From Prevotella sp. (lineage in GTDB: Bacteria; Bacteroidota; Bacteroidia; Bacteroidales; Bacteroidaceae): DNA of 64,000 nucleotides. The stretch covers positions 1 to 64,000 of the forward strand of contig JALFCW010000082.1 in NCBI GenBank assembly GCA_022771625.1, read 5' to 3'. The notes beneath the pieces were generated by a model. It saw nothing but the letters and a program-made list of their open reading frames with translations, was not told where the DNA came from and did not search any database. Both the position numbers and the translations under genes were made by a program. The first letter of the stretch is position 1; each line of letters begins with the position of its first letter. Below, one piece after another: positions 1-64,000 of the stretch.

Positions 1-3
1 CCT

Positions 4-537
4 TCACTTGCGGCCATAGGCATTCATCAAATAAGAGAATTCCGTTGACGCCCGGAAGCAGGGGCAGGCCTTAGGTGTGGCACCGGGCATCTCGTTATGA
101 CCACGGATGACGGCCTTGGGGAACTTCTGCTTTAACTCGATAAGGAGCTTGACGAGGGAGCCGCGCTGGGCTATGGTGCGGGTGTCTTTGGGTTTGCCGT
201 TGGTGTCGAGACCGCCTTCATAGCAGATGCCGATGGAACAGCGGTTGAAGGGGCGGCAATGAGCGCCTACCTCGTTAAGGCGACGGTGCTGGGTGACGGT
301 GCCGTCCTTGCGGATGTAGAAGTGATAACCGACGTCGATGAAGCCACGTTGCAGGTGGTCGTGCTTGAGTTGCTCGGGGGTGTAGTCACGGTCCTCACGC
401 GTTGCGGAGCAGTGGATAATGAGGTAACTGACGGAGTCAGGACTCATGAACATACCGGGCTCAACGGTAGTGAGGAGATCGTCCTCGGTGGCGACCTGGT
501 CGCCACCGATGGAAAGAGGGAATGTTTCTTGGATCAT
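4..537 (-). CDS. N-acetylmuramoyl-L-alanine amidase (amidase_2/PGRP-like)
   Basis: Translation has SYLIIHCSATREDRDYTPEQLKHDHLQRGFIDVGYHFYIRKDG...VIRGHNEMPGATPKACPCF, typical of Bacteroidales amidases found next to HU/primase modules. Confidence 0.92.
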   Translation of the reverse strand: MIQETFPLSIGGDQVATEDDLLTTVEPGMFMSPDSVSYLIIHCSATREDRDYTPEQLKHDHLQRGFIDVGYHFYIRKDGTVTQHRRLNEVGAHCRPFNRCSIGICYEGGLDTNGKPKDTRTIAQRGSLVKLLIELKQKFPKAVIRGHNEMPGATPKACPCFRASTEFSYLMNAYGRK

Positions 538-585
538 AGATTACTAAGATTAAGAATGTTAATACTGTGTTACAGTCTTGCTGTC

Positions 586-699
586 TTACAGTCTTGACAT
601 GCAAGACGTGATGCAGAAAAGACTTGCAATCGTTGTGATGATGGTCATCACAGCGTTGAAGATTTCTTGAGCTGTGGGCTTTCTTTTTAAAAACGACAT
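586..699 (-). CDS. smalltalk-type small protein (37 aa), absent from the ORF track
   Basis: Hand translation: MSFLKRKPTAQEIFNAVMTIITTIASLFCITSCMSRL*. One hydrophobic segment ending in a TSC motif; lies between HU-like gene and amidase. Confidence 0.75.
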   Translation of the reverse strand: MSFLKRKPTAQEIFNAVMTIITTIASLFCITSCMSRL

Positions 700-887
700 T
701 TTACAAATTTCTTTTTAGAATTCTTATAATACAATATACCTCTATTTCTCCTAAAAGGAGAAGGGAGGGGACTATTCTTTTCGAAAACTCCCCCGTCCCC
801 TCTTAACCTGAAGAGGGGCTCCACCGCTTTCCCCTAAATCCCCTTTCCCCTCAGGGTACAGGGGACTTAACCGGTAAACCGGCTGTT

Positions 888-1335
888 CTGTACTCGCAAA
901 CAAGCTTTAACTGCGTTGATTTTCGGCTGCGCTCGGCAGAGCATTCAAGCGAGCTTGATGCTTTGCTCTCGCTGGCACGAAAATTCGCCCCCTTCGGGGT
1001 TGCTCGTAGAATTTAACGCAACATAGTTGCGATTATCTATGCGCCGAGGGCGCGGCTACGCACAGCTTATTGGGTATAGGGCTGACTACAAAGCAAACTA
1101 AGCAGCGAACTTGCGCAAGCAAGCCGTAACCACGAAGTGCCGTGGATAATTTCTATGCGGAGCCAAAAGCCGTGACTTTGAAAAAGCCGTGGATTTCCGT
1201 GCCAAAAATTCACCCAGTGGTATCCGCATACCTCGGTATCCGCATGGGCGCCCTCGGCGCTTGGATAATCGCAACTCTGTTGCGTAGATAATCACGAGCA
1301 ACCCCGCAGGGGCGAGAGCTTGTTTGCGAGTACAG
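888..1335. repeat. Large nested imperfect palindromic intergenic element
   Basis: Nested inverted arms 888-906/1317-1335 (19/19), 996-1007/1294-1305 (12/12) and 1016-1053/1248-1285 (38 bp, few mismatches). Confidence 0.85.
1090..1204. repeat. Dispersed repeat copy A, inverted relative to 56238-56353
   Basis: Reverse complement GGCACGGAAATCCACGGCTTTTTCAAAGTCACGGCTTTTGGCTCCGCAT...CACGGCACTTCGTGGTTACGGCTTGCTTGCGCAAG matches the sequence at 56.2 kb with few differences. Confidence 0.8.
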
Positions 1336-1441
1336 GCCCGGCCGGCCAGGCTTTAAGTCCTCCACTCCTGAGGAGGGGAGGATTTCGGAGGGAAGGTGGA
1401 ACCTCTCCTAGCAGGAGAGGACGGGTGAGGTAGAAAAAATG

Positions 1442-2011
1442 TTATTCGTAGTAACCACCTCCATCTTCGCTAGAGCCGGGGTCGGTGGTGTCAGAGCCTG
1501 AGCCTGAACCTGAGCCGCTGCCAGAGCCGGGATCAGTGGTGTCAGTACCTGAACCTGAACCGGGATCTGTGGTGTCAACGACAGAATCGGCGGGGATGGT
1601 ACCGTTGTACTTAACAAGCGTGATCTTGTCGGGCAAGAGGTCGTAGATGCGCTTGCTGTTGATGATCTTGAACGACGGCGTGAAGCTCGGCACAAGTCCC
1701 TGAATGAGCTTCGCATTCGCCTCCTTCTCGGTCTTCGCCGTACCGGTAGTGATGAAACGGATGGTGAGGTTGCCAAAACCCAAGAGCTGGATGCTGTAGC
1801 CCTTCTTGAGGTTCTCCTTGACGTAATACGCGTAGCGGTCAAGCACGTTCTTAACATCTCCAGGAGTAGCTGACGACTCAGCAGCAATCTGGTTGGCGAC
1901 GTCCTCGGAGGTCAGAATACCGTAGCTGACGGGTGACACACTGTACACGGTCTTTGGGTTCTCCTTGTCGAACATCACCGTGCGCTTGGTAACTTTGTAT
2001 GCTTTAGGCAT
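1442..2011 (-). CDS. HU family DNA-binding protein with low-complexity DTTDPGSGSG tail
   Basis: MPKAYKVTKRTVMFDKENPKTVYSVSPVSYG... HU-like fold; ATG at 2011; tail (DTTDPGSGSG)n ends EDGGGYYE. Confidence 0.8.
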   Translation of the reverse strand: MPKAYKVTKRTVMFDKENPKTVYSVSPVSYGILTSEDVANQIAAESSATPGDVKNVLDRYAYYVKENLKKGYSIQLLGFGNLTIRFITTGTAKTEKEANAKLIQGLVPSFTPSFKIINSKRIYDLLPDKITLVKYNGTIPADSVVDTTDPGSGSGTDTTDPGSGSGSGSGSGSDTTDPGSSEDGGGYYE

Positions 2012-2230
2012 GATATATAAGCCCCCCACTAACTCCCCCGAAGGGGAGAACAAGATTACTAATACTCAATACCGGCAGGGCCTCAGTGGTATAGGGGTCA
2101 GTCTTTAGGCGTTGACCCTGCAGGTGTTTCAATCTTCAACCTTCAATTTTCAATTTTCACACTGCAAAGGTACAACAAATAAAAATAGCAATGGTGCAAG
2201 TTGGGTCTTCTTGGGTCTTTCCATCGTGTT

Positions 2231-2245
2231 GCGGTATTATACCGC
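2231..2245. promoter_or_regulatory. Perfect palindrome GCGGTAT-T-ATACCGC
   Basis: 7+1+7 inverted repeat directly beside the 24-bp tandem array, upstream of the HU-like gene. Confidence 0.6.
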
Positions 2246-2386
2246 AATCACTTGCCAACTGAACAGGGCATTCACTTGCCAACTGAATAGGGCAATCACT
2301 TCCCAACTGAATACGGCAATCAGTTGCATACTGAATAGGGCAATCAGTTAGGAACTGAATAGAGCATTCAGTTGACAACAGAATCA
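2243..2386. repeat. Six tandem 24-bp units, each with an inverted-repeat core (TCAGTTnnnAACTGA-like)
   Basis: Units start at 2243, 2267, 2291, 2315, 2339 and 2363; consensus GGCAATCASTTGCCAACTGAATAG. Confidence 0.95.
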
Positions 2387-2388
2387 GG

Positions 2389-2586
2389 TTATGGGTCTCC
2401 GAGATACTCCATGATGATTCTCACCTGTTTCGCAGTCAGGTTGATCTTATGCCTGTAAGGGATATTAAGTTCATCCAATGCCTTAATCAAGTCAGGGCAG
2501 TTGTCAATCCATCGGAGCAACGCCTTCACCGCTGCGCGCGGCGAACTCTCCGGGAAATACTTCATTGCTAAATCTCTTCGCTTCAC
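2389..2586 (-). CDS. DUF4248 domain-containing protein
   Basis: 65 aa MKRRDLAMKYFPESSPRAAVKALLRWIDNCPDLIKALDELNIPYRHKINLTAKQVRIIMEYLGDP, typical of DUF4248 in this neighbourhood. Confidence 0.85.
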   Translation of the reverse strand: MKRRDLAMKYFPESSPRAAVKALLRWIDNCPDLIKALDELNIPYRHKINLTAKQVRIIMEYLGDP

Positions 2587-2790
2587 TTTTTTTTAAATTA
2601 GGGATTAGGAATTAGGGATTAGGAATTAGGGATTAGAAAATTGAGCATTCAATAATCAGTGGTGACAGGGTGACACTATATAATATAACTTTTTCTAAAA
2701 AAATAAATTCGGTTATTAATAATAACGCAATTTACGTTTTGAGGACTTTTTATAATATTAAGTGTCACCCTGTCACCCGACGACTATATA

Positions 2791-4881
2791 TCAGAAGGGC
2801 ATCGGCTCCGGAACATCATCAGGCAGGCGACTGTCAATCTCGTTGGCAGGGCGCTCTGCCACCTTCCAGAAACGACCTTTCTTGGTGCGCACCTGCTCAT
2901 AGCCCAATTCCGACAAGGCAATGCCAATCTTCGTGGGACTAACCTTGAGATACGGGGCAAAGCGGGCTGCAATCTTCGAGGCAGTCAAATACTTAGTCTC
3001 AGATTCAGTGCGCGGGATGTTGTAGAAAGTGATGATCAGTTCGGTGGCAGGGTCAGGAGTCAGGAAATCCCGGTTGCGCTCATTGAGCCGTTGTATCTCC
3101 GTGTCGTTGAGCCAATATCGCTCGCCGCTGCGGATGAGAGCAAGAGCCTGGGCATACATTCCCTCGTATGGGATGTTGGCAGTCCACGGGTCGTCGATAT
3201 GCTCGATGACAAACGGCAGCCAACGGCGGTTACCCGTCATGTCTGTTAGGAAAGAAGGATTGTTGCCCGTAGCGCATAGCGAGGCCACACGTGCCAGGTG
3301 CATCTTGTGTCGGCCGTAGAACGGTCGCTCCTTCACCTTGGGTTGAGTGGTGAAAGCCTTGAGTTGGTTCACCTCCTTGGTGGTCATCGAGTCAATCTCC
3401 TCAAGCGAGATAAGGATGTTTTCGGCAAGCATGAAGTTATCGTCGCGATTAAGCTGATAGGAGTTGTTCTTAGTGGTGTAGTATTCACGCAGATGTGGCG
3501 GCAGTATATGCAGCATAAACGACGACTTGTATGTGCCCTGAGCTCCGATGAAGGTGAGAATCTGATGATTCACCACCTTAGGGTCGAGCACCGAAGCCAC
3601 CATCGCCAGAAACCAGCAGCGAGTGTAGAAATGGAAGTCATCCGATGAAGTATCTTTACAATGCACCATCGAGAAGAACTGCCGGATATAATCAGTCGTT
3701 TCATCCCATTCAGGCAGGGAATTGATCCATGAGATAAAAGGATGATAGTCGGGCACAAAGTCAGATCCGAGGATGTTGTTGATAACCAGAGTGTCGGTAT
3801 TCACACCGTCGTTCTGCATATTGCGCCATAGGGAGTTGACAAAGTGATCATCGATTACCTTGAAGATTGAAGATTGAATATTGAATTGCTGCGCATGGGC
3901 ATCTTCAACTTTCAACCTTCGATATTCCAGTTGATTGCTCAGCAAGTTGCGCTTGATCTCATAGCGTTCCCTGATATAGCTCTCCACCTCAGCCACAGTG
4001 GCGCGTCGGTTCTTGGATACAGAGAGTGTGTTGTGCTCGTCGGAATACTTCTGATACACATTTTTCACAATGTTATCAATATCGCCCCTATGAGTAGCGT
4101 CGTAGTCCTCGAAGTTAGCCTTCGCCCACTGGATACACTCCGCCTGCGACACCCCGTAGCGGTTCATCTGATATATGCAGCTCGACACATACTTGTTGCG
4201 ATACCCCTCGGTATATGTAATACCTTGTCCCTCAACAAATTGCCTCACCTTGTCCCCGATAGAAGACGGTTTGGGCGGCCTACCGGCACCCTTTCCCTTG
4301 CGGGCAGACTTAGTGTCGAGCGAGTAGTTGATCTTAAGACGCTTGGCAAGAGGGTTGTATAATACATGAGGATCCCAAGCTAGTCCGCACACCCGGGTAT
4401 TTGATATGCACTGGGCGTCATAGTCGAGATCGACGAGATTCTTGTAGTGCTCATTCACCGTCAGCCATGCCGCATTATAGTTCTTCTCGGTCACCTCGCC
4501 CTCCACAGAGGCGATAACCCGCAGTCCGCAGCCCGAGATAGTAGTGTAGCACACACGGGTATGCTTGTCGTTGTTGATAAAGCGGATGGCTTGCGCCATT
4601 TTGTCGGCAGGCACATGGTCGAAGTCAACCATGAACGTCCCGGTGTAGGCGCGTATATTCTCTTTGCCACGCCCACCTTCAAGGACGGCTTGGCATACGA
4701 TACCTGGGCACGACTGCTTAATACGAGTCATTAAGGCTTTGTCCGACTCAGCAGCCGCCCTTCTATACATCTCCGTTTTCTCTCGGAGATAGTCACCACG
4801 GATGGTAGTCACCATCGTCTCACACGAAATGTCCTCCGGTGTGGTGGAGCGGAGGGTGGTGAAGTAGGTAATATTGTTCAT
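2791..4881 (-). CDS. BT4734/BF3469-type primase domain plus VapE (virulence-associated E) helicase-like protein
   Basis: MNNITYFTTLRSTTPEDISCETM..., GTFMVDFDHVP, FIGAQGTYKSSFML (Walker A-like), NRRWLPF; ATG at 4881. Confidence 0.88.
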   Translation of the reverse strand: MNNITYFTTLRSTTPEDISCETMVTTIRGDYLREKTEMYRRAAAESDKALMTRIKQSCPGIVCQAVLEGGRGKENIRAYTGTFMVDFDHVPADKMAQAIRFINNDKHTRVCYTTISGCGLRVIASVEGEVTEKNYNAAWLTVNEHYKNLVDLDYDAQCISNTRVCGLAWDPHVLYNPLAKRLKINYSLDTKSARKGKGAGRPPKPSSIGDKVRQFVEGQGITYTEGYRNKYVSSCIYQMNRYGVSQAECIQWAKANFEDYDATHRGDIDNIVKNVYQKYSDEHNTLSVSKNRRATVAEVESYIRERYEIKRNLLSNQLEYRRLKVEDAHAQQFNIQSSIFKVIDDHFVNSLWRNMQNDGVNTDTLVINNILGSDFVPDYHPFISWINSLPEWDETTDYIRQFFSMVHCKDTSSDDFHFYTRCWFLAMVASVLDPKVVNHQILTFIGAQGTYKSSFMLHILPPHLREYYTTKNNSYQLNRDDNFMLAENILISLEEIDSMTTKEVNQLKAFTTQPKVKERPFYGRHKMHLARVASLCATGNNPSFLTDMTGNRRWLPFVIEHIDDPWTANIPYEGMYAQALALIRSGERYWLNDTEIQRLNERNRDFLTPDPATELIITFYNIPRTESETKYLTASKIAARFAPYLKVSPTKIGIALSELGYEQVRTKKGRFWKVAERPANEIDSRLPDDVPEPMPF
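3859..3922. repeat. TTGAAGA/TTCAACT short repeat inside the VapE-type coding sequence
   Basis: ttgaagattgaagattgaatattgaattgc...atcttcaactttcaaccttcg, same motif as the intergenic arrays at 10.2, 13.1, 16.5 and 39.2 kb. Confidence 0.75.
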
Positions 4882-5010
4882 AACACTGCGAAAATATAAC
4901 ATATTATTGACATAACAAAATATGAGTTTTAACACATTCCCACCGATGCTCACTATAGTGAAAGTCGCGGGAAAAGGTTAAATAATTTACGTTTAATTAA
5001 ATTTATTTAT

Positions 5011-5277
5011 ATGGAAATCAGCAATGAAAAGTTTGGAATGCTCCTCAAGGAGGCAGCATCCGAGGCAGGCAGGCGGAGAGGCATCTCTGTTGCCCGCACA
5101 CTTATCGATGAGGGAGTAGTGGGTTCCACATCATCTCTCAGCTGATTGTATAATGGTCAGTCGAAAGATGACGAAAAGTATGTAACTGTGATGCAGAAAA
5201 TAATTGACCTTTTGCCCTCCCGGCACAGGGATCATTATTACTCTGAAATCGGCAAAATCGTATTAAGGATACAATGA
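5011..5277 (+). pseudogene. Leader ORF of the polysaccharide operon interrupted by in-frame TGA (5143-5145)
   Basis: MEISNEKFGMLLKEAASEAGRRRGISVARTLIDEGVVGSTSSLS*LYNGQSKDDEKYVTVMQKIIDLLPSRHRDHYYSEIGKIVLRIQ*; final TGA overlaps the next gene ATG (ATGA). Confidence 0.65.
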
Positions 5278-6446
5278 TAGGACTAAGGAAACTGAGACGT
5301 ACATTCCAGTGGGAGCCGGACATACCGTCCGACTACACTGAGAAGGGCGTGGAAAAGGGAGCGAAGCTCTCGGACGGTTTTATCGACAATCCCGACCTAA
5401 GACTCTTCTTCTACGCCACTCACGAGATGTCGCTCAACGACACTCTCAGGTGGGTGGGTGAGCACAGGAGGGAGATGTCGGAGAGAGTGACTGCCATCGA
5501 CACCGACCGTGGCTCTGACATCGAGGCACTGAAAGACTGTCGGCTGAATCTATTGATTCACGAGCGCTCGCTCAATACCGTGCGCCATCTCAATACGCTG
5601 CTCAACCGCAGCAATGAGGTGCTGGACAATGGGGGATATATATGGTGTCATGCGCGCACTGCCGTGCTCAAGCGCCGTCTCATCCTCAAGAAATATCCGT
5701 GGGGAGTGAGTCATTTGGTTTTTGCCCTGCATTTCATGTGGCACAGGGTGATTCCCAAACTGAATCTCACGAAGAGTATTTACTTCGGGATTACTAAGGG
5801 GCGGAGTCGCACCTACAATCGCGTGGAGGTGCTGGGCAGAATGTACAGGGCTGGCTTTGAGGTTGTTGACGAGGAGTTTCGCCATGGTGAGTTCTTTGTG
5901 CTCGCCCGCAAGTTCCGTGCACCGATATGGGATGATGTTCCGTCGGGCTCACCGCTCATCAAGTTGCGTCGTGTGGGCAAGGACCGTAAGCTCATCGGAG
6001 TGTATAAGTTGCGCACTATGTACAGCTATTCAGAATATCTGCAGCCCTATATCTACGAGCACAACCATCTTGCCAAGGGAGGCAAATTTGCCGACGACTA
6101 TCGTGTCACTCCTTGGGGCCGTTGGATGCGCAAGTTATGGATTGACGAGTTGCCGATGATATGGAATGTCGTCCGTGGCGACCTCAAGCTCGTTGGTGTG
6201 CGTCCCCTTTCGCGCCACTACTTTAGCCTCTATTCTCCCGAGATGCAGGATTTGCGCACCCAGGTGAAGCCGGGACTGCTGCCACCGTTCTATTATGACA
6301 AACAGACACCGAAGACCATTGACGAGGTGCAAGCTTCGGAGCGCAGATATGTAGAAGCGTGCCTCAAACATCCTGTTCTCACCGACATCCGCTATTTCTT
6401 CGGCACGATATTGAACATCCTATTCCGTGGCAAGAGGTCGAAGTGA
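5274..6446 (+). CDS. Undecaprenyl-phosphate sugar phosphotransferase (bacterial sugar transferase family)
   Basis: C-terminal KLRTMY...TPWGRWMRKLWIDELPMIWNVVRGDLKLVGVRPLSRHYF. Confidence 0.93.
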   Translation: MIGLRKLRRTFQWEPDIPSDYTEKGVEKGAKLSDGFIDNPDLRLFFYATHEMSLNDTLRWVGEHRREMSERVTAIDTDRGSDIEALKDCRLNLLIHERSLNTVRHLNTLLNRSNEVLDNGGYIWCHARTAVLKRRLILKKYPWGVSHLVFALHFMWHRVIPKLNLTKSIYFGITKGRSRTYNRVEVLGRMYRAGFEVVDEEFRHGEFFVLARKFRAPIWDDVPSGSPLIKLRRVGKDRKLIGVYKLRTMYSYSEYLQPYIYEHNHLAKGGKFADDYRVTPWGRWMRKLWIDELPMIWNVVRGDLKLVGVRPLSRHYFSLYSPEMQDLRTQVKPGLLPPFYYDKQTPKTIDEVQASERRYVEACLKHPVLTDIRYFFGTILNILFRGKRSK

Positions 6447-6514
6447 AATAATGAGAAAAATGAGAGTATTTATCTCATTAGTCAAGGATAAAAGAGATAA
6501 ATTATCGAATAAAG

Positions 6515-6546
6515 TTTGGCAGATTCGGAAATAATGCTTATCTTTG
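6515..6546 (+). promoter_or_regulatory. Bacteroidota-type promoter TTTG-N20-TATCTTTG
   Basis: TTTG 6515-6518, 20-nt spacer, TATCTTTG 6539-6546, 29 bp before the ATG at 6576. Confidence 0.7.
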
Positions 6547-6575
6547 CAGCGACTTTCAGAAAATAGATAAAGATT

Positions 6576-7115
6576 ATGGCGAATATATATCAGAAATTCA
6601 AGAAGGATAAACTTAAGGAAGTTATCCTTTACATACTTGAAAAAACAGGTGACATCAGCTATTATCAGTTGATGAAGATATTGTTTTGTTCTGAAAGGGT
6701 AAACCTTGTAGCTTGTGGAGATCAGATAACAGACTTGAAATTTCAAGCTCGTCAGCATGGACCTGTTCCAAATGAGCTTTATTCTGAAATCACCAAGGCG
6801 CAGGATGGCAATGACAGCGATTTGAACGGAATAGTGGAAATAATGGACAAATATACATTACATGCCTTGAGAAAGTCAAATCGTGATTACCTTTCTGTCA
6901 CAGATATGGAATCTATCGATAAAGGAATAAATGAACTAAACGGCAAAACGTATGAAGAGGTGGAGTCGTATCTTCATGACGATGTATATAATCGCGTTAT
7001 GAAAAGTAAGCGTCGTGTTTATTCCCTGATAGATATTGCTGAGTCAGGTAACGCCTCTGATTCCATGAAAAACTATATTCTGGAAAATCAGTCTATCTCT
7101 ATGTCTCTTATGTAG
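6576..7115 (+). CDS. Panacea domain (DUF4065/SocA-like) protein, candidate antitoxin
   Basis: KEVILYILEKTGDISYYQLMKILFCSERVNLVACGDQITDLKFQARQHGPVPNELY matches the Panacea pattern. Confidence 0.82.
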   Translation: MANIYQKFKKDKLKEVILYILEKTGDISYYQLMKILFCSERVNLVACGDQITDLKFQARQHGPVPNELYSEITKAQDGNDSDLNGIVEIMDKYTLHALRKSNRDYLSVTDMESIDKGINELNGKTYEEVESYLHDDVYNRVMKSKRRVYSLIDIAESGNASDSMKNYILENQSISMSLM

Positions 7116-7124
7116 TATCATAGT

Positions 7125-7541
7125 ATGGGAAATTGTAAGACCACAGTAGAAATAGGTGATATTTTCCTAATAAAGGCAAACGAAGAAAATGGCATTACTC
7201 CAAAATATGGCGATTTGTATCGCCCAAAGTTCTTTATTGTTATGGGAAAGGCTCCTGACGGCTCTATATATGGATGTGTCCATTTTAATTCAGATCTAAA
7301 TCGTGAATACATAGCACCAGGCTATGAAGAGTTCTATCTGCCTATATCAGATAAGGAGTATTCATTCTTGGACCATGATAGTTATATAGATTGTGTGAAG
7401 TTGAAAGTCGCATCAGAGTCGAAATTACTATCTGGCATATTTATGGGGCAGATAAAACAAATACATTACAATGCGATTAAGCAAAAAGTGTGTTTGAGTC
7501 CGAGAAATGAATCATTGTTCTTAAGGATGTTAGGGTTGTAG
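7125..7541 (+). CDS. Candidate toxin partner of the Panacea antitoxin (possible MazF/PemK-like fold)
   Basis: Starts 9 bp after the Panacea stop; GDIFLIKA...RPKFFIVMGKAPDGSIYGCVHFNSD pattern. Confidence 0.55.
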   Translation: MGNCKTTVEIGDIFLIKANEENGITPKYGDLYRPKFFIVMGKAPDGSIYGCVHFNSDLNREYIAPGYEEFYLPISDKEYSFLDHDSYIDCVKLKVASESKLLSGIFMGQIKQIHYNAIKQKVCLSPRNESLFLRMLGL

Positions 7542-7598
7542 CTTGCAAATTTTTATTTTGTTGTAAAAACAGAAGGTATGTCCTGATATATTTTTAAA

Positions 7599-7763
7599 GT
7601 TCTGTAAGGACGACATAGCACATGGTGTAAACCCTGTGTAGGGTGGTTATATTTCTCTCCCCGTCCCCCGCGCGCCTTTAGCGCGCGGGGGACGGGGGAG
7701 GGGGAAGAGCTATTCGTAGATAGGGCTCACGCCCTATCCTGACTTATGCCGTCCTTACAGGAC
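7599..7763. repeat. Cloverleaf-like intergenic element, copy 1
   Basis: Outer arms TTCTGTAAGGACGACATA / TATGCCGTCCTTACAGGA; inner hairpins CACATGGT-GTAA-ACCCTGTG, 17-bp perfect CCCCGTCCCCCGCGCGC (7659-7675/7681-7697), GATAGGGC-TCAC-GCCCTATC. Confidence 0.88.
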
Positions 7764-7809
7764 TATATTCTGAATTTTTATTTTTGTTTAATTATATAAA
7801 TCTTTGATT

Positions 7810-8898
7810 ATGAAAATATTGATAGATATGAACCATCCGGCGCATGTCCACTACTTCCGTAACTTTATTAAGGATATGGAGAAGAAAGGACATCGGTTTT
7901 GCGTGATTAATAGAGATGATGGCATGATAAACAAATTATTGGATTATTATGACATCAAACATACTATAAGGAATAAACGACCAAAGAAGCCTTCGACATT
8001 AAATTCCTTAAACAATCTGATGAAAAATATTGCGTATTGTATATGGAACTCTATTAAGTTCCGTCCAGATATGTATATGGGATTTGCATCGTCGAGTTGC
8101 GCAATTACGTCGCGATTATTTATGAAACCATGTGTGCTTATGGATGATACAGAACACAATGTTATGAATCATAAGTTATATCTGCCTTGTTGTACGACTG
8201 TCTTAACTCCATTCTATTTTAATAAAGATTTTAACAAAAATACTGTAGGGGGTAAACAAATAAGGTTTAATGCCTTTGTTGAACAACTATATCTGCATAG
8301 CGAAATATATGAGGCTTCGACCGATGTGTTGAAGCAATTAAATGTCAAACCAAGGGAGTATGTCTTAGTTAGGTATATATCGTATGATGCACATCATGAC
8401 CTTGTGGCGAATCCGCTGGACGATGAAACAAAGAAGGAAATAGTAAGACGAATAGCAAGTCAGTATAAAGTGTTTGTATCATTGGAGAGTAGTATAAGTG
8501 ATAACTTTTATGATGAATATAAGTTAAATATTTCTCCGGAACAAATGCATGATGTGGAGGCGAACGCAAAGTTTATTGTAACAGAGGGTGCAACGATGGC
8601 ATCTGAATGCTTTGTAGATGGTGTCCCATATTTGTATCTTAATCCATTAAGTTGTGGGTATATAAACTACCAATGTTCAAATTATTCAACCCGAGCATAT
8701 CATACGACAGATAAAAATGAAGCTTTAAGGATAATAGACAAACTAATAAAAGAGGATTTTGATTATGTGGGTGAACGTCGAAAGTTGGAAGACATGACAA
8801 TCAATCCCACAAGATTCCTTGAATGGTTTATAGAGAATTATCCCCAAAGTAGAGATATAATGAAACATAACCCACAATTTCAATATAAATTCAAATAA
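7810..8898 (+). CDS. DUF354 domain-containing protein (glycosyltransferase/epimerase-like)
   Basis: MKILIDMNHPAHVHYFRNFIKDMEKKGH, C-terminal FIVTEGATMASECFVDGVPYLYLNPL. Confidence 0.88.
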   Translation: MKILIDMNHPAHVHYFRNFIKDMEKKGHRFCVINRDDGMINKLLDYYDIKHTIRNKRPKKPSTLNSLNNLMKNIAYCIWNSIKFRPDMYMGFASSSCAITSRLFMKPCVLMDDTEHNVMNHKLYLPCCTTVLTPFYFNKDFNKNTVGGKQIRFNAFVEQLYLHSEIYEASTDVLKQLNVKPREYVLVRYISYDAHHDLVANPLDDETKKEIVRRIASQYKVFVSLESSISDNFYDEYKLNISPEQMHDVEANAKFIVTEGATMASECFVDGVPYLYLNPLSCGYINYQCSNYSTRAYHTTDKNEALRIIDKLIKEDFDYVGERRKLEDMTINPTRFLEWFIENYPQSRDIMKHNPQFQYKFK

Positions 8899-9364
8899 TT
8901 AAATTATTAACTATTATCGGCGCACGCCCACAGATAATCAAGGCGGCTGCCATATCGAGAGAGATTGCAGAGAATTTCTCAGACAAGATAAAGGAGACAA
9001 TACTGCATACAGGTCAACACTATGACGAGAATATGTCGGGCTTGTTTTTCACCGAGTTGGGAATATCTGAACCAGACATTAATCTGAATGTAGGCTCAGC
9101 CTCGCACGGCAAGATGACTGCAAAGATTATCAGTGGCGTTGAGGAGGTATTTTCTTTGAAACTCCTACTGTTATTATGCTACATGATACTCCATGGGTGG
9201 AGATCGTGGAAAACAATGCAGGTATTTGTGTTGATGCTGATTATGACAGAATAATGGAAGCCTATCGTGTGCTATCGACCAAGGAGGTGAAATTCCCGAA
9301 GTTGTTTGGCGACGGACATGCGGCAAACAAGATTATTAATGAAATAATAGAATACTTAAAATAA
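8898..9364 (+). pseudogene. wecB: UDP-N-acetylglucosamine 2-epimerase (WecB-like) remnant with large internal deletion and frameshift
   Basis: IKLLTIIGARPQIIKAAAISREIAENFSDKIKETILHTGQHYDENMSGLFFTELGI... joins, in another frame, FFETPTVIMLHDTPWVEIVENNAGICVDADYDRI...; start codon reads ATT. Confidence 0.85.
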
Positions 9365-9373
9365 CTAAGAAAC

Positions 9374-10174
9374 ATGAAAAGAAATGTGTTTTTCGGCGGA
9401 CTGTTGTTCGTTTTGGTGATGGTGTTGTCGGGATGCGGCAATACCAAAGAAGTGGCTTACTTCCAGGACGTGAGAGACGGACTGGACCTGGCAGAAACTG
9501 TGAGCAAGGAACTGGTGTTGAGAGAGGGCGACAAGCTGACTATCGTGGTGAATAGTAGCGATGCACGACTTGCCAACTTGTTCAACCTGCCTGTGATGTC
9601 GCAGAGAGTGGGATACGCCGGATCGGGTAACTCAAGCTATCAGATGTCACTATATACCGTGGATAAGGAGGGAATGATAGAATTCCCGATTATCGGAAAA
9701 ATAAAAGTGGTGGGTCTGAACAGAACACAGGTGGCAGAGAAGGTGAAAAACGAAATTATAAAGAGCGAACAGTTGAAGGACCCGGTGGTAACTGTGGAAT
9801 TCGCCAATATGTTTGTTACACTGCTCGGCGAGGTGAACAAACAAGGACGATATGAAATAGTGAACGACCGACTCACTGTTATCGACGCTATAGGTATGGC
9901 AGGCGACCTGACAATTCAGGGAAAACGTACTAATGTCAGCGTGATAAGAAGTGAGAATGGAGTGAGACACGTATATACACTCGACCTGACAAATGCTGAG
10001 AACGTGGTGAAATCGCCAGCGTTTTATCTGCAACAAGATGACATTGTGTATGTGGAGCCTAATGAGGTGAGAAAAAGACAGACTACGGTGAACGGAAACA
10101 ATGTACTATCTACTTCTTTCTGGATATCAGTGGCATCGCTGCTCACTTCTATAGCGGTACTGATAAAAAATTGA
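9374..10174 (+). CDS. Polysaccharide export lipoprotein (Wza/BexD-like)
   Basis: LSGCGNTKEVAYFQDVRDG..., REGDKLTIVVNSSD, TLLGEVNKQGRYEIVNDRLTVIDAIGMAGDLT. Confidence 0.92.
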   Translation: MKRNVFFGGLLFVLVMVLSGCGNTKEVAYFQDVRDGLDLAETVSKELVLREGDKLTIVVNSSDARLANLFNLPVMSQRVGYAGSGNSSYQMSLYTVDKEGMIEFPIIGKIKVVGLNRTQVAEKVKNEIIKSEQLKDPVVTVEFANMFVTLLGEVNKQGRYEIVNDRLTVIDAIGMAGDLTIQGKRTNVSVIRSENGVRHVYTLDLTNAENVVKSPAFYLQQDDIVYVEPNEVRKRQTTVNGNNVLSTSFWISVASLLTSIAVLIKN

Positions 10175-10226
10175 AGATTGAAGATTGAAAATTGAAAGAT
10201 TGAAAGATTGAAAGATTGAAATATTG
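10168..10226. repeat. (TTGAAGA/TTGAAAG)n short-period repeat overlapping the wza-like stop codon
   Basis: aaaaaattgaagattgaagattgaaaattgaaagattgaaagattgaaagattgaaatattg. Confidence 0.9.
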
Positions 10227-10232
10227 AGGGAG

Positions 10233-13124
10233 ATGTTTGGATTTTTTTCGGATTCATTGCATAAGATTGCATACGCAACCGATGCAAGCACATACAGGGA
10301 AATACCACGGGGAGTGGGATTCCCTGAATGTGGAAAGGACATCGTTGAGGCAATGAGGATTGCCGAAAGGATGAAGACGTGCCTGATACCACGGGCGGGA
10401 GGTACGTCTATTGCCGGGCAGGTGGTCGGCAATGGCATTGTCATGGATGTAAGCCGACATCTCAACAGAATTGTTGAAATAAACGAAGCGGAAAGATGGG
10501 CAAGGGTGCAACCGGGACTGGTGCTCGACGAACTGAACATCGCCCTAAAGAAATACGGTCTGTTCTTCTCGCCTGAAACTTCTACAAGCAACAGGTGCTG
10601 CATAGGTGGTATGTTTGGCAACAACTCTTGCGGCTCGCACTCGCTCATTTACGGCAGCACCAGGCATCATATACTGGAGGCCAAGGTGATATTGACCGAC
10701 GGAACGGAGGAACTGATGAAGGAATACTCGATTGCTGAACTGGAGAAAAGATTCGGTAGGGAGTTCTGGAAGAAACCTTCGGAGATGCTTGTAGTGAGGA
10801 TATACTCGCAACTTATCAACTGGGCTCTCGATGATGAGACGATGAAGATGATAACTGAGAGTTATCCTGACAAGACACTGAGAAGACGAAGCTCGGGATA
10901 TGCCATTGATGAGACTATTGAGGACATTGCAGACAAGGGCAAACCGATAGGCGAGAGGAGGATAAACCTATGCCGAGTGATGTGTGGAAGTGAGGGAACA
11001 TTGGCTTTTGTCACAGAGATAAAGGTGGATTTGGACGTGCTGCCGCCGGAGGAAAAAATGGCGGTATGCGTGCACTGCGACTCGCTTGAGAAATGCTATG
11101 TGGCAAACCTCGTGTGTCTGGAACATCAGTCTGACGCCATCGAACTGATTGATGGGCATATACTCGAACTGAGCAAGCGAAATGCCGGACAGAGGGATAA
11201 CAGATTCTTTGTAAACGGCGACCCGAAGGGACTGCTGGTAGTGGAACTATCGGCTGAGACAAAGGAGGCCTTGGCAATTAAAGCCGATGCTCTCGAAAAG
11301 GCGGTGACCGATGGTGGGAAAGCATTGGCATACTGCTGCACGAGGGTAGATAAGAAGGATATCGGTAAGGTGTGGAGCTTGAGAAAGGCGGGTCTCGGAC
11401 TCCTTGGCGGAATGAAGGGTGACGCAAAACCTATTGGTGTGATTGAGGATACGGCAGTGGCTCCCCAAAGACTGCCGGAATATCTGAGAGACATCAAGAA
11501 AATGCTTGACGAACTCGGACTGAACTGTGTCTTCTACGGACATATATCAACAGGGGAATTGCATCTCAGACCAATAATAGACATCAAGACGGAGAAGGGC
11601 AGAAGGATGTTCAGACTGGTGGCCGAAGAGACTGCACGCATTGTGAAGATACATAGGGGAAGCCTGAGTGGAGAACATGGTGACGGTAGGCTGAGAGGTG
11701 AGTTTATCCCGATGATGTTTGGCGAAGAGGCTTACGAGATAATGTGCCAGCTGAAAAAATGCTGGGATCCGGAAGGCATCATGAATATGGGAAAGATCGT
11801 GAATACTCCGCCTATGGACGAGTTCCTGAGATATGAGGCTGAACAGAAGTATGTGGCAGAGAAATGGATGGACTGTGGAGAATGTAAGGACTTGATGCTC
11901 GACATCGAACAGTGTAACGGTGCTGCCGACTGCCGAAAGTCGTCTGTCATCGGGGGAACTATGTGTCCTGTATATAAAGCCACTAAAGACGAGACCATGA
12001 CCACCAGGGCAAGGGCTAACGTGCTCAGGGAGGTGATGACTCGTGGAGGTGATGAGGAACTCATTAAAAAGGTGATGGACTCTTGCTTGGCATGTAAGGC
12101 ATGCAAGAGGGAGTGCCCGTCGAATGTGGATATGACATGGATAAGGGCAAGAGTGCTCAACAATATTCACGACCGTCATAGTATGGATATGAAGACGTGG
12201 CTCGTGGCAAGAATGGCAAGGATTGAGTCCATCGGGCAAAAGGTGGCTCCGCTGTATAACTTCTTCGTATCATGGAGCTTGTCGGCATATATAATAAAGG
12301 GTGTTCTGCGCTTCTCAACCAAGAGAAAACTGCCACGACTGTCGAGACATACAATGAGATGGTTAGTGGAAAGGGAATGTAAGGGCAACGCTGATGGACG
12401 ACTGGTATATCTCTTTGCTGATGAGTTTACCAACTACCAGGAGGCTGAACTCGGATTGAAATTCGCACGACTATTGACGGATTTGGGATATAGGGTGGTG
12501 ATACCTGAACATGTGGAAAGCGGAAGGGCTGCCATATCAAAGGGCAATCTTAGGTATGCAGCGAAGATTGCAGCAAAGAATGTGGATATGCTTAAGGACA
12601 TCATTACGGAGGATGCTCCTCTCGTTGGCATCGAACCGTCGTGCATATTGTCGTTCAGGGATGAATATCCCAAACTTGTGGATGGTGGTATGAAAGAGGT
12701 GGCTGAAAGACTTGCCAAAAACTGTCTGTTGTATGACGAGTTTATGGTGAGGGAGATGGAGGCCGGACATATCTCATCTGACAAATTTGAGGATAATGGT
12801 GAGGAGATATGGTTGCATGGTCATTGCCATCAGAAGGCCCTGGTGGGTATTGAGAAGACGGTGCAGATGATACGTGGACTGTTGCCGAAAAGTACCCTAC
12901 ACGTTATTCCGAGTGGTTGCTGCGGTATGGCGGGTGCATACGGCTACGACAAAGCGCATTATGAGACGTCGAGGATGATAGGCGAGGAGGTACTGTTTCC
13001 TGCAGTGAGGAAGGCCAAGGGGGTGGTGCTTGCCCCAGGAACTTCGTGCAGGGAGCAGATAAGACACTTCTGCAATGTGAATGCTTTGCATCCTGTGGAA
13101 ATCCTAAGAAAGATTGAAGATTGA
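10233..13124 (+). CDS. FAD-linked oxidase / Fe-S (CCG domain) oxidoreductase, D-lactate/glycolate dehydrogenase-like
   Basis: PRAGGTSIAGQVVGNGIVMDVSRHLNRI, CIGGMFGNNSCGSHSL, SCLACKACKRECPSNVDM, GHCHQKALVG, PSGCCGMAGAYGY. Confidence 0.92.
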   Translation: MFGFFSDSLHKIAYATDASTYREIPRGVGFPECGKDIVEAMRIAERMKTCLIPRAGGTSIAGQVVGNGIVMDVSRHLNRIVEINEAERWARVQPGLVLDELNIALKKYGLFFSPETSTSNRCCIGGMFGNNSCGSHSLIYGSTRHHILEAKVILTDGTEELMKEYSIAELEKRFGREFWKKPSEMLVVRIYSQLINWALDDETMKMITESYPDKTLRRRSSGYAIDETIEDIADKGKPIGERRINLCRVMCGSEGTLAFVTEIKVDLDVLPPEEKMAVCVHCDSLEKCYVANLVCLEHQSDAIELIDGHILELSKRNAGQRDNRFFVNGDPKGLLVVELSAETKEALAIKADALEKAVTDGGKALAYCCTRVDKKDIGKVWSLRKAGLGLLGGMKGDAKPIGVIEDTAVAPQRLPEYLRDIKKMLDELGLNCVFYGHISTGELHLRPIIDIKTEKGRRMFRLVAEETARIVKIHRGSLSGEHGDGRLRGEFIPMMFGEEAYEIMCQLKKCWDPEGIMNMGKIVNTPPMDEFLRYEAEQKYVAEKWMDCGECKDLMLDIEQCNGAADCRKSSVIGGTMCPVYKATKDETMTTRARANVLREVMTRGGDEELIKKVMDSCLACKACKRECPSNVDMTWIRARVLNNIHDRHSMDMKTWLVARMARIESIGQKVAPLYNFFVSWSLSAYIIKGVLRFSTKRKLPRLSRHTMRWLVERECKGNADGRLVYLFADEFTNYQEAELGLKFARLLTDLGYRVVIPEHVESGRAAISKGNLRYAAKIAAKNVDMLKDIITEDAPLVGIEPSCILSFRDEYPKLVDGGMKEVAERLAKNCLLYDEFMVREMEAGHISSDKFEDNGEEIWLHGHCHQKALVGIEKTVQMIRGLLPKSTLHVIPSGCCGMAGAYGYDKAHYETSRMIGEEVLFPAVRKAKGVVLAPGTSCREQIRHFCNVNALHPVEILRKIED

Positions 13125-13174
13125 AGATTGAAAATTGAAGATTGAAAATTGAAGATTGAAAATTGAAGATTGAA
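13107..13174. repeat. (TTGAAGA/TTGAAAA)n short-period repeat supplying the stop of the upstream gene
   Basis: aagattgaagattgaagattgaaaattgaagattgaaaattgaagattgaaaattgaagattgaaac; upstream protein ends RKIED*. Confidence 0.9.
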
Positions 13175-13201
13175 ACACATTTAAATAATATAGATATTAT
13201 T

Positions 13202-14179
13202 ATGAAGAATTTTGCATTGATTGGTGCCGCGGGGTACATTGCTCCACGACACATTAAGGCTATTGCCGATACAGGCAATAACCTGATGGTGGCGTATGAC
13301 AAGTTTGACAGTGTGGGAAGATTGGACAGTTCGTTTCCTGATTGCTCTTTCTTTACTGAGCAGGAGCAGTTTGACAGATTCTGCTCGAAGCAGATGCATA
13401 CTGACAACAAACTTGATTGGACCACTATTTGTACACCAAATTATACGCACGACGCGTTTATAAGGTATGGACTGAGATTGGGTACGGACGTGATATGCGA
13501 AAAGCCTCTTGTGCTCAACGCATATAACATCGACAACTTGATGGAGGTGGAAAAGGAAACGGGACATAAGGCCTATACCATTCTACAACTGCGACTGCAC
13601 GACTCAATCGTGGCACTGAAGAAAAAGGTGGATGAGGGACCGAAGGACAAGGTGTATGATGTTGACCTCACTTATATCACTTCGAGAGGTAAGTGGTATT
13701 ATGCATCTTGGAAGGGCGATGTGCACAAGAGTGGAGGTATAGCCACTAACATCGGTGTACACTTCTACGACATGCTGCAGTGGGTGTTCGGACCTGTGCA
13801 GAGAAATATCGTGCATGTGATGAGCTTCGACCGTGTGGCCGGCTACCTCGAACTGAAAAAGGCAAGGGTGAGATATTTCCTCAGCATCAATGCCGACTGT
13901 TTGCCTGAGAATGCCGTGCAGGGAGAGAAGAAGACATACCGCACAATAAATATTGACGGCAACGAGTTTGAATTTAGTGTGGGATTCACTGAACTGCATA
14001 CCAAAAGCTATCAGAAGATCCTGGCAGGCGAGGGATTCCGCATCAGTGAGTCGAAACCATGCATCGAAATAGTGAGCGACATCCGACATGCCACTCCTAT
14101 AGGGTTGCTGGGCGACTATCATCCATTGGCAAAGTTACCGCTCAGTCCGCATCCGTTTGGGTGGGATGAGAAACGATGA
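13202..14179 (+). CDS. Gfo/Idh/MocA oxidoreductase, WlbA/WbpB-like UDP-sugar 3-dehydrogenase
   Basis: MKNFALIGAAGYIAPRHIKAIADTGNNLMVAYDKFDSVG, ICEKPLVL, HKSGGIATNIGVHFYDMLQWVFG. Confidence 0.9.
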   Translation: MKNFALIGAAGYIAPRHIKAIADTGNNLMVAYDKFDSVGRLDSSFPDCSFFTEQEQFDRFCSKQMHTDNKLDWTTICTPNYTHDAFIRYGLRLGTDVICEKPLVLNAYNIDNLMEVEKETGHKAYTILQLRLHDSIVALKKKVDEGPKDKVYDVDLTYITSRGKWYYASWKGDVHKSGGIATNIGVHFYDMLQWVFGPVQRNIVHVMSFDRVAGYLELKKARVRYFLSINADCLPENAVQGEKKTYRTINIDGNEFEFSVGFTELHTKSYQKILAGEGFRISESKPCIEIVSDIRHATPIGLLGDYHPLAKLPLSPHPFGWDEKR

Positions 14180-14211
14180 ATGATTATTGATTATTGATGA
14201 TTGTTGATTGA

Positions 14212-14922
14212 TTATTGATGACTGATAATAGATTGGAGTTGCTTGAGTGACTTCTTGCTTATTTCTCCCTTGAGAATGAACTCGAGGGCTCGGGCGGAAT
14301 GGATATCATATCCTGTGGCATCGTAATAGCCACGATTGATAAGCCATTCCGCCTTTTTCTTTGCCTCTTGGCCATAGAATCCAATGAGAGAGGGGATATT
14401 GAGCTGCAGACGGACGCGCATATCGCGGAGACGCTCGTAGTCGCTGTGGTCCATATAACGATAACGCTCGGGATGGGCAAGGAGTACGTGATAACCCTTG
14501 TGCTGGATGCGTTCGAGGAGATCCCAGAAATTCACGGGGGCGTTGTAATAGCTTGTCTCTACAAGCAGTTGGTCGGCATTGTCGCCAATGGGCAGGAGGT
14601 CTTTCTGCTCAAGGCGTTCCTCGAAGATGTTGTCGAGCATGTTCTCGGCAGCAAGTGACAATTGGATGTTGCCAGAATATCTTGACTTCAACTCTTCGAA
14701 ACGCTGACGAAGTGATTCTGTGGTGTTGGGGATGTCCTCCATGATATGGGGAGTGAGCCATACTCGCTTCACTCCCAACGACTCATAGCGAGAGAGTATT
14801 GCGAGCGAGTCGTCGAAGGTCTTGATTCCATCATCGACTCCAGGGAGAAGATGGCTATGCCAGTCGGTGTAACCTGAAAATACGTCAGTGTTTGATATTT
14901 TTTTCTTATTGAAAAACAACAT
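14212..14922 (-). CDS. CpsB/CapC (YwqE) family PHP-type tyrosine-protein phosphatase
   Basis: DWHSHLLPGVDDGIKTFDDSLAIL, WLTPHIMEDIPNTT, LLAHPERYRYM. Confidence 0.92.
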   Translation of the reverse strand: MLFFNKKKISNTDVFSGYTDWHSHLLPGVDDGIKTFDDSLAILSRYESLGVKRVWLTPHIMEDIPNTTESLRQRFEELKSRYSGNIQLSLAAENMLDNIFEERLEQKDLLPIGDNADQLLVETSYYNAPVNFWDLLERIQHKGYHVLLAHPERYRYMDHSDYERLRDMRVRLQLNIPSLIGFYGQEAKKKAEWLINRGYYDATGYDIHSARALEFILKGEISKKSLKQLQSIISHQ

Positions 14923-14947
14923 AACTATTTAAATTAAGAATAAAAAA

Positions 14948-15907
14948 TTAAGAATTATGGGCTATCGCACCGATGTTGCGCATTAGGCCTGCATATTTAG
15001 CACGTTTTACGGCACTGCCTTTGAAGAGTATGCGATACTGCTCTTCGGTGAGGTTGTGCCATTTTTCTTTTGTCATTGTCAAAAGGGCTTCCGAAGGACG
15101 GAAGGATGGTTCGGTGGTGGGAACGGCAAAGCGATTCCAGGGACAGGCGAGTTGGCAGATGTCGCAACCGTAGATGGAATTAGGAATTAGGAATGAGGAA
15201 TTAGGAATGAGGAATGAGGAATGAGGAATTGGACCGCGATGCTCTATTGTGAGGTAGCTGAGACAACGGGAACTGATGAATGATGACTGATTGCTGGTTA
15301 TTGATGACTGATTGCTGATTATTGATGAGGTGGGACAGGCATCGAGGCAGGCATGGCAACGACCGCAACGGTTGCGAACGGGAGTGTCGTATTCAAGTTC
15401 TTCCTGAACGAAGAGTTCGCCAAGGAAGAACATACTGCCTGCATGGGGTATGATGAGCTGGTGGTTGCGACCTATCCAACCTAATCCGGCACGCTCTGCC
15501 CAATAGCGCTCAAGCACAGGGGCTGTGTCGCAGAAGGCACGATAGGTGGTTATGCCACAGGCGGCAGCAAGGGTATGGAGCTTCTGCTTCATCACATCGT
15601 GATAGTCCTTGCCATAAGCATAATAGGCTATCTGATATTGGTCGGAGGGAATTTTTACGCTTGGGGCGTAAGAGAGAGCCACGCAGATGATGCTCTTCAC
15701 GCCATCCATAAGAAGACGCGGGTCGAGGCGCTTGTCGATATTGTCGGCAAGATAATGCATGGAGGCATGATGACCCTCGGCTATCCAACGGCGGTAGTTG
15801 TCGGCAGTAATATTGTCAACGGCTTCGGCCTTGGCTATACCACAGGCGAAAAAGCCGAGACTCTTTGCCTCGGCTTTTATCTTTTCAGTCAAATACCTTG
15901 AATTCAT
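14948..15907 (-). CDS. queG: Epoxyqueuosine reductase
   Basis: Fe-S motif CGRCHACLDACPT, CLSYLTIEHRGPIP, IYGCDICQLACPWNRFA. Confidence 0.93.
   Translation of the reverse strand: MNSRYLTEKIKAEAKSLGFFACGIAKAEAVDNITADNYRRWIAEGHHASMHYLADNIDKRLDPRLLMDGVKSIICVALSYAPSVKIPSDQYQIAYYAYGKDYHDVMKQKLHTLAAACGITTYRAFCDTAPVLERYWAERAGLGWIGRNHQLIIPHAGSMFFLGELFVQEELEYDTPVRNRCGRCHACLDACPTSSIISNQSSITSNQSSFISSRCLSYLTIEHRGPIPHSSFLIPNSSFLIPNSIYGCDICQLACPWNRFAVPTTEPSFRPSEALLTMTKEKWHNLTEEQYRILFKGSAVKRAKYAGLMRNIGAIAHNS
15174..15327. repeat. Two short-repeat tracts inside queG (GAATTAGGAATGAG tract 15176-15230; GATTATTGATGACT tract 15272-15327)
   Basis: Encode HSSFLIPNSSFLIPNS and SSIISNQSSITSNQSSFIS, both in loops between conserved QueG motifs. 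Confidence 0.85.
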
Positions 15908-16496
15908 ATCCTTGTGATTTCAACCATTCGATGGACTCCGGCAATGCCGTGCGCAACTTGTCGATGCTCTTCAGTGAATCGTGGAAGGTGATAATCGAAC
16001 CATTGCGGGCATAACGCTTCACATTGTTGACAACACCCTCAGCGGTCATCCACTTGGAATAGTCGCGAGTGACAAGGTCCCACATCACTATGCGGTATTT
16101 GCGACCGAGCCAGGCGTATTGGTCCCAGCGCATCCAACCATGGGGTGGTCGGAAAAGATTGGTGTGCAAATACTCGTTGGCCTTCTCGGCATTGTTGCTA
16201 TAAGATGATATCGTGTGCTTGAATCCGCCAATGTGATTGAAGGTGTGGTTGCCTATGCGATGACCAGCCTCTACCACCTGGCGGAATACCTCGGGATACT
16301 TGCGCACATTGTCGCCCACCATAAAGAAGGTGGCCTTGATGTCGTATTTGGCAAGAACCTCAAGGATAAAAGGTGTAGCCTCGGGGATTGGACCGTCGTC
16401 GAAGGTAAGATACACTGCCTTCTCATGACGGTCCATTCTCCAAGTTGCCCTGGGATATAGCCATCTCAGAAATATAGCCGGTTGCTCGATAATCAT
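15885..16496 (-). CDS. Polysaccharide deacetylase (NodB homology) family protein
   Basis: AVYLTFDDGPIPEATPFILEVLAKYDIKATFFMVGDNVRKYPE, RPPHGW. Confidence 0.93.
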   Translation of the reverse strand: MIIEQPAIFLRWLYPRATWRMDRHEKAVYLTFDDGPIPEATPFILEVLAKYDIKATFFMVGDNVRKYPEVFRQVVEAGHRIGNHTFNHIGGFKHTISSYSNNAEKANEYLHTNLFRPPHGWMRWDQYAWLGRKYRIVMWDLVTRDYSKWMTAEGVVNNVKRYARNGSIITFHDSLKSIDKLRTALPESIEWLKSQGYEFKVFD

Positions 16497-16500
16497 CCCT

Positions 16501-16573
16501 AATCTTCAACTTTCAACCTTCAACCTTCAATCTTCAACTTTCAACTTTCAACCTTCAACTTTCAACCTTCAAT
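16501..16573. repeat. (TTCAACT/TTCAACC/TTCAATC)n short-period repeat
   Basis: aatcttcaactttcaaccttcaaccttcaatcttcaactttcaactttcaacc...; covers the stop of the DUF2723 gene (EED*). Confidence 0.9.
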
Positions 16574-19500
16574 CTTCCTCATCCCCAAAGCTTCCGCCTT
16601 TTGAGCGGTAGAGCTGAAGCAGGCCATTCATACGCACTTGCTGGGTCTTGGCCCATTTCTCGTTGATGTCGTTTGCCTCGACGAGTATCTGGTTCATTAT
16701 GTAGAAATGAAGAAGTGCATCGCGTTGGGCACTGACGAAGCGGAAGTCTTCAAGGCTGCAATACCATGCGGCATACTGATAGGAGTTGTTGAACAGTTTC
16801 TTGAACATGTCCATTGCCTTCTGCTTCTGTCCCAGATGAGCATATACGCGTGCCTCGTCGAGAGAGCCCGACTGATAGTTGAGGGGTACGTTATACTCGG
16901 GGATGTTCTTGTCGAGATATGCGAGAACATTGGCAGCCTTCTTGTCCTCACCCTCGTTGACGAGGTTCATCGCAAGGTTGACAAAGGCACGACGATGAGT
17001 CCAGCACATTCGCATCACTGTCTCGTCGAGATAGATACCCGGTGTGTCAAGACCTCCGAAGCGGAACTTGTTCATCATTCTGTCGTAGGTGCGCTTGCTG
17101 TCGAAGTTCTTTGCTCCGGGAGCATTGGTGGTGAACGGAGTGATGCGGTTGACAAGTCCCTCCTGAACGAAGTTGTCGCCAAGGTTCATATAGTTGTCCT
17201 CGCCCACGGTGAGAGCCACATAGATGGGACGGGTCCAGTTGCAGTTAGCGATAAGTTCGAGCATCATCAGGTCGCCCTTATAGAGTGCGCGCTTGCCCTT
17301 AAGCGAGATGACCATACGGTCGGGTATGGAGTCGGCTGCCATGAGCATACCGCTCTTCTTGACTGCCTCCTTGTCGATGGTGACATATACGGTGTCGGTG
17401 GGAATGACATGAGTGTCAGTGTCGCCGAGAAGGAGTTTCATCACTTCCTTCTGTTCCTTGCTGACATCATTGCGCACCCAATATTTGAGCACGTTCTTGA
17501 GTTCGTATGGATTGTCGCCAAACATCTTGGCTGCCTCTTCGGGATAGGTGTCATAAAGTGCCTGTACGCTTTCCTTGAGAGCCGGTTCAACAGTCACATA
17601 CTCATTGGTGCCGGCACAGTATTCGAGTCGGCTCCAGTTGATGGGCAGTGCTGGAGAATCGTAGGCAGGACGCTTCATCTGGTCGATATACCAGTCGGTC
17701 TGCAGATAGCTGAGGTTGCATACGCGTGCGTCGGTGCGCTCGCCCTCCACATCCTGGTTATACCAAAGTGGGAAGGTGTCGTTGTCGCCGTTGGTGAAGA
17801 TGATGGGGTTGCCTTTCTCTTCGAGCGACATGAGATAGTTGCGTCCGAAGTCGCGACATGTGTAGCGTCCGCTGCGGTCGTGGTCGTCCCATGTCTGAGA
17901 AGCCATCTGTAGAGGAACGAGCAGACAGGCTATACCGATGATGGATGCAACAATGGTTTCGTGTCCTTTGAGACGACGTGTGAGTGCCTCGATGATGGCT
18001 GCAACGCCCATACCACACCATATTGCAAAGGCATAGAACGAACCGGCATAGGCATAGTCGCGCTCGCGTGGCTGCATCGGTGTCTGGTTGAGGTAGAGCA
18101 CGATGGCAAGACCAGTCATGAAGAAGAGGAACAACACTACCCAGAATTGGCGGATGCCTTTCTGACCCTTGCCCAATGACTGCCAGAAGAGGCCGATGAG
18201 ACCCAAGAGCAGTGGTAGGCAATAGAAGACGTTGTGTCCCTTGTTGTTCTTCAGTTCGTCGGGCAACTTGCTTTGGTCGCCGAGGCGCCAGTTGTCAAAC
18301 CAGTCGAAGCCGGTTATCCAGTTGCCGTGCTCCAATTCGCCATTGCCCTGCAAGTCGTTCTGACGACCGGCAAAGTTCCACATGAAGTAACGCCAGTACA
18401 TGAAGTTGCACTGATATGAGAGGAAGAAGCGGATGTTCTCCAACTGTGTGGGCACCTTCACGGTAATCATCTCGCCACAGCGGTCGTAGGGCACCTCTTT
18501 GCCATCTACGCCACCCATCCAACTCTCGTAGGCATTGGCATGGGCAGAACTGTACATACGCGGGAACAGCATGTTCTGGGCATATTTGTATTCGTCCTTG
18601 GTGCGCACTTCAAAGTAGGAGTCCTTCTCATCGGCAGAGGCCTTGTCCTTGCGCTGATATACAGGGGCACCCTTAGTGGATGCGGGGCGGCAGATGTCAC
18701 CATCCTTCTGCAGTTCCACCTGTGAGGTATATGCCTGACCATAGAGCAAGGGGCGAGAGCCATACTGCTCGCGACTGAGATATTCGCCCAGAGTGAAGAT
18801 GTCCTCGGGAGAGTTTTGGTCCATCGGAGGATTGGCCGACGAGCGGATAACGATGAGCGCATAGCTTGAATATCCAATCATCAGCATGAGCATGCACAGG
18901 AGTGAGGTGTTCTTTATGCGTGAGCTGACAAGGGCAATACCCTTGCGCTTGTAGTTGACAACAAACCACAGGATGGCGAGGACGATGATGCCGATGACCA
19001 CCGAACTCCATCCGAATCCGTAGAACGGGATGCCGAGCATGGCTATGGATGCAAGAAAGGCGATATTCTCGCGCTTCTCACTGCGGTCGTTGTATGTCTC
19101 CCATATAGCCCAGATGATAGTGGCGACAAGGAGGACGATGTAGATAATCTCGCCAGTGTTGAACGGGCAGCCAAGTGTGTTGACAAAGAACAACTCAAAC
19201 CAACCGCCCACGCGGACGATGCCCGGAACAACTCCATAGAGCACTGCCGCCAAGATAACAGCCGAGATGCCCAGGGCTATGAGCGAGCCCTTGAGGTCGG
19301 CATTGCCCTGGAGATTGGGATACTTGCGATAGTAATACACAAGTACGATGGCAGGCAAGCAAAGCAGATTGAGCAAGTGGACACCGATGGAAAGTCCTGT
19401 CATATACATGATGAGCACAAGCCAACGGTCGCTATGTGGCTCGTCGGCATGCTCCTCCCATTTGAGTATCAACCAGAACACCACTGCTGTGAATGCTGAT

Positions 19501-19949
19501 GAATAGGCATACACCTCACCCTCGACGGCACTAAACCAGAAGGTGTCGCTGAAGGTGTAGATCAGGGCACCTACAAGTCCGGAAGCCTCGATGCTTATCA
19601 TCTTGCCAAGTGTCATCTCACTGTCGTTGTTCAACAGCAGACGACGCACAAGATGAGTGATGCTCCAGAACAGGAACATAATCGTGGCTGCCGAGAGCAA
19701 GGCACTCATGGTGTTGACTATACGGGCCACATCGGAAGGGTCGCTAACAAACTGGGAGAACAGGTTGGCGGTAAGCATGAAGAACGGTGCACCGGGCGGG
19801 TGACCGATTTCAAGTTTATAACCTGTTGAGATAAACTCCGGACAGTCCCAGAAACTGGCTGTCGGTTCGATGGTAGAGCAATACACGAAGGCGGCTATCA
19901 GGAATGAGAGCCAACCGAGTGTGTTATCTACAATTCTGAATTGTTTCAT
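16569..19949 (-). CDS. DUF2723 family (protein O-mannosyltransferase-like) membrane protein
   Basis: TIEPTASFWDCPEFISTGYKLEIGHPPGAPFFML, NQTPMQPRERDYAYAGSFYAFAIW; ATG at 19949. Confidence 0.9.
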   Translation of the reverse strand: MKQFRIVDNTLGWLSFLIAAFVYCSTIEPTASFWDCPEFISTGYKLEIGHPPGAPFFMLTANLFSQFVSDPSDVARIVNTMSALLSAATIMFLFWSITHLVRRLLLNNDSEMTLGKMISIEASGLVGALIYTFSDTFWFSAVEGEVYAYSSAFTAVVFWLILKWEEHADEPHSDRWLVLIMYMTGLSIGVHLLNLLCLPAIVLVYYYRKYPNLQGNADLKGSLIALGISAVILAAVLYGVVPGIVRVGGWFELFFVNTLGCPFNTGEIIYIVLLVATIIWAIWETYNDRSEKRENIAFLASIAMLGIPFYGFGWSSVVIGIIVLAILWFVVNYKRKGIALVSSRIKNTSLLCMLMLMIGYSSYALIVIRSSANPPMDQNSPEDIFTLGEYLSREQYGSRPLLYGQAYTSQVELQKDGDICRPASTKGAPVYQRKDKASADEKDSYFEVRTKDEYKYAQNMLFPRMYSSAHANAYESWMGGVDGKEVPYDRCGEMITVKVPTQLENIRFFLSYQCNFMYWRYFMWNFAGRQNDLQGNGELEHGNWITGFDWFDNWRLGDQSKLPDELKNNKGHNVFYCLPLLLGLIGLFWQSLGKGQKGIRQFWVVLFLFFMTGLAIVLYLNQTPMQPRERDYAYAGSFYAFAIWCGMGVAAIIEALTRRLKGHETIVASIIGIACLLVPLQMASQTWDDHDRSGRYTCRDFGRNYLMSLEEKGNPIIFTNGDNDTFPLWYNQDVEGERTDARVCNLSYLQTDWYIDQMKRPAYDSPALPINWSRLEYCAGTNEYVTVEPALKESVQALYDTYPEEAAKMFGDNPYELKNVLKYWVRNDVSKEQKEVMKLLLGDTDTHVIPTDTVYVTIDKEAVKKSGMLMAADSIPDRMVISLKGKRALYKGDLMMLELIANCNWTRPIYVALTVGEDNYMNLGDNFVQEGLVNRITPFTTNAPGAKNFDSKRTYDRMMNKFRFGGLDTPGIYLDETVMRMCWTHRRAFVNLAMNLVNEGEDKKAANVLAYLDKNIPEYNVPLNYQSGSLDEARVYAHLGQKQKAMDMFKKLFNNSYQYAAWYCSLEDFRFVSAQRDALLHFYIMNQILVEANDINEKWAKTQQVRMNGLLQLYRSKGGSFGDEED

Positions 19950-20030
19950 CTTCTTTATTAATATGTTACTATTATAATTTGGGCGCAAAGTTACAAAAAT
20001 AACATTGATATAATGTTGATTTCAGTCTTT

Positions 20031-20678
20031 TTAACGCAAAATCTTTATTCTTTCGTTTACTTCTATGATCTTTTTGGCGTATGACTCAACAAATTGGCGG
20101 TCGTGGCTGACCATCACAATAGCTGCCTCGTTATTGAGTTTGCGGATGGTGGAATACATGAACGACTCGAAATTATCGTCAACGAAATTATTGGGTTCGT
20201 CGAGAATAAGCAGTTCCGGGCGCGACACCATGGCTCGGGCAAAGAGCACACGTTGGAACTCGCCTCCGCTAAGTGTTTTGACAGGGCGATGTGCCATAGA
20301 GGCGATACCTATTGTTTGCATTATCTCGTGGGCTCTGGCGCGTTGTTCCTTAGTGTAGCCGCCAAAGAGGCGACGGGGAGAGTTCATGCCCGAAGCCACC
20401 ACATCGGCCACCGACATGGGGAAGTCGGTGTCGAGATCTCTTGTCTGTGGCAGATAGCCAACAGACAATGAATCTACCTGATGGCCGTTGCGCTGAAACT
20501 CAATGGTGCCCGAAGAGGGCTTGAGCAGTCCGAGAATGACACGAAGCAATGTGGTCTTGCCGCCACCATTCGGACCGACAATACCTACAAAATCCCTGTC
20601 GGCAATGTCGAGATTGACATCGCGCAGTTGCAATCTGCCGTTATATCCGGCGTTTATGTCTCGTAATATTACTCCCAA
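20031..20678 (-). CDS. Metal (zinc) ABC transporter ATP-binding protein, ZnuC-like
   Basis: GPNGGGKTTLLRVILGLLKP, LSGGEFQRVLFARAMVSRPELLILDEP. Confidence 0.9.
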   Translation of the reverse strand: MGVILRDINAGYNGRLQLRDVNLDIADRDFVGIVGPNGGGKTTLLRVILGLLKPSSGTIEFQRNGHQVDSLSVGYLPQTRDLDTDFPMSVADVVASGMNSPRRLFGGYTKEQRARAHEIMQTIGIASMAHRPVKTLSGGEFQRVLFARAMVSRPELLILDEPNNFVDDNFESFMYSTIRKLNNEAAIVMVSHDRQFVESYAKKIIEVNERIKILR

Positions 20679-20689
20679 TATCTCAAATT

Positions 20690-21913
20690 CTAATTCCTAA
20701 TTTCCGCCGCTATTCGTCTCATCTCCTTGTTCCAGTCGTATCCGAGAGGATTAATCTCCACCTTTCGTGCTCCGATGGCATTGGTGATGATATCCACATT
20801 GCGGTTGGCAAACTCCCGTTGCACGAACATCGTCTTCACCCCCTTGGCGCGGGCTGTGGAGATGATTTGCTCAAGTTCGGCTGCCGACGGTTCCCTGCCA
20901 TGCTCCTCCAATGCCAACTGCTCCAAACCGTAGTCGGAGGCGAAGTAGGTGAGGGCTGGATGATAGATGATGAATGACTTACATTGAGCTTGTGCGGTTG
21001 TCTGCCTAATATACTTGTCGGTGGCATGTATGACACTGCACAGGCTGTCGAGGTGCTGACGAAAGAAAACCGAGTCTTTTACATCAATACGCTTCACGGC
21101 TTCATATATATTGTGAGCCATGATAATGGCATTTCGTGCCGACATCCACGAATGAGGGTCGTCGCCGATATGAGATGTTATTCCTTCCGATGAGTTGACC
21201 ACTGTGATATGTGGGGCATTGGATGTGAGCCGAGGCATCCATGTTCGCTCGAATCCCAGTTCTCCCACCTTTATATATAATATACTCTCCGAGAGGTCGG
21301 CCATTTGTCGTGCCGTTGGTTCGTAGGTCTCGGGACTGCTGCCTTTGGGCACCATTGTCACCACCTCAAAACGGTCGCCTACAATCTGTTCGGTGAGATA
21401 GCGCAGCGGTTCGATGCTTACCGTAATCTTGTTTGCATTGTCGTTCTTGGCCGACGAGCATGAGAAAAGAGTTCCGGCAGTGACCATCAGCACTACATAT
21501 CTTGCGAGTTTGCTGATTGTCACACTTACGATGAAGATGGTGAGATTGGCACGCATCAGTCCAAGCACAATGGTGATGACATCGCCAATGACGGGAATAC
21601 ATGAGAATAGTCCCATCCATGCTCCACGTCCCCCCATGAATCGTCGTGCACGGTCGAGGTCTTCCGGTTTGGTGTGAAGGTATTTTTCTATCCATTCCAT
21701 CTTGCCCAACCGTCCGATACCATAGTTGAACAGGCTGCCGAGCACATTGCCCACCGTCCCCCATGCCACCAACGCCCACATGTCGAGTCCGGCAGCAAGC
21801 AGACCCACCATTACGGCTTCGCTGCTGAAGGGAAGTATGCTGGCGGCAAGGAAGGCTGACAATGCCATTCCCATATAGCCCCAGTCCATAAGAAATGCTA
21901 TTATGGAATCCAT
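20690..21913 (-). CDS. Fusion of YqaA/DedA-like membrane protein with ZnuA-like metal-binding lipoprotein
   Basis: N-term MGMALSAFLAASILPFSSEAVMVGLLAAG...RFMGGRGAWMGLFSCIPVIGDVITIVLGLMRAN; C-term SCSSAKNDNANKITVSIEPLRYLTEQIVGDRFEVVTMVPKGSSPETYEPT. Confidence 0.9.
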   Translation of the reverse strand: MDSIIAFLMDWGYMGMALSAFLAASILPFSSEAVMVGLLAAGLDMWALVAWGTVGNVLGSLFNYGIGRLGKMEWIEKYLHTKPEDLDRARRFMGGRGAWMGLFSCIPVIGDVITIVLGLMRANLTIFIVSVTISKLARYVVLMVTAGTLFSCSSAKNDNANKITVSIEPLRYLTEQIVGDRFEVVTMVPKGSSPETYEPTARQMADLSESILYIKVGELGFERTWMPRLTSNAPHITVVNSSEGITSHIGDDPHSWMSARNAIIMAHNIYEAVKRIDVKDSVFFRQHLDSLCSVIHATDKYIRQTTAQAQCKSFIIYHPALTYFASDYGLEQLALEEHGREPSAAELEQIISTARAKGVKTMFVQREFANRNVDIITNAIGARKVEINPLGYDWNKEMRRIAAEIRN

Positions 21914-21925
21914 TCTTTATTCTGT

Positions 21926-22849
21926 CTATATTAGTTGAAGTATGTTTATGATGGTCAGTGACAATGCTGTTGCCACAATCACCTTGAACGCCAAATTGGT
22001 TATCCAAGTATGGGTGAGGGCAATGAAATGAGCTATCAGAGGTGATGTGGTCACTATCAGGATGATGAGCATTGTAGCGTAGTGTTGTGGTTGGAGAATG
22101 ATAAACGCGATGGTGAATATATCAAACAAGATAAACGTGTTGTAGAACATTCTTGTGCGAGTCTTGTCGAACACACGGTTGCGAAGGTAGTGAATGATAC
22201 CCACTACCGACAGGATTGTGATATAACATATGGAAACCAATGCCGATACAGGCACTTGGGAGAAATTGGCAACCTTGCCGAATACTGCCAACTGTGAAAA
22301 GTGTTCCACTGCCAATGTTATGTCGTTGGTGTAGATGAGATAAACCGCCACAAACCAGTAGGGACATACCAATCCAAATAGCGAAGAGATGAATGTGCGC
22401 AGAGTCATCGACTGTAAGTGGAAGAACATCGCCAACCACATCACTGGTACAAAGAACAGCACACTGACATCAATCATTGACCCTATGCCTATCGACATGA
22501 ACGAATAGAAAATGCGCCCCATTGAGTATTTGTCCTGATAGGATAGGAATGCCATGACGAACGACATCACCACGCATATCGACAACATCATACCCTTGGA
22601 TGACTGCAACAGGAATGTGGACATGCACACCATCATGATGAATGAGCACGACACCATTCTACTGTATATTCGTATCAGGGCATTGCTGTTGTTGAGCTCA
22701 ACCATCAGATATGAGGATATCACGAAACAGGCAAATTGAAGCCAAAGGTGATCTGTAACCAATCCACACAATAGCCATACGGCAATGGCATACAATCCCA
22801 TTGACGGCAACAACAGCCTGCTTCTTGATATCCTGTTCTGTAATAACAT
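21926..22849 (-). CDS. Multi-pass membrane protein of unknown function
   Basis: 307 aa, many hydrophobic segments; no confident family. Confidence 0.7.
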   Translation of the reverse strand: MLLQNRISRSRLLLPSMGLYAIAVWLLCGLVTDHLWLQFACFVISSYLMVELNNSNALIRIYSRMVSCSFIMMVCMSTFLLQSSKGMMLSICVVMSFVMAFLSYQDKYSMGRIFYSFMSIGIGSMIDVSVLFFVPVMWLAMFFHLQSMTLRTFISSLFGLVCPYWFVAVYLIYTNDITLAVEHFSQLAVFGKVANFSQVPVSALVSICYITILSVVGIIHYLRNRVFDKTRTRMFYNTFILFDIFTIAFIILQPQHYATMLIILIVTTSPLIAHFIALTHTWITNLAFKVIVATALSLTIINILQLI

Positions 22850-22870
22850 TCTTTGTCCTTAATTCTTAAT

Positions 22871-24139
22871 TCAAATGTCTTGTCCTATGTCGCGACGGAA
22901 ATACTTGTCGGTGAAGTTGATCTTCTGTGCCTCCTCGAAACTCTTCTTCAGAGCCTCTGCCTTGTCCTTGCCATAGGAGCTCACAGCAATCACACGGCCG
23001 CCATTGGTCACTACCTCACCATCCTTCGTCGTTGTGCCGGCATGGAAGACGATACTGCCTTCGACATTCTCGATTCCTGTGATAGGATAGCCTTTCTTGT
23101 ATTCTTGGGGATATCCACCACTTACGAGCATCACGCATACCACGGCACGCTCGTCGAACTCGATAGAGCGCTTGTCGAGGTCGCCATTGGCAACTCCCTC
23201 GAAGAGATCTACAATATCACTCTTGAGACGGAGCATAACACTCTCGGTCTCAGGGTCTCCCATGCGGCAGTTATACTCTATGACCATCGGTTCGCCATCT
23301 ACATTGATAAGTCCGAAGAAGATGAAACCCTTATAGTCGATACCTTCAGAGGCCAGACCATCCACAGTGGGACGTATGATACGGTCCTCCACCTTCTGCA
23401 TCCATTCCTTGGTGGCGAATGGAACGGGAGTGACACTGCCCATACCACCAGTGTTCAATCCAGTGTCGCCCTCACCGATGCGCTTATAGTCTTTTGCCTC
23501 GGGCAGAATCTTATAGTGGGTACCGTCGGTGAGGACGAATACCGAGCACTCGATGCCGCTAAGATATTCCTCGATGACCACACGGGCAGAGGCATTGCCA
23601 AACATACCTCCAAGCATTTCCTTGAGTTCCTTTTTAGCCTCGTCGAGGGTGGGAAGGATGAGAACACCCTTACCGGCACAAAGACCGTCGGCCTTCAATA
23701 CGTAGGGAGCCTTGAGCGTCTCCAGGAATTTCAGACCCTCCTCAAGTGTTGTGCCATCGAATGTCTGATATTTTGCCGTGGGGATATTATGACGCTGCAT
23801 AAACGCCTTTGCGAAATCCTTTGAGCCTTCGAGCACAGCACCGGCCTTCGACGGACCGATGACTGGCACATTCTTAGTGCGCTCGTCGGCTTTCAGGTCG
23901 TCGTAAACACCCTTTACGAGTGGGTCTTCAGGACCTACTACAACCATATCGATGGCATTTGCCACCACAAACTCCTTGATTTTCTCGAAGTCGTTAACTC
24001 CGATTGCCACATTCTCACCGCAATTTGTCGTACCGGCATTGCCAGGGGCGATAAACAGTTTTTCTACCTTCTCGCTCTGTGAGATTTTCCATGCTAAGGC
24101 GTGCTCGCGGCCGCCACTTCCTAATAATAATATTTTCAT
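22871..24139 (-). CDS. purD: Phosphoribosylamine--glycine ligase
   Basis: [49 protein letters not shown] at 24139. Confidence 0.97.
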
Positions 24140-24225
24140 AATTTCTAATATAAGCCCCCCTAAGTCCCCCCAGAGGGGGATTTTGCCATGCGGAAGGTTT
24201 TTCAATTTTTCAATTTTTCAATATT

Positions 24226-26406
24226 TCAATTCTTTAAAAAGTTTTCAAAGTATTGAGTTATACGTTCATGCAGATGAACACTCTTGTGTCCCATCATGTT
24301 GTGTCCCTCGCCAGGATATACGAAGAAGTCGGGCTGTGTGCCAGCCTCGGTACATGCGTCGATGAACGACAGGGCCTGCTGGGGAACAACCGTAGGGTCG
24401 TTCATACCAATGATAATCTGCAGTTTACCCTTGAGGTTCTTGGCCATAGGGATGAGCGAACAAGCCTCAATGCCCTCCTTGTTGGTGTCGGGAGTGCCCA
24501 TATATCTCTCCCCGTACATCACCTCATACCATTTCCAGTCGATGACAGGACCTCCGGCCACTCCCACCTTGAACACGTCGGGATAGTTGGTCATGAGCGA
24601 GATAGTCATAAATCCGCCATAGCTCCATCCGTGTACACCAAGTCGGTTGGCATCAACATAGGGCAACGACTTTAGATAATCCACACCCTTCATCTGGTCG
24701 AGCATCTCCACCTTACCGAGCTTGTGCCATGTGGCCTGTTCAAACTCCAGTCCGCGGTTTTCGCTGCCACGGTTGTCGAGGATAAACACGATATATCCCT
24801 TCTGGGCCATGTAAGTCTCCCACGAACGGCTATACCAATGCCATGCTGCCTCCACATTGTGGGCATGAGGTCCTCCATACACATATACCACAGTGGGATA
24901 TTTCTTCGTGGCATCAAAGTTGGCGGGTTTCACCATTCGCCAGTACAAGTCGGTTGTACCGTCGGCAGCCTTAATGCTTCCGCTTTCGAAGATGGGTTGC
25001 TGATAGCCCTCCCATGGGTCTTTGGATGTAAGCAGTCGCAAAGACTTGCCGTTGGATGTGGCAACAAGGTCGTAGTTGCGAGGCACGTCCGGTTCGCTAT
25101 ACATATCCACAACCCACTGACCGCTCTTGCTGGGCATGGCATAATGGCTGCCTCGACCGTTGTCGAGAGCCTTTCGCTTCCCAGTCTTCACGTCAATGGC
25201 ATAGATGTTGCGCTGTATGGGGTTGGCTTCATTTGATACAATGATTACCGACCTGTTCTTGGTGTTGAATCCACAAAAGTCCTCTACCACGAAATTGCCA
25301 GTGGTCAGTTGTCGAATCTTTCCCGTACCTATATTATATATATAAAGGTGGTTGTATCCGTCTTTCTGACTCTGCATGACAAACTGCTGATTGTCCCATG
25401 GCAAGAATACAATAGGATGTATGGGTTCCACATATTTGTCGCTTTTCTCGCGATAGAGCTCCTTTAGTTTGTTGCCTGTTGTGGCGTCATAGCTCACGAG
25501 TTGGCAGTCGTTTTGCAGTCGGTTGAGTTCAAACATATAAACCGTCTTACTGTCAGGACTCCATGCTATGTTGGTGAAATAGCGGTCGGTAGGGTCGCCG
25601 GCGTTGAGATATTGTATCTTACCGGTTGTGCAGTCGTAGATACCCACAGTCACCTTATGGCTTGTCATTCCGAGCATAGGGTATTTGTCGGGTTCGTATG
25701 TAGCCACTCGCTCAAAGGTGTTCACCTGGGGATAATCCGTTACCATGGTCTGGTCCATACGATAGAATGCAAACCTATTTCCGTCGGGAGCCCAGAAGAT
25801 ACCCTCTTCAATACCGAATTCATTGCGGTGAACCGACTGTCCATACACAATCTCTCGTGTACCGTCGGTGGTGAGTTGCTTACTCTTTCCCTCAGCATCC
25901 GTTATCCACAGTTGGTTGTCCTTTACGTAGGCAGATATGCGTGATGTCTTGTTCCAATGGGTCTCGGTCTCACCCTCGCAAGCCTGTTTCCAGATCACCT
26001 CGCATTTGCTCCAGTCATACAACATCCTTACACTCTTGCTTTCCACAAGGGCAAGAGTCTTGCCGGGGTAGGGGAACGCCACCCTTTGCAGTGTCCTCAC
26101 CTTGTCTTTTTCGTCGAGTTTGCCGTTGATGTCTCTTATATTGTCGTTGATGTCATCGAGTGTGAAGAGAGGTTTTTTGACTCCTGTCTTCATATTGATC
26201 TCACCCGTTTCCACCACGTCGAGATACATCAGTTGGTCGCCCCACCATGTTGTGTAAAGCCGCTCGGGGATGAACTTCCGATAGTTTACACCGCCAAAGT
26301 TGAGTTCCTCGAGGGTAAACTGCTTTAGCTCCTGTGCCGTGATGCTGGTAGATGCCATAATACTGGAAAATATGACTATTGCCGCAAATAATTTTTTAGT
26401 CGTCAT
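24226..26406 (-). CDS. Dipeptidyl peptidase IV-type prolyl oligopeptidase (S9)
   Basis: HGWSYGGFMTISLMTNYPDVFKVGVAGGPV, YVYGGPHAH; ATG at 26406 followed by signal peptide. Confidence 0.95.
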   Translation of the reverse strand: MTTKKLFAAIVIFSSIMASTSITAQELKQFTLEELNFGGVNYRKFIPERLYTTWWGDQLMYLDVVETGEINMKTGVKKPLFTLDDINDNIRDINGKLDEKDKVRTLQRVAFPYPGKTLALVESKSVRMLYDWSKCEVIWKQACEGETETHWNKTSRISAYVKDNQLWITDAEGKSKQLTTDGTREIVYGQSVHRNEFGIEEGIFWAPDGNRFAFYRMDQTMVTDYPQVNTFERVATYEPDKYPMLGMTSHKVTVGIYDCTTGKIQYLNAGDPTDRYFTNIAWSPDSKTVYMFELNRLQNDCQLVSYDATTGNKLKELYREKSDKYVEPIHPIVFLPWDNQQFVMQSQKDGYNHLYIYNIGTGKIRQLTTGNFVVEDFCGFNTKNRSVIIVSNEANPIQRNIYAIDVKTGKRKALDNGRGSHYAMPSKSGQWVVDMYSEPDVPRNYDLVATSNGKSLRLLTSKDPWEGYQQPIFESGSIKAADGTTDLYWRMVKPANFDATKKYPTVVYVYGGPHAHNVEAAWHWYSRSWETYMAQKGYIVFILDNRGSENRGLEFEQATWHKLGKVEMLDQMKGVDYLKSLPYVDANRLGVHGWSYGGFMTISLMTNYPDVFKVGVAGGPVIDWKWYEVMYGERYMGTPDTNKEGIEACSLIPMAKNLKGKLQIIIGMNDPTVVPQQALSFIDACTEAGTQPDFFVYPGEGHNMMGHKSVHLHERITQYFENFLKN

Positions 26407-27880
26407 AAGAATCGAAATCTTTATTCTGTCTTTTGCCTTTGCGGTCGAATCCACCTTTGCGGTCGAATCCACCCTTGCCTTTACGGTCAAATCCACCTTT
26501 GCGGTCGAAAGACTTTCTTCCACGTTCTTTGTCATCGTCGTTGTTACGTCGGCGCGGGCGCTTGTCCTCGCTGTTGAGCACATCGTGTCGATGGAACTTG
26601 AATGAGCGTATGTCGCCCTCTTCATTTTCCTCCGTCTCAGAGAGTCTCTTTTTAAACTCGCGTTCTTTCTTGAATCTGTGCTTTTCGCGCATGAGTTTTT
26701 TCTCTTCGTCAGTTTTCACGATACCGCCTTCAGAGCGGAAGTCGCGCAATTTTCCGTCGAATATCTGATACTTGCGGAATTCACATTCTAGCGAACCATT
26801 ATAAAGAGGTGTCTTGAGCGATGGTTTCAGTCCTATCTGTTCAAAACATTCCTCTCGATAGCTCAGTATCCATGCGTCGTTGTTGAGGAACTGGTGCTTG
26901 AGCCTTTCCCCTATCATCTTGTATGTGCCCAGAAGGTCGGGTGTTGAGATACGCTCGCCATAGGGAGGATTGGTGACGATGATACTCTTCTCTTTCGGCT
27001 GAGTGAAGTCCTTGAAGTCGGCTTGAGCCACAGTGATGTCTTTGCTCAGTCCTGCCGCCTTCACGTTCATGTTGGCAGTATTTACCGCCTTCATGTCGAT
27101 GTCATAACCATAGATATGGTGGTTGAACTCTCGTTCCTGAGAGTCGTCGTTGTATATCTCGTCGAAGAGGTCCTTGTCGAAGTCGGGCCATTTTTCAAAT
27201 GCAAATTCCTTGCGGAACAGTCCTGGAGCCATGTTGCGTGCGATGAGTGCCGCCTCGATGAGCAGAGTGCCCGAACCGCACATTGGGTCGATGAAGTCGG
27301 TTTCGCCCTGCCATCCGGTCATGAGTATCATTCCGGCTGCAAGAACCTCGTTGAGTGGTGCCTCCACGCTTTCCTGTCGATAGCCACGGCGATGCAGGCT
27401 CTCTCCGCTGGAGTCGAGCGAAAGAGTGCATTTGTCTTCAGCCACATGTATGTTTAGGCGTATGTCGGGGTTGGCTACACTGATATTCGGGCGTTGGCCT
27501 GTCTTTTCGCGGAATTGGTCAACGATGGCATCCTTAACCTTGTAGGCAACAAACTTAGAGTGTCGGAATTCGTCGGAGAAAACCACGGCATCCACAGCGA
27601 ATGTCTTGTTGTTGTCGAGGTACTCCGTCCAATCCACCTTTTTAATCTCCTCATACACATCATCGGCCGACTTGGCCTTGAAGTGAGTGATGGGTTTTAA
27701 TATCCTGATTGCAGTGTGCAGTTGGAAGTTGGCGCGATACATCAACTCCTTGTTTCCCGTAAATGACACCATGCGTCGTCCAATCTGCACGTCATTGGCG
27801 CCCAATTGTGTCAATTCCTTCGCCAATACAGGTTCCAGTCCCATGAATGTTTTGGCGATCAATTCAAATTCTTTTTCCAT
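26396..27880 (-). CDS. THUMP-domain class I SAM-dependent RNA methyltransferase (RlmL N-terminal type)
   Basis: DPMCGSGTLLIEAALIARNMAPG, IIVTNPPYGERI; basic C-terminal tail of repeated GGFDRKG. Confidence 0.92.
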   Translation of the reverse strand: MEKEFELIAKTFMGLEPVLAKELTQLGANDVQIGRRMVSFTGNKELMYRANFQLHTAIRILKPITHFKAKSADDVYEEIKKVDWTEYLDNNKTFAVDAVVFSDEFRHSKFVAYKVKDAIVDQFREKTGQRPNISVANPDIRLNIHVAEDKCTLSLDSSGESLHRRGYRQESVEAPLNEVLAAGMILMTGWQGETDFIDPMCGSGTLLIEAALIARNMAPGLFRKEFAFEKWPDFDKDLFDEIYNDDSQEREFNHHIYGYDIDMKAVNTANMNVKAAGLSKDITVAQADFKDFTQPKEKSIIVTNPPYGERISTPDLLGTYKMIGERLKHQFLNNDAWILSYREECFEQIGLKPSLKTPLYNGSLECEFRKYQIFDGKLRDFRSEGGIVKTDEEKKLMREKHRFKKEREFKKRLSETEENEEGDIRSFKFHRHDVLNSEDKRPRRRNNDDDKERGRKSFDRKGGFDRKGKGGFDRKGGFDRKGKRQNKDFDSYDD

Positions 27881-28065
27881 TTATGTTTATTAAATCATTA
27901 AATTCCCAATTCAATATACCTCCATTTCAGTTGAAAATCTCAATATTTGGGTACAAAGTTACTCAATTTCATAGAAAATCCAAAAAAAAATTCCGTTTTT
28001 TTCCACTATTACAAAAATATTTTGTATTTTTGCCCCTTGAAATTACCAAATTAATCACTTATAGC

Positions 28066-29328
28066 ATGTTATTATATAATAACTTTACATATATAGGCAT
28101 TCAGAGCGACACCACGTTGATTGCGTTCATCGGGGCTGTAATGTTGTTGTTTTTTCTTGTGGGTGCACTCTTCTATCAGTGGCGCGACCGCAAGAGAACC
28201 GAAGAGGAAATGGTACATCTCGGCTCGCTCCACAAGCATGGAGTGGAGCACGAGTTGGTGTTGAAGGCAATGAAATTGGCGACATGGCGACTGGATGTGC
28301 CCACCATGACAATCACCTACGACAGTGACTTCCGTGCCCGTGCCGACGTGTTGACTCCACCGCCGGGATGCCCGTTTGAGGTAATTATGCAATCTGTCAA
28401 TTCGAGTGATGTTGACAGGGTGAGGGCAGGACTGATAGATCTTTGCAAGGGCGTGAAGACTGAATACCATGAGCAGTATCGAGTCAAGACACCACATGTT
28501 GACAGTGAATATTGGGCCGACAGCTATGCCACGATTGCCGAGAGCGACACCACGGGAGTACCTCTTGTAATAGTGGGTGCAACCAGTTGTATAGATGATG
28601 TGAAGCGTATGGAACAAGACCTTGTTGACGCGCGTAACAAGGCCGAGGAAAGCGACCGACTGAAGACATCGTTCATCGATAATATCAGTCATGAGGTGCG
28701 CACACCGCTGAATGCTATCGTGGGATTCTCTGACATACTGCCCACTGTCACCGACCCCAACGAGCGCGACGGACTAATCTCCATCATCAAGGAGAATAAC
28801 CAGAAGCTGCTCAATATCTTTGAGGATATGATGACCATCTCAAAGGCAGAGGCATCTGACGACAAGACGAAGATGAATATATCCGATTTTGATGTCATGC
28901 CAATGCTGCATGAGGTGGTGGAGAAATTCTGCAAAAAGAATCTCAACCCGAATGTCTCCATTAATTGTGATGTCAGCAAGGAGAAGTTTAAGATACATTC
29001 CGATTATAGTAGATTGCGCGAGATAATCGAGAACTTTATGTCCAATGCACTCAAGTTTACTGACAGAGGTTCCATAGCCATCACATTCGAGCAATTGGAA
29101 AACGGACATGTGCGCATCAGTGTGTCGGATACAGGAAAGGGAATCCCCGAAGAGGCGCACGACAGAATCTTCGACCGTTTCTTCAAACTGGATGAGTTTG
29201 TGCAGGGAGCAGGACTCGGACTTTCCGTGTGCCGTTCTTATGCTTTTAGTCTCGGCGGAACCGTCGGAGTGCGCTCGAGAGTGGGCGAAGGCTCCACTTT
29301 TTGGGTGGAAATTCCTGCCGTTTTGTAA
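28066..29328 (+). CDS. Sensor histidine kinase
   Basis: TSFIDNISHEVRTPLNAIVGFSDIL, SVSDTGKGIPEEAHDRIFDRFFK, GAGLGLSVCR. Confidence 0.93.
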   Translation: MLLYNNFTYIGIQSDTTLIAFIGAVMLLFFLVGALFYQWRDRKRTEEEMVHLGSLHKHGVEHELVLKAMKLATWRLDVPTMTITYDSDFRARADVLTPPPGCPFEVIMQSVNSSDVDRVRAGLIDLCKGVKTEYHEQYRVKTPHVDSEYWADSYATIAESDTTGVPLVIVGATSCIDDVKRMEQDLVDARNKAEESDRLKTSFIDNISHEVRTPLNAIVGFSDILPTVTDPNERDGLISIIKENNQKLLNIFEDMMTISKAEASDDKTKMNISDFDVMPMLHEVVEKFCKKNLNPNVSINCDVSKEKFKIHSDYSRLREIIENFMSNALKFTDRGSIAITFEQLENGHVRISVSDTGKGIPEEAHDRIFDRFFKLDEFVQGAGLGLSVCRSYAFSLGGTVGVRSRVGEGSTFWVEIPAVL

Positions 29329-29420
29329 ATGTAACAGAATTGAAACATGTATTTTACGGAGTTGTAATATACATTGCCTAATTTTGCAGCGCAAAACAAT
29401 AAATGCAAGATTAGGTTTTT

Positions 29421-31667
29421 ATGGAAACGTTTTATTTACTGATTGTGGTCTTCCTGCTCGTATTGGCAGTGTTCGACCTTTTTGTGGGAGTGAGCAACGA
29501 TGCCGTCAACTTCCTCAATTCCGCCATTGGAGCTAAGGTGGCGAAGTTCAAGACAGTTATGTTCGTAGCCTCCTTTGGAGTGGTCATTGGTGCCATGATG
29601 AGTGCAGGAATGATGGATGTGGCGCGTCACGGCATCATGCAGCCCGAGAATTATTCATTTCATGAGGTGATGACAATCTTCCTCGCTGTGATGGTCACCG
29701 ACGTGATTGTGCTCGACATGTTCAACACGCTTGGTTTGCCTACATCCACCACCGTGTCGCTCGTGTTTGAGCTCCTTGGAGGTACATTCATCCTTGCCCT
29801 CTTGAAAATGAATGCCGACGGAAGTCTCACTTTCGACCAGTTGCTCAATTCCGACAAGGCCCTGAGTGTCATCATTGCCATCTTTGTCAGTGTGGCTATT
29901 GCCTTCTTCTTCGGAGTGATAGTGCAGTGGATTGCGCGAGTGGTGTTCACATTTAGCTACAACCGCCATCTCAAATATACTATTGCCATCTTCGGTGGTA
30001 TAGCTTTCACAATCCTGGCCTACTTTATATTTATAAAAGGTCTGTCTAAGTCTCCGTTTATCGAGGACGTCACAAAATCATGGATCAAGACCAATACTCC
30101 CATGCTCATGGGCATTACTTTCGTCATTTCCACCATATTGATGGAGATTATCCACCTTCTCAAGGTTAATGTGTTCAAGTTGGTTGTGATGATGGGTACA
30201 TTCGCCCTTGCCATGGCTTTTGCCGGCAATGACCTTGTCAACTTCATCGGTGTTCCTATGGCTGGTCTCGACTCGTTCCTTGATTTCACCTCCAATGGCA
30301 CAGGCAACGACGACACCTTCATGATGACCTCGCTCATGACCTCGGCCAAGACTCCGATACTCTATCTTATGATAGCCGGTGCGATAATGATTTTCGCTAT
30401 GGTTACCTCCAAGAAAGCCCAGAATGTGGTTAAGACCAGTGTCGATCTCTCCCGTCAGGACGAGGGCGACGAGATGTTCGGAAGCTCGCGTGCCGCACGC
30501 AGTATCGTGAGAGGCTCTCAGGATGCAGGCGAGTTTGTTACAAAGGTTATCCCCAGTGGATTCTTCAAGTGGATTGACACACGTTTCCGTAAGGAGGATG
30601 CCATCCTTGCCGACGGTGCCGCCTTCGACGTTGTTCGTGCTGCCGTCAACCTCGTTTTGGCATCAGTGCTGATAGTTATCGGTACCACATATAAGTTGCC
30701 GCTCTCAACCACCTACGTCACCTTCATGGTGGCAATGGGTACATCTCTTGCCGACCGTGCATGGAGCCGTGAGAGTGCAGTGTTCCGCGTCACTGGAGTG
30801 CTCTCCGTAATCGGTGGATGGTTTATCACCGCCGGTGTGGCCTTCGGTATATGTGCCATCGTATGTCTCGTTATGTATATTGGTGGATTTGTTGCGATGT
30901 TCGCCTTCATGGCACTTGTGGTATTCCTGCTCATACGTAGTAATATAATGTATAAGAACAAGAAGGCTGGCGAGAAGAACGACGATGTGTTCCGTCTGAT
31001 GATGCGCACCAAGGATCCCGAGATTGTGCTCGACCTGTTGATGAAGCACGTAAGACGCACCCAGACCTTCGTCTGCAAATTCGCCCTGTGCAAATATAAC
31101 AAGATTCTTGATTCTCTTGTCTCCGAGGACCATCGCGCCATGTCGAAGTTGCTCAAGGAACTCAAGGGTGAGCAGGTGGAACTCAAGAAATACCGCCGCA
31201 AGGAGTTGCTCGCACTTCGTCGTGTGCCTCAGAACGTAGCCTTGGAGCGCAACACATGGTATCACCTCGGTATCAACAGCGACCAGCAGTATATCTACTG
31301 TCTGCGCCGTATGCTCGACCCAATCAAGGAGCATGTGGATAACAACTTCAATCCTATGCCCGACAATCTTGTCAAGGAGTTCGACCCCGTGCGCGAAAAG
31401 ATAGCCGACCTTATGAAGCGTACCTCCGCAATGCTCAGCACTGGTCGTTTCGACGAATACGACGAGGTATTGGCACAGGCAGAGGAGCTCAAGGACCGTC
31501 TCTCGTCAGTGCGCAAGCACCACTACGACCGCATGCAGAAGGGTGGTGACACCAGTACGCTGAAGATCGACCTCGTGTATATCAATATTCTGCAGGAGAG
31601 TCAGGAGCTCTTGAGCATCATGCGCCATCAGCTCAGGGCAGGAAACAGATTCTATGGTAATAATTGA
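29421..31667 (+). CDS. Inorganic phosphate transporter (Pit family) with C-terminal PhoU-like region
   Basis: DLFVGVSNDAVNFLNSAIGAKVAKFKTVMFVASFGVVIGAM, GTTYKLPLSTTYVTFMVAMG; helical C-terminus. Confidence 0.92.
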   Translation: METFYLLIVVFLLVLAVFDLFVGVSNDAVNFLNSAIGAKVAKFKTVMFVASFGVVIGAMMSAGMMDVARHGIMQPENYSFHEVMTIFLAVMVTDVIVLDMFNTLGLPTSTTVSLVFELLGGTFILALLKMNADGSLTFDQLLNSDKALSVIIAIFVSVAIAFFFGVIVQWIARVVFTFSYNRHLKYTIAIFGGIAFTILAYFIFIKGLSKSPFIEDVTKSWIKTNTPMLMGITFVISTILMEIIHLLKVNVFKLVVMMGTFALAMAFAGNDLVNFIGVPMAGLDSFLDFTSNGTGNDDTFMMTSLMTSAKTPILYLMIAGAIMIFAMVTSKKAQNVVKTSVDLSRQDEGDEMFGSSRAARSIVRGSQDAGEFVTKVIPSGFFKWIDTRFRKEDAILADGAAFDVVRAAVNLVLASVLIVIGTTYKLPLSTTYVTFMVAMGTSLADRAWSRESAVFRVTGVLSVIGGWFITAGVAFGICAIVCLVMYIGGFVAMFAFMALVVFLLIRSNIMYKNKKAGEKNDDVFRLMMRTKDPEIVLDLLMKHVRRTQTFVCKFALCKYNKILDSLVSEDHRAMSKLLKELKGEQVELKKYRRKELLALRRVPQNVALERNTWYHLGINSDQQYIYCLRRMLDPIKEHVDNNFNPMPDNLVKEFDPVREKIADLMKRTSAMLSTGRFDEYDEVLAQAEELKDRLSSVRKHHYDRMQKGGDTSTLKIDLVYINILQESQELLSIMRHQLRAGNRFYGNN

Positions 31668-31704
31668 TTGTTTTCAAGTTAACAAATTAACAAGTTAACA
31701 AATT

Positions 31705-31739
31705 AACAAGTTGACGGGTTGCAAGCTCGTCAACTTGTT
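31705..31739 (+). terminator. Terminator-like perfect 12-bp hairpin after the pit gene
   Basis: AACAAGTTGACG-GGTTGCAAGCT-CGTCAACTTGTT. Confidence 0.7.
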
Positions 31740-31896
31740 TGCTTTATGTTCAATTTTTCCCATGCAATAGTCAAAAAGTGCTATAAAACTTTATTATTAT
31801 AATAAGGAGAAATAAAATAGGTTAAAAGATTTCTTTATTTGAGAAATATTATATAACTTTGCGCCCAACTACAAAACAAGGCAGTGCACTGATACT

Positions 31897-33432
31897 ATGA
31901 TAGTGGCTATAAAAAGGGCAAAGAGGTTCTCGCCAAACTCCGAGGATAAGGATGCCCGTATATTGAATAGTTTATGCGACCTGCTACGACAAAGCGGGTT
32001 TGACATCAGAATCGTGGATGAAGATGATTTCTGTCTTCAGAAAGATGCTGAGGCATATATCTCTATGGCTCGTTCCGATAAGGCTTTGGTGGAATTGGAT
32101 GCATCCAAAGTGCCGGTGATAAACACTGTGCGCTCGGTGTTTCTATACTGCCAGAACCGTGGACTCCAAACTGCTCATCTTGCTGCCTGTGGTTTTAATG
32201 TGCCCGAGCCAAAGGGTAAGGACGGCTATTGGGTGAAGAAAGCCTACGGCTATTCTGAGTGTGAGGATGATGTGGTGTTCGCACCTGATGAGGAGGCGTG
32301 CAAGGCTGCTAAGGCGGCAATGAGTGAGCGTGGTGTAAAGCCTTATGTTTGTGCTCATGTCAAGGGCGACCTTGTCAAATTCTATGGAGTAAGCGACACT
32401 CCTTTCTTCCGTTTCTATTATCCCGATGACGATGGAGAAATGAAGTTCTCCAACAACGGGCATAACGGAGTGCCCAAGCATACTCCCTTCGATGAATACG
32501 ATTTCATGTATGAGGCCAATGCTGTGGCTAATTCCCTTGATCTCGACTTCTATGGTGGCGACTGCATCATTCGCGACGACGGTGAGAGGGTGTATATAGA
32601 TGTCAACGACTGGCCAAGTTATTCGCGTTGCTATAAGGAGGCCGCCGAATATATGGCAATCAAGGTGATCAAGGCTGTGCATCACGGCAACATCGACCTG
32701 TTGCGCGAGCGAATAGAAAACGGTTATTATGAGGCTGTCATCTTCGACTATGGCGGCACTCTTGATTCCGACGGAATGCATTGGGGCAAGCGTATATGGC
32801 ATGCCTATCAGAAGAATGGAGTGCCTGTGGATGAACCTCTCTTCCGCGATGCCTATGTTCATGCCGAGCGCACACTGGCCAAGAACCCGATAATCCAGGG
32901 CAATGACGATTTCACTGAGACACTTCGGAAGAAGTTGACCATCGAACTCGAATATATACAGGAGCGCATTGAAGGGTTCAATCCCGACGAGTGGCTCGAC
33001 GACATCCTCGACACACTGATAGAGGCCACCGAGGAATCCACAAATCTTTCCAATGAGGTGATGAGAGAACTCTTTGGCGATTATGTCAAGAAGGGCAAGA
33101 CCATCCTCGTAAGCAATTTCTATGGAAATGTAAATGCAGTGCTCAGTCAGTTTGGGCTCGACGATAGTTTCAGTCAGGTGATTGAGTCGGCTGTAGTGGG
33201 AGTGCGCAAGCCCGATCCCGAGATATGGCGCATGGGCCTGAGGGCGATAGGAGTAAGCGACCCCTCTAAGGCGCTCGTCATTGGTGACAGTTACGACAAG
33301 GACATCATTCCTGCCCATGAGATTGGTTGCGACACCCTTTGGTTTATGGGCGAGGGATGGACGCCGGTCATTCCTGATGGTGCCAAGGCCAACTGGGTGA
33401 TGACCTCGTGGTTTGACGTATATGAGCCATAG
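31897..33432 (+). CDS. ATP-grasp-like N-terminal domain fused to C-terminal HAD hydrolase
   Basis: N-half GGDCIIRDDGERVYIDVNDWPSYSRCYKEAAEYMA (ATP-grasp-like); C-half IFDYGGTLDSDG, LVSNFYGN, VVGVRKPDPEIWRMGL, VIGDSYDKDI. Confidence 0.8.
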   Translation: MIVAIKRAKRFSPNSEDKDARILNSLCDLLRQSGFDIRIVDEDDFCLQKDAEAYISMARSDKALVELDASKVPVINTVRSVFLYCQNRGLQTAHLAACGFNVPEPKGKDGYWVKKAYGYSECEDDVVFAPDEEACKAAKAAMSERGVKPYVCAHVKGDLVKFYGVSDTPFFRFYYPDDDGEMKFSNNGHNGVPKHTPFDEYDFMYEANAVANSLDLDFYGGDCIIRDDGERVYIDVNDWPSYSRCYKEAAEYMAIKVIKAVHHGNIDLLRERIENGYYEAVIFDYGGTLDSDGMHWGKRIWHAYQKNGVPVDEPLFRDAYVHAERTLAKNPIIQGNDDFTETLRKKLTIELEYIQERIEGFNPDEWLDDILDTLIEATEESTNLSNEVMRELFGDYVKKGKTILVSNFYGNVNAVLSQFGLDDSFSQVIESAVVGVRKPDPEIWRMGLRAIGVSDPSKALVIGDSYDKDIIPAHEIGCDTLWFMGEGWTPVIPDGAKANWVMTSWFDVYEP

Positions 33433-33502
33433 CATGATTGTTTTTAAACGTATATACCATAAAAAAGAAATATTGTTATAAACATTAAATAAATTAATTG
33501 TA

Positions 33503-34831
33503 ATGAAGCAAACTAATGTTAAGCCGGCAGACGGCAAATTAGGTATCATGGTTGTTGGTTGCGGAGCTGTAGCCACAACATTCATGACTGGTGTTCTTAT
33601 GACACGCCGCGGACTTGCAAAGCCCGTAGGATCCATGACTCAGTATGACAAAATCCGTATTGGTCGTGGTGATGACAAGAAATATCTGCCTTACGCAGAC
33701 ATCGTTCCAATGGCAAAACTCGACGACATCGTCTTCGGTTGCTGGGATGTTTATCCCCAGAACGCCTATCAGGCTGCTATGTATGCCGAGGTGCTCAAGG
33801 AGAAGGATATCAATCCGGTAAAGGACGAGCTCGAGGCCATCAAACCCATGAAGGCTGCCTTCGACAAGAACTACGCAAAGCGTCTTGATGGCGACAACGT
33901 GAAGGACTGCAAGACTCGCTGGGAGATGGTTGAGGCACTTCGTCAGGACATCCGCGACTTCAAGGAGAAGAACGGTTGCGCCCGTATCGTTGTGCTCTGG
34001 GCAGCATCTACCGAGATCTACGTACCCGTATGCGAGAAGGTTCACTATCATCTTGCCGACCTTGAGGCTGCCATGAAGGCCGACGACCGCGAGCATGTTG
34101 CTCCTTCTATGTGCTATGCCTATGCAGCCCTCACCGAGGGTGCTCCTTTCATCATGGGCGCCCCCAACACCACAGTGGATATCCCCGCTATGTGGGAGCT
34201 CGCCGACCAGACCAAGATGCCTATCGCTGGTAAGGACTTCAAGACTGGTCAGACCCTCGTCAAGAGCGGTTTCGCTCCTATCATCGGCACTCGTTGCCTC
34301 GGTCTCCACGGATGGTTCTCAACCAATATCCTCGGCAACCGCGACGGTCTCGTTCTCGATGAGCCAGCAAACTTCCACACCAAGGAGGTGAGCAAGCTCT
34401 CTACCCTCGAGACTATCCTAAAGCCTGAGATACAGCCCGACCTCTACGGACACGGCAACGACGAGGACACTCAGTATTATCACAAGGTGCGCATCAACTA
34501 CTATCCTCCACGCAACGACAACAAGGAGGGATGGGACAATATCGACATCTTCGGTTGGATGGGCTATCCTATGCAGATCAAGATCAACTTCCTCTGCCGC
34601 GACTCTATCCTTGCCGCTCCTCTCTGTCTCGACCTCTGCTTGCTGAGCGACCTCGCAGCACGCGCCGGACGATATGGCATTCAGCGTTTCCTCAGCTTCT
34701 TCCTCAAGGCTCCTATGCACGACTACACCCAGGGCGAGGAAGCTGTCAACCACCTCTATCAGCAATACACCATGCTGAAGAACGCCATCCGCGAGATGGG
34801 CGGCTATGAGGCTGACGAGGAAATTGACTAA
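33503..34831 (+). CDS. Inositol-3-phosphate synthase
   Basis: GKLGIMVVGCGAVATTFMTGVLMTRRGLAKPVGSMTQYDKIR, GKDFKTGQTLVKSGFAPIIG, SYDHLGNND-like NRDG region. Confidence 0.93.
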   Translation: MKQTNVKPADGKLGIMVVGCGAVATTFMTGVLMTRRGLAKPVGSMTQYDKIRIGRGDDKKYLPYADIVPMAKLDDIVFGCWDVYPQNAYQAAMYAEVLKEKDINPVKDELEAIKPMKAAFDKNYAKRLDGDNVKDCKTRWEMVEALRQDIRDFKEKNGCARIVVLWAASTEIYVPVCEKVHYHLADLEAAMKADDREHVAPSMCYAYAALTEGAPFIMGAPNTTVDIPAMWELADQTKMPIAGKDFKTGQTLVKSGFAPIIGTRCLGLHGWFSTNILGNRDGLVLDEPANFHTKEVSKLSTLETILKPEIQPDLYGHGNDEDTQYYHKVRINYYPPRNDNKEGWDNIDIFGWMGYPMQIKINFLCRDSILAAPLCLDLCLLSDLAARAGRYGIQRFLSFFLKAPMHDYTQGEEAVNHLYQQYTMLKNAIREMGGYEADEEID

Positions 34832-34864
34832 TTCAACTTTCTCAAGTAAGGGAAATATTTGGTA

Positions 34865-34966
34865 GTTAAGGAGTTAAGGAGTTAAGGAGTTAAGCCAAAT
34901 GTTGTTGCGCTTATATCCAATGCTCAATACTAATGGCTTAACTCCTTAACTCCTTAACTCCTTGAC
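34865..34966. repeat. 33-bp inverted repeat of (GTTAAGGA)n between two genes
   Basis: 34865-34897 GTTAAGGAGTTAAGGAGTTAAGGAGTTAAGCCA pairs with 34934-34966, 32/33. Confidence 0.9.
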
Positions 34967-35015
34967 TCCTCAAAAGTTGAGTACATGCTAAAGTTAAATA
35001 ATAAATAATATCGGT

Positions 35016-37586
35016 TTGAAGGTTTTCAGAATAACATTATTATTGCTCCTCCTTACTATGGTTCTGCCGATGAAGGCACAACTCAGGGGCTATATCATCG
35101 ATGAGGCCACCGGTGACTCCATCCCGTATGCCTCTGCCATTTACCGTGGTCACAACGTGGCCGTGGCATCGAATATCAACGGACAGTTCACCATCGCCCG
35201 CCATGAAGGTTGGGTGCTCACGTTCAGTGCCGTGGGATATATCTCTAAGTCAATCACCATAACATCTTCCACCAAGCAGAATTTCAACGTCAAACTCAAG
35301 CCCGACACCAAGGCCTTGAAGGAAGTTGTAGTAAAAACGAAAAGGAGACGATACAGCAGGAAAAACAATCCTGCAGTCGAACTGATGAAAAAGGTGGTCG
35401 AGGCAAAAAAACGCACCGACCTCGACAATCGCGACTATTATCAGTATAACAAATACCAGAAACTCACCCTTGCTATCAATGATATCACTCCCGAGAAACT
35501 TGAGGACCCCAAGATGAAAAAGAAACCGTGGCTCAAGGATCAGGTGGAGAAATGCGAATACAACGGCAAACTCATACTGCCAATTTCGGTGGATGAGACT
35601 GTCACACAGAAGATATACCGCAAGCATCCCCATTCAGAGAAGAATATCGTGAAGGGACAGAACTCCACCGGAGTCAACGACCTCTTCCAGACGGGAGACA
35701 TCCTCAACACAGTGCTCAAGGATGTGTTCTCCGACGTCAATATCTACGACGACCAGATACGCCTTTTGCAATATCCCTTCACCTCGCCCATCGGAAAGGA
35801 TGCCGTGGCGTTCTATCGATTCTATATCATGGACACCCTCTATGTGGAGCGCGACAAGTGCATCCACCTCCATTTCCTGCCCAACAACCAGCAGGACTTC
35901 GGATTCCGTGGAGACATATACATCCTTGCCGACTCGTCGTATCAGGTGAAGCGATGCGAACTCACCATCCCCAAGAAGAGCGATGTCAACTTCGTGGAGA
36001 ACATGAAGATTGTGCAGGAGTTCACCCAACTGCCCGACAGCACATGGGTGCTATCTGTTGATGACATGCTCGCCGAACTCAAACTCGCCTCGTTTATTAA
36101 GGAGGCGGCAGTGATACGCACTACGCGCCTCACCGACTATGCCTTCGACCCTCTGCCCAAACAACTCTTCAAGGGCAAGGCCAAGGAAGTGAAGGAGGCC
36201 GATGCCATGATGCGCGACGAGGCATTCTGGAACAAGTATCGACAAGTGTCGCTCACCAAGAGCGAGAGCAAGATGGATGCCTTCGTCAATAATCTCTCGC
36301 AAATCAAGGGATTCAAGTATATCATCTTCGGACTCAAGGCTCTCATCGAGAACTTTGTCGAGACGGGCAATCCCAGTAAGGTGGATATCGGGCCTATCAA
36401 CACGATGCTCACAAGCAATCCCGTTGACGGACTACGCACTCGTATCTCCGCCCAGACCACTGCCAAACTCAATCCCCATTGGTTTGCATCGGGATATTTC
36501 GCCCGTGGATGGAAGAGTGAGAAGAACTACTACAAGGCCGACCTTACATATTCCTTCAACAAGAAGGAGTATCTGCCGCGCGAGTTCCCCAAGCGCACGC
36601 TCACACTCTCATCCACCTACGACATTATGGCGCCCTCCGACAAATTCATGAAGACCGACAAGGACAACGTCTTCACCTCGTTCAAGTGGAGCAAGGTCAA
36701 CAAGATGATGTTCTACAACCGCCAGGAAATAAAATATGAGCGCGAGGAAGACTGGGGATTCAAGACCACCCTCGGATTCAAGGCAGAAGAGAATGAGGGA
36801 GCACTCGGCTTGGACTTTACCCCGCTCAGCCAATACTCGCAGAAATACACAGATGGTAATGTCTTGTTAGAGCCAAACTCCAATAAGTTCCGCACCTCCG
36901 AGTTCCATGCCGAGTTCCGCTTCGCCCCCGGCGAGACATATATCAACACCAAGCAGCGCCGATTGAAGATTAATCTCGACGCCCCCGTGTTCATCCTCGG
37001 TCACACTGTCGGCATCAAGGGATTCCTCGGTGGCGACTACCGTTACAACTTCACCGAGGCGAGCATCTACAAGCGCTTCTGGATGAAGTCGTGGGGAAAG
37101 ATCGACTGCTATCTCAAGGGCGGTATCCAGTGGAACCAGGTGCCCTATCCGTTGCTCATCATGCCCGAGACCAACCTCAGCTATATCATCCAGGACGAGA
37201 CCTTCGAGCTGATTGACAACATGGAGTTCCTCAACGACCGTTTTGCCTCGCTCTATATCTCGTGGGATTTCAACGGCAAGATTTTCAACCGCATACCTCT
37301 GTTGAAGAAGCTCAAGTGGCGCGAGTACATCGGATTCCGTTGCCTGTGGGGAGGCCTGTCCGACAAGAACAACCCGTTCCTCGAGCAAAATGCTCAGAGC
37401 GACATCCTCATGTTGTTCCCCGAGGGCTGTCATGTGATGGACAGCAAGAAGCCCTATTACGAGCTTTCCGTCGGCATCCACAACATCTTCAAGCTCATCC
37501 ATGTAGAGTATGTCCGTCGTCTCAACTATCACTACGAGAACACCCACAAGGATGGCATCCGCTTCATGGTTCGCATGACATTCTAA
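35016..37586 (+). CDS. DUF5686 / carboxypeptidase-like regulatory domain outer-membrane protein
   Basis: AQLRGYIIDEATGDSIPYASAIYRGHNVAVASNINGQF; DUF5686-type C-terminal body. Confidence 0.85.
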   Translation: MKVFRITLLLLLLTMVLPMKAQLRGYIIDEATGDSIPYASAIYRGHNVAVASNINGQFTIARHEGWVLTFSAVGYISKSITITSSTKQNFNVKLKPDTKALKEVVVKTKRRRYSRKNNPAVELMKKVVEAKKRTDLDNRDYYQYNKYQKLTLAINDITPEKLEDPKMKKKPWLKDQVEKCEYNGKLILPISVDETVTQKIYRKHPHSEKNIVKGQNSTGVNDLFQTGDILNTVLKDVFSDVNIYDDQIRLLQYPFTSPIGKDAVAFYRFYIMDTLYVERDKCIHLHFLPNNQQDFGFRGDIYILADSSYQVKRCELTIPKKSDVNFVENMKIVQEFTQLPDSTWVLSVDDMLAELKLASFIKEAAVIRTTRLTDYAFDPLPKQLFKGKAKEVKEADAMMRDEAFWNKYRQVSLTKSESKMDAFVNNLSQIKGFKYIIFGLKALIENFVETGNPSKVDIGPINTMLTSNPVDGLRTRISAQTTAKLNPHWFASGYFARGWKSEKNYYKADLTYSFNKKEYLPREFPKRTLTLSSTYDIMAPSDKFMKTDKDNVFTSFKWSKVNKMMFYNRQEIKYEREEDWGFKTTLGFKAEENEGALGLDFTPLSQYSQKYTDGNVLLEPNSNKFRTSEFHAEFRFAPGETYINTKQRRLKINLDAPVFILGHTVGIKGFLGGDYRYNFTEASIYKRFWMKSWGKIDCYLKGGIQWNQVPYPLLIMPETNLSYIIQDETFELIDNMEFLNDRFASLYISWDFNGKIFNRIPLLKKLKWREYIGFRCLWGGLSDKNNPFLEQNAQSDILMLFPEGCHVMDSKKPYYELSVGIHNIFKLIHVEYVRRLNYHYENTHKDGIRFMVRMTF

Positions 37587-37600
37587 AATTCACGTATTAA

Positions 37601-37877
37601 TATGTATAGCCATGGAAGGGCGGCATAAAATAGGGATTGTCTGCGCCATGTATAGCCCTGGAAGTGCTTGGCATAACATAGGGATTGTCTGCGCCATGTA
37701 TAGCCCTGGAAGGGCGGCATAACATAGGATAGGGCGAGAGCCCTATCTCAATGTGCCTCTTTCCATCCCTCCCCCCTCCACGCGCCAACGGCGCGTGGAG
37801 GGGGGAGGGGGGAGATGGGGGATGCCATACACACAGGGTTCACACCCTGTGCTGGGTTATGTCGCCCTTCCAGGGCT
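37601..37877. repeat. Cloverleaf-like intergenic element, copy 2 (inverted relative to copy 1), preceded by about 46-bp tandem units
   Basis: Units at 37601, 37647 and 37695; outer arms AGCCCTGGAAGGGCGGCATAAC / GTTATGTCGCCCTTCCAGGGCT; hairpins GATAGGGC-GAGA-GCCCTATC, 20-bp perfect 37767-37786/37790-37809, CACAGGGT-TCAC-ACCCTGTG. Confidence 0.9.
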
Positions 37878-37921
37878 TTCACGGATAATCTTATTGGGTT
37901 CATAGGGACAAGATTTTCTGA

Positions 37922-38266
37922 TTATTTAGCATCTACGATGAAGAGCGTTATTTTCTGCTTGCGCCTCAGTGCCTTGCGTACCCGTTCATATAGGCGATTG
38001 TAATAGAGGGCACTCTTGATGACAACACCTGGAATTAGATATTTACCCACAATGAACGATTGGCGACGGAGATTATAAACTCCGTTGCCCATTAGGGCAT
38101 AGCGTCGGAACGTTTCGGTAGATGTGATTGGATACTCTCCCTGCTTAAGGGCATGTCTTGAGTTTTCGGCAGTGTGTGCCACTACGACTCCATCGATTTT
38201 CAGTACTCCGTCGATGGTGTCATTCTTATATCTGTAGCGTGAAAGATAAATATTCATAATTAACAA
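37922..38266 (-). CDS. DUF5675 family protein
   Basis: YRYKNDTIDGVLKIDGVVVAHTAENSRHALKQGEYPI...; phage/element-associated family. Confidence 0.6.
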   Translation of the reverse strand: MLIMNIYLSRYRYKNDTIDGVLKIDGVVVAHTAENSRHALKQGEYPITSTETFRRYALMGNGVYNLRRQSFIVGKYLIPGVVIKSALYYNRLYERVRKALRRKQKITLFIVDAK

Positions 38267-38275
38267 ATTAACGAT

Positions 38276-39220
38276 TTAACAATTTAACAATTTCTGAACA
38301 TAGTATTCGGCAAAGTCCTTGCAACCTTCAGGCAACTGGTGACGTGTTATACGGTCGCTCACCTCTCGCAATTTTAGAAACAATCGTTCGCCAGGCTTAT
38401 CGTTGTCGGGATACATGTGTAGCGAGAGTCCGTTGAGCGGTTTGAGGTCGTCTGGTTTGAGTAATGTTGCCGATGGTATGGCAATGGCCTTGTGTCCTGC
38501 CGACATCATAGCCCAGCAGTCACTGCATCCCTCAGTGACGAAGAGCGGTTCACCGGGTTTCAGCATACGTAATATCTGTAGGTTATACACGTGGCATTGG
38601 CTTCCCTTTAGAAATCTGAACCTCGGTTCGCCCTCTATTTTCTTTTTTGCATATTGTCCGAGGTATCTCCACTGTATGCTCTGCAGTCGGCCGTCGAGTC
38701 CGAAGTAGGGAATGATTAGATGGGAGTCATTGCTGTTGATGCCACACCACTTGATTACCCTCGGGTCGAGTTTTCTCTCGTTGAAGAGGAATGCTTTTGC
38801 CGCATCGGTGATTATGGGATGTTCCACAAGATATGTCAATTTTGAGATGTCGGGAACATTGACCTTTTGATGCGTTTCAACTGGCATCAGCGGTCGCCTT
38901 TTCACTCCCCTCATTGGTCGTCCTGTACCGTTGTCTATGGATATCCCGAACGTTTGTGCCAGCCATCTCACGGCATCCCTGAAGTTGAGTCCTTCCACCT
39001 GCATGCACAGGTCGATAGGACCGCCGTAGTGGTCACACACATAGCATCTAAACTTGTTTTTTGCCTCATTAAAATGTAGCGACGGTTTTGAGTCGTTGTG
39101 ATATGGACATAGTGCCCAGTGTCGTGCCACATTGAGGCCTAAGGCATCAGCCACCTGCTCGATGGGCAGGTCGCTGATTTTCTGGATGTCATATTGCTTT
39201 ATCATGGTTTCAATTTCCAA
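38276..39220 (-). CDS. CHC2 zinc-finger DNA primase with toprim
   Basis: ALCPYHNDSKPSLHFNEAKNKFRCYVCDHYGGPIDLCMQVEGLNFRDAVRWLAQTFGI; FVTEGCSDCWAMMSAGHKAIAIPSA. Confidence 0.9.
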   Translation of the reverse strand: MEIETMIKQYDIQKISDLPIEQVADALGLNVARHWALCPYHNDSKPSLHFNEAKNKFRCYVCDHYGGPIDLCMQVEGLNFRDAVRWLAQTFGISIDNGTGRPMRGVKRRPLMPVETHQKVNVPDISKLTYLVEHPIITDAAKAFLFNERKLDPRVIKWCGINSNDSHLIIPYFGLDGRLQSIQWRYLGQYAKKKIEGEPRFRFLKGSQCHVYNLQILRMLKPGEPLFVTEGCSDCWAMMSAGHKAIAIPSATLLKPDDLKPLNGLSLHMYPDNDKPGERLFLKLREVSDRITRHQLPEGCKDFAEYYVQKLLNC

Positions 39221-39251
39221 TTTTCAACTTTCAATTTTCAATATTCAATTT

Positions 39252-40724
39252 TCAACTTCTCAGTTTCTCATATACGTTCTTTGCTGTTTTCCTTATCCAT
39301 CCTTTGGCGTTCCATTGGCTGAGGAAGAACCTTGCGTCGGTGGATAGTTCGTTTTTGGTGATGAGTTCTTCGAGTTGTGCTCGGGTGAATGTAGTGGTGA
39401 GTTGGTCTATGAGAGCCTTGCGGCTGTCGATTTTTGCACCTGCCAATCGCTTCATATAGTAGTCCTCATATTGTTGTCCCCAACGGTTGTTGGTGGATTT
39501 CAAACAGAAGTCGGCCATAAACTTGTAGAATTTTCGGCATAACTTTCGAATCTCCAACTCGGAGTGAATCTCTCTGCCTGCCATCTCATTGTCGAGCAGA
39601 TAGAGGTGGTATAGTAGTCCGGTGCATCTGAAGGCGTTGACAGAGGCGCGCTTGCGGAAAGAGTCGATTGACAGGAATCCCTTCACTCCGCGGTCCTTCA
39701 TGTCCTTCACCTGTCGGCACATCTTGTTGGTCCACTTGTCGATGTCGGCAAAAAGCCACGACATGTCGAGGTTGATTACAGGTCGCAGTCCTCCGTCCTC
39801 GCTGTAAGTCTGTCTCATCAGTAATTCGAGCATCCTCTTGATATTGGCTTCCTGCTCGGGTGTGAAATCCTCGAAATGTGCAGGGTTGGCACCTGTCTCG
39901 TCCTCCAATGTGCATATGATGGCTCTTGAGCATCCGCCTCCCACAATCTCGCGCTTGTTGAACACGTCATCTACATCCTGTGGCGTACCGCAGAACATCG
40001 AGCAAATCTGTACGTCAGCAATTGCCGAATACGAATTATCGGAGGCGAAATCTTGTCCGAATTTCGAACCGATGTCGTATGCCACTCTCATGACGGTTCT
40101 GAGATTCGAGAATCCCGACTTGCCAGCATCGTTCACCTGTGCTAACTCTTCAGCCCACATCCAAAATGTGAGATAGTCGCCTAAGATGCGCTTGTAGTAG
40201 TCGGCACGCTTCACGATGACCGTCTTAGACGTGGATGGTGGTAGGCATCGGATGGTGGTCTTCGGCGCCTCGCCAATCTTCTCGTTTTGCGTTCGGGCGT
40301 TCTTTTTCTCGCGGTATTCCTGTTCTTGTCGTCTCTGTTTTTCGTCGAGAGCCTCAAGAGTGGGAGTGATAATCTGCTCAACCACATCAGCAAAACATCC
40401 CTTACCCGTGCTGGGCGGTGCCTCGAACACAACCTGCACATGACAAGCATGGCGCCTCTTGCGGTCGTAGGGATAAGCCATTCTAATTCGGCAGTCGATA
40501 GCCCCAAGGGGCGAGAATAGCGAGAGCATGATAGGCACCTTGCGTTTCATGGGAGCCGTTATTAGGTTCTCGCGGAATATACTTGGAAAGAGTGTCTCCC
40601 TGAATGGCAGCTTCACATAGTCGGCTGTTTTGAATGGCGCGAGGTCTTCGTCCTCGTCCACCTCCGTGACAACGGCAGCAGGCTCTGCCTCAGTCTCTTG
40701 GAAAATGTCTTTTTCTTCACTCAT
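39252..40724 (-). CDS. DUF3987 domain-containing protein (helicase/primase-associated)
   Basis: FEAPPSTGKGCFADVVEQI P-loop-like; DUF3987 organisation; probable ATG at 40724. Confidence 0.78.
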   Translation of the reverse strand: MSEEKDIFQETEAEPAAVVTEVDEDEDLAPFKTADYVKLPFRETLFPSIFRENLITAPMKRKVPIMLSLFSPLGAIDCRIRMAYPYDRKRRHACHVQVVFEAPPSTGKGCFADVVEQIITPTLEALDEKQRRQEQEYREKKNARTQNEKIGEAPKTTIRCLPPSTSKTVIVKRADYYKRILGDYLTFWMWAEELAQVNDAGKSGFSNLRTVMRVAYDIGSKFGQDFASDNSYSAIADVQICSMFCGTPQDVDDVFNKREIVGGGCSRAIICTLEDETGANPAHFEDFTPEQEANIKRMLELLMRQTYSEDGGLRPVINLDMSWLFADIDKWTNKMCRQVKDMKDRGVKGFLSIDSFRKRASVNAFRCTGLLYHLYLLDNEMAGREIHSELEIRKLCRKFYKFMADFCLKSTNNRWGQQYEDYYMKRLAGAKIDSRKALIDQLTTTFTRAQLEELITKNELSTDARFFLSQWNAKGWIRKTAKNVYEKLRS

Positions 40725-40737
40725 ATTCGTGGATTTT

Positions 40738-41058
40738 TTAGTCAATTACATTAAATGCATTTAGGATTTCCGAATACACGTCGAAAGCCAACATGCTGCG
40801 GTCGAGGCTTTTATTGGCCTGTATCGTCTTCATGTGAATCTGATACTTGCCGTCCTGCCGGTGCACGAGTGAGCAATACTTGCCGTCATAAAGCTTAGGG
40901 TTTCGCTTTACGCTCTTCACCTTCACGGCCTCCTCAAACCTGAACCCGTCGTCTGTGCGCGAGATTACTCCGTTGAGGCAGCCGTTGTTGTCGAGCCTCT
41001 CCGATGTTGACTGAAACTGGCACACCAAGTTGGTGGCATTAAAAATCTTTTTTTCCAT
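40738..41058 (-). CDS. Hypothetical protein of the primase module
   Basis: ORF MEKKIFNATNLVCQFQSTSERLDNNG...; no recognised family. Confidence 0.55.
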   Translation of the reverse strand: MEKKIFNATNLVCQFQSTSERLDNNGCLNGVISRTDDGFRFEEAVKVKSVKRNPKLYDGKYCSLVHRQDGKYQIHMKTIQANKSLDRSMLAFDVYSEILNAFNVID

Positions 41059-41078
41059 AGTTGAGTATTTTATTAATG

Positions 41079-41432
41079 TTAATAATTTAAGTTCTTGATG
41101 TAGTGTGACATAGGGATGATGTCGCGGTCGGGTCGCAAATACAGGTCGGGGTTGTAGCGGATGTGTGACAGTTCCACTTTGCTCCAACAGCTAATCTCCA
41201 CATCATACTGCTTCAGGCATTGCCCGATAATCATTCTTGATACTTCAAGCATACTTAGGCTACCTTTGTATTCAGTAGCCTTGCCTAAGTTCGTCACAAT
41301 CGCAATAGCCTTTTCGTTGAGATAGCAATATTTTTTCACGAATGGCCAGTGTCGCAGATGCTCTGCCACCAACTCGAGGTTCTCTGGCTTGAGCGTAGTG
41401 ATGAAACATTGATAGTAATATTTTCTTTTCAT
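41079..41432 (-). CDS. Hypothetical protein of the primase module
   Basis: ORF MKRKYYYQCFITTLKPENLELVAEHLRHWPFVKKYCYLNEK...; no recognised family. Confidence 0.55.
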   Translation of the reverse strand: MKRKYYYQCFITTLKPENLELVAEHLRHWPFVKKYCYLNEKAIAIVTNLGKATEYKGSLSMLEVSRMIIGQCLKQYDVEISCWSKVELSHIRYNPDLYLRPDRDIIPMSHYIKNLNY

Positions 41433-41661
41433 TTTTTTGTATATGTCGAGAGGGATGGTTTTCTCTCGAATCCGTTGCAAAGGTATTGATGACTCAAATG
41501 CTCAATCATTTTTTTTCGTACGATTTGAGTCAATATTGCAAGTTATGCCATATCTGGCTGATTGTCAGAGAGAAATAATTTTTATCAAATAAAAGTTTTT
41601 TTTCAGTTATTGACTCAGTCGATGGTGCAGTCAAAAAAAGTAGGAAAAAAGAGGAAAATCC

Positions 41662-41693
41662 TTTGGCAGTAACCGAAATATTTTGTAATTTTG
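41662..41693 (+). promoter_or_regulatory. Bacteroidota-type promoter TTTG-N20-TAATTTTG before the TcmP operon
   Basis: TTTG 41662-41665, 20-nt spacer, TAATTTTG 41686-41693; ATG at 41720. Confidence 0.75.
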
Positions 41694-41719
41694 CATTTCG
41701 TATCACAAACGCTTTATTT

Positions 41720-42631
41720 ATGGCAAAGAAAAGGAGCATTGACGAATATATGATACGCACATTGTCGTATTATCAGTCTCAGGGTGGCATTTACTCTGAG
41801 ATTATCACTCTATTGATGCAACTAAGGGAGAAAAAAGGCTATCGCAATCTCATTCCGCTGCCTGCAAAGGTGCTCAATGCCGCTTCATATTACTATGACG
41901 AGATGAAGGATGGCAATCGTGACCTTGCATGCGGCACTCCAAATATTCTTGTAGATAGTGTAGTAACCATAATGGCAGCTGCCGACAATAATAAAGAGGT
42001 TAAAGAAAAGATGATAGAAGTGGTGAAAAACGATGAAAAGTTTTTTCCTCATTTCACAAAACTCTTAGAGAAATTAGAAAAACAAGATGACAACACAGAC
42101 TTTAAGGCTGAGATAGAGAGCCTGAGGGCAGAAAGCGAGAAGCTGCAAGCAGAATTAATGGCAAAAGACTCGGCAATCGACATGCTATTAGACTCATTGA
42201 CTCTTGTCTCGCAAGAGAAGGATACCATGTCAGCCAAATTAGCGGCAGCAGAGAAGCGATGCCAGATAGCAGAGCAGAATAAATACGAGGGCAGTTCGCT
42301 CGACCGCTATTTCACCCTCGACAACATTCTTAAATGGATAGAGGGTCGCAAGCAGTATATTTATGCTGATCAGGTGTTCCGCATGTTGTCCGACATGAAG
42401 GACGGAATAGCCACCCAAGACGAGAGTATGAGAATAAAGCGCTTGGAAGAAGATATGTTGGCAAAGGAACAGCCACGCAACATCATCAATAACAATTATG
42501 CCTATGGCAGCAATCAGATGACTGGCATGCTGAATAATCCCCAATTGCCGATAGGTATGACACTCGAGGATTTTAAAAAAGAGGTTGAAAATTGGATTAA
42601 AAATAAGAACCATGAGCAGCAACAAGGATGA
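41720..42631 (+). CDS. Hypothetical coiled-coil protein, first gene of the TcmP operon
   Basis: MAKKRSIDEYMIRTLSYYQSQGG...; coiled-coil LRAESEKLQAELMAKDSAIDMLLDSL; C-term RNIINNNYAYGSNQ. Confidence 0.7.
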   Translation: MAKKRSIDEYMIRTLSYYQSQGGIYSEIITLLMQLREKKGYRNLIPLPAKVLNAASYYYDEMKDGNRDLACGTPNILVDSVVTIMAAADNNKEVKEKMIEVVKNDEKFFPHFTKLLEKLEKQDDNTDFKAEIESLRAESEKLQAELMAKDSAIDMLLDSLTLVSQEKDTMSAKLAAAEKRCQIAEQNKYEGSSLDRYFTLDNILKWIEGRKQYIYADQVFRMLSDMKDGIATQDESMRIKRLEEDMLAKEQPRNIINNNYAYGSNQMTGMLNNPQLPIGMTLEDFKKEVENWIKNKNHEQQQG

Positions 42632-43259
42632 AGTAAAAATATACAATGAGAACCACATGGAGAACTGCAATGTTTTCCAGGGCGACATCTATGGCGCCAC
42701 ATTCCCCTTGCCAGGGGCGAATGTCACCATAAACCAATATTATGGCAAGGGACAGAAACCCAAAAGCGAGGTGGAGGAGGGAAATGTGGAGCCGGCAGAA
42801 GCACGAGAGCGTCGCAAGTTGGAGGCCATTAAGGCGATAACCGACCGATTTGACTTCAATGACGAAATGCTTGGTTATGACTCCCTTGGCCGACGAATTA
42901 CCTCGGAGCGCATTGCCGTGCTCTTTAGCAAATGTCTTGGCATTGGCAGCTATCCCTCGCGCCCATATCGCCTCATGATAGAACAGGTGTGGGTGCTGCT
43001 CATCGACGCCCGCAAACAATGCACCAAGCGCCCTGGCGAGGATTACTTCCGTCAGACTGTGCTCAACATCGTGGGGTATTTTGTGAGCAGGGGTATCATC
43101 TGCGGAGCCAAGCTCGACATCGCCCAATGCATATTCGCCGATGCCGACGCCAATCTCGCGCGCAATATCGAGAGGAATATCGAGTCGGCTGTCTTTCCCG
43201 AGGGATTGGCGGATATGTTGGACCTTTATATAGAGAAACTGAGAAATGGAGAGTTTTGA
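42612..43259 (+). CDS. Hypothetical protein, second gene of the TcmP operon
   Basis: MSSNKDEVKIYNENHMENCNVFQGDIYGATFPLPGANVTINQYYG...; overlaps both neighbours. Confidence 0.68.
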   Translation: MSSNKDEVKIYNENHMENCNVFQGDIYGATFPLPGANVTINQYYGKGQKPKSEVEEGNVEPAEARERRKLEAIKAITDRFDFNDEMLGYDSLGRRITSERIAVLFSKCLGIGSYPSRPYRLMIEQVWVLLIDARKQCTKRPGEDYFRQTVLNIVGYFVSRGIICGAKLDIAQCIFADADANLARNIERNIESAVFPEGLADMLDLYIEKLRNGEF

Positions 43260-44166
43260 TAAATCGAATATTGACAATTGGGGCGGATTGTGGACCGAAC
43301 AGAAGCTCGACACCTTCGAGAGTTATGTCAAGGCATATCTCACGATAATGAATGTATATCGTGAGAAATACAACTGGAAACTCATCTATTTCGACGGGTT
43401 TGCCGGAAGCGGCACGCGCTCTAACGAGGAGTTGGAGGACGAACATCGCAAGTCGCTCGACCTCTTCGAGGGCAATGTGGATGACGACGAGATGAAGGTG
43501 TATCAAGGAGCTGCCGAAAGGGTGGTGAGACTTGAGGAGAAGATGCGAGGATTCGATTTCTATTATTTTATCGACCTCAAGGAAGACAACTGCCTGCGGC
43601 TCGAACTCAAGCTGAGGCAATACCCAGTGAAGGGTTTGATGCAGTTCCGCCCTGGCGATGCCAACATGGCAGCACGCCAATTAGGCAATGCACTGAAACA
43701 AAAGCCCTATCTGAAAGCCCTCGCCCTGCTCGATCCCTTCGGCATGAACTTGGAGTGGGCTACCATCGAGTCGATAGCATGCAAGGGCATAGACTTGTGG
43801 ATACTCATTCCGAGCGGAGTGATAGTCAATCGACTGCTCGACAAGCAAGCCCAACTCATCCATCACGAGAAACTGTCCTCGTTCTTCGGAATGTCGAAAG
43901 AGGAGATAAGGAAATGGTTTTATGAAGAGAAAACCGAGATAGATCTCTTTGCTGAGGAACGAGTGTGGTATCAAAAGGTGGATAATCCCATCAAACGCAT
44001 AGCCGACCTGTATGTGGAGCGCTTGGGCGAGCTCTTTCCCTACGTCACCCCCGAGCCTCTTGTGATGCGCAACAGTCGCTATGTACCAATATTCCATTTC
44101 GTGTGCGCCAGCTACAACTCCACTGCGGTAAAGATAGCTCAACAGATAATAACCAAGCGACAGTAA
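43246..44166 (+). CDS. tcmP: Three-Cys-motif partner protein (TcmP), copy 1
   Basis: GGLWTEQKLDTFESYVKAYLTIMNVYREKYNWKLIYFDGFAGSGTRS; LALLDPFGMNLEW. Confidence 0.88.
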   Translation: MESFDKSNIDNWGGLWTEQKLDTFESYVKAYLTIMNVYREKYNWKLIYFDGFAGSGTRSNEELEDEHRKSLDLFEGNVDDDEMKVYQGAAERVVRLEEKMRGFDFYYFIDLKEDNCLRLELKLRQYPVKGLMQFRPGDANMAARQLGNALKQKPYLKALALLDPFGMNLEWATIESIACKGIDLWILIPSGVIVNRLLDKQAQLIHHEKLSSFFGMSKEEIRKWFYEEKTEIDLFAEERVWYQKVDNPIKRIADLYVERLGELFPYVTPEPLVMRNSRYVPIFHFVCASYNSTAVKIAQQIITKRQ

Positions 44167-44171
44167 GAAAA

Positions 44172-45329
44172 ATGGATAAGACCAAAATATCCGCCAAGGA
44201 CGTGATGAAACCACACTCCGAAGCCAAGGTGTTGTTCTATCAGAAATACCTCGACATAAAACTCATGATTCTCGTGTGTGCCCATTTTGCGCGCGAGATA
44301 CACATCTACGACCTCTTCTGTGGCCGTGGAATATATGCCGACGGCAAGAAAGGCTCGCCCATAAGGGCATACGAGACGATTTGCAACGTCAGGCATAAAA
44401 GACCAGGATATGACAAGCCCATCTACCTGCATCTCAACGACCGCAACCGCAGATGCATCGAGAAGGTAAGGGGATATATCGAGGCACTGCCAAAATCCGA
44501 TACCCCTCCATGCAATGTGGAATACACCAATATGGACGCAACATCCATACTGATGCAACTCGGCAATAGTGGAAAAACGAAAAAGGGTATAGTCAACGTG
44601 TTCTTCATCGACCCCTACGGATATAAGCAAATAAGTCGCAAGTTTCTCGAATATCTGCTCAGATTGGGCAGTAGCGAGATTCTGCTCTTCCTGCCTGTGT
44701 CCTTCATGCAGCGGTTCACCAAGCATGCTTTCAGTAAGGATGTAACCCCAGGCTCTTTGCCCCTCAGGCATTTCATATCGGATTATTTCCCCGAGGGCCA
44801 TCCTATGCGCACAGGACACACCATCGACATTGGGCATTATGTGGATTATCTTGCCGAGGCATTCTCGTGTGGCGGGCAGTTCTTCACCACGGCCTATCCC
44901 ATCGAGCGAAACGAGCACAACCTCTTTGCCCTCTTCTTTTTCTCGAGGCATATCTTCAGCTATGAGAAGATACTCGACATCAAGTGGAAGATGATCGACC
45001 AGTGGGGATTCGGATTCCATCTGCCCGACGAGCAGGCAGGCTTGTTTGAGGAGCAATTCAAGGCCGACCGAATCGCTGAAATGCTCGAACAACTGAGGGT
45101 GGCACTTGTCTCTTATCTTGCCCAGAAGGTGCGCACCAACAAGGATATATACGACTTCACCGTAAGGCATGGTTATCTGCCCAAGCATGCAAAAGCCATA
45201 TTGCGTGATATGCGCAACAACAACCAATTGTCAGTCATGGACATCATGACGCAAGAGGAAATATCCAACAAAAATCGTTTTGACATTGAATATAAAAAGG
45301 AAGCAACATTAATTTATAAGATACTATGA
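44172..45329 (+). CDS. tcmP: Three-Cys-motif partner-like protein (TcmP), divergent copy 2
   Basis: HSEAKVLFYQKYLDIKLMILVCAHFAREIHIYDLFCGRGIYADGKKGSPIRAYE; VFFIDPYGYKQI. Confidence 0.8.
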   Translation: MDKTKISAKDVMKPHSEAKVLFYQKYLDIKLMILVCAHFAREIHIYDLFCGRGIYADGKKGSPIRAYETICNVRHKRPGYDKPIYLHLNDRNRRCIEKVRGYIEALPKSDTPPCNVEYTNMDATSILMQLGNSGKTKKGIVNVFFIDPYGYKQISRKFLEYLLRLGSSEILLFLPVSFMQRFTKHAFSKDVTPGSLPLRHFISDYFPEGHPMRTGHTIDIGHYVDYLAEAFSCGGQFFTTAYPIERNEHNLFALFFFSRHIFSYEKILDIKWKMIDQWGFGFHLPDEQAGLFEEQFKADRIAEMLEQLRVALVSYLAQKVRTNKDIYDFTVRHGYLPKHAKAILRDMRNNNQLSVMDIMTQEEISNKNRFDIEYKKEATLIYKIL

Positions 45330-46054
45330 GGACAACCAAGATAGAATGGACCGAACGCACGTGGAACCCCGTGACGGGATGCACCAAGCAGTCGCCAGGC
45401 TGCGCACATTGTTATGCCGAGACTATGGCACGACGCCTGCACGCCATGGGGCTGAAGAAATATGGCAACGGCTTTGAACCGACTCTTCATCCCGAATCGC
45501 TCGACGAACCGTTAGCATGGAAAAAGGGCAGCAGCATCTTCGTATGCTCAATGAGCGACCTATTCCATCCCGACGTGCCATTTGAATTTATCGACAAGGT
45601 AATGGCCACCATCGAGGCCACACCTCAACATCGCTACCAGCTGCTCACCAAGCGGGCCGAGCGTATGGCGGAATATTTTTCCACCCGCGAGGTGCCGGTC
45701 AATGCATGGCTTGGAGTCACGGTGGAATGTCGCCAGGTGCTGTCGCGCATTGATGCACTCAGAAGCATAGAGGATGCTACCGTGCGTTTCCTCTCGTGCG
45801 AACCCTTGCTCGAAGACCTTGGCGACTTCGACCTCACTGGCATCCAATGGATGATAGTGGGAGGCGAGAGCGGTCCCAATGCCCGTCCAATGCACGAGCA
45901 GTGGGTGCTCAATCTGCGCCAGCTTGCCAAGCGTCATCGTGTATCCTTCTTCTTCAAGCAGTGGGGCACATGGGGACGCGACGGTGTGAAGCGCTCCAAG
46001 CATGCCAACGGCAAGAAACTCGAAGGCAAGGTGGTGCAGCAGATGCCGAGGTGA
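45326..46054 (+). CDS. DUF5131 / phage Gp37-Gp68 family three-Cys-motif protein
   Basis: TKIEWTERTWNPVTGCTKQSPGCAHCYAETMARRL (CX6CX2C); VGGESGPNARPM; FFFKQWGTWG. Confidence 0.93.
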   Translation: MRTTKIEWTERTWNPVTGCTKQSPGCAHCYAETMARRLHAMGLKKYGNGFEPTLHPESLDEPLAWKKGSSIFVCSMSDLFHPDVPFEFIDKVMATIEATPQHRYQLLTKRAERMAEYFSTREVPVNAWLGVTVECRQVLSRIDALRSIEDATVRFLSCEPLLEDLGDFDLTGIQWMIVGGESGPNARPMHEQWVLNLRQLAKRHRVSFFFKQWGTWGRDGVKRSKHANGKKLEGKVVQQMPR

Positions 46055-46092
46055 GGATTTCACATATCCACAGAATAATTATAAAGTGTTTT

Positions 46093-47112
46093 CTAATTTG
46101 CAATGGTATTTATTGTTCTTTCTCGTACATTGGACAATGGTACACTATTGAGTCGCGTTATCTTTTTATTCCTAATCAATATACGAAAATAGGGACATTT
46201 GCCATTAATACGTAAATCCTTGCCATCATCACCTTTTCGGAATTTGACAATCTCGAATTGCTCAGGATTATATTTATGCAAAAAAGTGATAGGAACTCCC
46301 ATCAATCCTGCATAGTCTTTGGGGATGTCTTGTGTTTTATTCACATTTATGCCATTACAGTTATCATAAGTCGGGTAGGCTTCCTCATTGCCATAATAGT
46401 ATTTGGTAAGGATAATATCATCATGGCGTTGTTTAAGTTCCAAGTTAGTAAGCCATAAACAACCATTTGTAGCAATTATGGTTTGACCTTCTTTATTCAC
46501 ACTTATTTCTGTCCCATATTGCTGATAATGATTCGGAACAATAAACCCAGAAATCCCACGACCAAGATTTACCCCTAACCATGCCTTGTTTGCTTGAATC
46601 AACTCAAATATTTCCTTATATGTAATAGCGTTGACATTACCTATGACGAGAAATTGTTTTTTATATCTCACTATTTGAGCAATAAATTCACGGAACAAAG
46701 AGAATGGAGGATTAGTTACTACAATGTCAGACTGTAATAACAAATCCACACTCTCCCTGCTGCGAAAGTCACCATCTCCATGGAAATGACAAATTATCAT
46801 ATTTTCATCTGAACCTTCATATTCACAATAGTAAGGTCTTTCATCAACTTGTATTTGAAAGAGATCATTTGATTGTTCCCTATAGAATGAAGCAATGAGT
46901 TTGCGCAGGCCTAATCTTTGAAAGTTTTCCTTAAAGAACCGAAAAAAGTTACTCACTTTTGGGTCGTCACAATTACAGTAAACAACCTTGCCACAGAAGC
47001 ATTCAGGATAATACTGCAATTCACTCTCGATGTCACAAAGTTGTGTATAGAATTCGTCACTTTTTGATTTCTTTGCCTTTTGAAGAAGGTTGTTTGTTGC
47101 TTTTCTCACCAT
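46093..47112 (-). CDS. EcoRI-family adenine-specific DNA methyltransferase (predicted GAATTC)
   Basis: KKSKSDEFYTQLCDIESELQYY, VVYCNCDDPKVSNFFRFF, SDIVVTNPPFSLFREFIAQI, LGRGISGFIVPNHY; recalled similarity to M.EcoRI. Confidence 0.92.
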   Translation of the reverse strand: MVRKATNNLLQKAKKSKSDEFYTQLCDIESELQYYPECFCGKVVYCNCDDPKVSNFFRFFKENFQRLGLRKLIASFYREQSNDLFQIQVDERPYYCEYEGSDENMIICHFHGDGDFRSRESVDLLLQSDIVVTNPPFSLFREFIAQIVRYKKQFLVIGNVNAITYKEIFELIQANKAWLGVNLGRGISGFIVPNHYQQYGTEISVNKEGQTIIATNGCLWLTNLELKQRHDDIILTKYYYGNEEAYPTYDNCNGINVNKTQDIPKDYAGLMGVPITFLHKYNPEQFEIVKFRKGDDGKDLRINGKCPYFRILIRNKKITRLNSVPLSNVRERTINTIAN

Positions 47113-47115
47113 TAA

Positions 47116-47946
47116 TTATCCTTTCATTTGATTCCACAAATCTCTACCTAACATTTGAAGTGATGTTTCAGCAACCTCAAACATTATCTCAAACATTTTT
47201 TGTCTATCCCAACTTCTACCATTGCCTTGTGTATATATAGAAGCTGCCTGCAACATGATAGTTTTATCTTCGTGTTGCACAAATTTGTTTTTGCATAAGT
47301 TTGTATTTATTGGCATACCATAGTTGGCAGCGGTCAGTCTATCCAACCTGTTCAGTATACCAGAATTATATTCCAATATAACGACTCTCCCGTCAGGTCT
47401 TGTAACATGGACTGTTTCAGTTAAGAAATTTGAACCTTCCAAAAATAGCACGTATGGGAAATGAGATTCAGAAAGCATATAATTGGCGATTTCAGAGATG
47501 TTTTTGTGAGAACGCTCAATAGCATTTCCGGCAGCCATGAGATCCTGATCTTTCTTTGTTCCAACCAATTCTCCTTTTTCAATATTCTCAATATCTTTAC
47601 CTTGATGTTTTGCCTCAGAGACTAATACAACTCGCCATTTGTTATTGTCGTCCTGCACCTCAATTATACCACCATCAGGAATAATGCTCGCATTTTCGAC
47701 AAATAGAGTCTGTCCAAGATATTTGTCGACTTTTTGTAATGCCTCATTTATCTCTTTCTTTTCAATGCTCTGACGATACCTAAATGTTAGGTTTGGGTAC
47801 TTATGCTCTAAAGCACTTTTTACTACATGAGAAACATCCCCAGTAGTCTTATCGTGTTTCTTCGCTTCTAAACCAAATATACCGATGACACCTTGACTTT
47901 CTCTGTGCTGTGTCGTCAGTCTTGTTGATTGATTCTTCTTTGCCAT
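47116..47946 (-). CDS. EcoRI-family type II restriction endonuclease (predicted GAATTC)
   Basis: QGVIGIFGLEAKKHD, PDGGIIEVQDDNNKWRVVLVSEAKHQGKDIENI, QDLMAAGNAIERSHKNISEIANYMLSESHFPYVLFLEGSNFLTE, LDRLTAANYGMPINTNLC closely match remembered R.EcoRI. Confidence 0.96.
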   Translation of the reverse strand: MAKKNQSTRLTTQHRESQGVIGIFGLEAKKHDKTTGDVSHVVKSALEHKYPNLTFRYRQSIEKKEINEALQKVDKYLGQTLFVENASIIPDGGIIEVQDDNNKWRVVLVSEAKHQGKDIENIEKGELVGTKKDQDLMAAGNAIERSHKNISEIANYMLSESHFPYVLFLEGSNFLTETVHVTRPDGRVVILEYNSGILNRLDRLTAANYGMPINTNLCKNKFVQHEDKTIMLQAASIYTQGNGRSWDRQKMFEIMFEVAETSLQMLGRDLWNQMKG

Positions 47947-47961
47947 ATTATTTTTCTATTA

Positions 47962-49155
47962 TTATTCGTTGTTTATATCAATAAAATCACTTAATGGACG
48001 TATTTTTGCCCGATAAGTATTAATTCTTTCTTTAAGGCTGCTACGCATCTTAAAATTTAGATGTTTGCTATTGTCAAATTTTAACACTATGTAGTAGGCA
48101 GCATGTGAGGGAGTGAATCCGTATTTTTCCAGTGTCTCTTTCGTCCATATCTGAAAACACCCCTTCTGTTTTAATTTAAACAATTGGCAATCTTCTCCAC
48201 CTGTATGAAGCAAGACATACCCCATACGTTCAAAACCAGGGGTTACACATAAGGAACCATCTGTTTCACCTGCACGCAGATAGCAAATACCATTGTCAAT
48301 CATTTTAGCCTTTGTGTCAGGTTTTGCATGATTAACTATCACTGTGATTTCATAAGGATTTTCAGCAATCATTTTTTGCATCTTTATCCAACGCAAGGGA
48401 TTTTCAATGTCAATCTTTCTTCGTTTGCCTAAGTCAAGATAATCTGAACATTGATCAATTCCTATAAACTCTCTCTCCAAAAGATTGGCTGCTATACCTG
48501 TGGTACAACTGCCTGCAAAAGGGTCTAAAATTACTTCTCCTGCTTTTGTTGAAGCAAGCAAGATTCGATAAAGCAAGCGCAGCGGCTTCTGAGTTGGATG
48601 TTTCCCGCATGTTTTTTCCCACGTCCCAACGGTAGGAAGGTTCCAAACGTCAGGCATTAAGACACCACCATTCAGTTGTTTCATTAACTCATAATTAAAG
48701 AAATGTTTTAACTTCGGGTTCTTTCTTGCCCATATGATATATTCAGAAGAAAAGTTGAAATGTAAATCACCCCATGTTGGTGTCGGATCAGTCTTATGCC
48801 AAGTAACAATATTGATAATATGGAATCCAGCTTGTTTCAGGCACTTTTCAACAGAATATATGTTGTGAAAAGTTCCACACACCCATATTGTCCCATTATC
48901 TTTCAAAATGGGTTTACAGGCATCTATCCATTCTTGATTAAACTTATCTATTGATTCAATATTGTCTGCTTTATCCCAATCTCCTTTATTGACAGGCACA
49001 ATACGTCTCCCCTGTATTTTCTTACCGCCATTCGACAAAAAATAGGGAGGGTCTGCAAATATCATGTCAACTGTTCCTGTTAGTTGATTTAATACTTGCT
49101 TCGTATCTCCGTGAAACAGAGTAAAAGTCTTATCTTCTGATTGGTAATATATCAT
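47962..49155 (-). CDS. DNA methyltransferase, DpnA-like catalytic part with about 130-aa C-terminal extension
   Basis: MIFADPPYFLSNGGKKIQGRRIVPVNKGDWDK, KHPTQKPLRLLYRILLASTKAGEVILDPFAGSCTTGIAA. Confidence 0.88.
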   Translation of the reverse strand: MIYYQSEDKTFTLFHGDTKQVLNQLTGTVDMIFADPPYFLSNGGKKIQGRRIVPVNKGDWDKADNIESIDKFNQEWIDACKPILKDNGTIWVCGTFHNIYSVEKCLKQAGFHIINIVTWHKTDPTPTWGDLHFNFSSEYIIWARKNPKLKHFFNYELMKQLNGGVLMPDVWNLPTVGTWEKTCGKHPTQKPLRLLYRILLASTKAGEVILDPFAGSCTTGIAANLLEREFIGIDQCSDYLDLGKRRKIDIENPLRWIKMQKMIAENPYEITVIVNHAKPDTKAKMIDNGICYLRAGETDGSLCVTPGFERMGYVLLHTGGEDCQLFKLKQKGCFQIWTKETLEKYGFTPSHAAYYIVLKFDNSKHLNFKMRSSLKERINTYRAKIRPLSDFIDINNE

Positions 49156-50120
49156 AATTTTCTATTACTTGCTTCTATTCTTTTCAAAAACTCATCAATA
49201 GGAATATTCTCATTTATTTCGTATGGCTTTAAATGCAAAGTGTCTATTTTAGCGAGATGTTTTTTGAAATAATCTCTTAATGAATCATCTGCATCAACCA
49301 TTATTGAATGACGATTTTCCTCAATACATACTCTGCCGGTCGTACCAGAACCGGCGAAGAAATCCAAGACTATCGAACCTTCGTATGAAAGAGATTTAAT
49401 AAATCTTCTAATAATCTCTGCCGGCTTCTGTGTTGGGTGACCAACTCTTTCAGCAGAGTTCCCATTGAGACGACATATTTCCCAAACGTTGGTAGGATTT
49501 TTTCCTTTTTCTATGTTTTCGGGTATAAGGCGTTTGTCTTTTAATGCAGCCTTCTTTGCTTCTTCATCGTATGGGATTCTAACAGAATCAAGGTCAAAGA
49601 AATATTTTTTTGACTTTGATAACCAAATAGCTTCTTCATGACGATTAGCAAAATATCGATGAGCACTCATTCCGTTTTTATAATGCCATACAATAAGATT
49701 AACAAGTCTTAATTTTGTATTATGACGAACATAATGAAGAATTTCCAACAAATCGCCTTGTTTCAGGTCTTGGAACTGAAAACCGCCAAAGATAATACAA
49801 TTACCTTTGTCAGACATTACTCGATATATTTCATCAATCCATTGCTTTGCCCATTCCAAATAATTCGGATATGAGTCCCAATAATCAATATCAAGATTGT
49901 ATGGAGGATCAATTAATACCAACTGGATAGATGCGTCTGGCAAAGTTTTCAAAAAATCAACGGCATCTTGGATATATAGTGCATGGTAAGTTGTTGCGAC
50001 TTCTTTAGGAGAAACCGCAGAACTATGCAATACACCATCACGACGTTGTTGAACAAGTGTTCGCAATCCACTATTAAAATGAGACTTATTAGTCATTGAA
50101 TTATATATTTGTGGGTGCAA
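49152..50120 (-). CDS. DNA methyltransferase, beta class, M.RsrI/M1.MboII-like
   Basis: LVLIDPPYNLDIDYWDSYPNYLEWAKQWI, GMSAHRYFANRHEEAIWLSKSKKYFFDLDSVRIPYDEE, RVGHPTQKPAEIIRR, DFFAGSGTTGRV. Confidence 0.9.
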   Translation of the reverse strand: MHPQIYNSMTNKSHFNSGLRTLVQQRRDGVLHSSAVSPKEVATTYHALYIQDAVDFLKTLPDASIQLVLIDPPYNLDIDYWDSYPNYLEWAKQWIDEIYRVMSDKGNCIIFGGFQFQDLKQGDLLEILHYVRHNTKLRLVNLIVWHYKNGMSAHRYFANRHEEAIWLSKSKKYFFDLDSVRIPYDEEAKKAALKDKRLIPENIEKGKNPTNVWEICRLNGNSAERVGHPTQKPAEIIRRFIKSLSYEGSIVLDFFAGSGTTGRVCIEENRHSIMVDADDSLRDYFKKHLAKIDTLHLKPYEINENIPIDEFLKRIEASNRKL

Positions 50121-50678
50121 ATATACACAATTATTTTGATATTGCTTTCCAAAATGAATAAAAGTTTTGAAAAAGTAGAAACTTTTTTTGTGCGATTTAT
50201 AATAATAGATATTATTTTGAAGTGCTTTAGTTGATAAATTTTACTATTATAGTTTGTGTCATTCATATTTTCTGAGTTTTTTTTATGGGTAGTTTCTGGT
50301 CGCTTTTCTGGTCGCTTTTCTGGTCGTTTCTGTTATATTAGTTAAAATGTTAATTTGTTAATCCGCTGCCTCCGCTATAGCCTTTAGCAGGGGAAGTGGT
50401 CTTGAGAGTGGGGAGGTGAATGACTGAGGAGGTATCGCGCGCGCACGTCCTAATTAATATGATATATTTTTAAATATTAAACTATCATAGAAGTAATAAA
50501 TACTAAAAAATATACTGTAAGGTCTTACACGAGGTAAGCCCCTGCAAGTGGCGGTTATTAGATTAGAAGCATTAACATGTTAACATATTAACATCCGCAT
50601 CATCCCTTCTGGACTCTCTCCACAAGGCATGGGGCAAAAGTGGTGGGACAAGGGGAGGGCGAGGTGAGGGACAAGTGA

Positions 50679-50708
50679 TTGCCATGTGGGGAAAAAGTTG
50701 TATCTTTG
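50679..50708 (+). promoter_or_regulatory. Bacteroidota-type promoter TTG-N19-TATCTTTG
   Basis: TTG 50679-50681, 19-nt spacer, TATCTTTG 50701-50708; HU-like ATG at 50877. Confidence 0.65.
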
Positions 50709-50876
50709 CACCGGATTTGAAAATCAAGTCTGCCTGCACTTTTCAGGACACACAACCAAGGGGCGAAGCGAGACTTAAGTAGCGATGGGCGCCGGTCGTA
50801 AGTTAAGACCAAGCCGAGCCTTAAGTTAAGACCAAAAAAAGGACAGGGAAAACACTAACAAAAAAAACTTTTATCT

Positions 50877-51560
50877 ATGATTAATTATTCTATTGCGATG
50901 AGGGGAGTGAACTCCAACCTCTTTGAAATCAATCAGGCAAAGAAGCGTATTAACGAAGCTAAGGCAAAAGGCGAGGTACCCAAGCAGGCCGATCTCGACC
51001 TTGTGGCTACCGAAGTGCAGAAGGCATTTGCTGTGGCACAGTATGCCGAAGTGATGGACATCGAGAAGTTTGCCAAGCACATCTCCACTCATGGTTGCGT
51101 ATATTCGCGTGCCGACATAGGAGCCATCCTTTATATGGCGGTCGATTGTATGCGAGAACAGTTGCTTGAGGGAAGGAAGATTCGCCTTGGAGATCTCGGC
51201 GACTTCTCGGTGACGATTAACTCTATTGGAGCAGCCTCGGCTGACAAGTTTACGGCTCAAAACATCATAGGTGTTAATGTAGTTTGGGATCCTGGCAAGG
51301 ACTTCAAGACGCTCTTCAATGATGCCGAGTTCAATCTCGTGGCAAGCCGTTCGGTACAGGCAGCCGTGCTCAAGGCCCTCAAGGCCAATCAGGGGGTTGT
51401 TGACATCACCTCGCCCGATAATACTCCTGACGGAGGTGGCGATTCGACCGGCGAGACTCCAGATGATACCGGCACTGACTCAGGCTCAGGCTCTGGTGGC
51501 TCAAGCTCCAGCGGCTCTGACTCTAACGGAGGCGAAGATGGCGGCGGCTACTACGAGTAG
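50877..51560 (+). CDS. HU-like DNA-binding protein with low-complexity Gly/Ser/Asp tail ending EDGGGYYE
   Basis: MINYSIAMRGVNSNLFEINQAKKRINEAKAKGEVPKQADLDLVATEVQKAFAVAQYAEVMDIEKFAKHISTHGCVYSRADIGAILYMAV... Confidence 0.78.
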   Translation: MINYSIAMRGVNSNLFEINQAKKRINEAKAKGEVPKQADLDLVATEVQKAFAVAQYAEVMDIEKFAKHISTHGCVYSRADIGAILYMAVDCMREQLLEGRKIRLGDLGDFSVTINSIGAASADKFTAQNIIGVNVVWDPGKDFKTLFNDAEFNLVASRSVQAAVLKALKANQGVVDITSPDNTPDGGGDSTGETPDDTGTDSGSGSGGSSSSGSDSNGGEDGGGYYE

Positions 51561-51566
51561 TTAATT

Positions 51567-51586
51567 AGGCACGGATTTCCGTGCCT
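51567..51586 (+). terminator. Hairpin AGGCACGGA-TT-TCCGTGCCT followed by AAAA
   Basis: Perfect 9-bp stem just after the HU-like stop. Confidence 0.5.
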
Positions 51587-51651
51587 AAAAAATGAAGAAT
51601 TAAATCTGTGATAATAAACTTAATTATTAATCAGTGAAAATCTGTGGAGAA

Positions 51652-51762
51652 ATGACTAAGGAGAACAAAACAAGGCTGATAAAGTTTCTGTGGAATCTTG
51701 CATCGGCAATCCTGGCAGCGGTAGGAACCGCACTTGGAGTATCGTGTGCCGTAATGGCATAG
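51652..51762 (+). CDS. smalltalk-type small protein (36 aa), absent from the ORF track
   Basis: MTKENKTRLIKFLWNLASAILAAVGTALGVSCAVMA*; same position after an HU-like gene as the 586-699 ORF. Confidence 0.8.
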   Translation: MTKENKTRLIKFLWNLASAILAAVGTALGVSCAVMA

Positions 51763-51915
51763 AATCGAAGAAATTGCATGCATTGATAAAGATAAAAGAG
51801 AAGGTCGGATTAATTGTCCAACCTTCTCTTTTTTGTGGGTTTAATAAGAATTATCGTATCAACATGTTAATATGTGAATATGTTAACATGTTAATATGTT
51901 AATATGTTAATATGT

Positions 51916-53433
51916 TTATTTCATGCTCTTCACCGCTGTGCCATCGGCAAAGCGAGTGATGACAAGTCCCTTTGCGTTGTTGCCCACCTTCTGACCATTG
52001 GCATTGTAACGGCCAGTGACGGTGCGGTTGGCTGCATCTGAGGTGATGCCCTTCACGGCTGTGTCGATGGTGACGTTGAAAGTGTAGGTTCTAGATTCCG
52101 TGAGTTCCTCGTTGTAGAGGTTGACGAAGAGTTTCTTGGCTTTATCATCATAATATGTCAAGATTACGTTAGTACAAAAATCATCGAAAGAGAAGTCAAT
52201 GTCGTCAGCCATGGGCAACTTGTTCACGGTGAGGTCATACTCGTATTTGTCGGCTGAGAAGTCCTTGATATCAGTGTTGAAGATGGTCAACCCTATAGGC
52301 TCAACGGGATAATTGAGTGTCACTTCATCGACATAGAGTTCGTCAACGTCGGTGGCGTCAATTGAACCGCCGCCAGGCTCGGCACATGTGGAGATGGTGA
52401 CGAGGATTGCCTTTGCCTCGGCTTCGTTTTCTACATAGCTTAAATAGTCGAAGGGGATGGTGACATACTTCCACTCGCCGTCGGTGGCGGTGAGATTGGT
52501 GTTGTCTTCAGCCACTGCCACTACGTTTTTATACTCGGCATCGGCAGGGTCCTGATAATATGTGCCGTCGGTAATCACGGCTCGCAGTGAGGCAGGCTTG
52601 GTGTTGCCCTTGCCGTTCTTAAACTTATACCACATCGAGATGGAGGCAGGGGTGCCCTTCATGTTATTGGCGAAGAGGTCACCATTGCCGTCTTCGTCAG
52701 TATTTGTAATATCGAGGAAGGCACAGTTGTTTGGGTCGGCTGCACTCATGGCGTCAGCCTTCATGCGTCCTGTAGTGATTGTGCCGTTGGCAGATATGGA
52801 ACCAAATACAGAGGATGATACAATCTTCACGGATTTGGTGCTTTCAGTTTCGGCAGGAACGTCATCCGAAATGAATATATGTGGAGTTTTGTCAACGATA
52901 CTTGCAAATGCACCTGTGCAGCTCATAAATGAGTGCCATCCGTTAGGCTCGTCGGATGTGGTTGTGCCGTTGGAAGCGGTGGCGATGTGCCAATCTTCAA
53001 AGTCGCCGCCGTAGATCTGTGTAGAGGTGCTTGTGAGAGCCACGTTCACGTCAATATCTGCTGCAACAAGATGAAGCTGGAGCTGGAGGTCGTTGTCTTT
53101 CAAAGTGGCTTCGATGTCAGCTGGCATAGTGCCAAACAAACCTACCTTAACATCTTTATTCTTGACAGAGATTTCTGTGATTTCATCATCACCAGTTGCA
53201 TCAATGTCGTTAATTTCAATATCACCAACAGGTATTCCGTCTTCTCCACCGAAGTAAAAATCAGGAAGCAGAATGTCATATTTGCCATTGGCATTCTTTG
53301 TGCACGAGATGGTAATTTGGTCATAAGGCGATGGTTGACCGTTAAGCACTACAGCTAGTCCGCAAGTGTATTCCTCTGCCATGGCGGCAAGGGACATCAC
53401 GCAAGCTAATACTAAAGTAAATAATTTTTTCAT
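51916..53433 (-). CDS. Secreted calycin-like / PCMD-type domain protein with C-terminal sorting-like tail
   Basis: Signal peptide MKKLFTLVLACVMSLAAMA; C-term GRYNANGQKVGNNAKGLVITRFADGTAVKSMK. Confidence 0.65.
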   Translation of the reverse strand: MKKLFTLVLACVMSLAAMAEEYTCGLAVVLNGQPSPYDQITISCTKNANGKYDILLPDFYFGGEDGIPVGDIEINDIDATGDDEITEISVKNKDVKVGLFGTMPADIEATLKDNDLQLQLHLVAADIDVNVALTSTSTQIYGGDFEDWHIATASNGTTTSDEPNGWHSFMSCTGAFASIVDKTPHIFISDDVPAETESTKSVKIVSSSVFGSISANGTITTGRMKADAMSAADPNNCAFLDITNTDEDGNGDLFANNMKGTPASISMWYKFKNGKGNTKPASLRAVITDGTYYQDPADAEYKNVVAVAEDNTNLTATDGEWKYVTIPFDYLSYVENEAEAKAILVTISTCAEPGGGSIDATDVDELYVDEVTLNYPVEPIGLTIFNTDIKDFSADKYEYDLTVNKLPMADDIDFSFDDFCTNVILTYYDDKAKKLFVNLYNEELTESRTYTFNVTIDTAVKGITSDAANRTVTGRYNANGQKVGNNAKGLVITRFADGTAVKSMK

Positions 53434-53468
53434 AATTCAATATTCCTTTCTTTTATCTGTTATTAATA

Positions 53469-54215
53469 TTATTTTAATTTATATGTCAATCCGATAGTGC
53501 CGTAGATGGGGTAGAGGGTTTGCTCGATGGTCTTAAAGGAACTCTTGAAGGCTCCGTTGAGACCCCATGTGAGGTCGGCATATACTCCGATGCGCTTGCC
53601 GATGCGACAGTCGGCTCCGAGGAGCATTCCCACATGACACTTGCGCATGTCGTCGCTGAAGTCGTAGGTGGGGTTGTCGTCGCCCTCGGGACCCATATCC
53701 ACCTTGTCGCCAGTGGGATTGCCGGTGCGCAGGTATCCGTCATATACATGCCCCTTGAACGAGCGTGTGGCTACGTAGGAGACATAAGGACCGCACTTGA
53801 TGAGCCAGCGACCAGAATGGAATGTTGCCATTACGGGCACAGTGAGCATCCACAAGTTGCAGTCGGTGACGAGGCGACCGGTGTACATACCTTCGAGTTC
53901 GTTGCCTCCTTGCACCATCTTCATGTGATAGTTTTTCACTGTGGCGTCGATCTTCATTCCCTTGTTCTCAAGGCGCACTCCGGCTGCGAGTCCCCATTTG
54001 CCCCAAAGGTCTTTCTGGACGTCGAGTCCGAGTGACACATTAGGCTGAAAGTCGTAGCTGTTGAGCTTGCGGATGGTGGCTGGCATGCCCACGGGTGCCG
54101 TGCCGCCGATGTTGTATCCGATGCGGAACGTATAGTTGAGACTGTCGGGGAGGCTTATTCCCCACGTCGATATGGCTAAGGCCACAAAAGCTATTGAAAA
54201 TAATAATCTTTTCAT
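53469..54215 (-). CDS. Outer-membrane beta-barrel (PorT-like) protein
   Basis: Signal peptide, LGLDVQKDLWGKWGLAAGVRLENKGMKIDA..., alternating C-terminal strand GTIGLTYKLK. Confidence 0.7.
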   Translation of the reverse strand: MKRLLFSIAFVALAISTWGISLPDSLNYTFRIGYNIGGTAPVGMPATIRKLNSYDFQPNVSLGLDVQKDLWGKWGLAAGVRLENKGMKIDATVKNYHMKMVQGGNELEGMYTGRLVTDCNLWMLTVPVMATFHSGRWLIKCGPYVSYVATRSFKGHVYDGYLRTGNPTGDKVDMGPEGDDNPTYDFSDDMRKCHVGMLLGADCRIGKRIGVYADLTWGLNGAFKSSFKTIEQTLYPIYGTIGLTYKLK

Positions 54216-54248
54216 TACTTAATTTTAAATTAGAAAAAATCGACAATT

Positions 54249-55418
54249 CTATTCTTCTTCACAGACAATCTCCACGTCATCAATATACAGAGTGCTTCCC
54301 GGCGCTCCTTCGTAGTAGGCTCCATCGGTGCTCGATGTGAATACCACTGTGAGGCTATAGCCATGTTTTCGAAGAATATCATAGTCAATATCCCCATTGT
54401 AATCAAATGTCATCTCAAATTGTGTCCATGTATCAGTCTCTGGTACAGAAGGCATTTCAGCAAATCCAATGATGTGAGGATTTGTTTTACTGTCTTCTCC
54501 AAATAGAACTACCTCGTTTCCTGAATCATCATGATTGCGATAAAAGGATGCGTAGATTGCAGCTCGATCCTTTATCTCAGGGTGCTCTTCAATCTCTTCG
54601 TTTACGTATTTCCAAAAAACATCGCCTGCTTTATATTTATAAAGACCTCTGATTTTTAATGGCTTGCGACCAAAGGGCCTTCCCATACGGGTCGTATGTA
54701 GGGTAGAGTCCAAAGCTTGACTAACATCAAATTCTCCTATAAAGAAATTTCCCGCAGCAAGAGGGCGTTTCACTAACTTACCCCAGGGGCCAGTGCTGCA
54801 TGTGGTCAGCCTGACGGCTTTGCCATGATATCCCTCAGCTATAACCGATGGATAATCCTCCACATTGGCCTTGGTGTTACCAATTGCAAATCCAGAGTTG
54901 GCATTCGAAAATACCTCAATGCTCACTGAAGAATTATCGCCAGACTTACATTGGTCATACCAGCGGTTATAAGTGGCATTGGTAAATGGATCGGTATATG
55001 TAATACCAGAATTGTCAAATGAGTAGTATGTAGGTATTTCCAGTAACAAGAAGTTGACCATATATTCCCTTGTCCATTGTTTGTCCTGTGATGTGACAGT
55101 ATATTTCACAGGCCCATTGCTGAAGTCTTGGCAACTTCCGTTTGCTGGCGAGATAGTTGCTCCCTCGGTTATTTCAAACTGGGGGCATATGGAGTCTAAC
55201 CGTGCTTCCGGGCGTACGGTAAAATAAATATTCCTGTCGGAATATAACACTTTTTTTGTAGTGTCGGAGATATTGAAGAACATATTCTGCCATTCGTCCT
55301 CCCCTAACTGCACCCAAGCCTTGGTGATGTCACATTCGGCGTTGGGGGCTTCGTCCTTGAAGCAGGATGTGAGCGATAGCGCCGCCAAACCGAACGATAT
55401 AAGTTGTACAATTCTCAT
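54249..55418 (-). CDS. PCMD domain-containing lipoprotein
   Basis: MRIVQLISFGLAALSLTSC lipobox; GNFFIGEFDVSQALDSTLHTTRMGRPFGRKPLKIRGLYKYKAGDVF typical PCMD. Confidence 0.82.
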   Translation of the reverse strand: MRIVQLISFGLAALSLTSCFKDEAPNAECDITKAWVQLGEDEWQNMFFNISDTTKKVLYSDRNIYFTVRPEARLDSICPQFEITEGATISPANGSCQDFSNGPVKYTVTSQDKQWTREYMVNFLLLEIPTYYSFDNSGITYTDPFTNATYNRWYDQCKSGDNSSVSIEVFSNANSGFAIGNTKANVEDYPSVIAEGYHGKAVRLTTCSTGPWGKLVKRPLAAGNFFIGEFDVSQALDSTLHTTRMGRPFGRKPLKIRGLYKYKAGDVFWKYVNEEIEEHPEIKDRAAIYASFYRNHDDSGNEVVLFGEDSKTNPHIIGFAEMPSVPETDTWTQFEMTFDYNGDIDYDILRKHGYSLTVVFTSSTDGAYYEGAPGSTLYIDDVEIVCEEE

Positions 55419-55545
55419 TTTTATCTGCTTTATTCTGAAATTCAGCCGCAAAATTACAAAAAAACTTTCAATCTATCGACTTTTTAGCCAATAAATTGAA
55501 AGTTTTTAGGTGTTTTTGAATAATTTATTCTACCTTTAGGAATAT

Positions 55546-56124
55546 TTATACCAATATCACGGTTACTCCGCGGGCTGCCTGTGCACCCATGACGAGAGCC
55601 TGTGCGATGTCGGCTGTCTTGGATGGACCGCTGATGAATGTGCCGTAGCCATAGTCGTTCATCTCGATGAGTCGGTAGGCCTCGTGCATGTTGTCAACAA
55701 TCTTGGTGTGGTCGAGGATGATGACGAGGTATTCAGAGATAAAGCACACGGCTTTCTCCTTCATTGTCTGGGGAATCCAGATGCATCCGTTCTCTGCCAC
55801 TCCCAATACGCCTCGGATTACGCCCACGTCGGTGCCGTTGAGGTCCTTGGCTTCCTCCACAGTGTCGGGATTGCGGTTGGCGATGGTTATCTCGGGCAGA
55901 TTGGAGGAGATGACCTTTGCCTCGGGATATAGTTGGCGGATGATGGCATTGAGGTCGTCGCCGGGTTTGGTTTCCACCACCTTGCCTCCTACTGTCTCGC
56001 TCATGCTGACGAACTGCTTGAGGCTGTCGGGATATTTCGTGGCCTTGATGTCGTCGAGTGAGGGCATGTCATACGTCTCGCGTATGTTGCCTCGTATCTT
56101 TGATAATAATTCTTCCTTGTTCAT
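55546..56124 (-). CDS. LUD domain (LutC/YkgG-like) protein
   Basis: DVGVIRGVLGVAENGCIWIPQTMKEKAVCFISEYLVIIL, YGTFISGPSKTADIAQALVMGAQAARGVTVILV. Confidence 0.9.
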   Translation of the reverse strand: MNKEELLSKIRGNIRETYDMPSLDDIKATKYPDSLKQFVSMSETVGGKVVETKPGDDLNAIIRQLYPEAKVISSNLPEITIANRNPDTVEEAKDLNGTDVGVIRGVLGVAENGCIWIPQTMKEKAVCFISEYLVIILDHTKIVDNMHEAYRLIEMNDYGYGTFISGPSKTADIAQALVMGAQAARGVTVILV

Positions 56125-56237
56125 AATTTTCTTTGTTTTTTCCACTGATAATATTTATCTACTGATTTCCACAGATTTTTTTATCCACAGAGTTTTTTTG
56201 TTATCCACAGATTATCACAGATTTCCACAGATTTTTT

Positions 56238-56353
56238 TTGGCACGGAAATCCGCGGCTTTTTCAAAGACACGGCTGGCTCCGCATTGGTGTTATCACGGC
56301 ACTTCGTGATTACGGCTTGCTTGAGCAAGTTCACGGCTTAGTTTGCTCTGCGG
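56238..56353. repeat. Dispersed repeat copy B
   Basis: Related in inverse orientation to 1090-1204; ORFs through both copies give RHFVVTACLRKFAA and RHFVITACLSKFTA. Confidence 0.8.
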
Positions 56354-56607
56354 TAACGAGCCGTGTCTATACTTTAGTATAGCCCTTAGCAAATAAAGCT
56401 TTTATCCATCGCGCAGCTAGCCGTGTCTTTTTTTTAAAGCCGTGTTCATCCGTGCCTAAAATAATCAATCATCCATCATCAATCAATAATCATCCTAATC
56501 AGAGCCTTTGGCTCTTAATCTGTGTCAATCTGTGTTAATCTGTGGTCTATAAAAACCAATCCGTGGTCTATAAAAACCCATCTGTGGTCTTAAAAACCTA
56601 TCTGTGG

Positions 56608-57369
56608 TCAACAGAAAAAACTCTGTGCCTTAACCAAGTCCTCGGGCGTGTCAATGCCCACAGTCTCGATGTCAGTGCGTCCCACCTTAATCCTGTATCC
56701 ATTCTCAAGCCATCGCAACTGTTCCAGACTCTCAGCCTTCTCCAATTCTCCCTGCGGCAGAGAAGTCACCTCGCGCAACACCTCGCGGCGATAAGCATAC
56801 AATCCTATATGCTTGAGATAAGGGAAAGACTCAGGCCAGAGATTACGCTCAATGCCACGGCAGAAAGGAATCACACTGCGACTGAAATACAATGCAAATC
56901 CCTCCTTGCTCACCGCAATCTTCGGCGAGTTGGGATTCTCTATCGCCTTGATGTCCTCAGGAGTGCGTCCGAAAGGCTTTCCGAGAGTGGCAATCTGCGT
57001 CGTACTGTCGTTGAAACATTCACAAACAGTGTTAATCTGCGACTCATGAATAAAGGGTTCATCGCCCTGCACATTAATCACCACATCCACCATCTTCTCC
57101 GTAGCCTCAATCTTCTCCACTGCCTCCTCAATACGGTCAGTGCCGCTCTTGTGATTAGGAGAAGTCATCACCACCTTTCCGCCAAAAGCCTCTACAGCCT
57201 CGCGTATTCGGTCATCGTCGGTGGCTACATACACATCGTCAATCACCTTTTTCACCTGTTCATATACTCTCTCTATTACTGTCTTGCCTGCTAGAATGGC
57301 AAGCGGTTTGCCGGGGAAACGCGTAGAAGCGTATCGTGCCGGTATGACTGCTATGAATTTCATAATCAT
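56608..57369 (-). CDS. kdsB: 3-deoxy-manno-octulosonate cytidylyltransferase
   Basis: MKFIAVIPARYASTRFPGKPLAILAGKTVIERVYEQ, NVQGDEPFI. Confidence 0.97.
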   Translation of the reverse strand: MIMKFIAVIPARYASTRFPGKPLAILAGKTVIERVYEQVKKVIDDVYVATDDDRIREAVEAFGGKVVMTSPNHKSGTDRIEEAVEKIEATEKMVDVVINVQGDEPFIHESQINTVCECFNDSTTQIATLGKPFGRTPEDIKAIENPNSPKIAVSKEGFALYFSRSVIPFCRGIERNLWPESFPYLKHIGLYAYRREVLREVTSLPQGELEKAESLEQLRWLENGYRIKVGRTDIETVGIDTPEDLVKAQSFFC

Positions 57370-57462
57370 CCAATGTTAATGTTTTGTTGCTGCAAAATTA
57401 CTAATATTTATCGAATTGGCAAAGAAAAAGGAAAAAAATAGTTAATATATATAGGTATAACA

Positions 57463-57492
57463 TTGTAGTTTGCCATATTTTATGTACCTTTG
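57463..57492 (+). promoter_or_regulatory. Bacteroidota-type promoter TTG-N19-TACCTTTG
   Basis: TTG 57463-57465, 19-nt spacer, TACCTTTG 57485-57492 before the DUF4468 gene. Confidence 0.6.
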
Positions 57493-57511
57493 CATGAAAA
57501 ATCGAATAAAA

Positions 57512-58162
57512 ATGAAGAAAAGATCATTCATATTACTGATGGCAGCTGCCTTCTGCGGTATTGCCAACGCCCAAAACGAATGGGAGGAGATGGACAGGCA
57601 ACAGGAGGTGGAAGAGGCTGTAGTGAAGGTGAATCCCGACGAGAAATATCTCGCTGGAGCCGTTCCTATGGTTGACGGACGTGTCACATTCTCTACAGTA
57701 ATCGAGGCTCCTGGCAAGAGTGCGTCGCAGATATATTCCATAGTGAAGAATTATATGGACCGACTTACACGTCAGCCCAACCAACTGGAGCATAGCGTGT
57801 TGGCATTAGCCGACTCATCCAAGAATTTTGTTTGCGGAAATTATCAGGAGTGGCTTGTATTCAAGAACAATGCCCTCGTGCTCGACCGCACCCGATTCTA
57901 CTACACACTCATGGCACAATGCAATGACGGAAGCCTTGAGGTGAAGATGACACGCATATACTATCTCTATGAGGAGGAGCGCGACCCGCAGACCTATAAG
58001 GCAGAGGAATGGATTGACGACAAGAATGCGCTCAACAAGAAGCAGACCAAACTGCTAAGAGGCAGTGCCAAGTTCCGCCGCAAAACCGTTGACCGCAAGG
58101 ACTATCTTTTTGGCAAGTTTGATGAATTGCTTAATGGCAAAAAACAAGGAAAGGAGGAATAA
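57512..58162 (+). CDS. DUF4468 domain-containing secreted protein
   Basis: Signal MKKRSFILLMAAAFCGIANAQ; GRVTFSTVIEAPGKSASQIYSIVKNYMDRL. Confidence 0.8.
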   Translation: MKKRSFILLMAAAFCGIANAQNEWEEMDRQQEVEEAVVKVNPDEKYLAGAVPMVDGRVTFSTVIEAPGKSASQIYSIVKNYMDRLTRQPNQLEHSVLALADSSKNFVCGNYQEWLVFKNNALVLDRTRFYYTLMAQCNDGSLEVKMTRIYYLYEEERDPQTYKAEEWIDDKNALNKKQTKLLRGSAKFRRKTVDRKDYLFGKFDELLNGKKQGKEE

Positions 58163-58164
58163 GC

Positions 58165-58413
58165 ATGACACAGGAAGAGCTTGATGCCATCTGGAAGCGT
58201 CCTGAACGCCAGCACCGCCGTCCGGACAACAAAATGTTTATGGTGAGGAATGTGCTCAACATCGTATTTATGTTGTCGGTGGTGGGTGCCATCGCCCTAT
58301 ATATGACTACTCCTGCCACCCTGCTCTTCGGCTATCCGTTGTGGGGACTGGTTGTGGGATTGGCGATAATTATTAAGACCATAGAGGTTTCACTCAGAAT
58401 AATCTTTAGATGA
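58165..58413 (+). CDS. Small membrane protein
   Basis: 82 aa with two hydrophobic segments, between DUF4468 and porin genes with 2-bp gap and 4-bp overlap. Confidence 0.7.
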   Translation: MTQEELDAIWKRPERQHRRPDNKMFMVRNVLNIVFMLSVVGAIALYMTTPATLLFGYPLWGLVVGLAIIIKTIEVSLRIIFR

Positions 58414-60671
58414 ACAGGATAATACTCATATTATGTCTTGCCCTCACGTCCTTGTGTGCCGAAGCCCAGACACTCCGACAGATGAATGACAACGGAAGCT
58501 TCAACGGCATGGATGCTGATGGCAATACCACAAACAAGAATTTCAATAAGCATAACAACGACACTACACGCAACAAGGAAATCCCCAAGGGATTGAGAGT
58601 GTGGAAGATAGACCGTAGGTTTGGCGACGTCATTCCGTCGCTCCCCGACACTATGCCCCATCTCTTCATGAACACCATCTTCAATACTGGCAAATATGGG
58701 GAATATAACACCACTGGCAACAACTACACTCCGCGACTCTCGCGTATTGCCGTTGACCAACCGTTGACGAGCCAGTTTATGTTTGTCCAACCGTATTCGC
58801 ATGTGATGAAGCAACCCGACGAACTCCTGTTTACCAACACCCTTTCGCCGATTACTAATATCACTTACGACAACTGCGGAGACAAACTCAATGGCGAGGA
58901 CCATATCGACGTCATGTTTGCCACCAATGCCAACAAGCGCTTGGGATTCGGATTCGACCTCAACTACGCCTATGCCCGTGGATATTATGCTAATCAGAGC
59001 ACCTCGCATTTCGGTTCTACGCTCTTCGGTTCCTATGATGGCGACCGATACAAGATGCATGCCATGTTCTCGGTGTATCACCAGAAGGTGGCTGAGAATG
59101 GCGGTATCACCGACGACAACTATATCACAAATCCCGAGACCTTCGACGACCAGTTTATCGAGAGCGAGATACCCACAGTGCTTGAGCGCAACTGGAACCG
59201 CAACGACAATATCCATCTTTTCCTCTCTCATCGCTATAGCTTCGGATTCTATCGCAAGGTGCGCATGACCGACGAGGAGATCAAGGCTCGACGATTTGCC
59301 GCCGAGGCGAAGAAAGATATGGCGGAGCGCAAGAAGGAAGAGGAAAAGAAACGCAAGGAGGAAGAGAATGTCAAGGAAGAGAACTTGGTGTTCTCCGACG
59401 AAAACAAGGATGAATTATTGTCAGACAGTATAAACACTGCCCTTGCCGACACGCTCAAGAAGGAGTATGTGCCAGTGACAAGCATCATCCACACCCTCGA
59501 CCTCAACAACTACGGACGTATCTATCAGGCATACGCCACTCCGCTGGATTATTATGCCAATACATACTACAACCTCAATGCCGACAATGCATATAGTGGC
59601 GACTCTATCTTCGATCGCACAAGGCATTTCTCGATGAAGAACACCGTGGCGCTTGCCATGCTTGAGGGATTCAACAAATGGGCAAAGGCAGGACTCAAAC
59701 TGTTTGCCACCTACGAACTGCGCAACTTCCAGATGCCTGACATCATCAAGGAGGGCGATGTGGAGCACACGGTGATGGGCAAATGGAATGAGCATAACAT
59801 AAGTGTGGGAGGACAGCTCATCAAGACACAAGGCAAGACCCTCCACTATAACCTTGCCGCCGAGACATGGCTTGTGGGTGAGGATGCGGGACAGATAAAG
59901 GTGGATTTCTCCACCGACCTCAACTTCCCTCTCTTTGGCGACACTGTCAGTCTTGGAGCCAAGGCATATTTCTATCGCCTCAATCCCACGTTCTATCAGC
60001 GTCATTATCATTCCAAGCATATTTGGTGGGACAATAGTTTGAGTAAGGAGACACGCACTCGCATAGAGGGACTCTTCACCTATCGCAAGACCAACACCCG
60101 ATTGCGTGTGGCTATCGAGGAGATACAGAACTACACATATTTTGGTATGTCGTATGATGCCACCACTGATGCTCGCACCAATTTGTCGGCTGCGGTATAT
60201 CAGTCGGGCAAGAACATCAACCTGCTTACTGCCCAGGTGATGCAGGATTTCCGTCTTGGTCCGCTTAATTGGGAGAATGTGTTCACGTTCCAGAGTTCGA
60301 GCGAGGAGGATGTGTTGCCGGTGCCCACTGTGAATGTCTTCACCAACTTATATCTTAAGTTTAAGATTGCCAAGGTGTTGGCAGTGGAATTTGGTGCCGA
60401 CGGATATTGGTTCTCCAAGTACTACGCCCCCGACTATTGTCCACAACTGAGTCAATTCGCTATCCAGAAGACTTCAGATTCTCGTGTGAAGATTGGCGGT
60501 TATCCCTTTGTGGATGTGTATGCCAACATGCATCTCAAGCACACTCGATTCTTCATCATGATGAGTCACGTCAACGGTGGCAGTGGCAGCATGCAGTATT
60601 TCCTTGCGCCCCATTATCCCTCCAATGGCCGTGTTCTCCGCTTCGGTCTTTCGTGGAACTTCTTTAATTAA
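58410..60671 (+). CDS. Putative porin (Bacteroidales outer-membrane protein)
   Basis: Signal peptide, Asn/Tyr/Gly-rich beta-strand pattern, C-terminal VLRFGLSWNFFN. Confidence 0.82.
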   Translation: MNRIILILCLALTSLCAEAQTLRQMNDNGSFNGMDADGNTTNKNFNKHNNDTTRNKEIPKGLRVWKIDRRFGDVIPSLPDTMPHLFMNTIFNTGKYGEYNTTGNNYTPRLSRIAVDQPLTSQFMFVQPYSHVMKQPDELLFTNTLSPITNITYDNCGDKLNGEDHIDVMFATNANKRLGFGFDLNYAYARGYYANQSTSHFGSTLFGSYDGDRYKMHAMFSVYHQKVAENGGITDDNYITNPETFDDQFIESEIPTVLERNWNRNDNIHLFLSHRYSFGFYRKVRMTDEEIKARRFAAEAKKDMAERKKEEEKKRKEEENVKEENLVFSDENKDELLSDSINTALADTLKKEYVPVTSIIHTLDLNNYGRIYQAYATPLDYYANTYYNLNADNAYSGDSIFDRTRHFSMKNTVALAMLEGFNKWAKAGLKLFATYELRNFQMPDIIKEGDVEHTVMGKWNEHNISVGGQLIKTQGKTLHYNLAAETWLVGEDAGQIKVDFSTDLNFPLFGDTVSLGAKAYFYRLNPTFYQRHYHSKHIWWDNSLSKETRTRIEGLFTYRKTNTRLRVAIEEIQNYTYFGMSYDATTDARTNLSAAVYQSGKNINLLTAQVMQDFRLGPLNWENVFTFQSSSEEDVLPVPTVNVFTNLYLKFKIAKVLAVEFGADGYWFSKYYAPDYCPQLSQFAIQKTSDSRVKIGGYPFVDVYANMHLKHTRFFIMMSHVNGGSGSMQYFLAPHYPSNGRVLRFGLSWNFFN

Positions 60672-60722
60672 ATGAAGAATTTTTAGGCACGGATGGACAC
60701 GGCTCAAAAAATGAAAAATTGA

Positions 60723-61118
60723 ATTATTGATGATAATAATCTGTGATAATCAAAATATCTTTGATATTTAAAAATCTGTGTTAATCTGTGCTAATCTGTG
60801 GACAAAATAAACTCTGTGGACAATATTCAGACCACAGATAGTTTTTTCAGACCACAGATTAGCACAGATTAGCACAGATTAAGAGCCAAAGGCTCTGATT
60901 GGGATGATTATTGATTAATGATTATTGATGATAATAATCTGTGATAATCAAAATATCTTTGATATTTAAAAATCTGTGTTAATCTGTGCTAATCTGTGGA
61001 CAAAATAAACTCTGTGGACAATATTCAGACCACAGATAGGTTTTTAAGACCACAGATTAGCACAGATTAGCACAGATTAAGAGCCAAAGGCTCTGATTGG
61101 GATGATTATTGATTAATG
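60723..61118. repeat. 198-bp unit in direct tandem (2 copies), each a large hairpin of TAATCTGTG/CACAGATTA repeats
   Basis: Copies 60723-60920 and 60921-61118 nearly identical; inverted relatives near 56490-56620. Confidence 0.92.
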
Positions 61119-61769
61119 ATGATTAATGATATTAGGAATTAGGAATTCCTCATTAAAAATCCTCTCAAACACCTCCTTCAACCTCTGTGGATTAGCAATA
61201 ATCTCCCTCACGAGGTTGAGATTCCTTTCGTTGTCCGAGCCCTGCACCCACAACTTGATATATCCGTTCACCGAATACTTGTTCTCCATGTGTTCCTGGA
61301 ATCTCTTCCACTGCTCCTCAGCCGAATACTCAGGATAATTGCTGAGCCCAAACTGCACAGCACGCCTGAACACCGTGTCAGGCTCCAGGTCGCGGTCAGC
61401 CTCAGCCACAATCTTTCCATATATGCTCCGAGGAGCACGAGATGCCGAGGCACGATGATCCTCCACCGCCTCCTTCATAATCTTCAGTTGGTCGGCAGTA
61501 AACCATTTCTTCAGTCGGGCATCGGTAAACAATATCCTTCCACCCTCAATATGATGAACAGCCCTCGCTCCCGCCATACCGAGGTCGTGATAGGCGGCAA
61601 TCACATACACCATATTCAGGTCGGCGCCCACCTTCACAGCCAGGTCCATGGCACGACGTATCACTCTCACCACATGTTCCATGTTGTGAGCCTTGTCGAA
61701 TTGTGCATACCGTGGCAGAATCTTACTTTCCACAAACTCCACCAAGTCGAGGCTAGCTGTCCTATTCAT
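61113..61769 (-). CDS. HD domain-containing protein
   Basis: KAHNMEHVVRVIRRAMDLAVKVGADLNMVYVIAAYHDLGM, EDHRASASRAPRSIYGKIVAEADRD. Confidence 0.9.
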   Translation of the reverse strand: MNRTASLDLVEFVESKILPRYAQFDKAHNMEHVVRVIRRAMDLAVKVGADLNMVYVIAAYHDLGMAGARAVHHIEGGRILFTDARLKKWFTADQLKIMKEAVEDHRASASRAPRSIYGKIVAEADRDLEPDTVFRRAVQFGLSNYPEYSAEEQWKRFQEHMENKYSVNGYIKLWVQGSDNERNLNLVREIIANPQRLKEVFERIFNEEFLIPNIINHH

Positions 61770-61779
61770 ATATTCACCT

Positions 61780-61938
61780 TTATTTAATATATAGATAGTA
61801 GGTGGCTACGAGGATTATCACAAGGATGATGGTGACAACAGTCTTTATCATACAACTCGCCACCTTCTTTATCACCAGAAAGGCAATAATCAGCAGGATA
61901 AGTCCCGCAACATAATATCCGAAATTTGTCATCATCAT
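61780..61938 (-). CDS. Small two-segment membrane protein (52 aa), absent from the ORF track
   Basis: MMMTNFGYYVAGLILLIIAFLVIKKVASCMIKTVVTIILVIILVATYYLYIK*. Confidence 0.65.
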   Translation of the reverse strand: MMMTNFGYYVAGLILLIIAFLVIKKVASCMIKTVVTIILVIILVATYYLYIK

Positions 61939-62838
61939 TTATTTAAATAAATGTCTGAATCCCGCAGGTATTGGAGTTTCAAATTCCATACGCTCGTGAG
62001 TGACGGGATGAGTGAAACAAAGCATATAGGCATGCAGGCAAAGACGGTGCAGCGGGTCGTCGCCATTACCATATTTTATGTCTCCGCACACCGGATGGCC
62101 CATATCTGCTGAATGAACCCTTATCTGGTTTTTCCTTCCCGTTTCGAGTCGGTATTCCACGAGCGAGTGCTCAGTGGTGCGGTCGAGCACATGGAAATGC
62201 GTTATGGCATATTTTCCGCCGTTATCCACGGGCGATGAGTAAGTGATATACGCCTTGTTGTCCTTTAGCCAGTTAGCTATCGTGCCGCCTTCCTCCATCA
62301 CTTCGCCGCTCACCACAGCCACATATCTGCGGTCATATACGATGTCGTGCCAGTTGTGCTCCAGTATCTGTTCTGTTTCGATGTCCTTGGCATATATCAT
62401 GAGTCCGCTGGTGTCGCGGTCGAGTCGGTGCACCACATGCGCCCTGCAGTTCTGTCGGCTCTTGTGGAAATAGTCGTCGAGCACCGACTTCACATTGAGC
62501 GACGAGTGGCCGGCAGCCATCGACAATATACCGATATTCTTCTCCACAACGATTATCCATCGGTCCTCATAGGCTATCTTCACATATTTGCTCTTGAAGG
62601 CGCTTTGATTGCGCTTCGTCTTGCTCACTGCCACCTTCATTCCAGGCTTCAAGGGGAAGTCAAACTGAGTGACGCATTTTCCGTCCACCTTTATTCCTCG
62701 TCCTTGCAGTGTAGCTTTCACCTTCGAGCGGCTCTCCTTCACGTTTTCGAGCAGCCATTCCAGCAGGGGCCTTTCTTCGTTTACGGTCAGATGCGCCCAT
62801 TCGCCCTGTCCGTTGTTATATCCATGTCTGTATCCCAT
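61939..62838 (-). CDS. RluA family pseudouridine synthase with S4 domain
   Basis: HVVHRLDRDTSGLMIYAKD, GRKNQIRVHSADMGHPVCGDIKYG. Confidence 0.95.
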   Translation of the reverse strand: MGYRHGYNNGQGEWAHLTVNEERPLLEWLLENVKESRSKVKATLQGRGIKVDGKCVTQFDFPLKPGMKVAVSKTKRNQSAFKSKYVKIAYEDRWIIVVEKNIGILSMAAGHSSLNVKSVLDDYFHKSRQNCRAHVVHRLDRDTSGLMIYAKDIETEQILEHNWHDIVYDRRYVAVVSGEVMEEGGTIANWLKDNKAYITYSSPVDNGGKYAITHFHVLDRTTEHSLVEYRLETGRKNQIRVHSADMGHPVCGDIKYGNGDDPLHRLCLHAYMLCFTHPVTHERMEFETPIPAGFRHLFK

Positions 62839-62859
62839 AAAATTATCTTAATTATTTTT

Positions 62860-63771
62860 CTATGATAGTAATATGCCAATAGTCACCATCGCTCCGTAGA
62901 TGAATATGTTTCTCGCCGTCTCACCGAGACAGATGTTGAGTGCCTTGCCGCGGCTGATACGCTTAATCCTAAGATATGTGTAATTATGGAAGACGAGATA
63001 TACTATCGGCAATACCGTAGCCAGAAAATATCCGTGAGTTAAATATGCTATTCCCATTACGCATGCTCCCCATCCGATGGCAAGGTAGAGTTGCAGCGAT
63101 GCTTTCTCGCCAATCTTTACCACCAGCGTTGTCTTGCCCACGTCCTTGTCGGTGTCGCGGTCGCGGAAGTTGTTCACTATCAGCAGAGTATCCACCACCA
63201 TTCCGCATGCCAGCGACATCAGAAAGATAAATGTATTACATGTGTGCAATTGTATATAATAAGTTATGCAAACGGGAATTATTCCGAAGAATACTACCAC
63301 GAGCACATCCCCCAGTCCTATGTACGATAGATGGGTGGTATATAGAAAGCAAAACGCCACGCATAGTATTCCGATGAGCAACATTTCCATTCCGCCGTAT
63401 AGGATGAGCGGCAGTCCTATTATGCAGGCCAGGCAAGTGGTTAAGGCGATGGCATGCTTCATTCTGTCAACGCTCACCCATCCTTGTGCGCATGCCCTGC
63501 GAGGTCCCAATCGAGTGGCAGCGTCGTCAGTGCCCTTGGCATAGTCGAAGAAATCATTTATGAAATTTGCGTCGATCTGCATCACCCATGCAAACAAGAG
63601 ACAGTTTATTGCCGCCACCCAATTGAATGGGTTGCCTTCATATCCTGTGGAATCCTTAAAGGCAAGGGCGAGACCGATCATCACTGGCACTGCTGCACCG
63701 CTAAGAGTCTTCGGTCGTGCTGCCAATATCCATGCCTTCATGGAGTCTTTCATTATCTCATTTGATTTCAT
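62860..63771 (-). CDS. menA: 1,4-dihydroxy-2-naphthoate polyprenyltransferase (UbiA family)
   Basis: WILAARPKTLSGAAVPVMIGLALA, DANFINDFFDYAKGTDD, NNFRDRDTDKDVGKTTLVV. Confidence 0.93.
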   Translation of the reverse strand: MKSNEIMKDSMKAWILAARPKTLSGAAVPVMIGLALAFKDSTGYEGNPFNWVAAINCLLFAWVMQIDANFINDFFDYAKGTDDAATRLGPRRACAQGWVSVDRMKHAIALTTCLACIIGLPLILYGGMEMLLIGILCVAFCFLYTTHLSYIGLGDVLVVVFFGIIPVCITYYIQLHTCNTFIFLMSLACGMVVDTLLIVNNFRDRDTDKDVGKTTLVVKIGEKASLQLYLAIGWGACVMGIAYLTHGYFLATVLPIVYLVFHNYTYLRIKRISRGKALNICLGETARNIFIYGAMVTIGILLS

Positions 63772-63820
63772 TTTTCTCTTTTCGTATTATTTATTATCGT
63801 TGAACATTTTAACAATGTTG

Positions 63821-64000
63821 TCAAATGCCTCGGATATCTTCAATGATACAAATCACTGTCTTGGCAATCTTAACGTCATTTGGTGATTTCCCATGAGATA
63901 TATTGGTAAGATTAAACCAGTAGGACGTGTAATCAAAATTATCCTCTTCGTCAAAAGAAACAGAGTACTCTATTCCTTTGTCTGTTTTGAATAGATATTC
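63821..64000 (-). CDS. Partial DUF6934-like protein, extends beyond the window
   Basis: EYLFKTDKGIEYSVSFDEEDNFDYTSYWFNLTNISHGKSPNDVKIAKTVICIIEDIRGI*; possibly frameshifted near the end. Confidence 0.45.
   Translation of the reverse strand, partial: EYLFKTDKGIEYSVSFDEEDNFDYTSYWFNLTNISHGKSPNDVKIAKTVICIIEDIRGI

What the first reader, a model, noticed from the sequence alone, without database searches (positions are those of the whole stretch)
41662..46054. Five-gene TcmP / three-Cys operon: candidate undescribed (possibly defence) system
Seen: a near-consensus promoter (TTTG-N20-TAATTTTG) precedes five tightly packed plus-strand genes: coiled-coil protein, NINQYYG protein, two divergent TcmP-like proteins and a CX6CX2C DUF5131 (phage Gp37/Gp68) protein. 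Three of four junctions overlap (20, 14 and 4 bp); one gap is 5 bp. Known: TcmP and the three-Cys family co-occur widely, but I know of no established function. Inference: two TcmP paralogues plus two accessory proteins that both carry N-rich [IN]N.YYG-type motifs suggest a multi-component machine. It sits beside a restriction-modification locus, as defence systems often do.
Basis: partly seen in the sequence, partly recalled or inferred. Interest (0 to 1): 0.78.

Follow-up and report, generated by a model that had tools for sequence, protein, structure and literature searches.

The report
Radical-SAM/methyltransferase-like operon, candidate defence
A Bacteroidales bacterium carries a compact five-gene operon built around a predicted DNA-repair-like radical enzyme and two different methyltransferase-like partners; it is an elaborated form of a catalogued but untested phage-defence candidate, and the same unusual three-enzyme set recurs beside proven defence genes in rhizobial plasmids.

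Summary
The core (genes 3-5) is not undescribed: gene 3 matches PADLOC candidate PDC-M41A, gene 4 PDC-M30A, and gene 5 both PDC-M41B and PDC-M30B. These are unvalidated 'guilt-by-embedding' defence candidates. AlphaFold2 plus Foldseek point to spore photoproduct lyase, a radical-SAM DNA-repair enzyme, for gene 5, and to class I methyltransferases for TcmP. Across 39 TcmP-DUF5131 pairings DUF5131 is conserved (median 56% identity) and TcmP is not (19%), suggesting one constant enzyme with exchangeable recognition partners. What is unusual is the composite: two TcmPs from opposite sides of a deep split share one DUF5131. In Bacteroidota I saw it only here and in one close relative, but the same trio occurs independently in Rhizobiaceae plasmids beside hna or Hachiman. 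Genes 1-2 precede this TcmP lineage in every resolvable locus and share a motif, though not the 'YYG' motif claimed. Best reading: a mobile, defence-island nucleic-acid-modifying system. Defence itself is untested, and in S. meliloti hna alone restores the tested phage resistance.

The parts
41662..41693 (+). Bacteroides-type promoter TTTG-N20-TAATTTTG
   Evidence: identical in L011
41612..41632 (.). conserved imperfect inverted repeat GACTCAGTCGATGGTGCAGTC (GACT...AGTC) in the divergent intergenic region, possible operator
   Evidence: equivalent present 100-180 nt upstream of g1 in L007-L011
41720..42631 (+). gene 1: coiled-coil protein with conserved N-terminal part and C-terminal N-rich motif
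   Evidence: dN/dS 0.16
42612..43259 (+). gene 2: N-terminal motif (NENHMENCNVFQGDIYGATFPLPGANVTI) plus C-terminal domain of unknown family
   Evidence: dN/dS 0.16
43246..44166 (+). gene 3: short TcmP (TIGR04474; PADLOC PDC-M41A), class I methyltransferase motifs
   Evidence: dN/dS 0.06
44172..45329 (+). gene 4: long TcmP with C-terminal GMT-like winged helix (TIGR04474; PDC-M30A; PF22560)
   Evidence: dN/dS 0.11
45326..46054 (+). gene 5: DUF5131 (PF07505; PDC-M41B/M30B), CX6CX2C, predicted spore-photoproduct-lyase-like radical SAM fold
   Evidence: dN/dS 0.04
37922..41480 (-). divergent neighbour cluster (DUF5675-like, CHC2 primase, DUF3987-like, two small ORFs) found next to g1-g2 in all loci where that side is assembled; context, not part of the operon
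46062..50329 (-). exchangeable restriction-modification cassette (EcoRI-type MTase and REase, two N6/N4 MTases); context

Best explanation
A composite PDC-M41/PDC-M30-type system, most likely a nucleic-acid-modifying anti-mobile-element system carried as cargo in a defence island. Shown: TcmP and DUF5131 form a conserved gene pair; DUF5131 is much more conserved than TcmP; the two TcmPs are ancient, separately evolved subtypes sharing one DUF5131; genes 1-2 are linked to this TcmP lineage; all five genes are under selection. Predicted from models: DUF5131 has the partial TIM-barrel fold of spore photoproduct lyase with three conserved cysteines placed after the first strand; TcmP has a class I SAM-methyltransferase fold. 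Inferred: DUF5131 carries a 4Fe-4S cluster and makes a deoxyadenosyl radical that acts on a DNA or RNA base; each TcmP binds a different target and positions or methylates it, so two TcmPs give two specificities for one radical enzyme; genes 1 and 2 associate through their shared motif and sense or scaffold. The outcome would be damage to, or mis-marking of, invading nucleic acid.
For: PADLOC PDC-M41A (3e-100), PDC-M30A (7e-91), PDC-M41B/M30B (1e-108). In 36 of 40 sampled Bacteroidales TcmP loci DUF5131 follows TcmP directly on the same strand; three others end at a contig edge. DUF5131 model pLDDT 94.6; its only PDB hits at E <= 1e-3 are six spore photoproduct lyase structures, best 8e-5, TM about 0.5. 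TcmP: invariant DxFxGxG and DxxG; all nine PDB hits at E <= 1e-3 are SAM methyltransferases including tRNA Trm1. Identity DUF5131 56% against TcmP 19% (medians), Mantel r 0.31, 0 of 999 permutations. g3 and g4 on opposite sides of a 98/93-supported split. The same set (PDC-M41A + PDC-M30A + shared B) on S. meliloti pSymA beside hna, A. tumefaciens pAt beside Hachiman HamA/HamB and a BovA match, R. rhizogenes pC6.5b beside an Hna-type helicase and a type IIG-like R-M gene. Other neighbours: DarG, AbiEi/ii, Abi genes, EcoRI R-M.
Against: No phage, plasmid or enzyme assay exists for any member that I found. hna alone restores complete phage resistance to pSymA-cured S. meliloti (PMC12445080), so the trio there is not needed against those phages. 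TcmP-DUF5131 also travels as passenger in Tn3-family transposons, and DUF5131 without TcmP nearby is common in viruses (62 of 80 viral loci), which is not what a pure host-defence gene predicts. Neighbours of the 40 Bacteroidales loci are mixed, including housekeeping genes, and I ran no matched control. Fold matches are distant (rmsd about 11 A, TM <= 0.52). CX6CX2C is not the canonical radical SAM motif.
Confidence: 0.42

Rival explanations
1. A mobile-element maintenance or repair module: DUF5131/TcmP repairs or marks the element's own DNA (as spore photoproduct lyase repairs thymine photoproducts) and benefits transposons, plasmids and phages rather than defending the host.
For: Passenger in Tn3-family transposons of Pseudomonas plasmids; 161 phage records and 80 IMG/VR loci with DUF5131, the IMG/VR ones mostly without TcmP; 425 plasmid records; spore-photoproduct-lyase fold.
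Against: Repeated placement beside hna, Hachiman, BovA, DarG, AbiE, R-M; two divergent TcmPs per enzyme and fast TcmP divergence fit target recognition better than general repair.
Confidence: 0.3
2. Genes 1-2 are not part of the TcmP system: they belong to the divergent DUF3987/primase element, and the operon is a read-through arrangement.
For: g1 lies divergent from that cluster in window, L007, L009, L010, L011; distant motif-bearing pairs occur by a DUF3987 gene without TcmP (L013); G138, which carries L010's contig, has g1-g2 but no TcmP found elsewhere in a 90% complete genome; 41A-type TcmPs outside this clade lack g1-g2.
Against: g1-g2-TcmP order, mostly with overlapping junctions, in all five loci where the right side is assembled (window, L007, L008, L009, L011); those five TcmPs form one clade with 100/99 support; in L010 the contig ends right after g2.
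Confidence: 0.3
3. A housekeeping or physiological tRNA/rRNA modification pathway unrelated to conflict.
For: Trm1 and CmoA among TcmP fold neighbours; TcmP motif DPFG resembles that of Trm1 (motif comparison from memory).
Against: Sparse distribution: TcmP in 45 of 394 Bacteroidales and 55 of 378 Bacteroidota genomes, mobile contexts, lineage-inconsistent partners; not expected of housekeeping.
Confidence: 0.1
4. A signalling cell-suicide module: g1 (C-terminal motif) and g2 (N-terminal motif) act as an amyloid-like signalling pair that triggers an effector.
For: C-terminal/N-terminal placement of a shared motif in adjacent genes resembles the bacterial amyloid signalling pairs (20-40 aa motifs) described in PMC8086366; motif sharing E 4e-5 to 1e-3.
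Against: No Bell, NLR or other signalling domain found; in window and L011 the g1 motif has diverged from the g2 motif, against strict homotypic templating; no amyloid prediction was run.
Confidence: 0.08

Closest known systems
PADLOC candidates PDC-M41 and PDC-M30 (TcmP + DUF5131)
   Same: g3 is PDC-M41A, g4 PDC-M30A, g5 both B components
   Different: Here both A types share one B, and a two-gene accessory pair precedes them; the catalogued systems are listed as A plus B
S. meliloti pSymA trio next to hna (SMa2243 region)
   Same: short TcmP (PDC-M41A), long TcmP (PDC-M30A), one DUF5131
   Different: Long TcmP and DUF5131 are convergent to the short TcmP, no g1-g2, assembled independently by the TcmP tree
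Spore photoproduct lyase (PDB 4FHC-4FHG, 4K9R, 4RH0)
   Same: Best fold match of DUF5131; cluster cysteines ending in CX2CY (spore photoproduct lyase motif from memory)
   Different: CX6CX2C instead of CX3CX2C, shorter protein, TM about 0.5, near-constant TcmP partner in Bacteroidales
Class I SAM methyltransferases such as Trm1 and CmoA
   Same: Fold and motif placement of TcmP
   Different: No sequence-level match in the PDB; activity untested
Bacterial amyloid signalling motif pairs (BASS; PMC8086366)
   Same: Shared short motif at the C-terminus of one protein and N-terminus of its neighbour
   Different: No Bell or NLR partner domains; BASS profiles were not available to test here

Membership tests
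PADLOC PDC-M41 | A component (TcmP subtype 41A) adjacent to B component (DUF5131) | tested here: met
   g3 3e-100, g5 9.5e-109, though g4 lies between them in the window; directly adjacent in L007 and L009
PADLOC PDC-M30 | A component (TcmP subtype 30A) adjacent to B component | tested here: met
   g4 7e-91, g5 2e-108
Anti-phage defence system | Measured protection against phage or plasmid | not testable with these tools
   no assay; only neighbourhood evidence
Radical SAM superfamily | Canonical CX3CX2C cluster motif | tested here: not met
   CX6CX2C conserved in 44 sequences; exceptions to the canonical spacing are known in the superfamily (from memory)
Radical SAM superfamily | Partial TIM barrel with three cysteines after strand 1 | tested here: met
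   model pLDDT 94.6; spore photoproduct lyase is the top six PDB hits; cysteine placement read from the DSSP string, coordinates not inspected
Radical SAM superfamily | 4Fe-4S cluster and SAM cleavage | not testable with these tools
   needs protein
Class I SAM methyltransferase (TcmP) | Rossmann fold, glycine-rich motif I after strand 1, acidic residue after strand 2, motif IV D after strand 4 | tested here: met
   D47xFxGxG, D90, D147xxG at strand ends in the model of g4; model mean pLDDT only 72
Class I SAM methyltransferase (TcmP) | Methyl transfer activity | not testable with these tools
   needs protein
Bacterial amyloid signalling pair | Shared motif in adjacent gene termini | tested here: met
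   in L007-L009; diverged in window g1
Bacterial amyloid signalling pair | Effector (Bell-type) and NLR partner domains | tested here: not met
   no significant Pfam or PADLOC hit for g1 or g2

The most novel reading that the evidence does not exclude
A new composite defence system in which a single spore-photoproduct-lyase-like radical enzyme is directed to foreign nucleic acid by two interchangeable TcmP specificity subunits and controlled by a motif-paired sensor/scaffold (genes 1-2), with radical chemistry on DNA or RNA bases not known to me from any defence system.
Probability: 0.15. Interest if true: 0.88.

Novelty: new variant of a known kind. Interest (0 to 1): 0.52.

Why it matters
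TcmP and DUF5131 are widespread on mobile elements (425 plasmid records with DUF5131) yet have no known function that I could find. The model and conservation data turn 'function unknown' into a testable proposal: one radical enzyme, swappable target-recognition partners, nucleic-acid substrate. The recurrence of the trio beside hna and Hachiman gives ready genetic systems in which to test it.

Tried and rejected
Recent tandem duplication of TcmP: rejected (15-16% identity; opposite sides of a supported split). Sequence search for solved relatives of TcmP, DUF5131 or g2: nothing significant. g2 in plasmids and viral contigs: none. g4 in phages: none. Possible double TcmP in L085/L086: one TcmP broken by a transposase insertion. 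Literature for TcmP/DUF5131 function: nothing beyond incidental mentions. Neighbour survey by PADLOC/Pfam over 108 proteins: mixed, and left without a control, so not used as proof. Weak HeLo hit in L013: below cut-off, ignored.

Full report
Observation. The TTTG-N19-21-TANNTTTG pattern occurs five times in the window against 0.61 expected, and the copy in front of the operon is identical in relative L011. All five genes show purifying selection between the window and L011 (dN/dS 0.04-0.16), so they are real genes.

Identity of the core. g3 and g4 are TcmP (TIGR04474) and g5 is DUF5131 (PF07505). PADLOC assigns g3 to PDC-M41A, g4 to PDC-M30A and g5 to both B components. These are 'guilt-by-embedding' candidates without validation; a P. 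aeruginosa survey reports PDC-M30 in 32 of 100 strains, 68.8% of them classed as phage-resistant, a correlation only (PMC10855318, read).

How the core is built. In 40 sampled Bacteroidales TcmP loci, DUF5131 follows TcmP directly in 36; three more end at contig edges and in one no TcmP was called. In the Pseudomonas and alphaproteobacterial plasmids I read, the order is often reversed, DUF5131 then TcmP. Across 39 TcmP-DUF5131 pairings (window and L011 each counted with both TcmPs) DUF5131 has median identity 56% and TcmP 19%; the two identity matrices correlate (Mantel r 0.31, 0 of 999 permutations reach it). The window's DUF5131 is nearest to those of the g1-g2 loci (97%, 86%, 73%), so g4 looks like the recruited partner. 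A maximum-likelihood tree puts g3 and g4 on opposite sides of a 98/93 split; they are not tandem duplicates.

The composite recurs. The S. meliloti pSymA locus holds hna, a short TcmP (PDC-M41A 1.7e-61), a convergent long TcmP (PDC-M30A 1.6e-20) and one DUF5131. The same trio is on A. tumefaciens pAt next to Hachiman (HamA 3e-97, HamB E=0) and a BovA match, and on R. rhizogenes pC6.5b next to an Hna-type helicase and a type IIG-like R-M gene, there split by an IS3 element. These TcmPs branch apart from g3 and g4, so the pairing arose independently. Among the Bacteroidota genomes sampled (394 order-level, 378 phylum-level, partly the same genomes) no genome other than the window's has two intact adjacent TcmPs; L011, found by another route, is the second case.

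Structure. AlphaFold2 gives DUF5131 at mean pLDDT 94.6. Its only PDB matches at E <= 1e-3 are six spore photoproduct lyase entries (best 8e-5, TM 0.50-0.52, rmsd about 11 A), with other radical SAM enzymes (lipoyl synthase, anSME, MiaB) further down. C19, C26 and C29 fall between the first strand and the helix starting at residue 30, where radical SAM enzymes hold their cluster (location rule from general knowledge). TcmP g4 is modelled at mean pLDDT 72 with a clear seven-strand core; all nine hits at E <= 1e-3 are SAM methyltransferases. The invariant residues D47xFxGxG and D147xxG and the nearly invariant D90 fall at the ends of strands 1, 4 and 2, the usual SAM-site positions. No activity is shown.

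Genes 1-2. Full-length g2 homologues were found in only five other loci (L010 and G138 are the same contig). In the four with sequence to the right, g1-g2 stand directly before a 41A-type TcmP (L007, L008, L009, L011); in L010 the contig ends after g2. These TcmPs and g3 form one clade (100/99), so the link arose once. A 39-residue profile of the g2 N-terminus also hits the g1 C-termini of L007-L009 (E 4e-5 to 1e-3 among 6036 ORFs) and two distant proteins in L012 and L013, so the two proteins share a motif. In the window and L011 the g1 copy has diverged. g1 lies divergent from a DUF3987-like/primase cluster in every locus where that side is assembled, so that element remains a rival owner of g1-g2.

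Neighbourhood. Window and L011 are colinear from 34.5 to 52.6 kb except that the cassette after the operon is swapped: EcoRI-type R-M plus two methyltransferases in the window (46062-50329), a different methyltransferase cassette in L011. L007 has DarG and a PDC-S15 match, L009 has AbiEi/AbiEii, a Leisingera plasmid has Abi genes. The wider set of Bacteroidales neighbours is mixed and was not compared with a control.

Mechanism. Preferred: DUF5131 is the constant radical enzyme and TcmP the variable, exchangeable partner that chooses (and perhaps methylates) the nucleic-acid target; two TcmPs widen the range; g1-g2 regulate or scaffold. The defence role rests on neighbourhood only. The strongest contrary facts are that hna alone restores phage resistance in pSymA-cured S. 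meliloti (PMC12445080), that the pair rides on Tn3-family transposons, and that many viral DUF5131 genes have no TcmP nearby.

Verdict. New variant of a known, still uncharacterised kind.

Noticed in passing
window 46062-50329 vs L011 11230-13735: R-M cassette exchanged between homologous flanks in two related genomes: EcoRI-type R-M plus two N6/N4 methyltransferases versus a different methyltransferase cassette.
   Followed up: partly
window 41612-41632; L007-L011 100-180 nt upstream of g1: Conserved imperfect inverted repeat GACT...AGTC between the operon and the divergent primase/DUF3987 cluster, possible shared operator.
   Followed up: partly
L165 (pCAR1), L166 (P. aeruginosa pF046): DUF5131-TcmP next to a site-specific integrase and a divergent DNA-binding protein; in pF046 also tnpC and a Tn3-family transposase (Tn4651/Tn4661-like from memory). 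PDC-M30 counts in P. aeruginosa may largely reflect such a transposon.
   Followed up: partly
L085, L086 3033-4289; L171 6825-8014: TcmP disrupted by a transposase insertion on viral contigs; an IS3 element between the two TcmPs in R. rhizogenes.
   Followed up: no
Bacteroidales genomes: A second DUF5131 group scoring about 100-165 bits, mostly in genomes without TcmP, probably the 'radical SAM mobile pair protein A' type.
   Followed up: no
L013 9567-10531, L012 9991-10437: Distant motif-bearing proteins (NHFEAGS..NCQVFNG...) without TcmP; in L013 a coiled-coil/motif gene pair near a DUF3987 gene, suggesting a wider family of motif-paired proteins in Bacteroidales elements.
   Followed up: partly
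L010 (G138 contig 12): g1-g2 at a contig end in a genome where no TcmP was found.
   Followed up: partly
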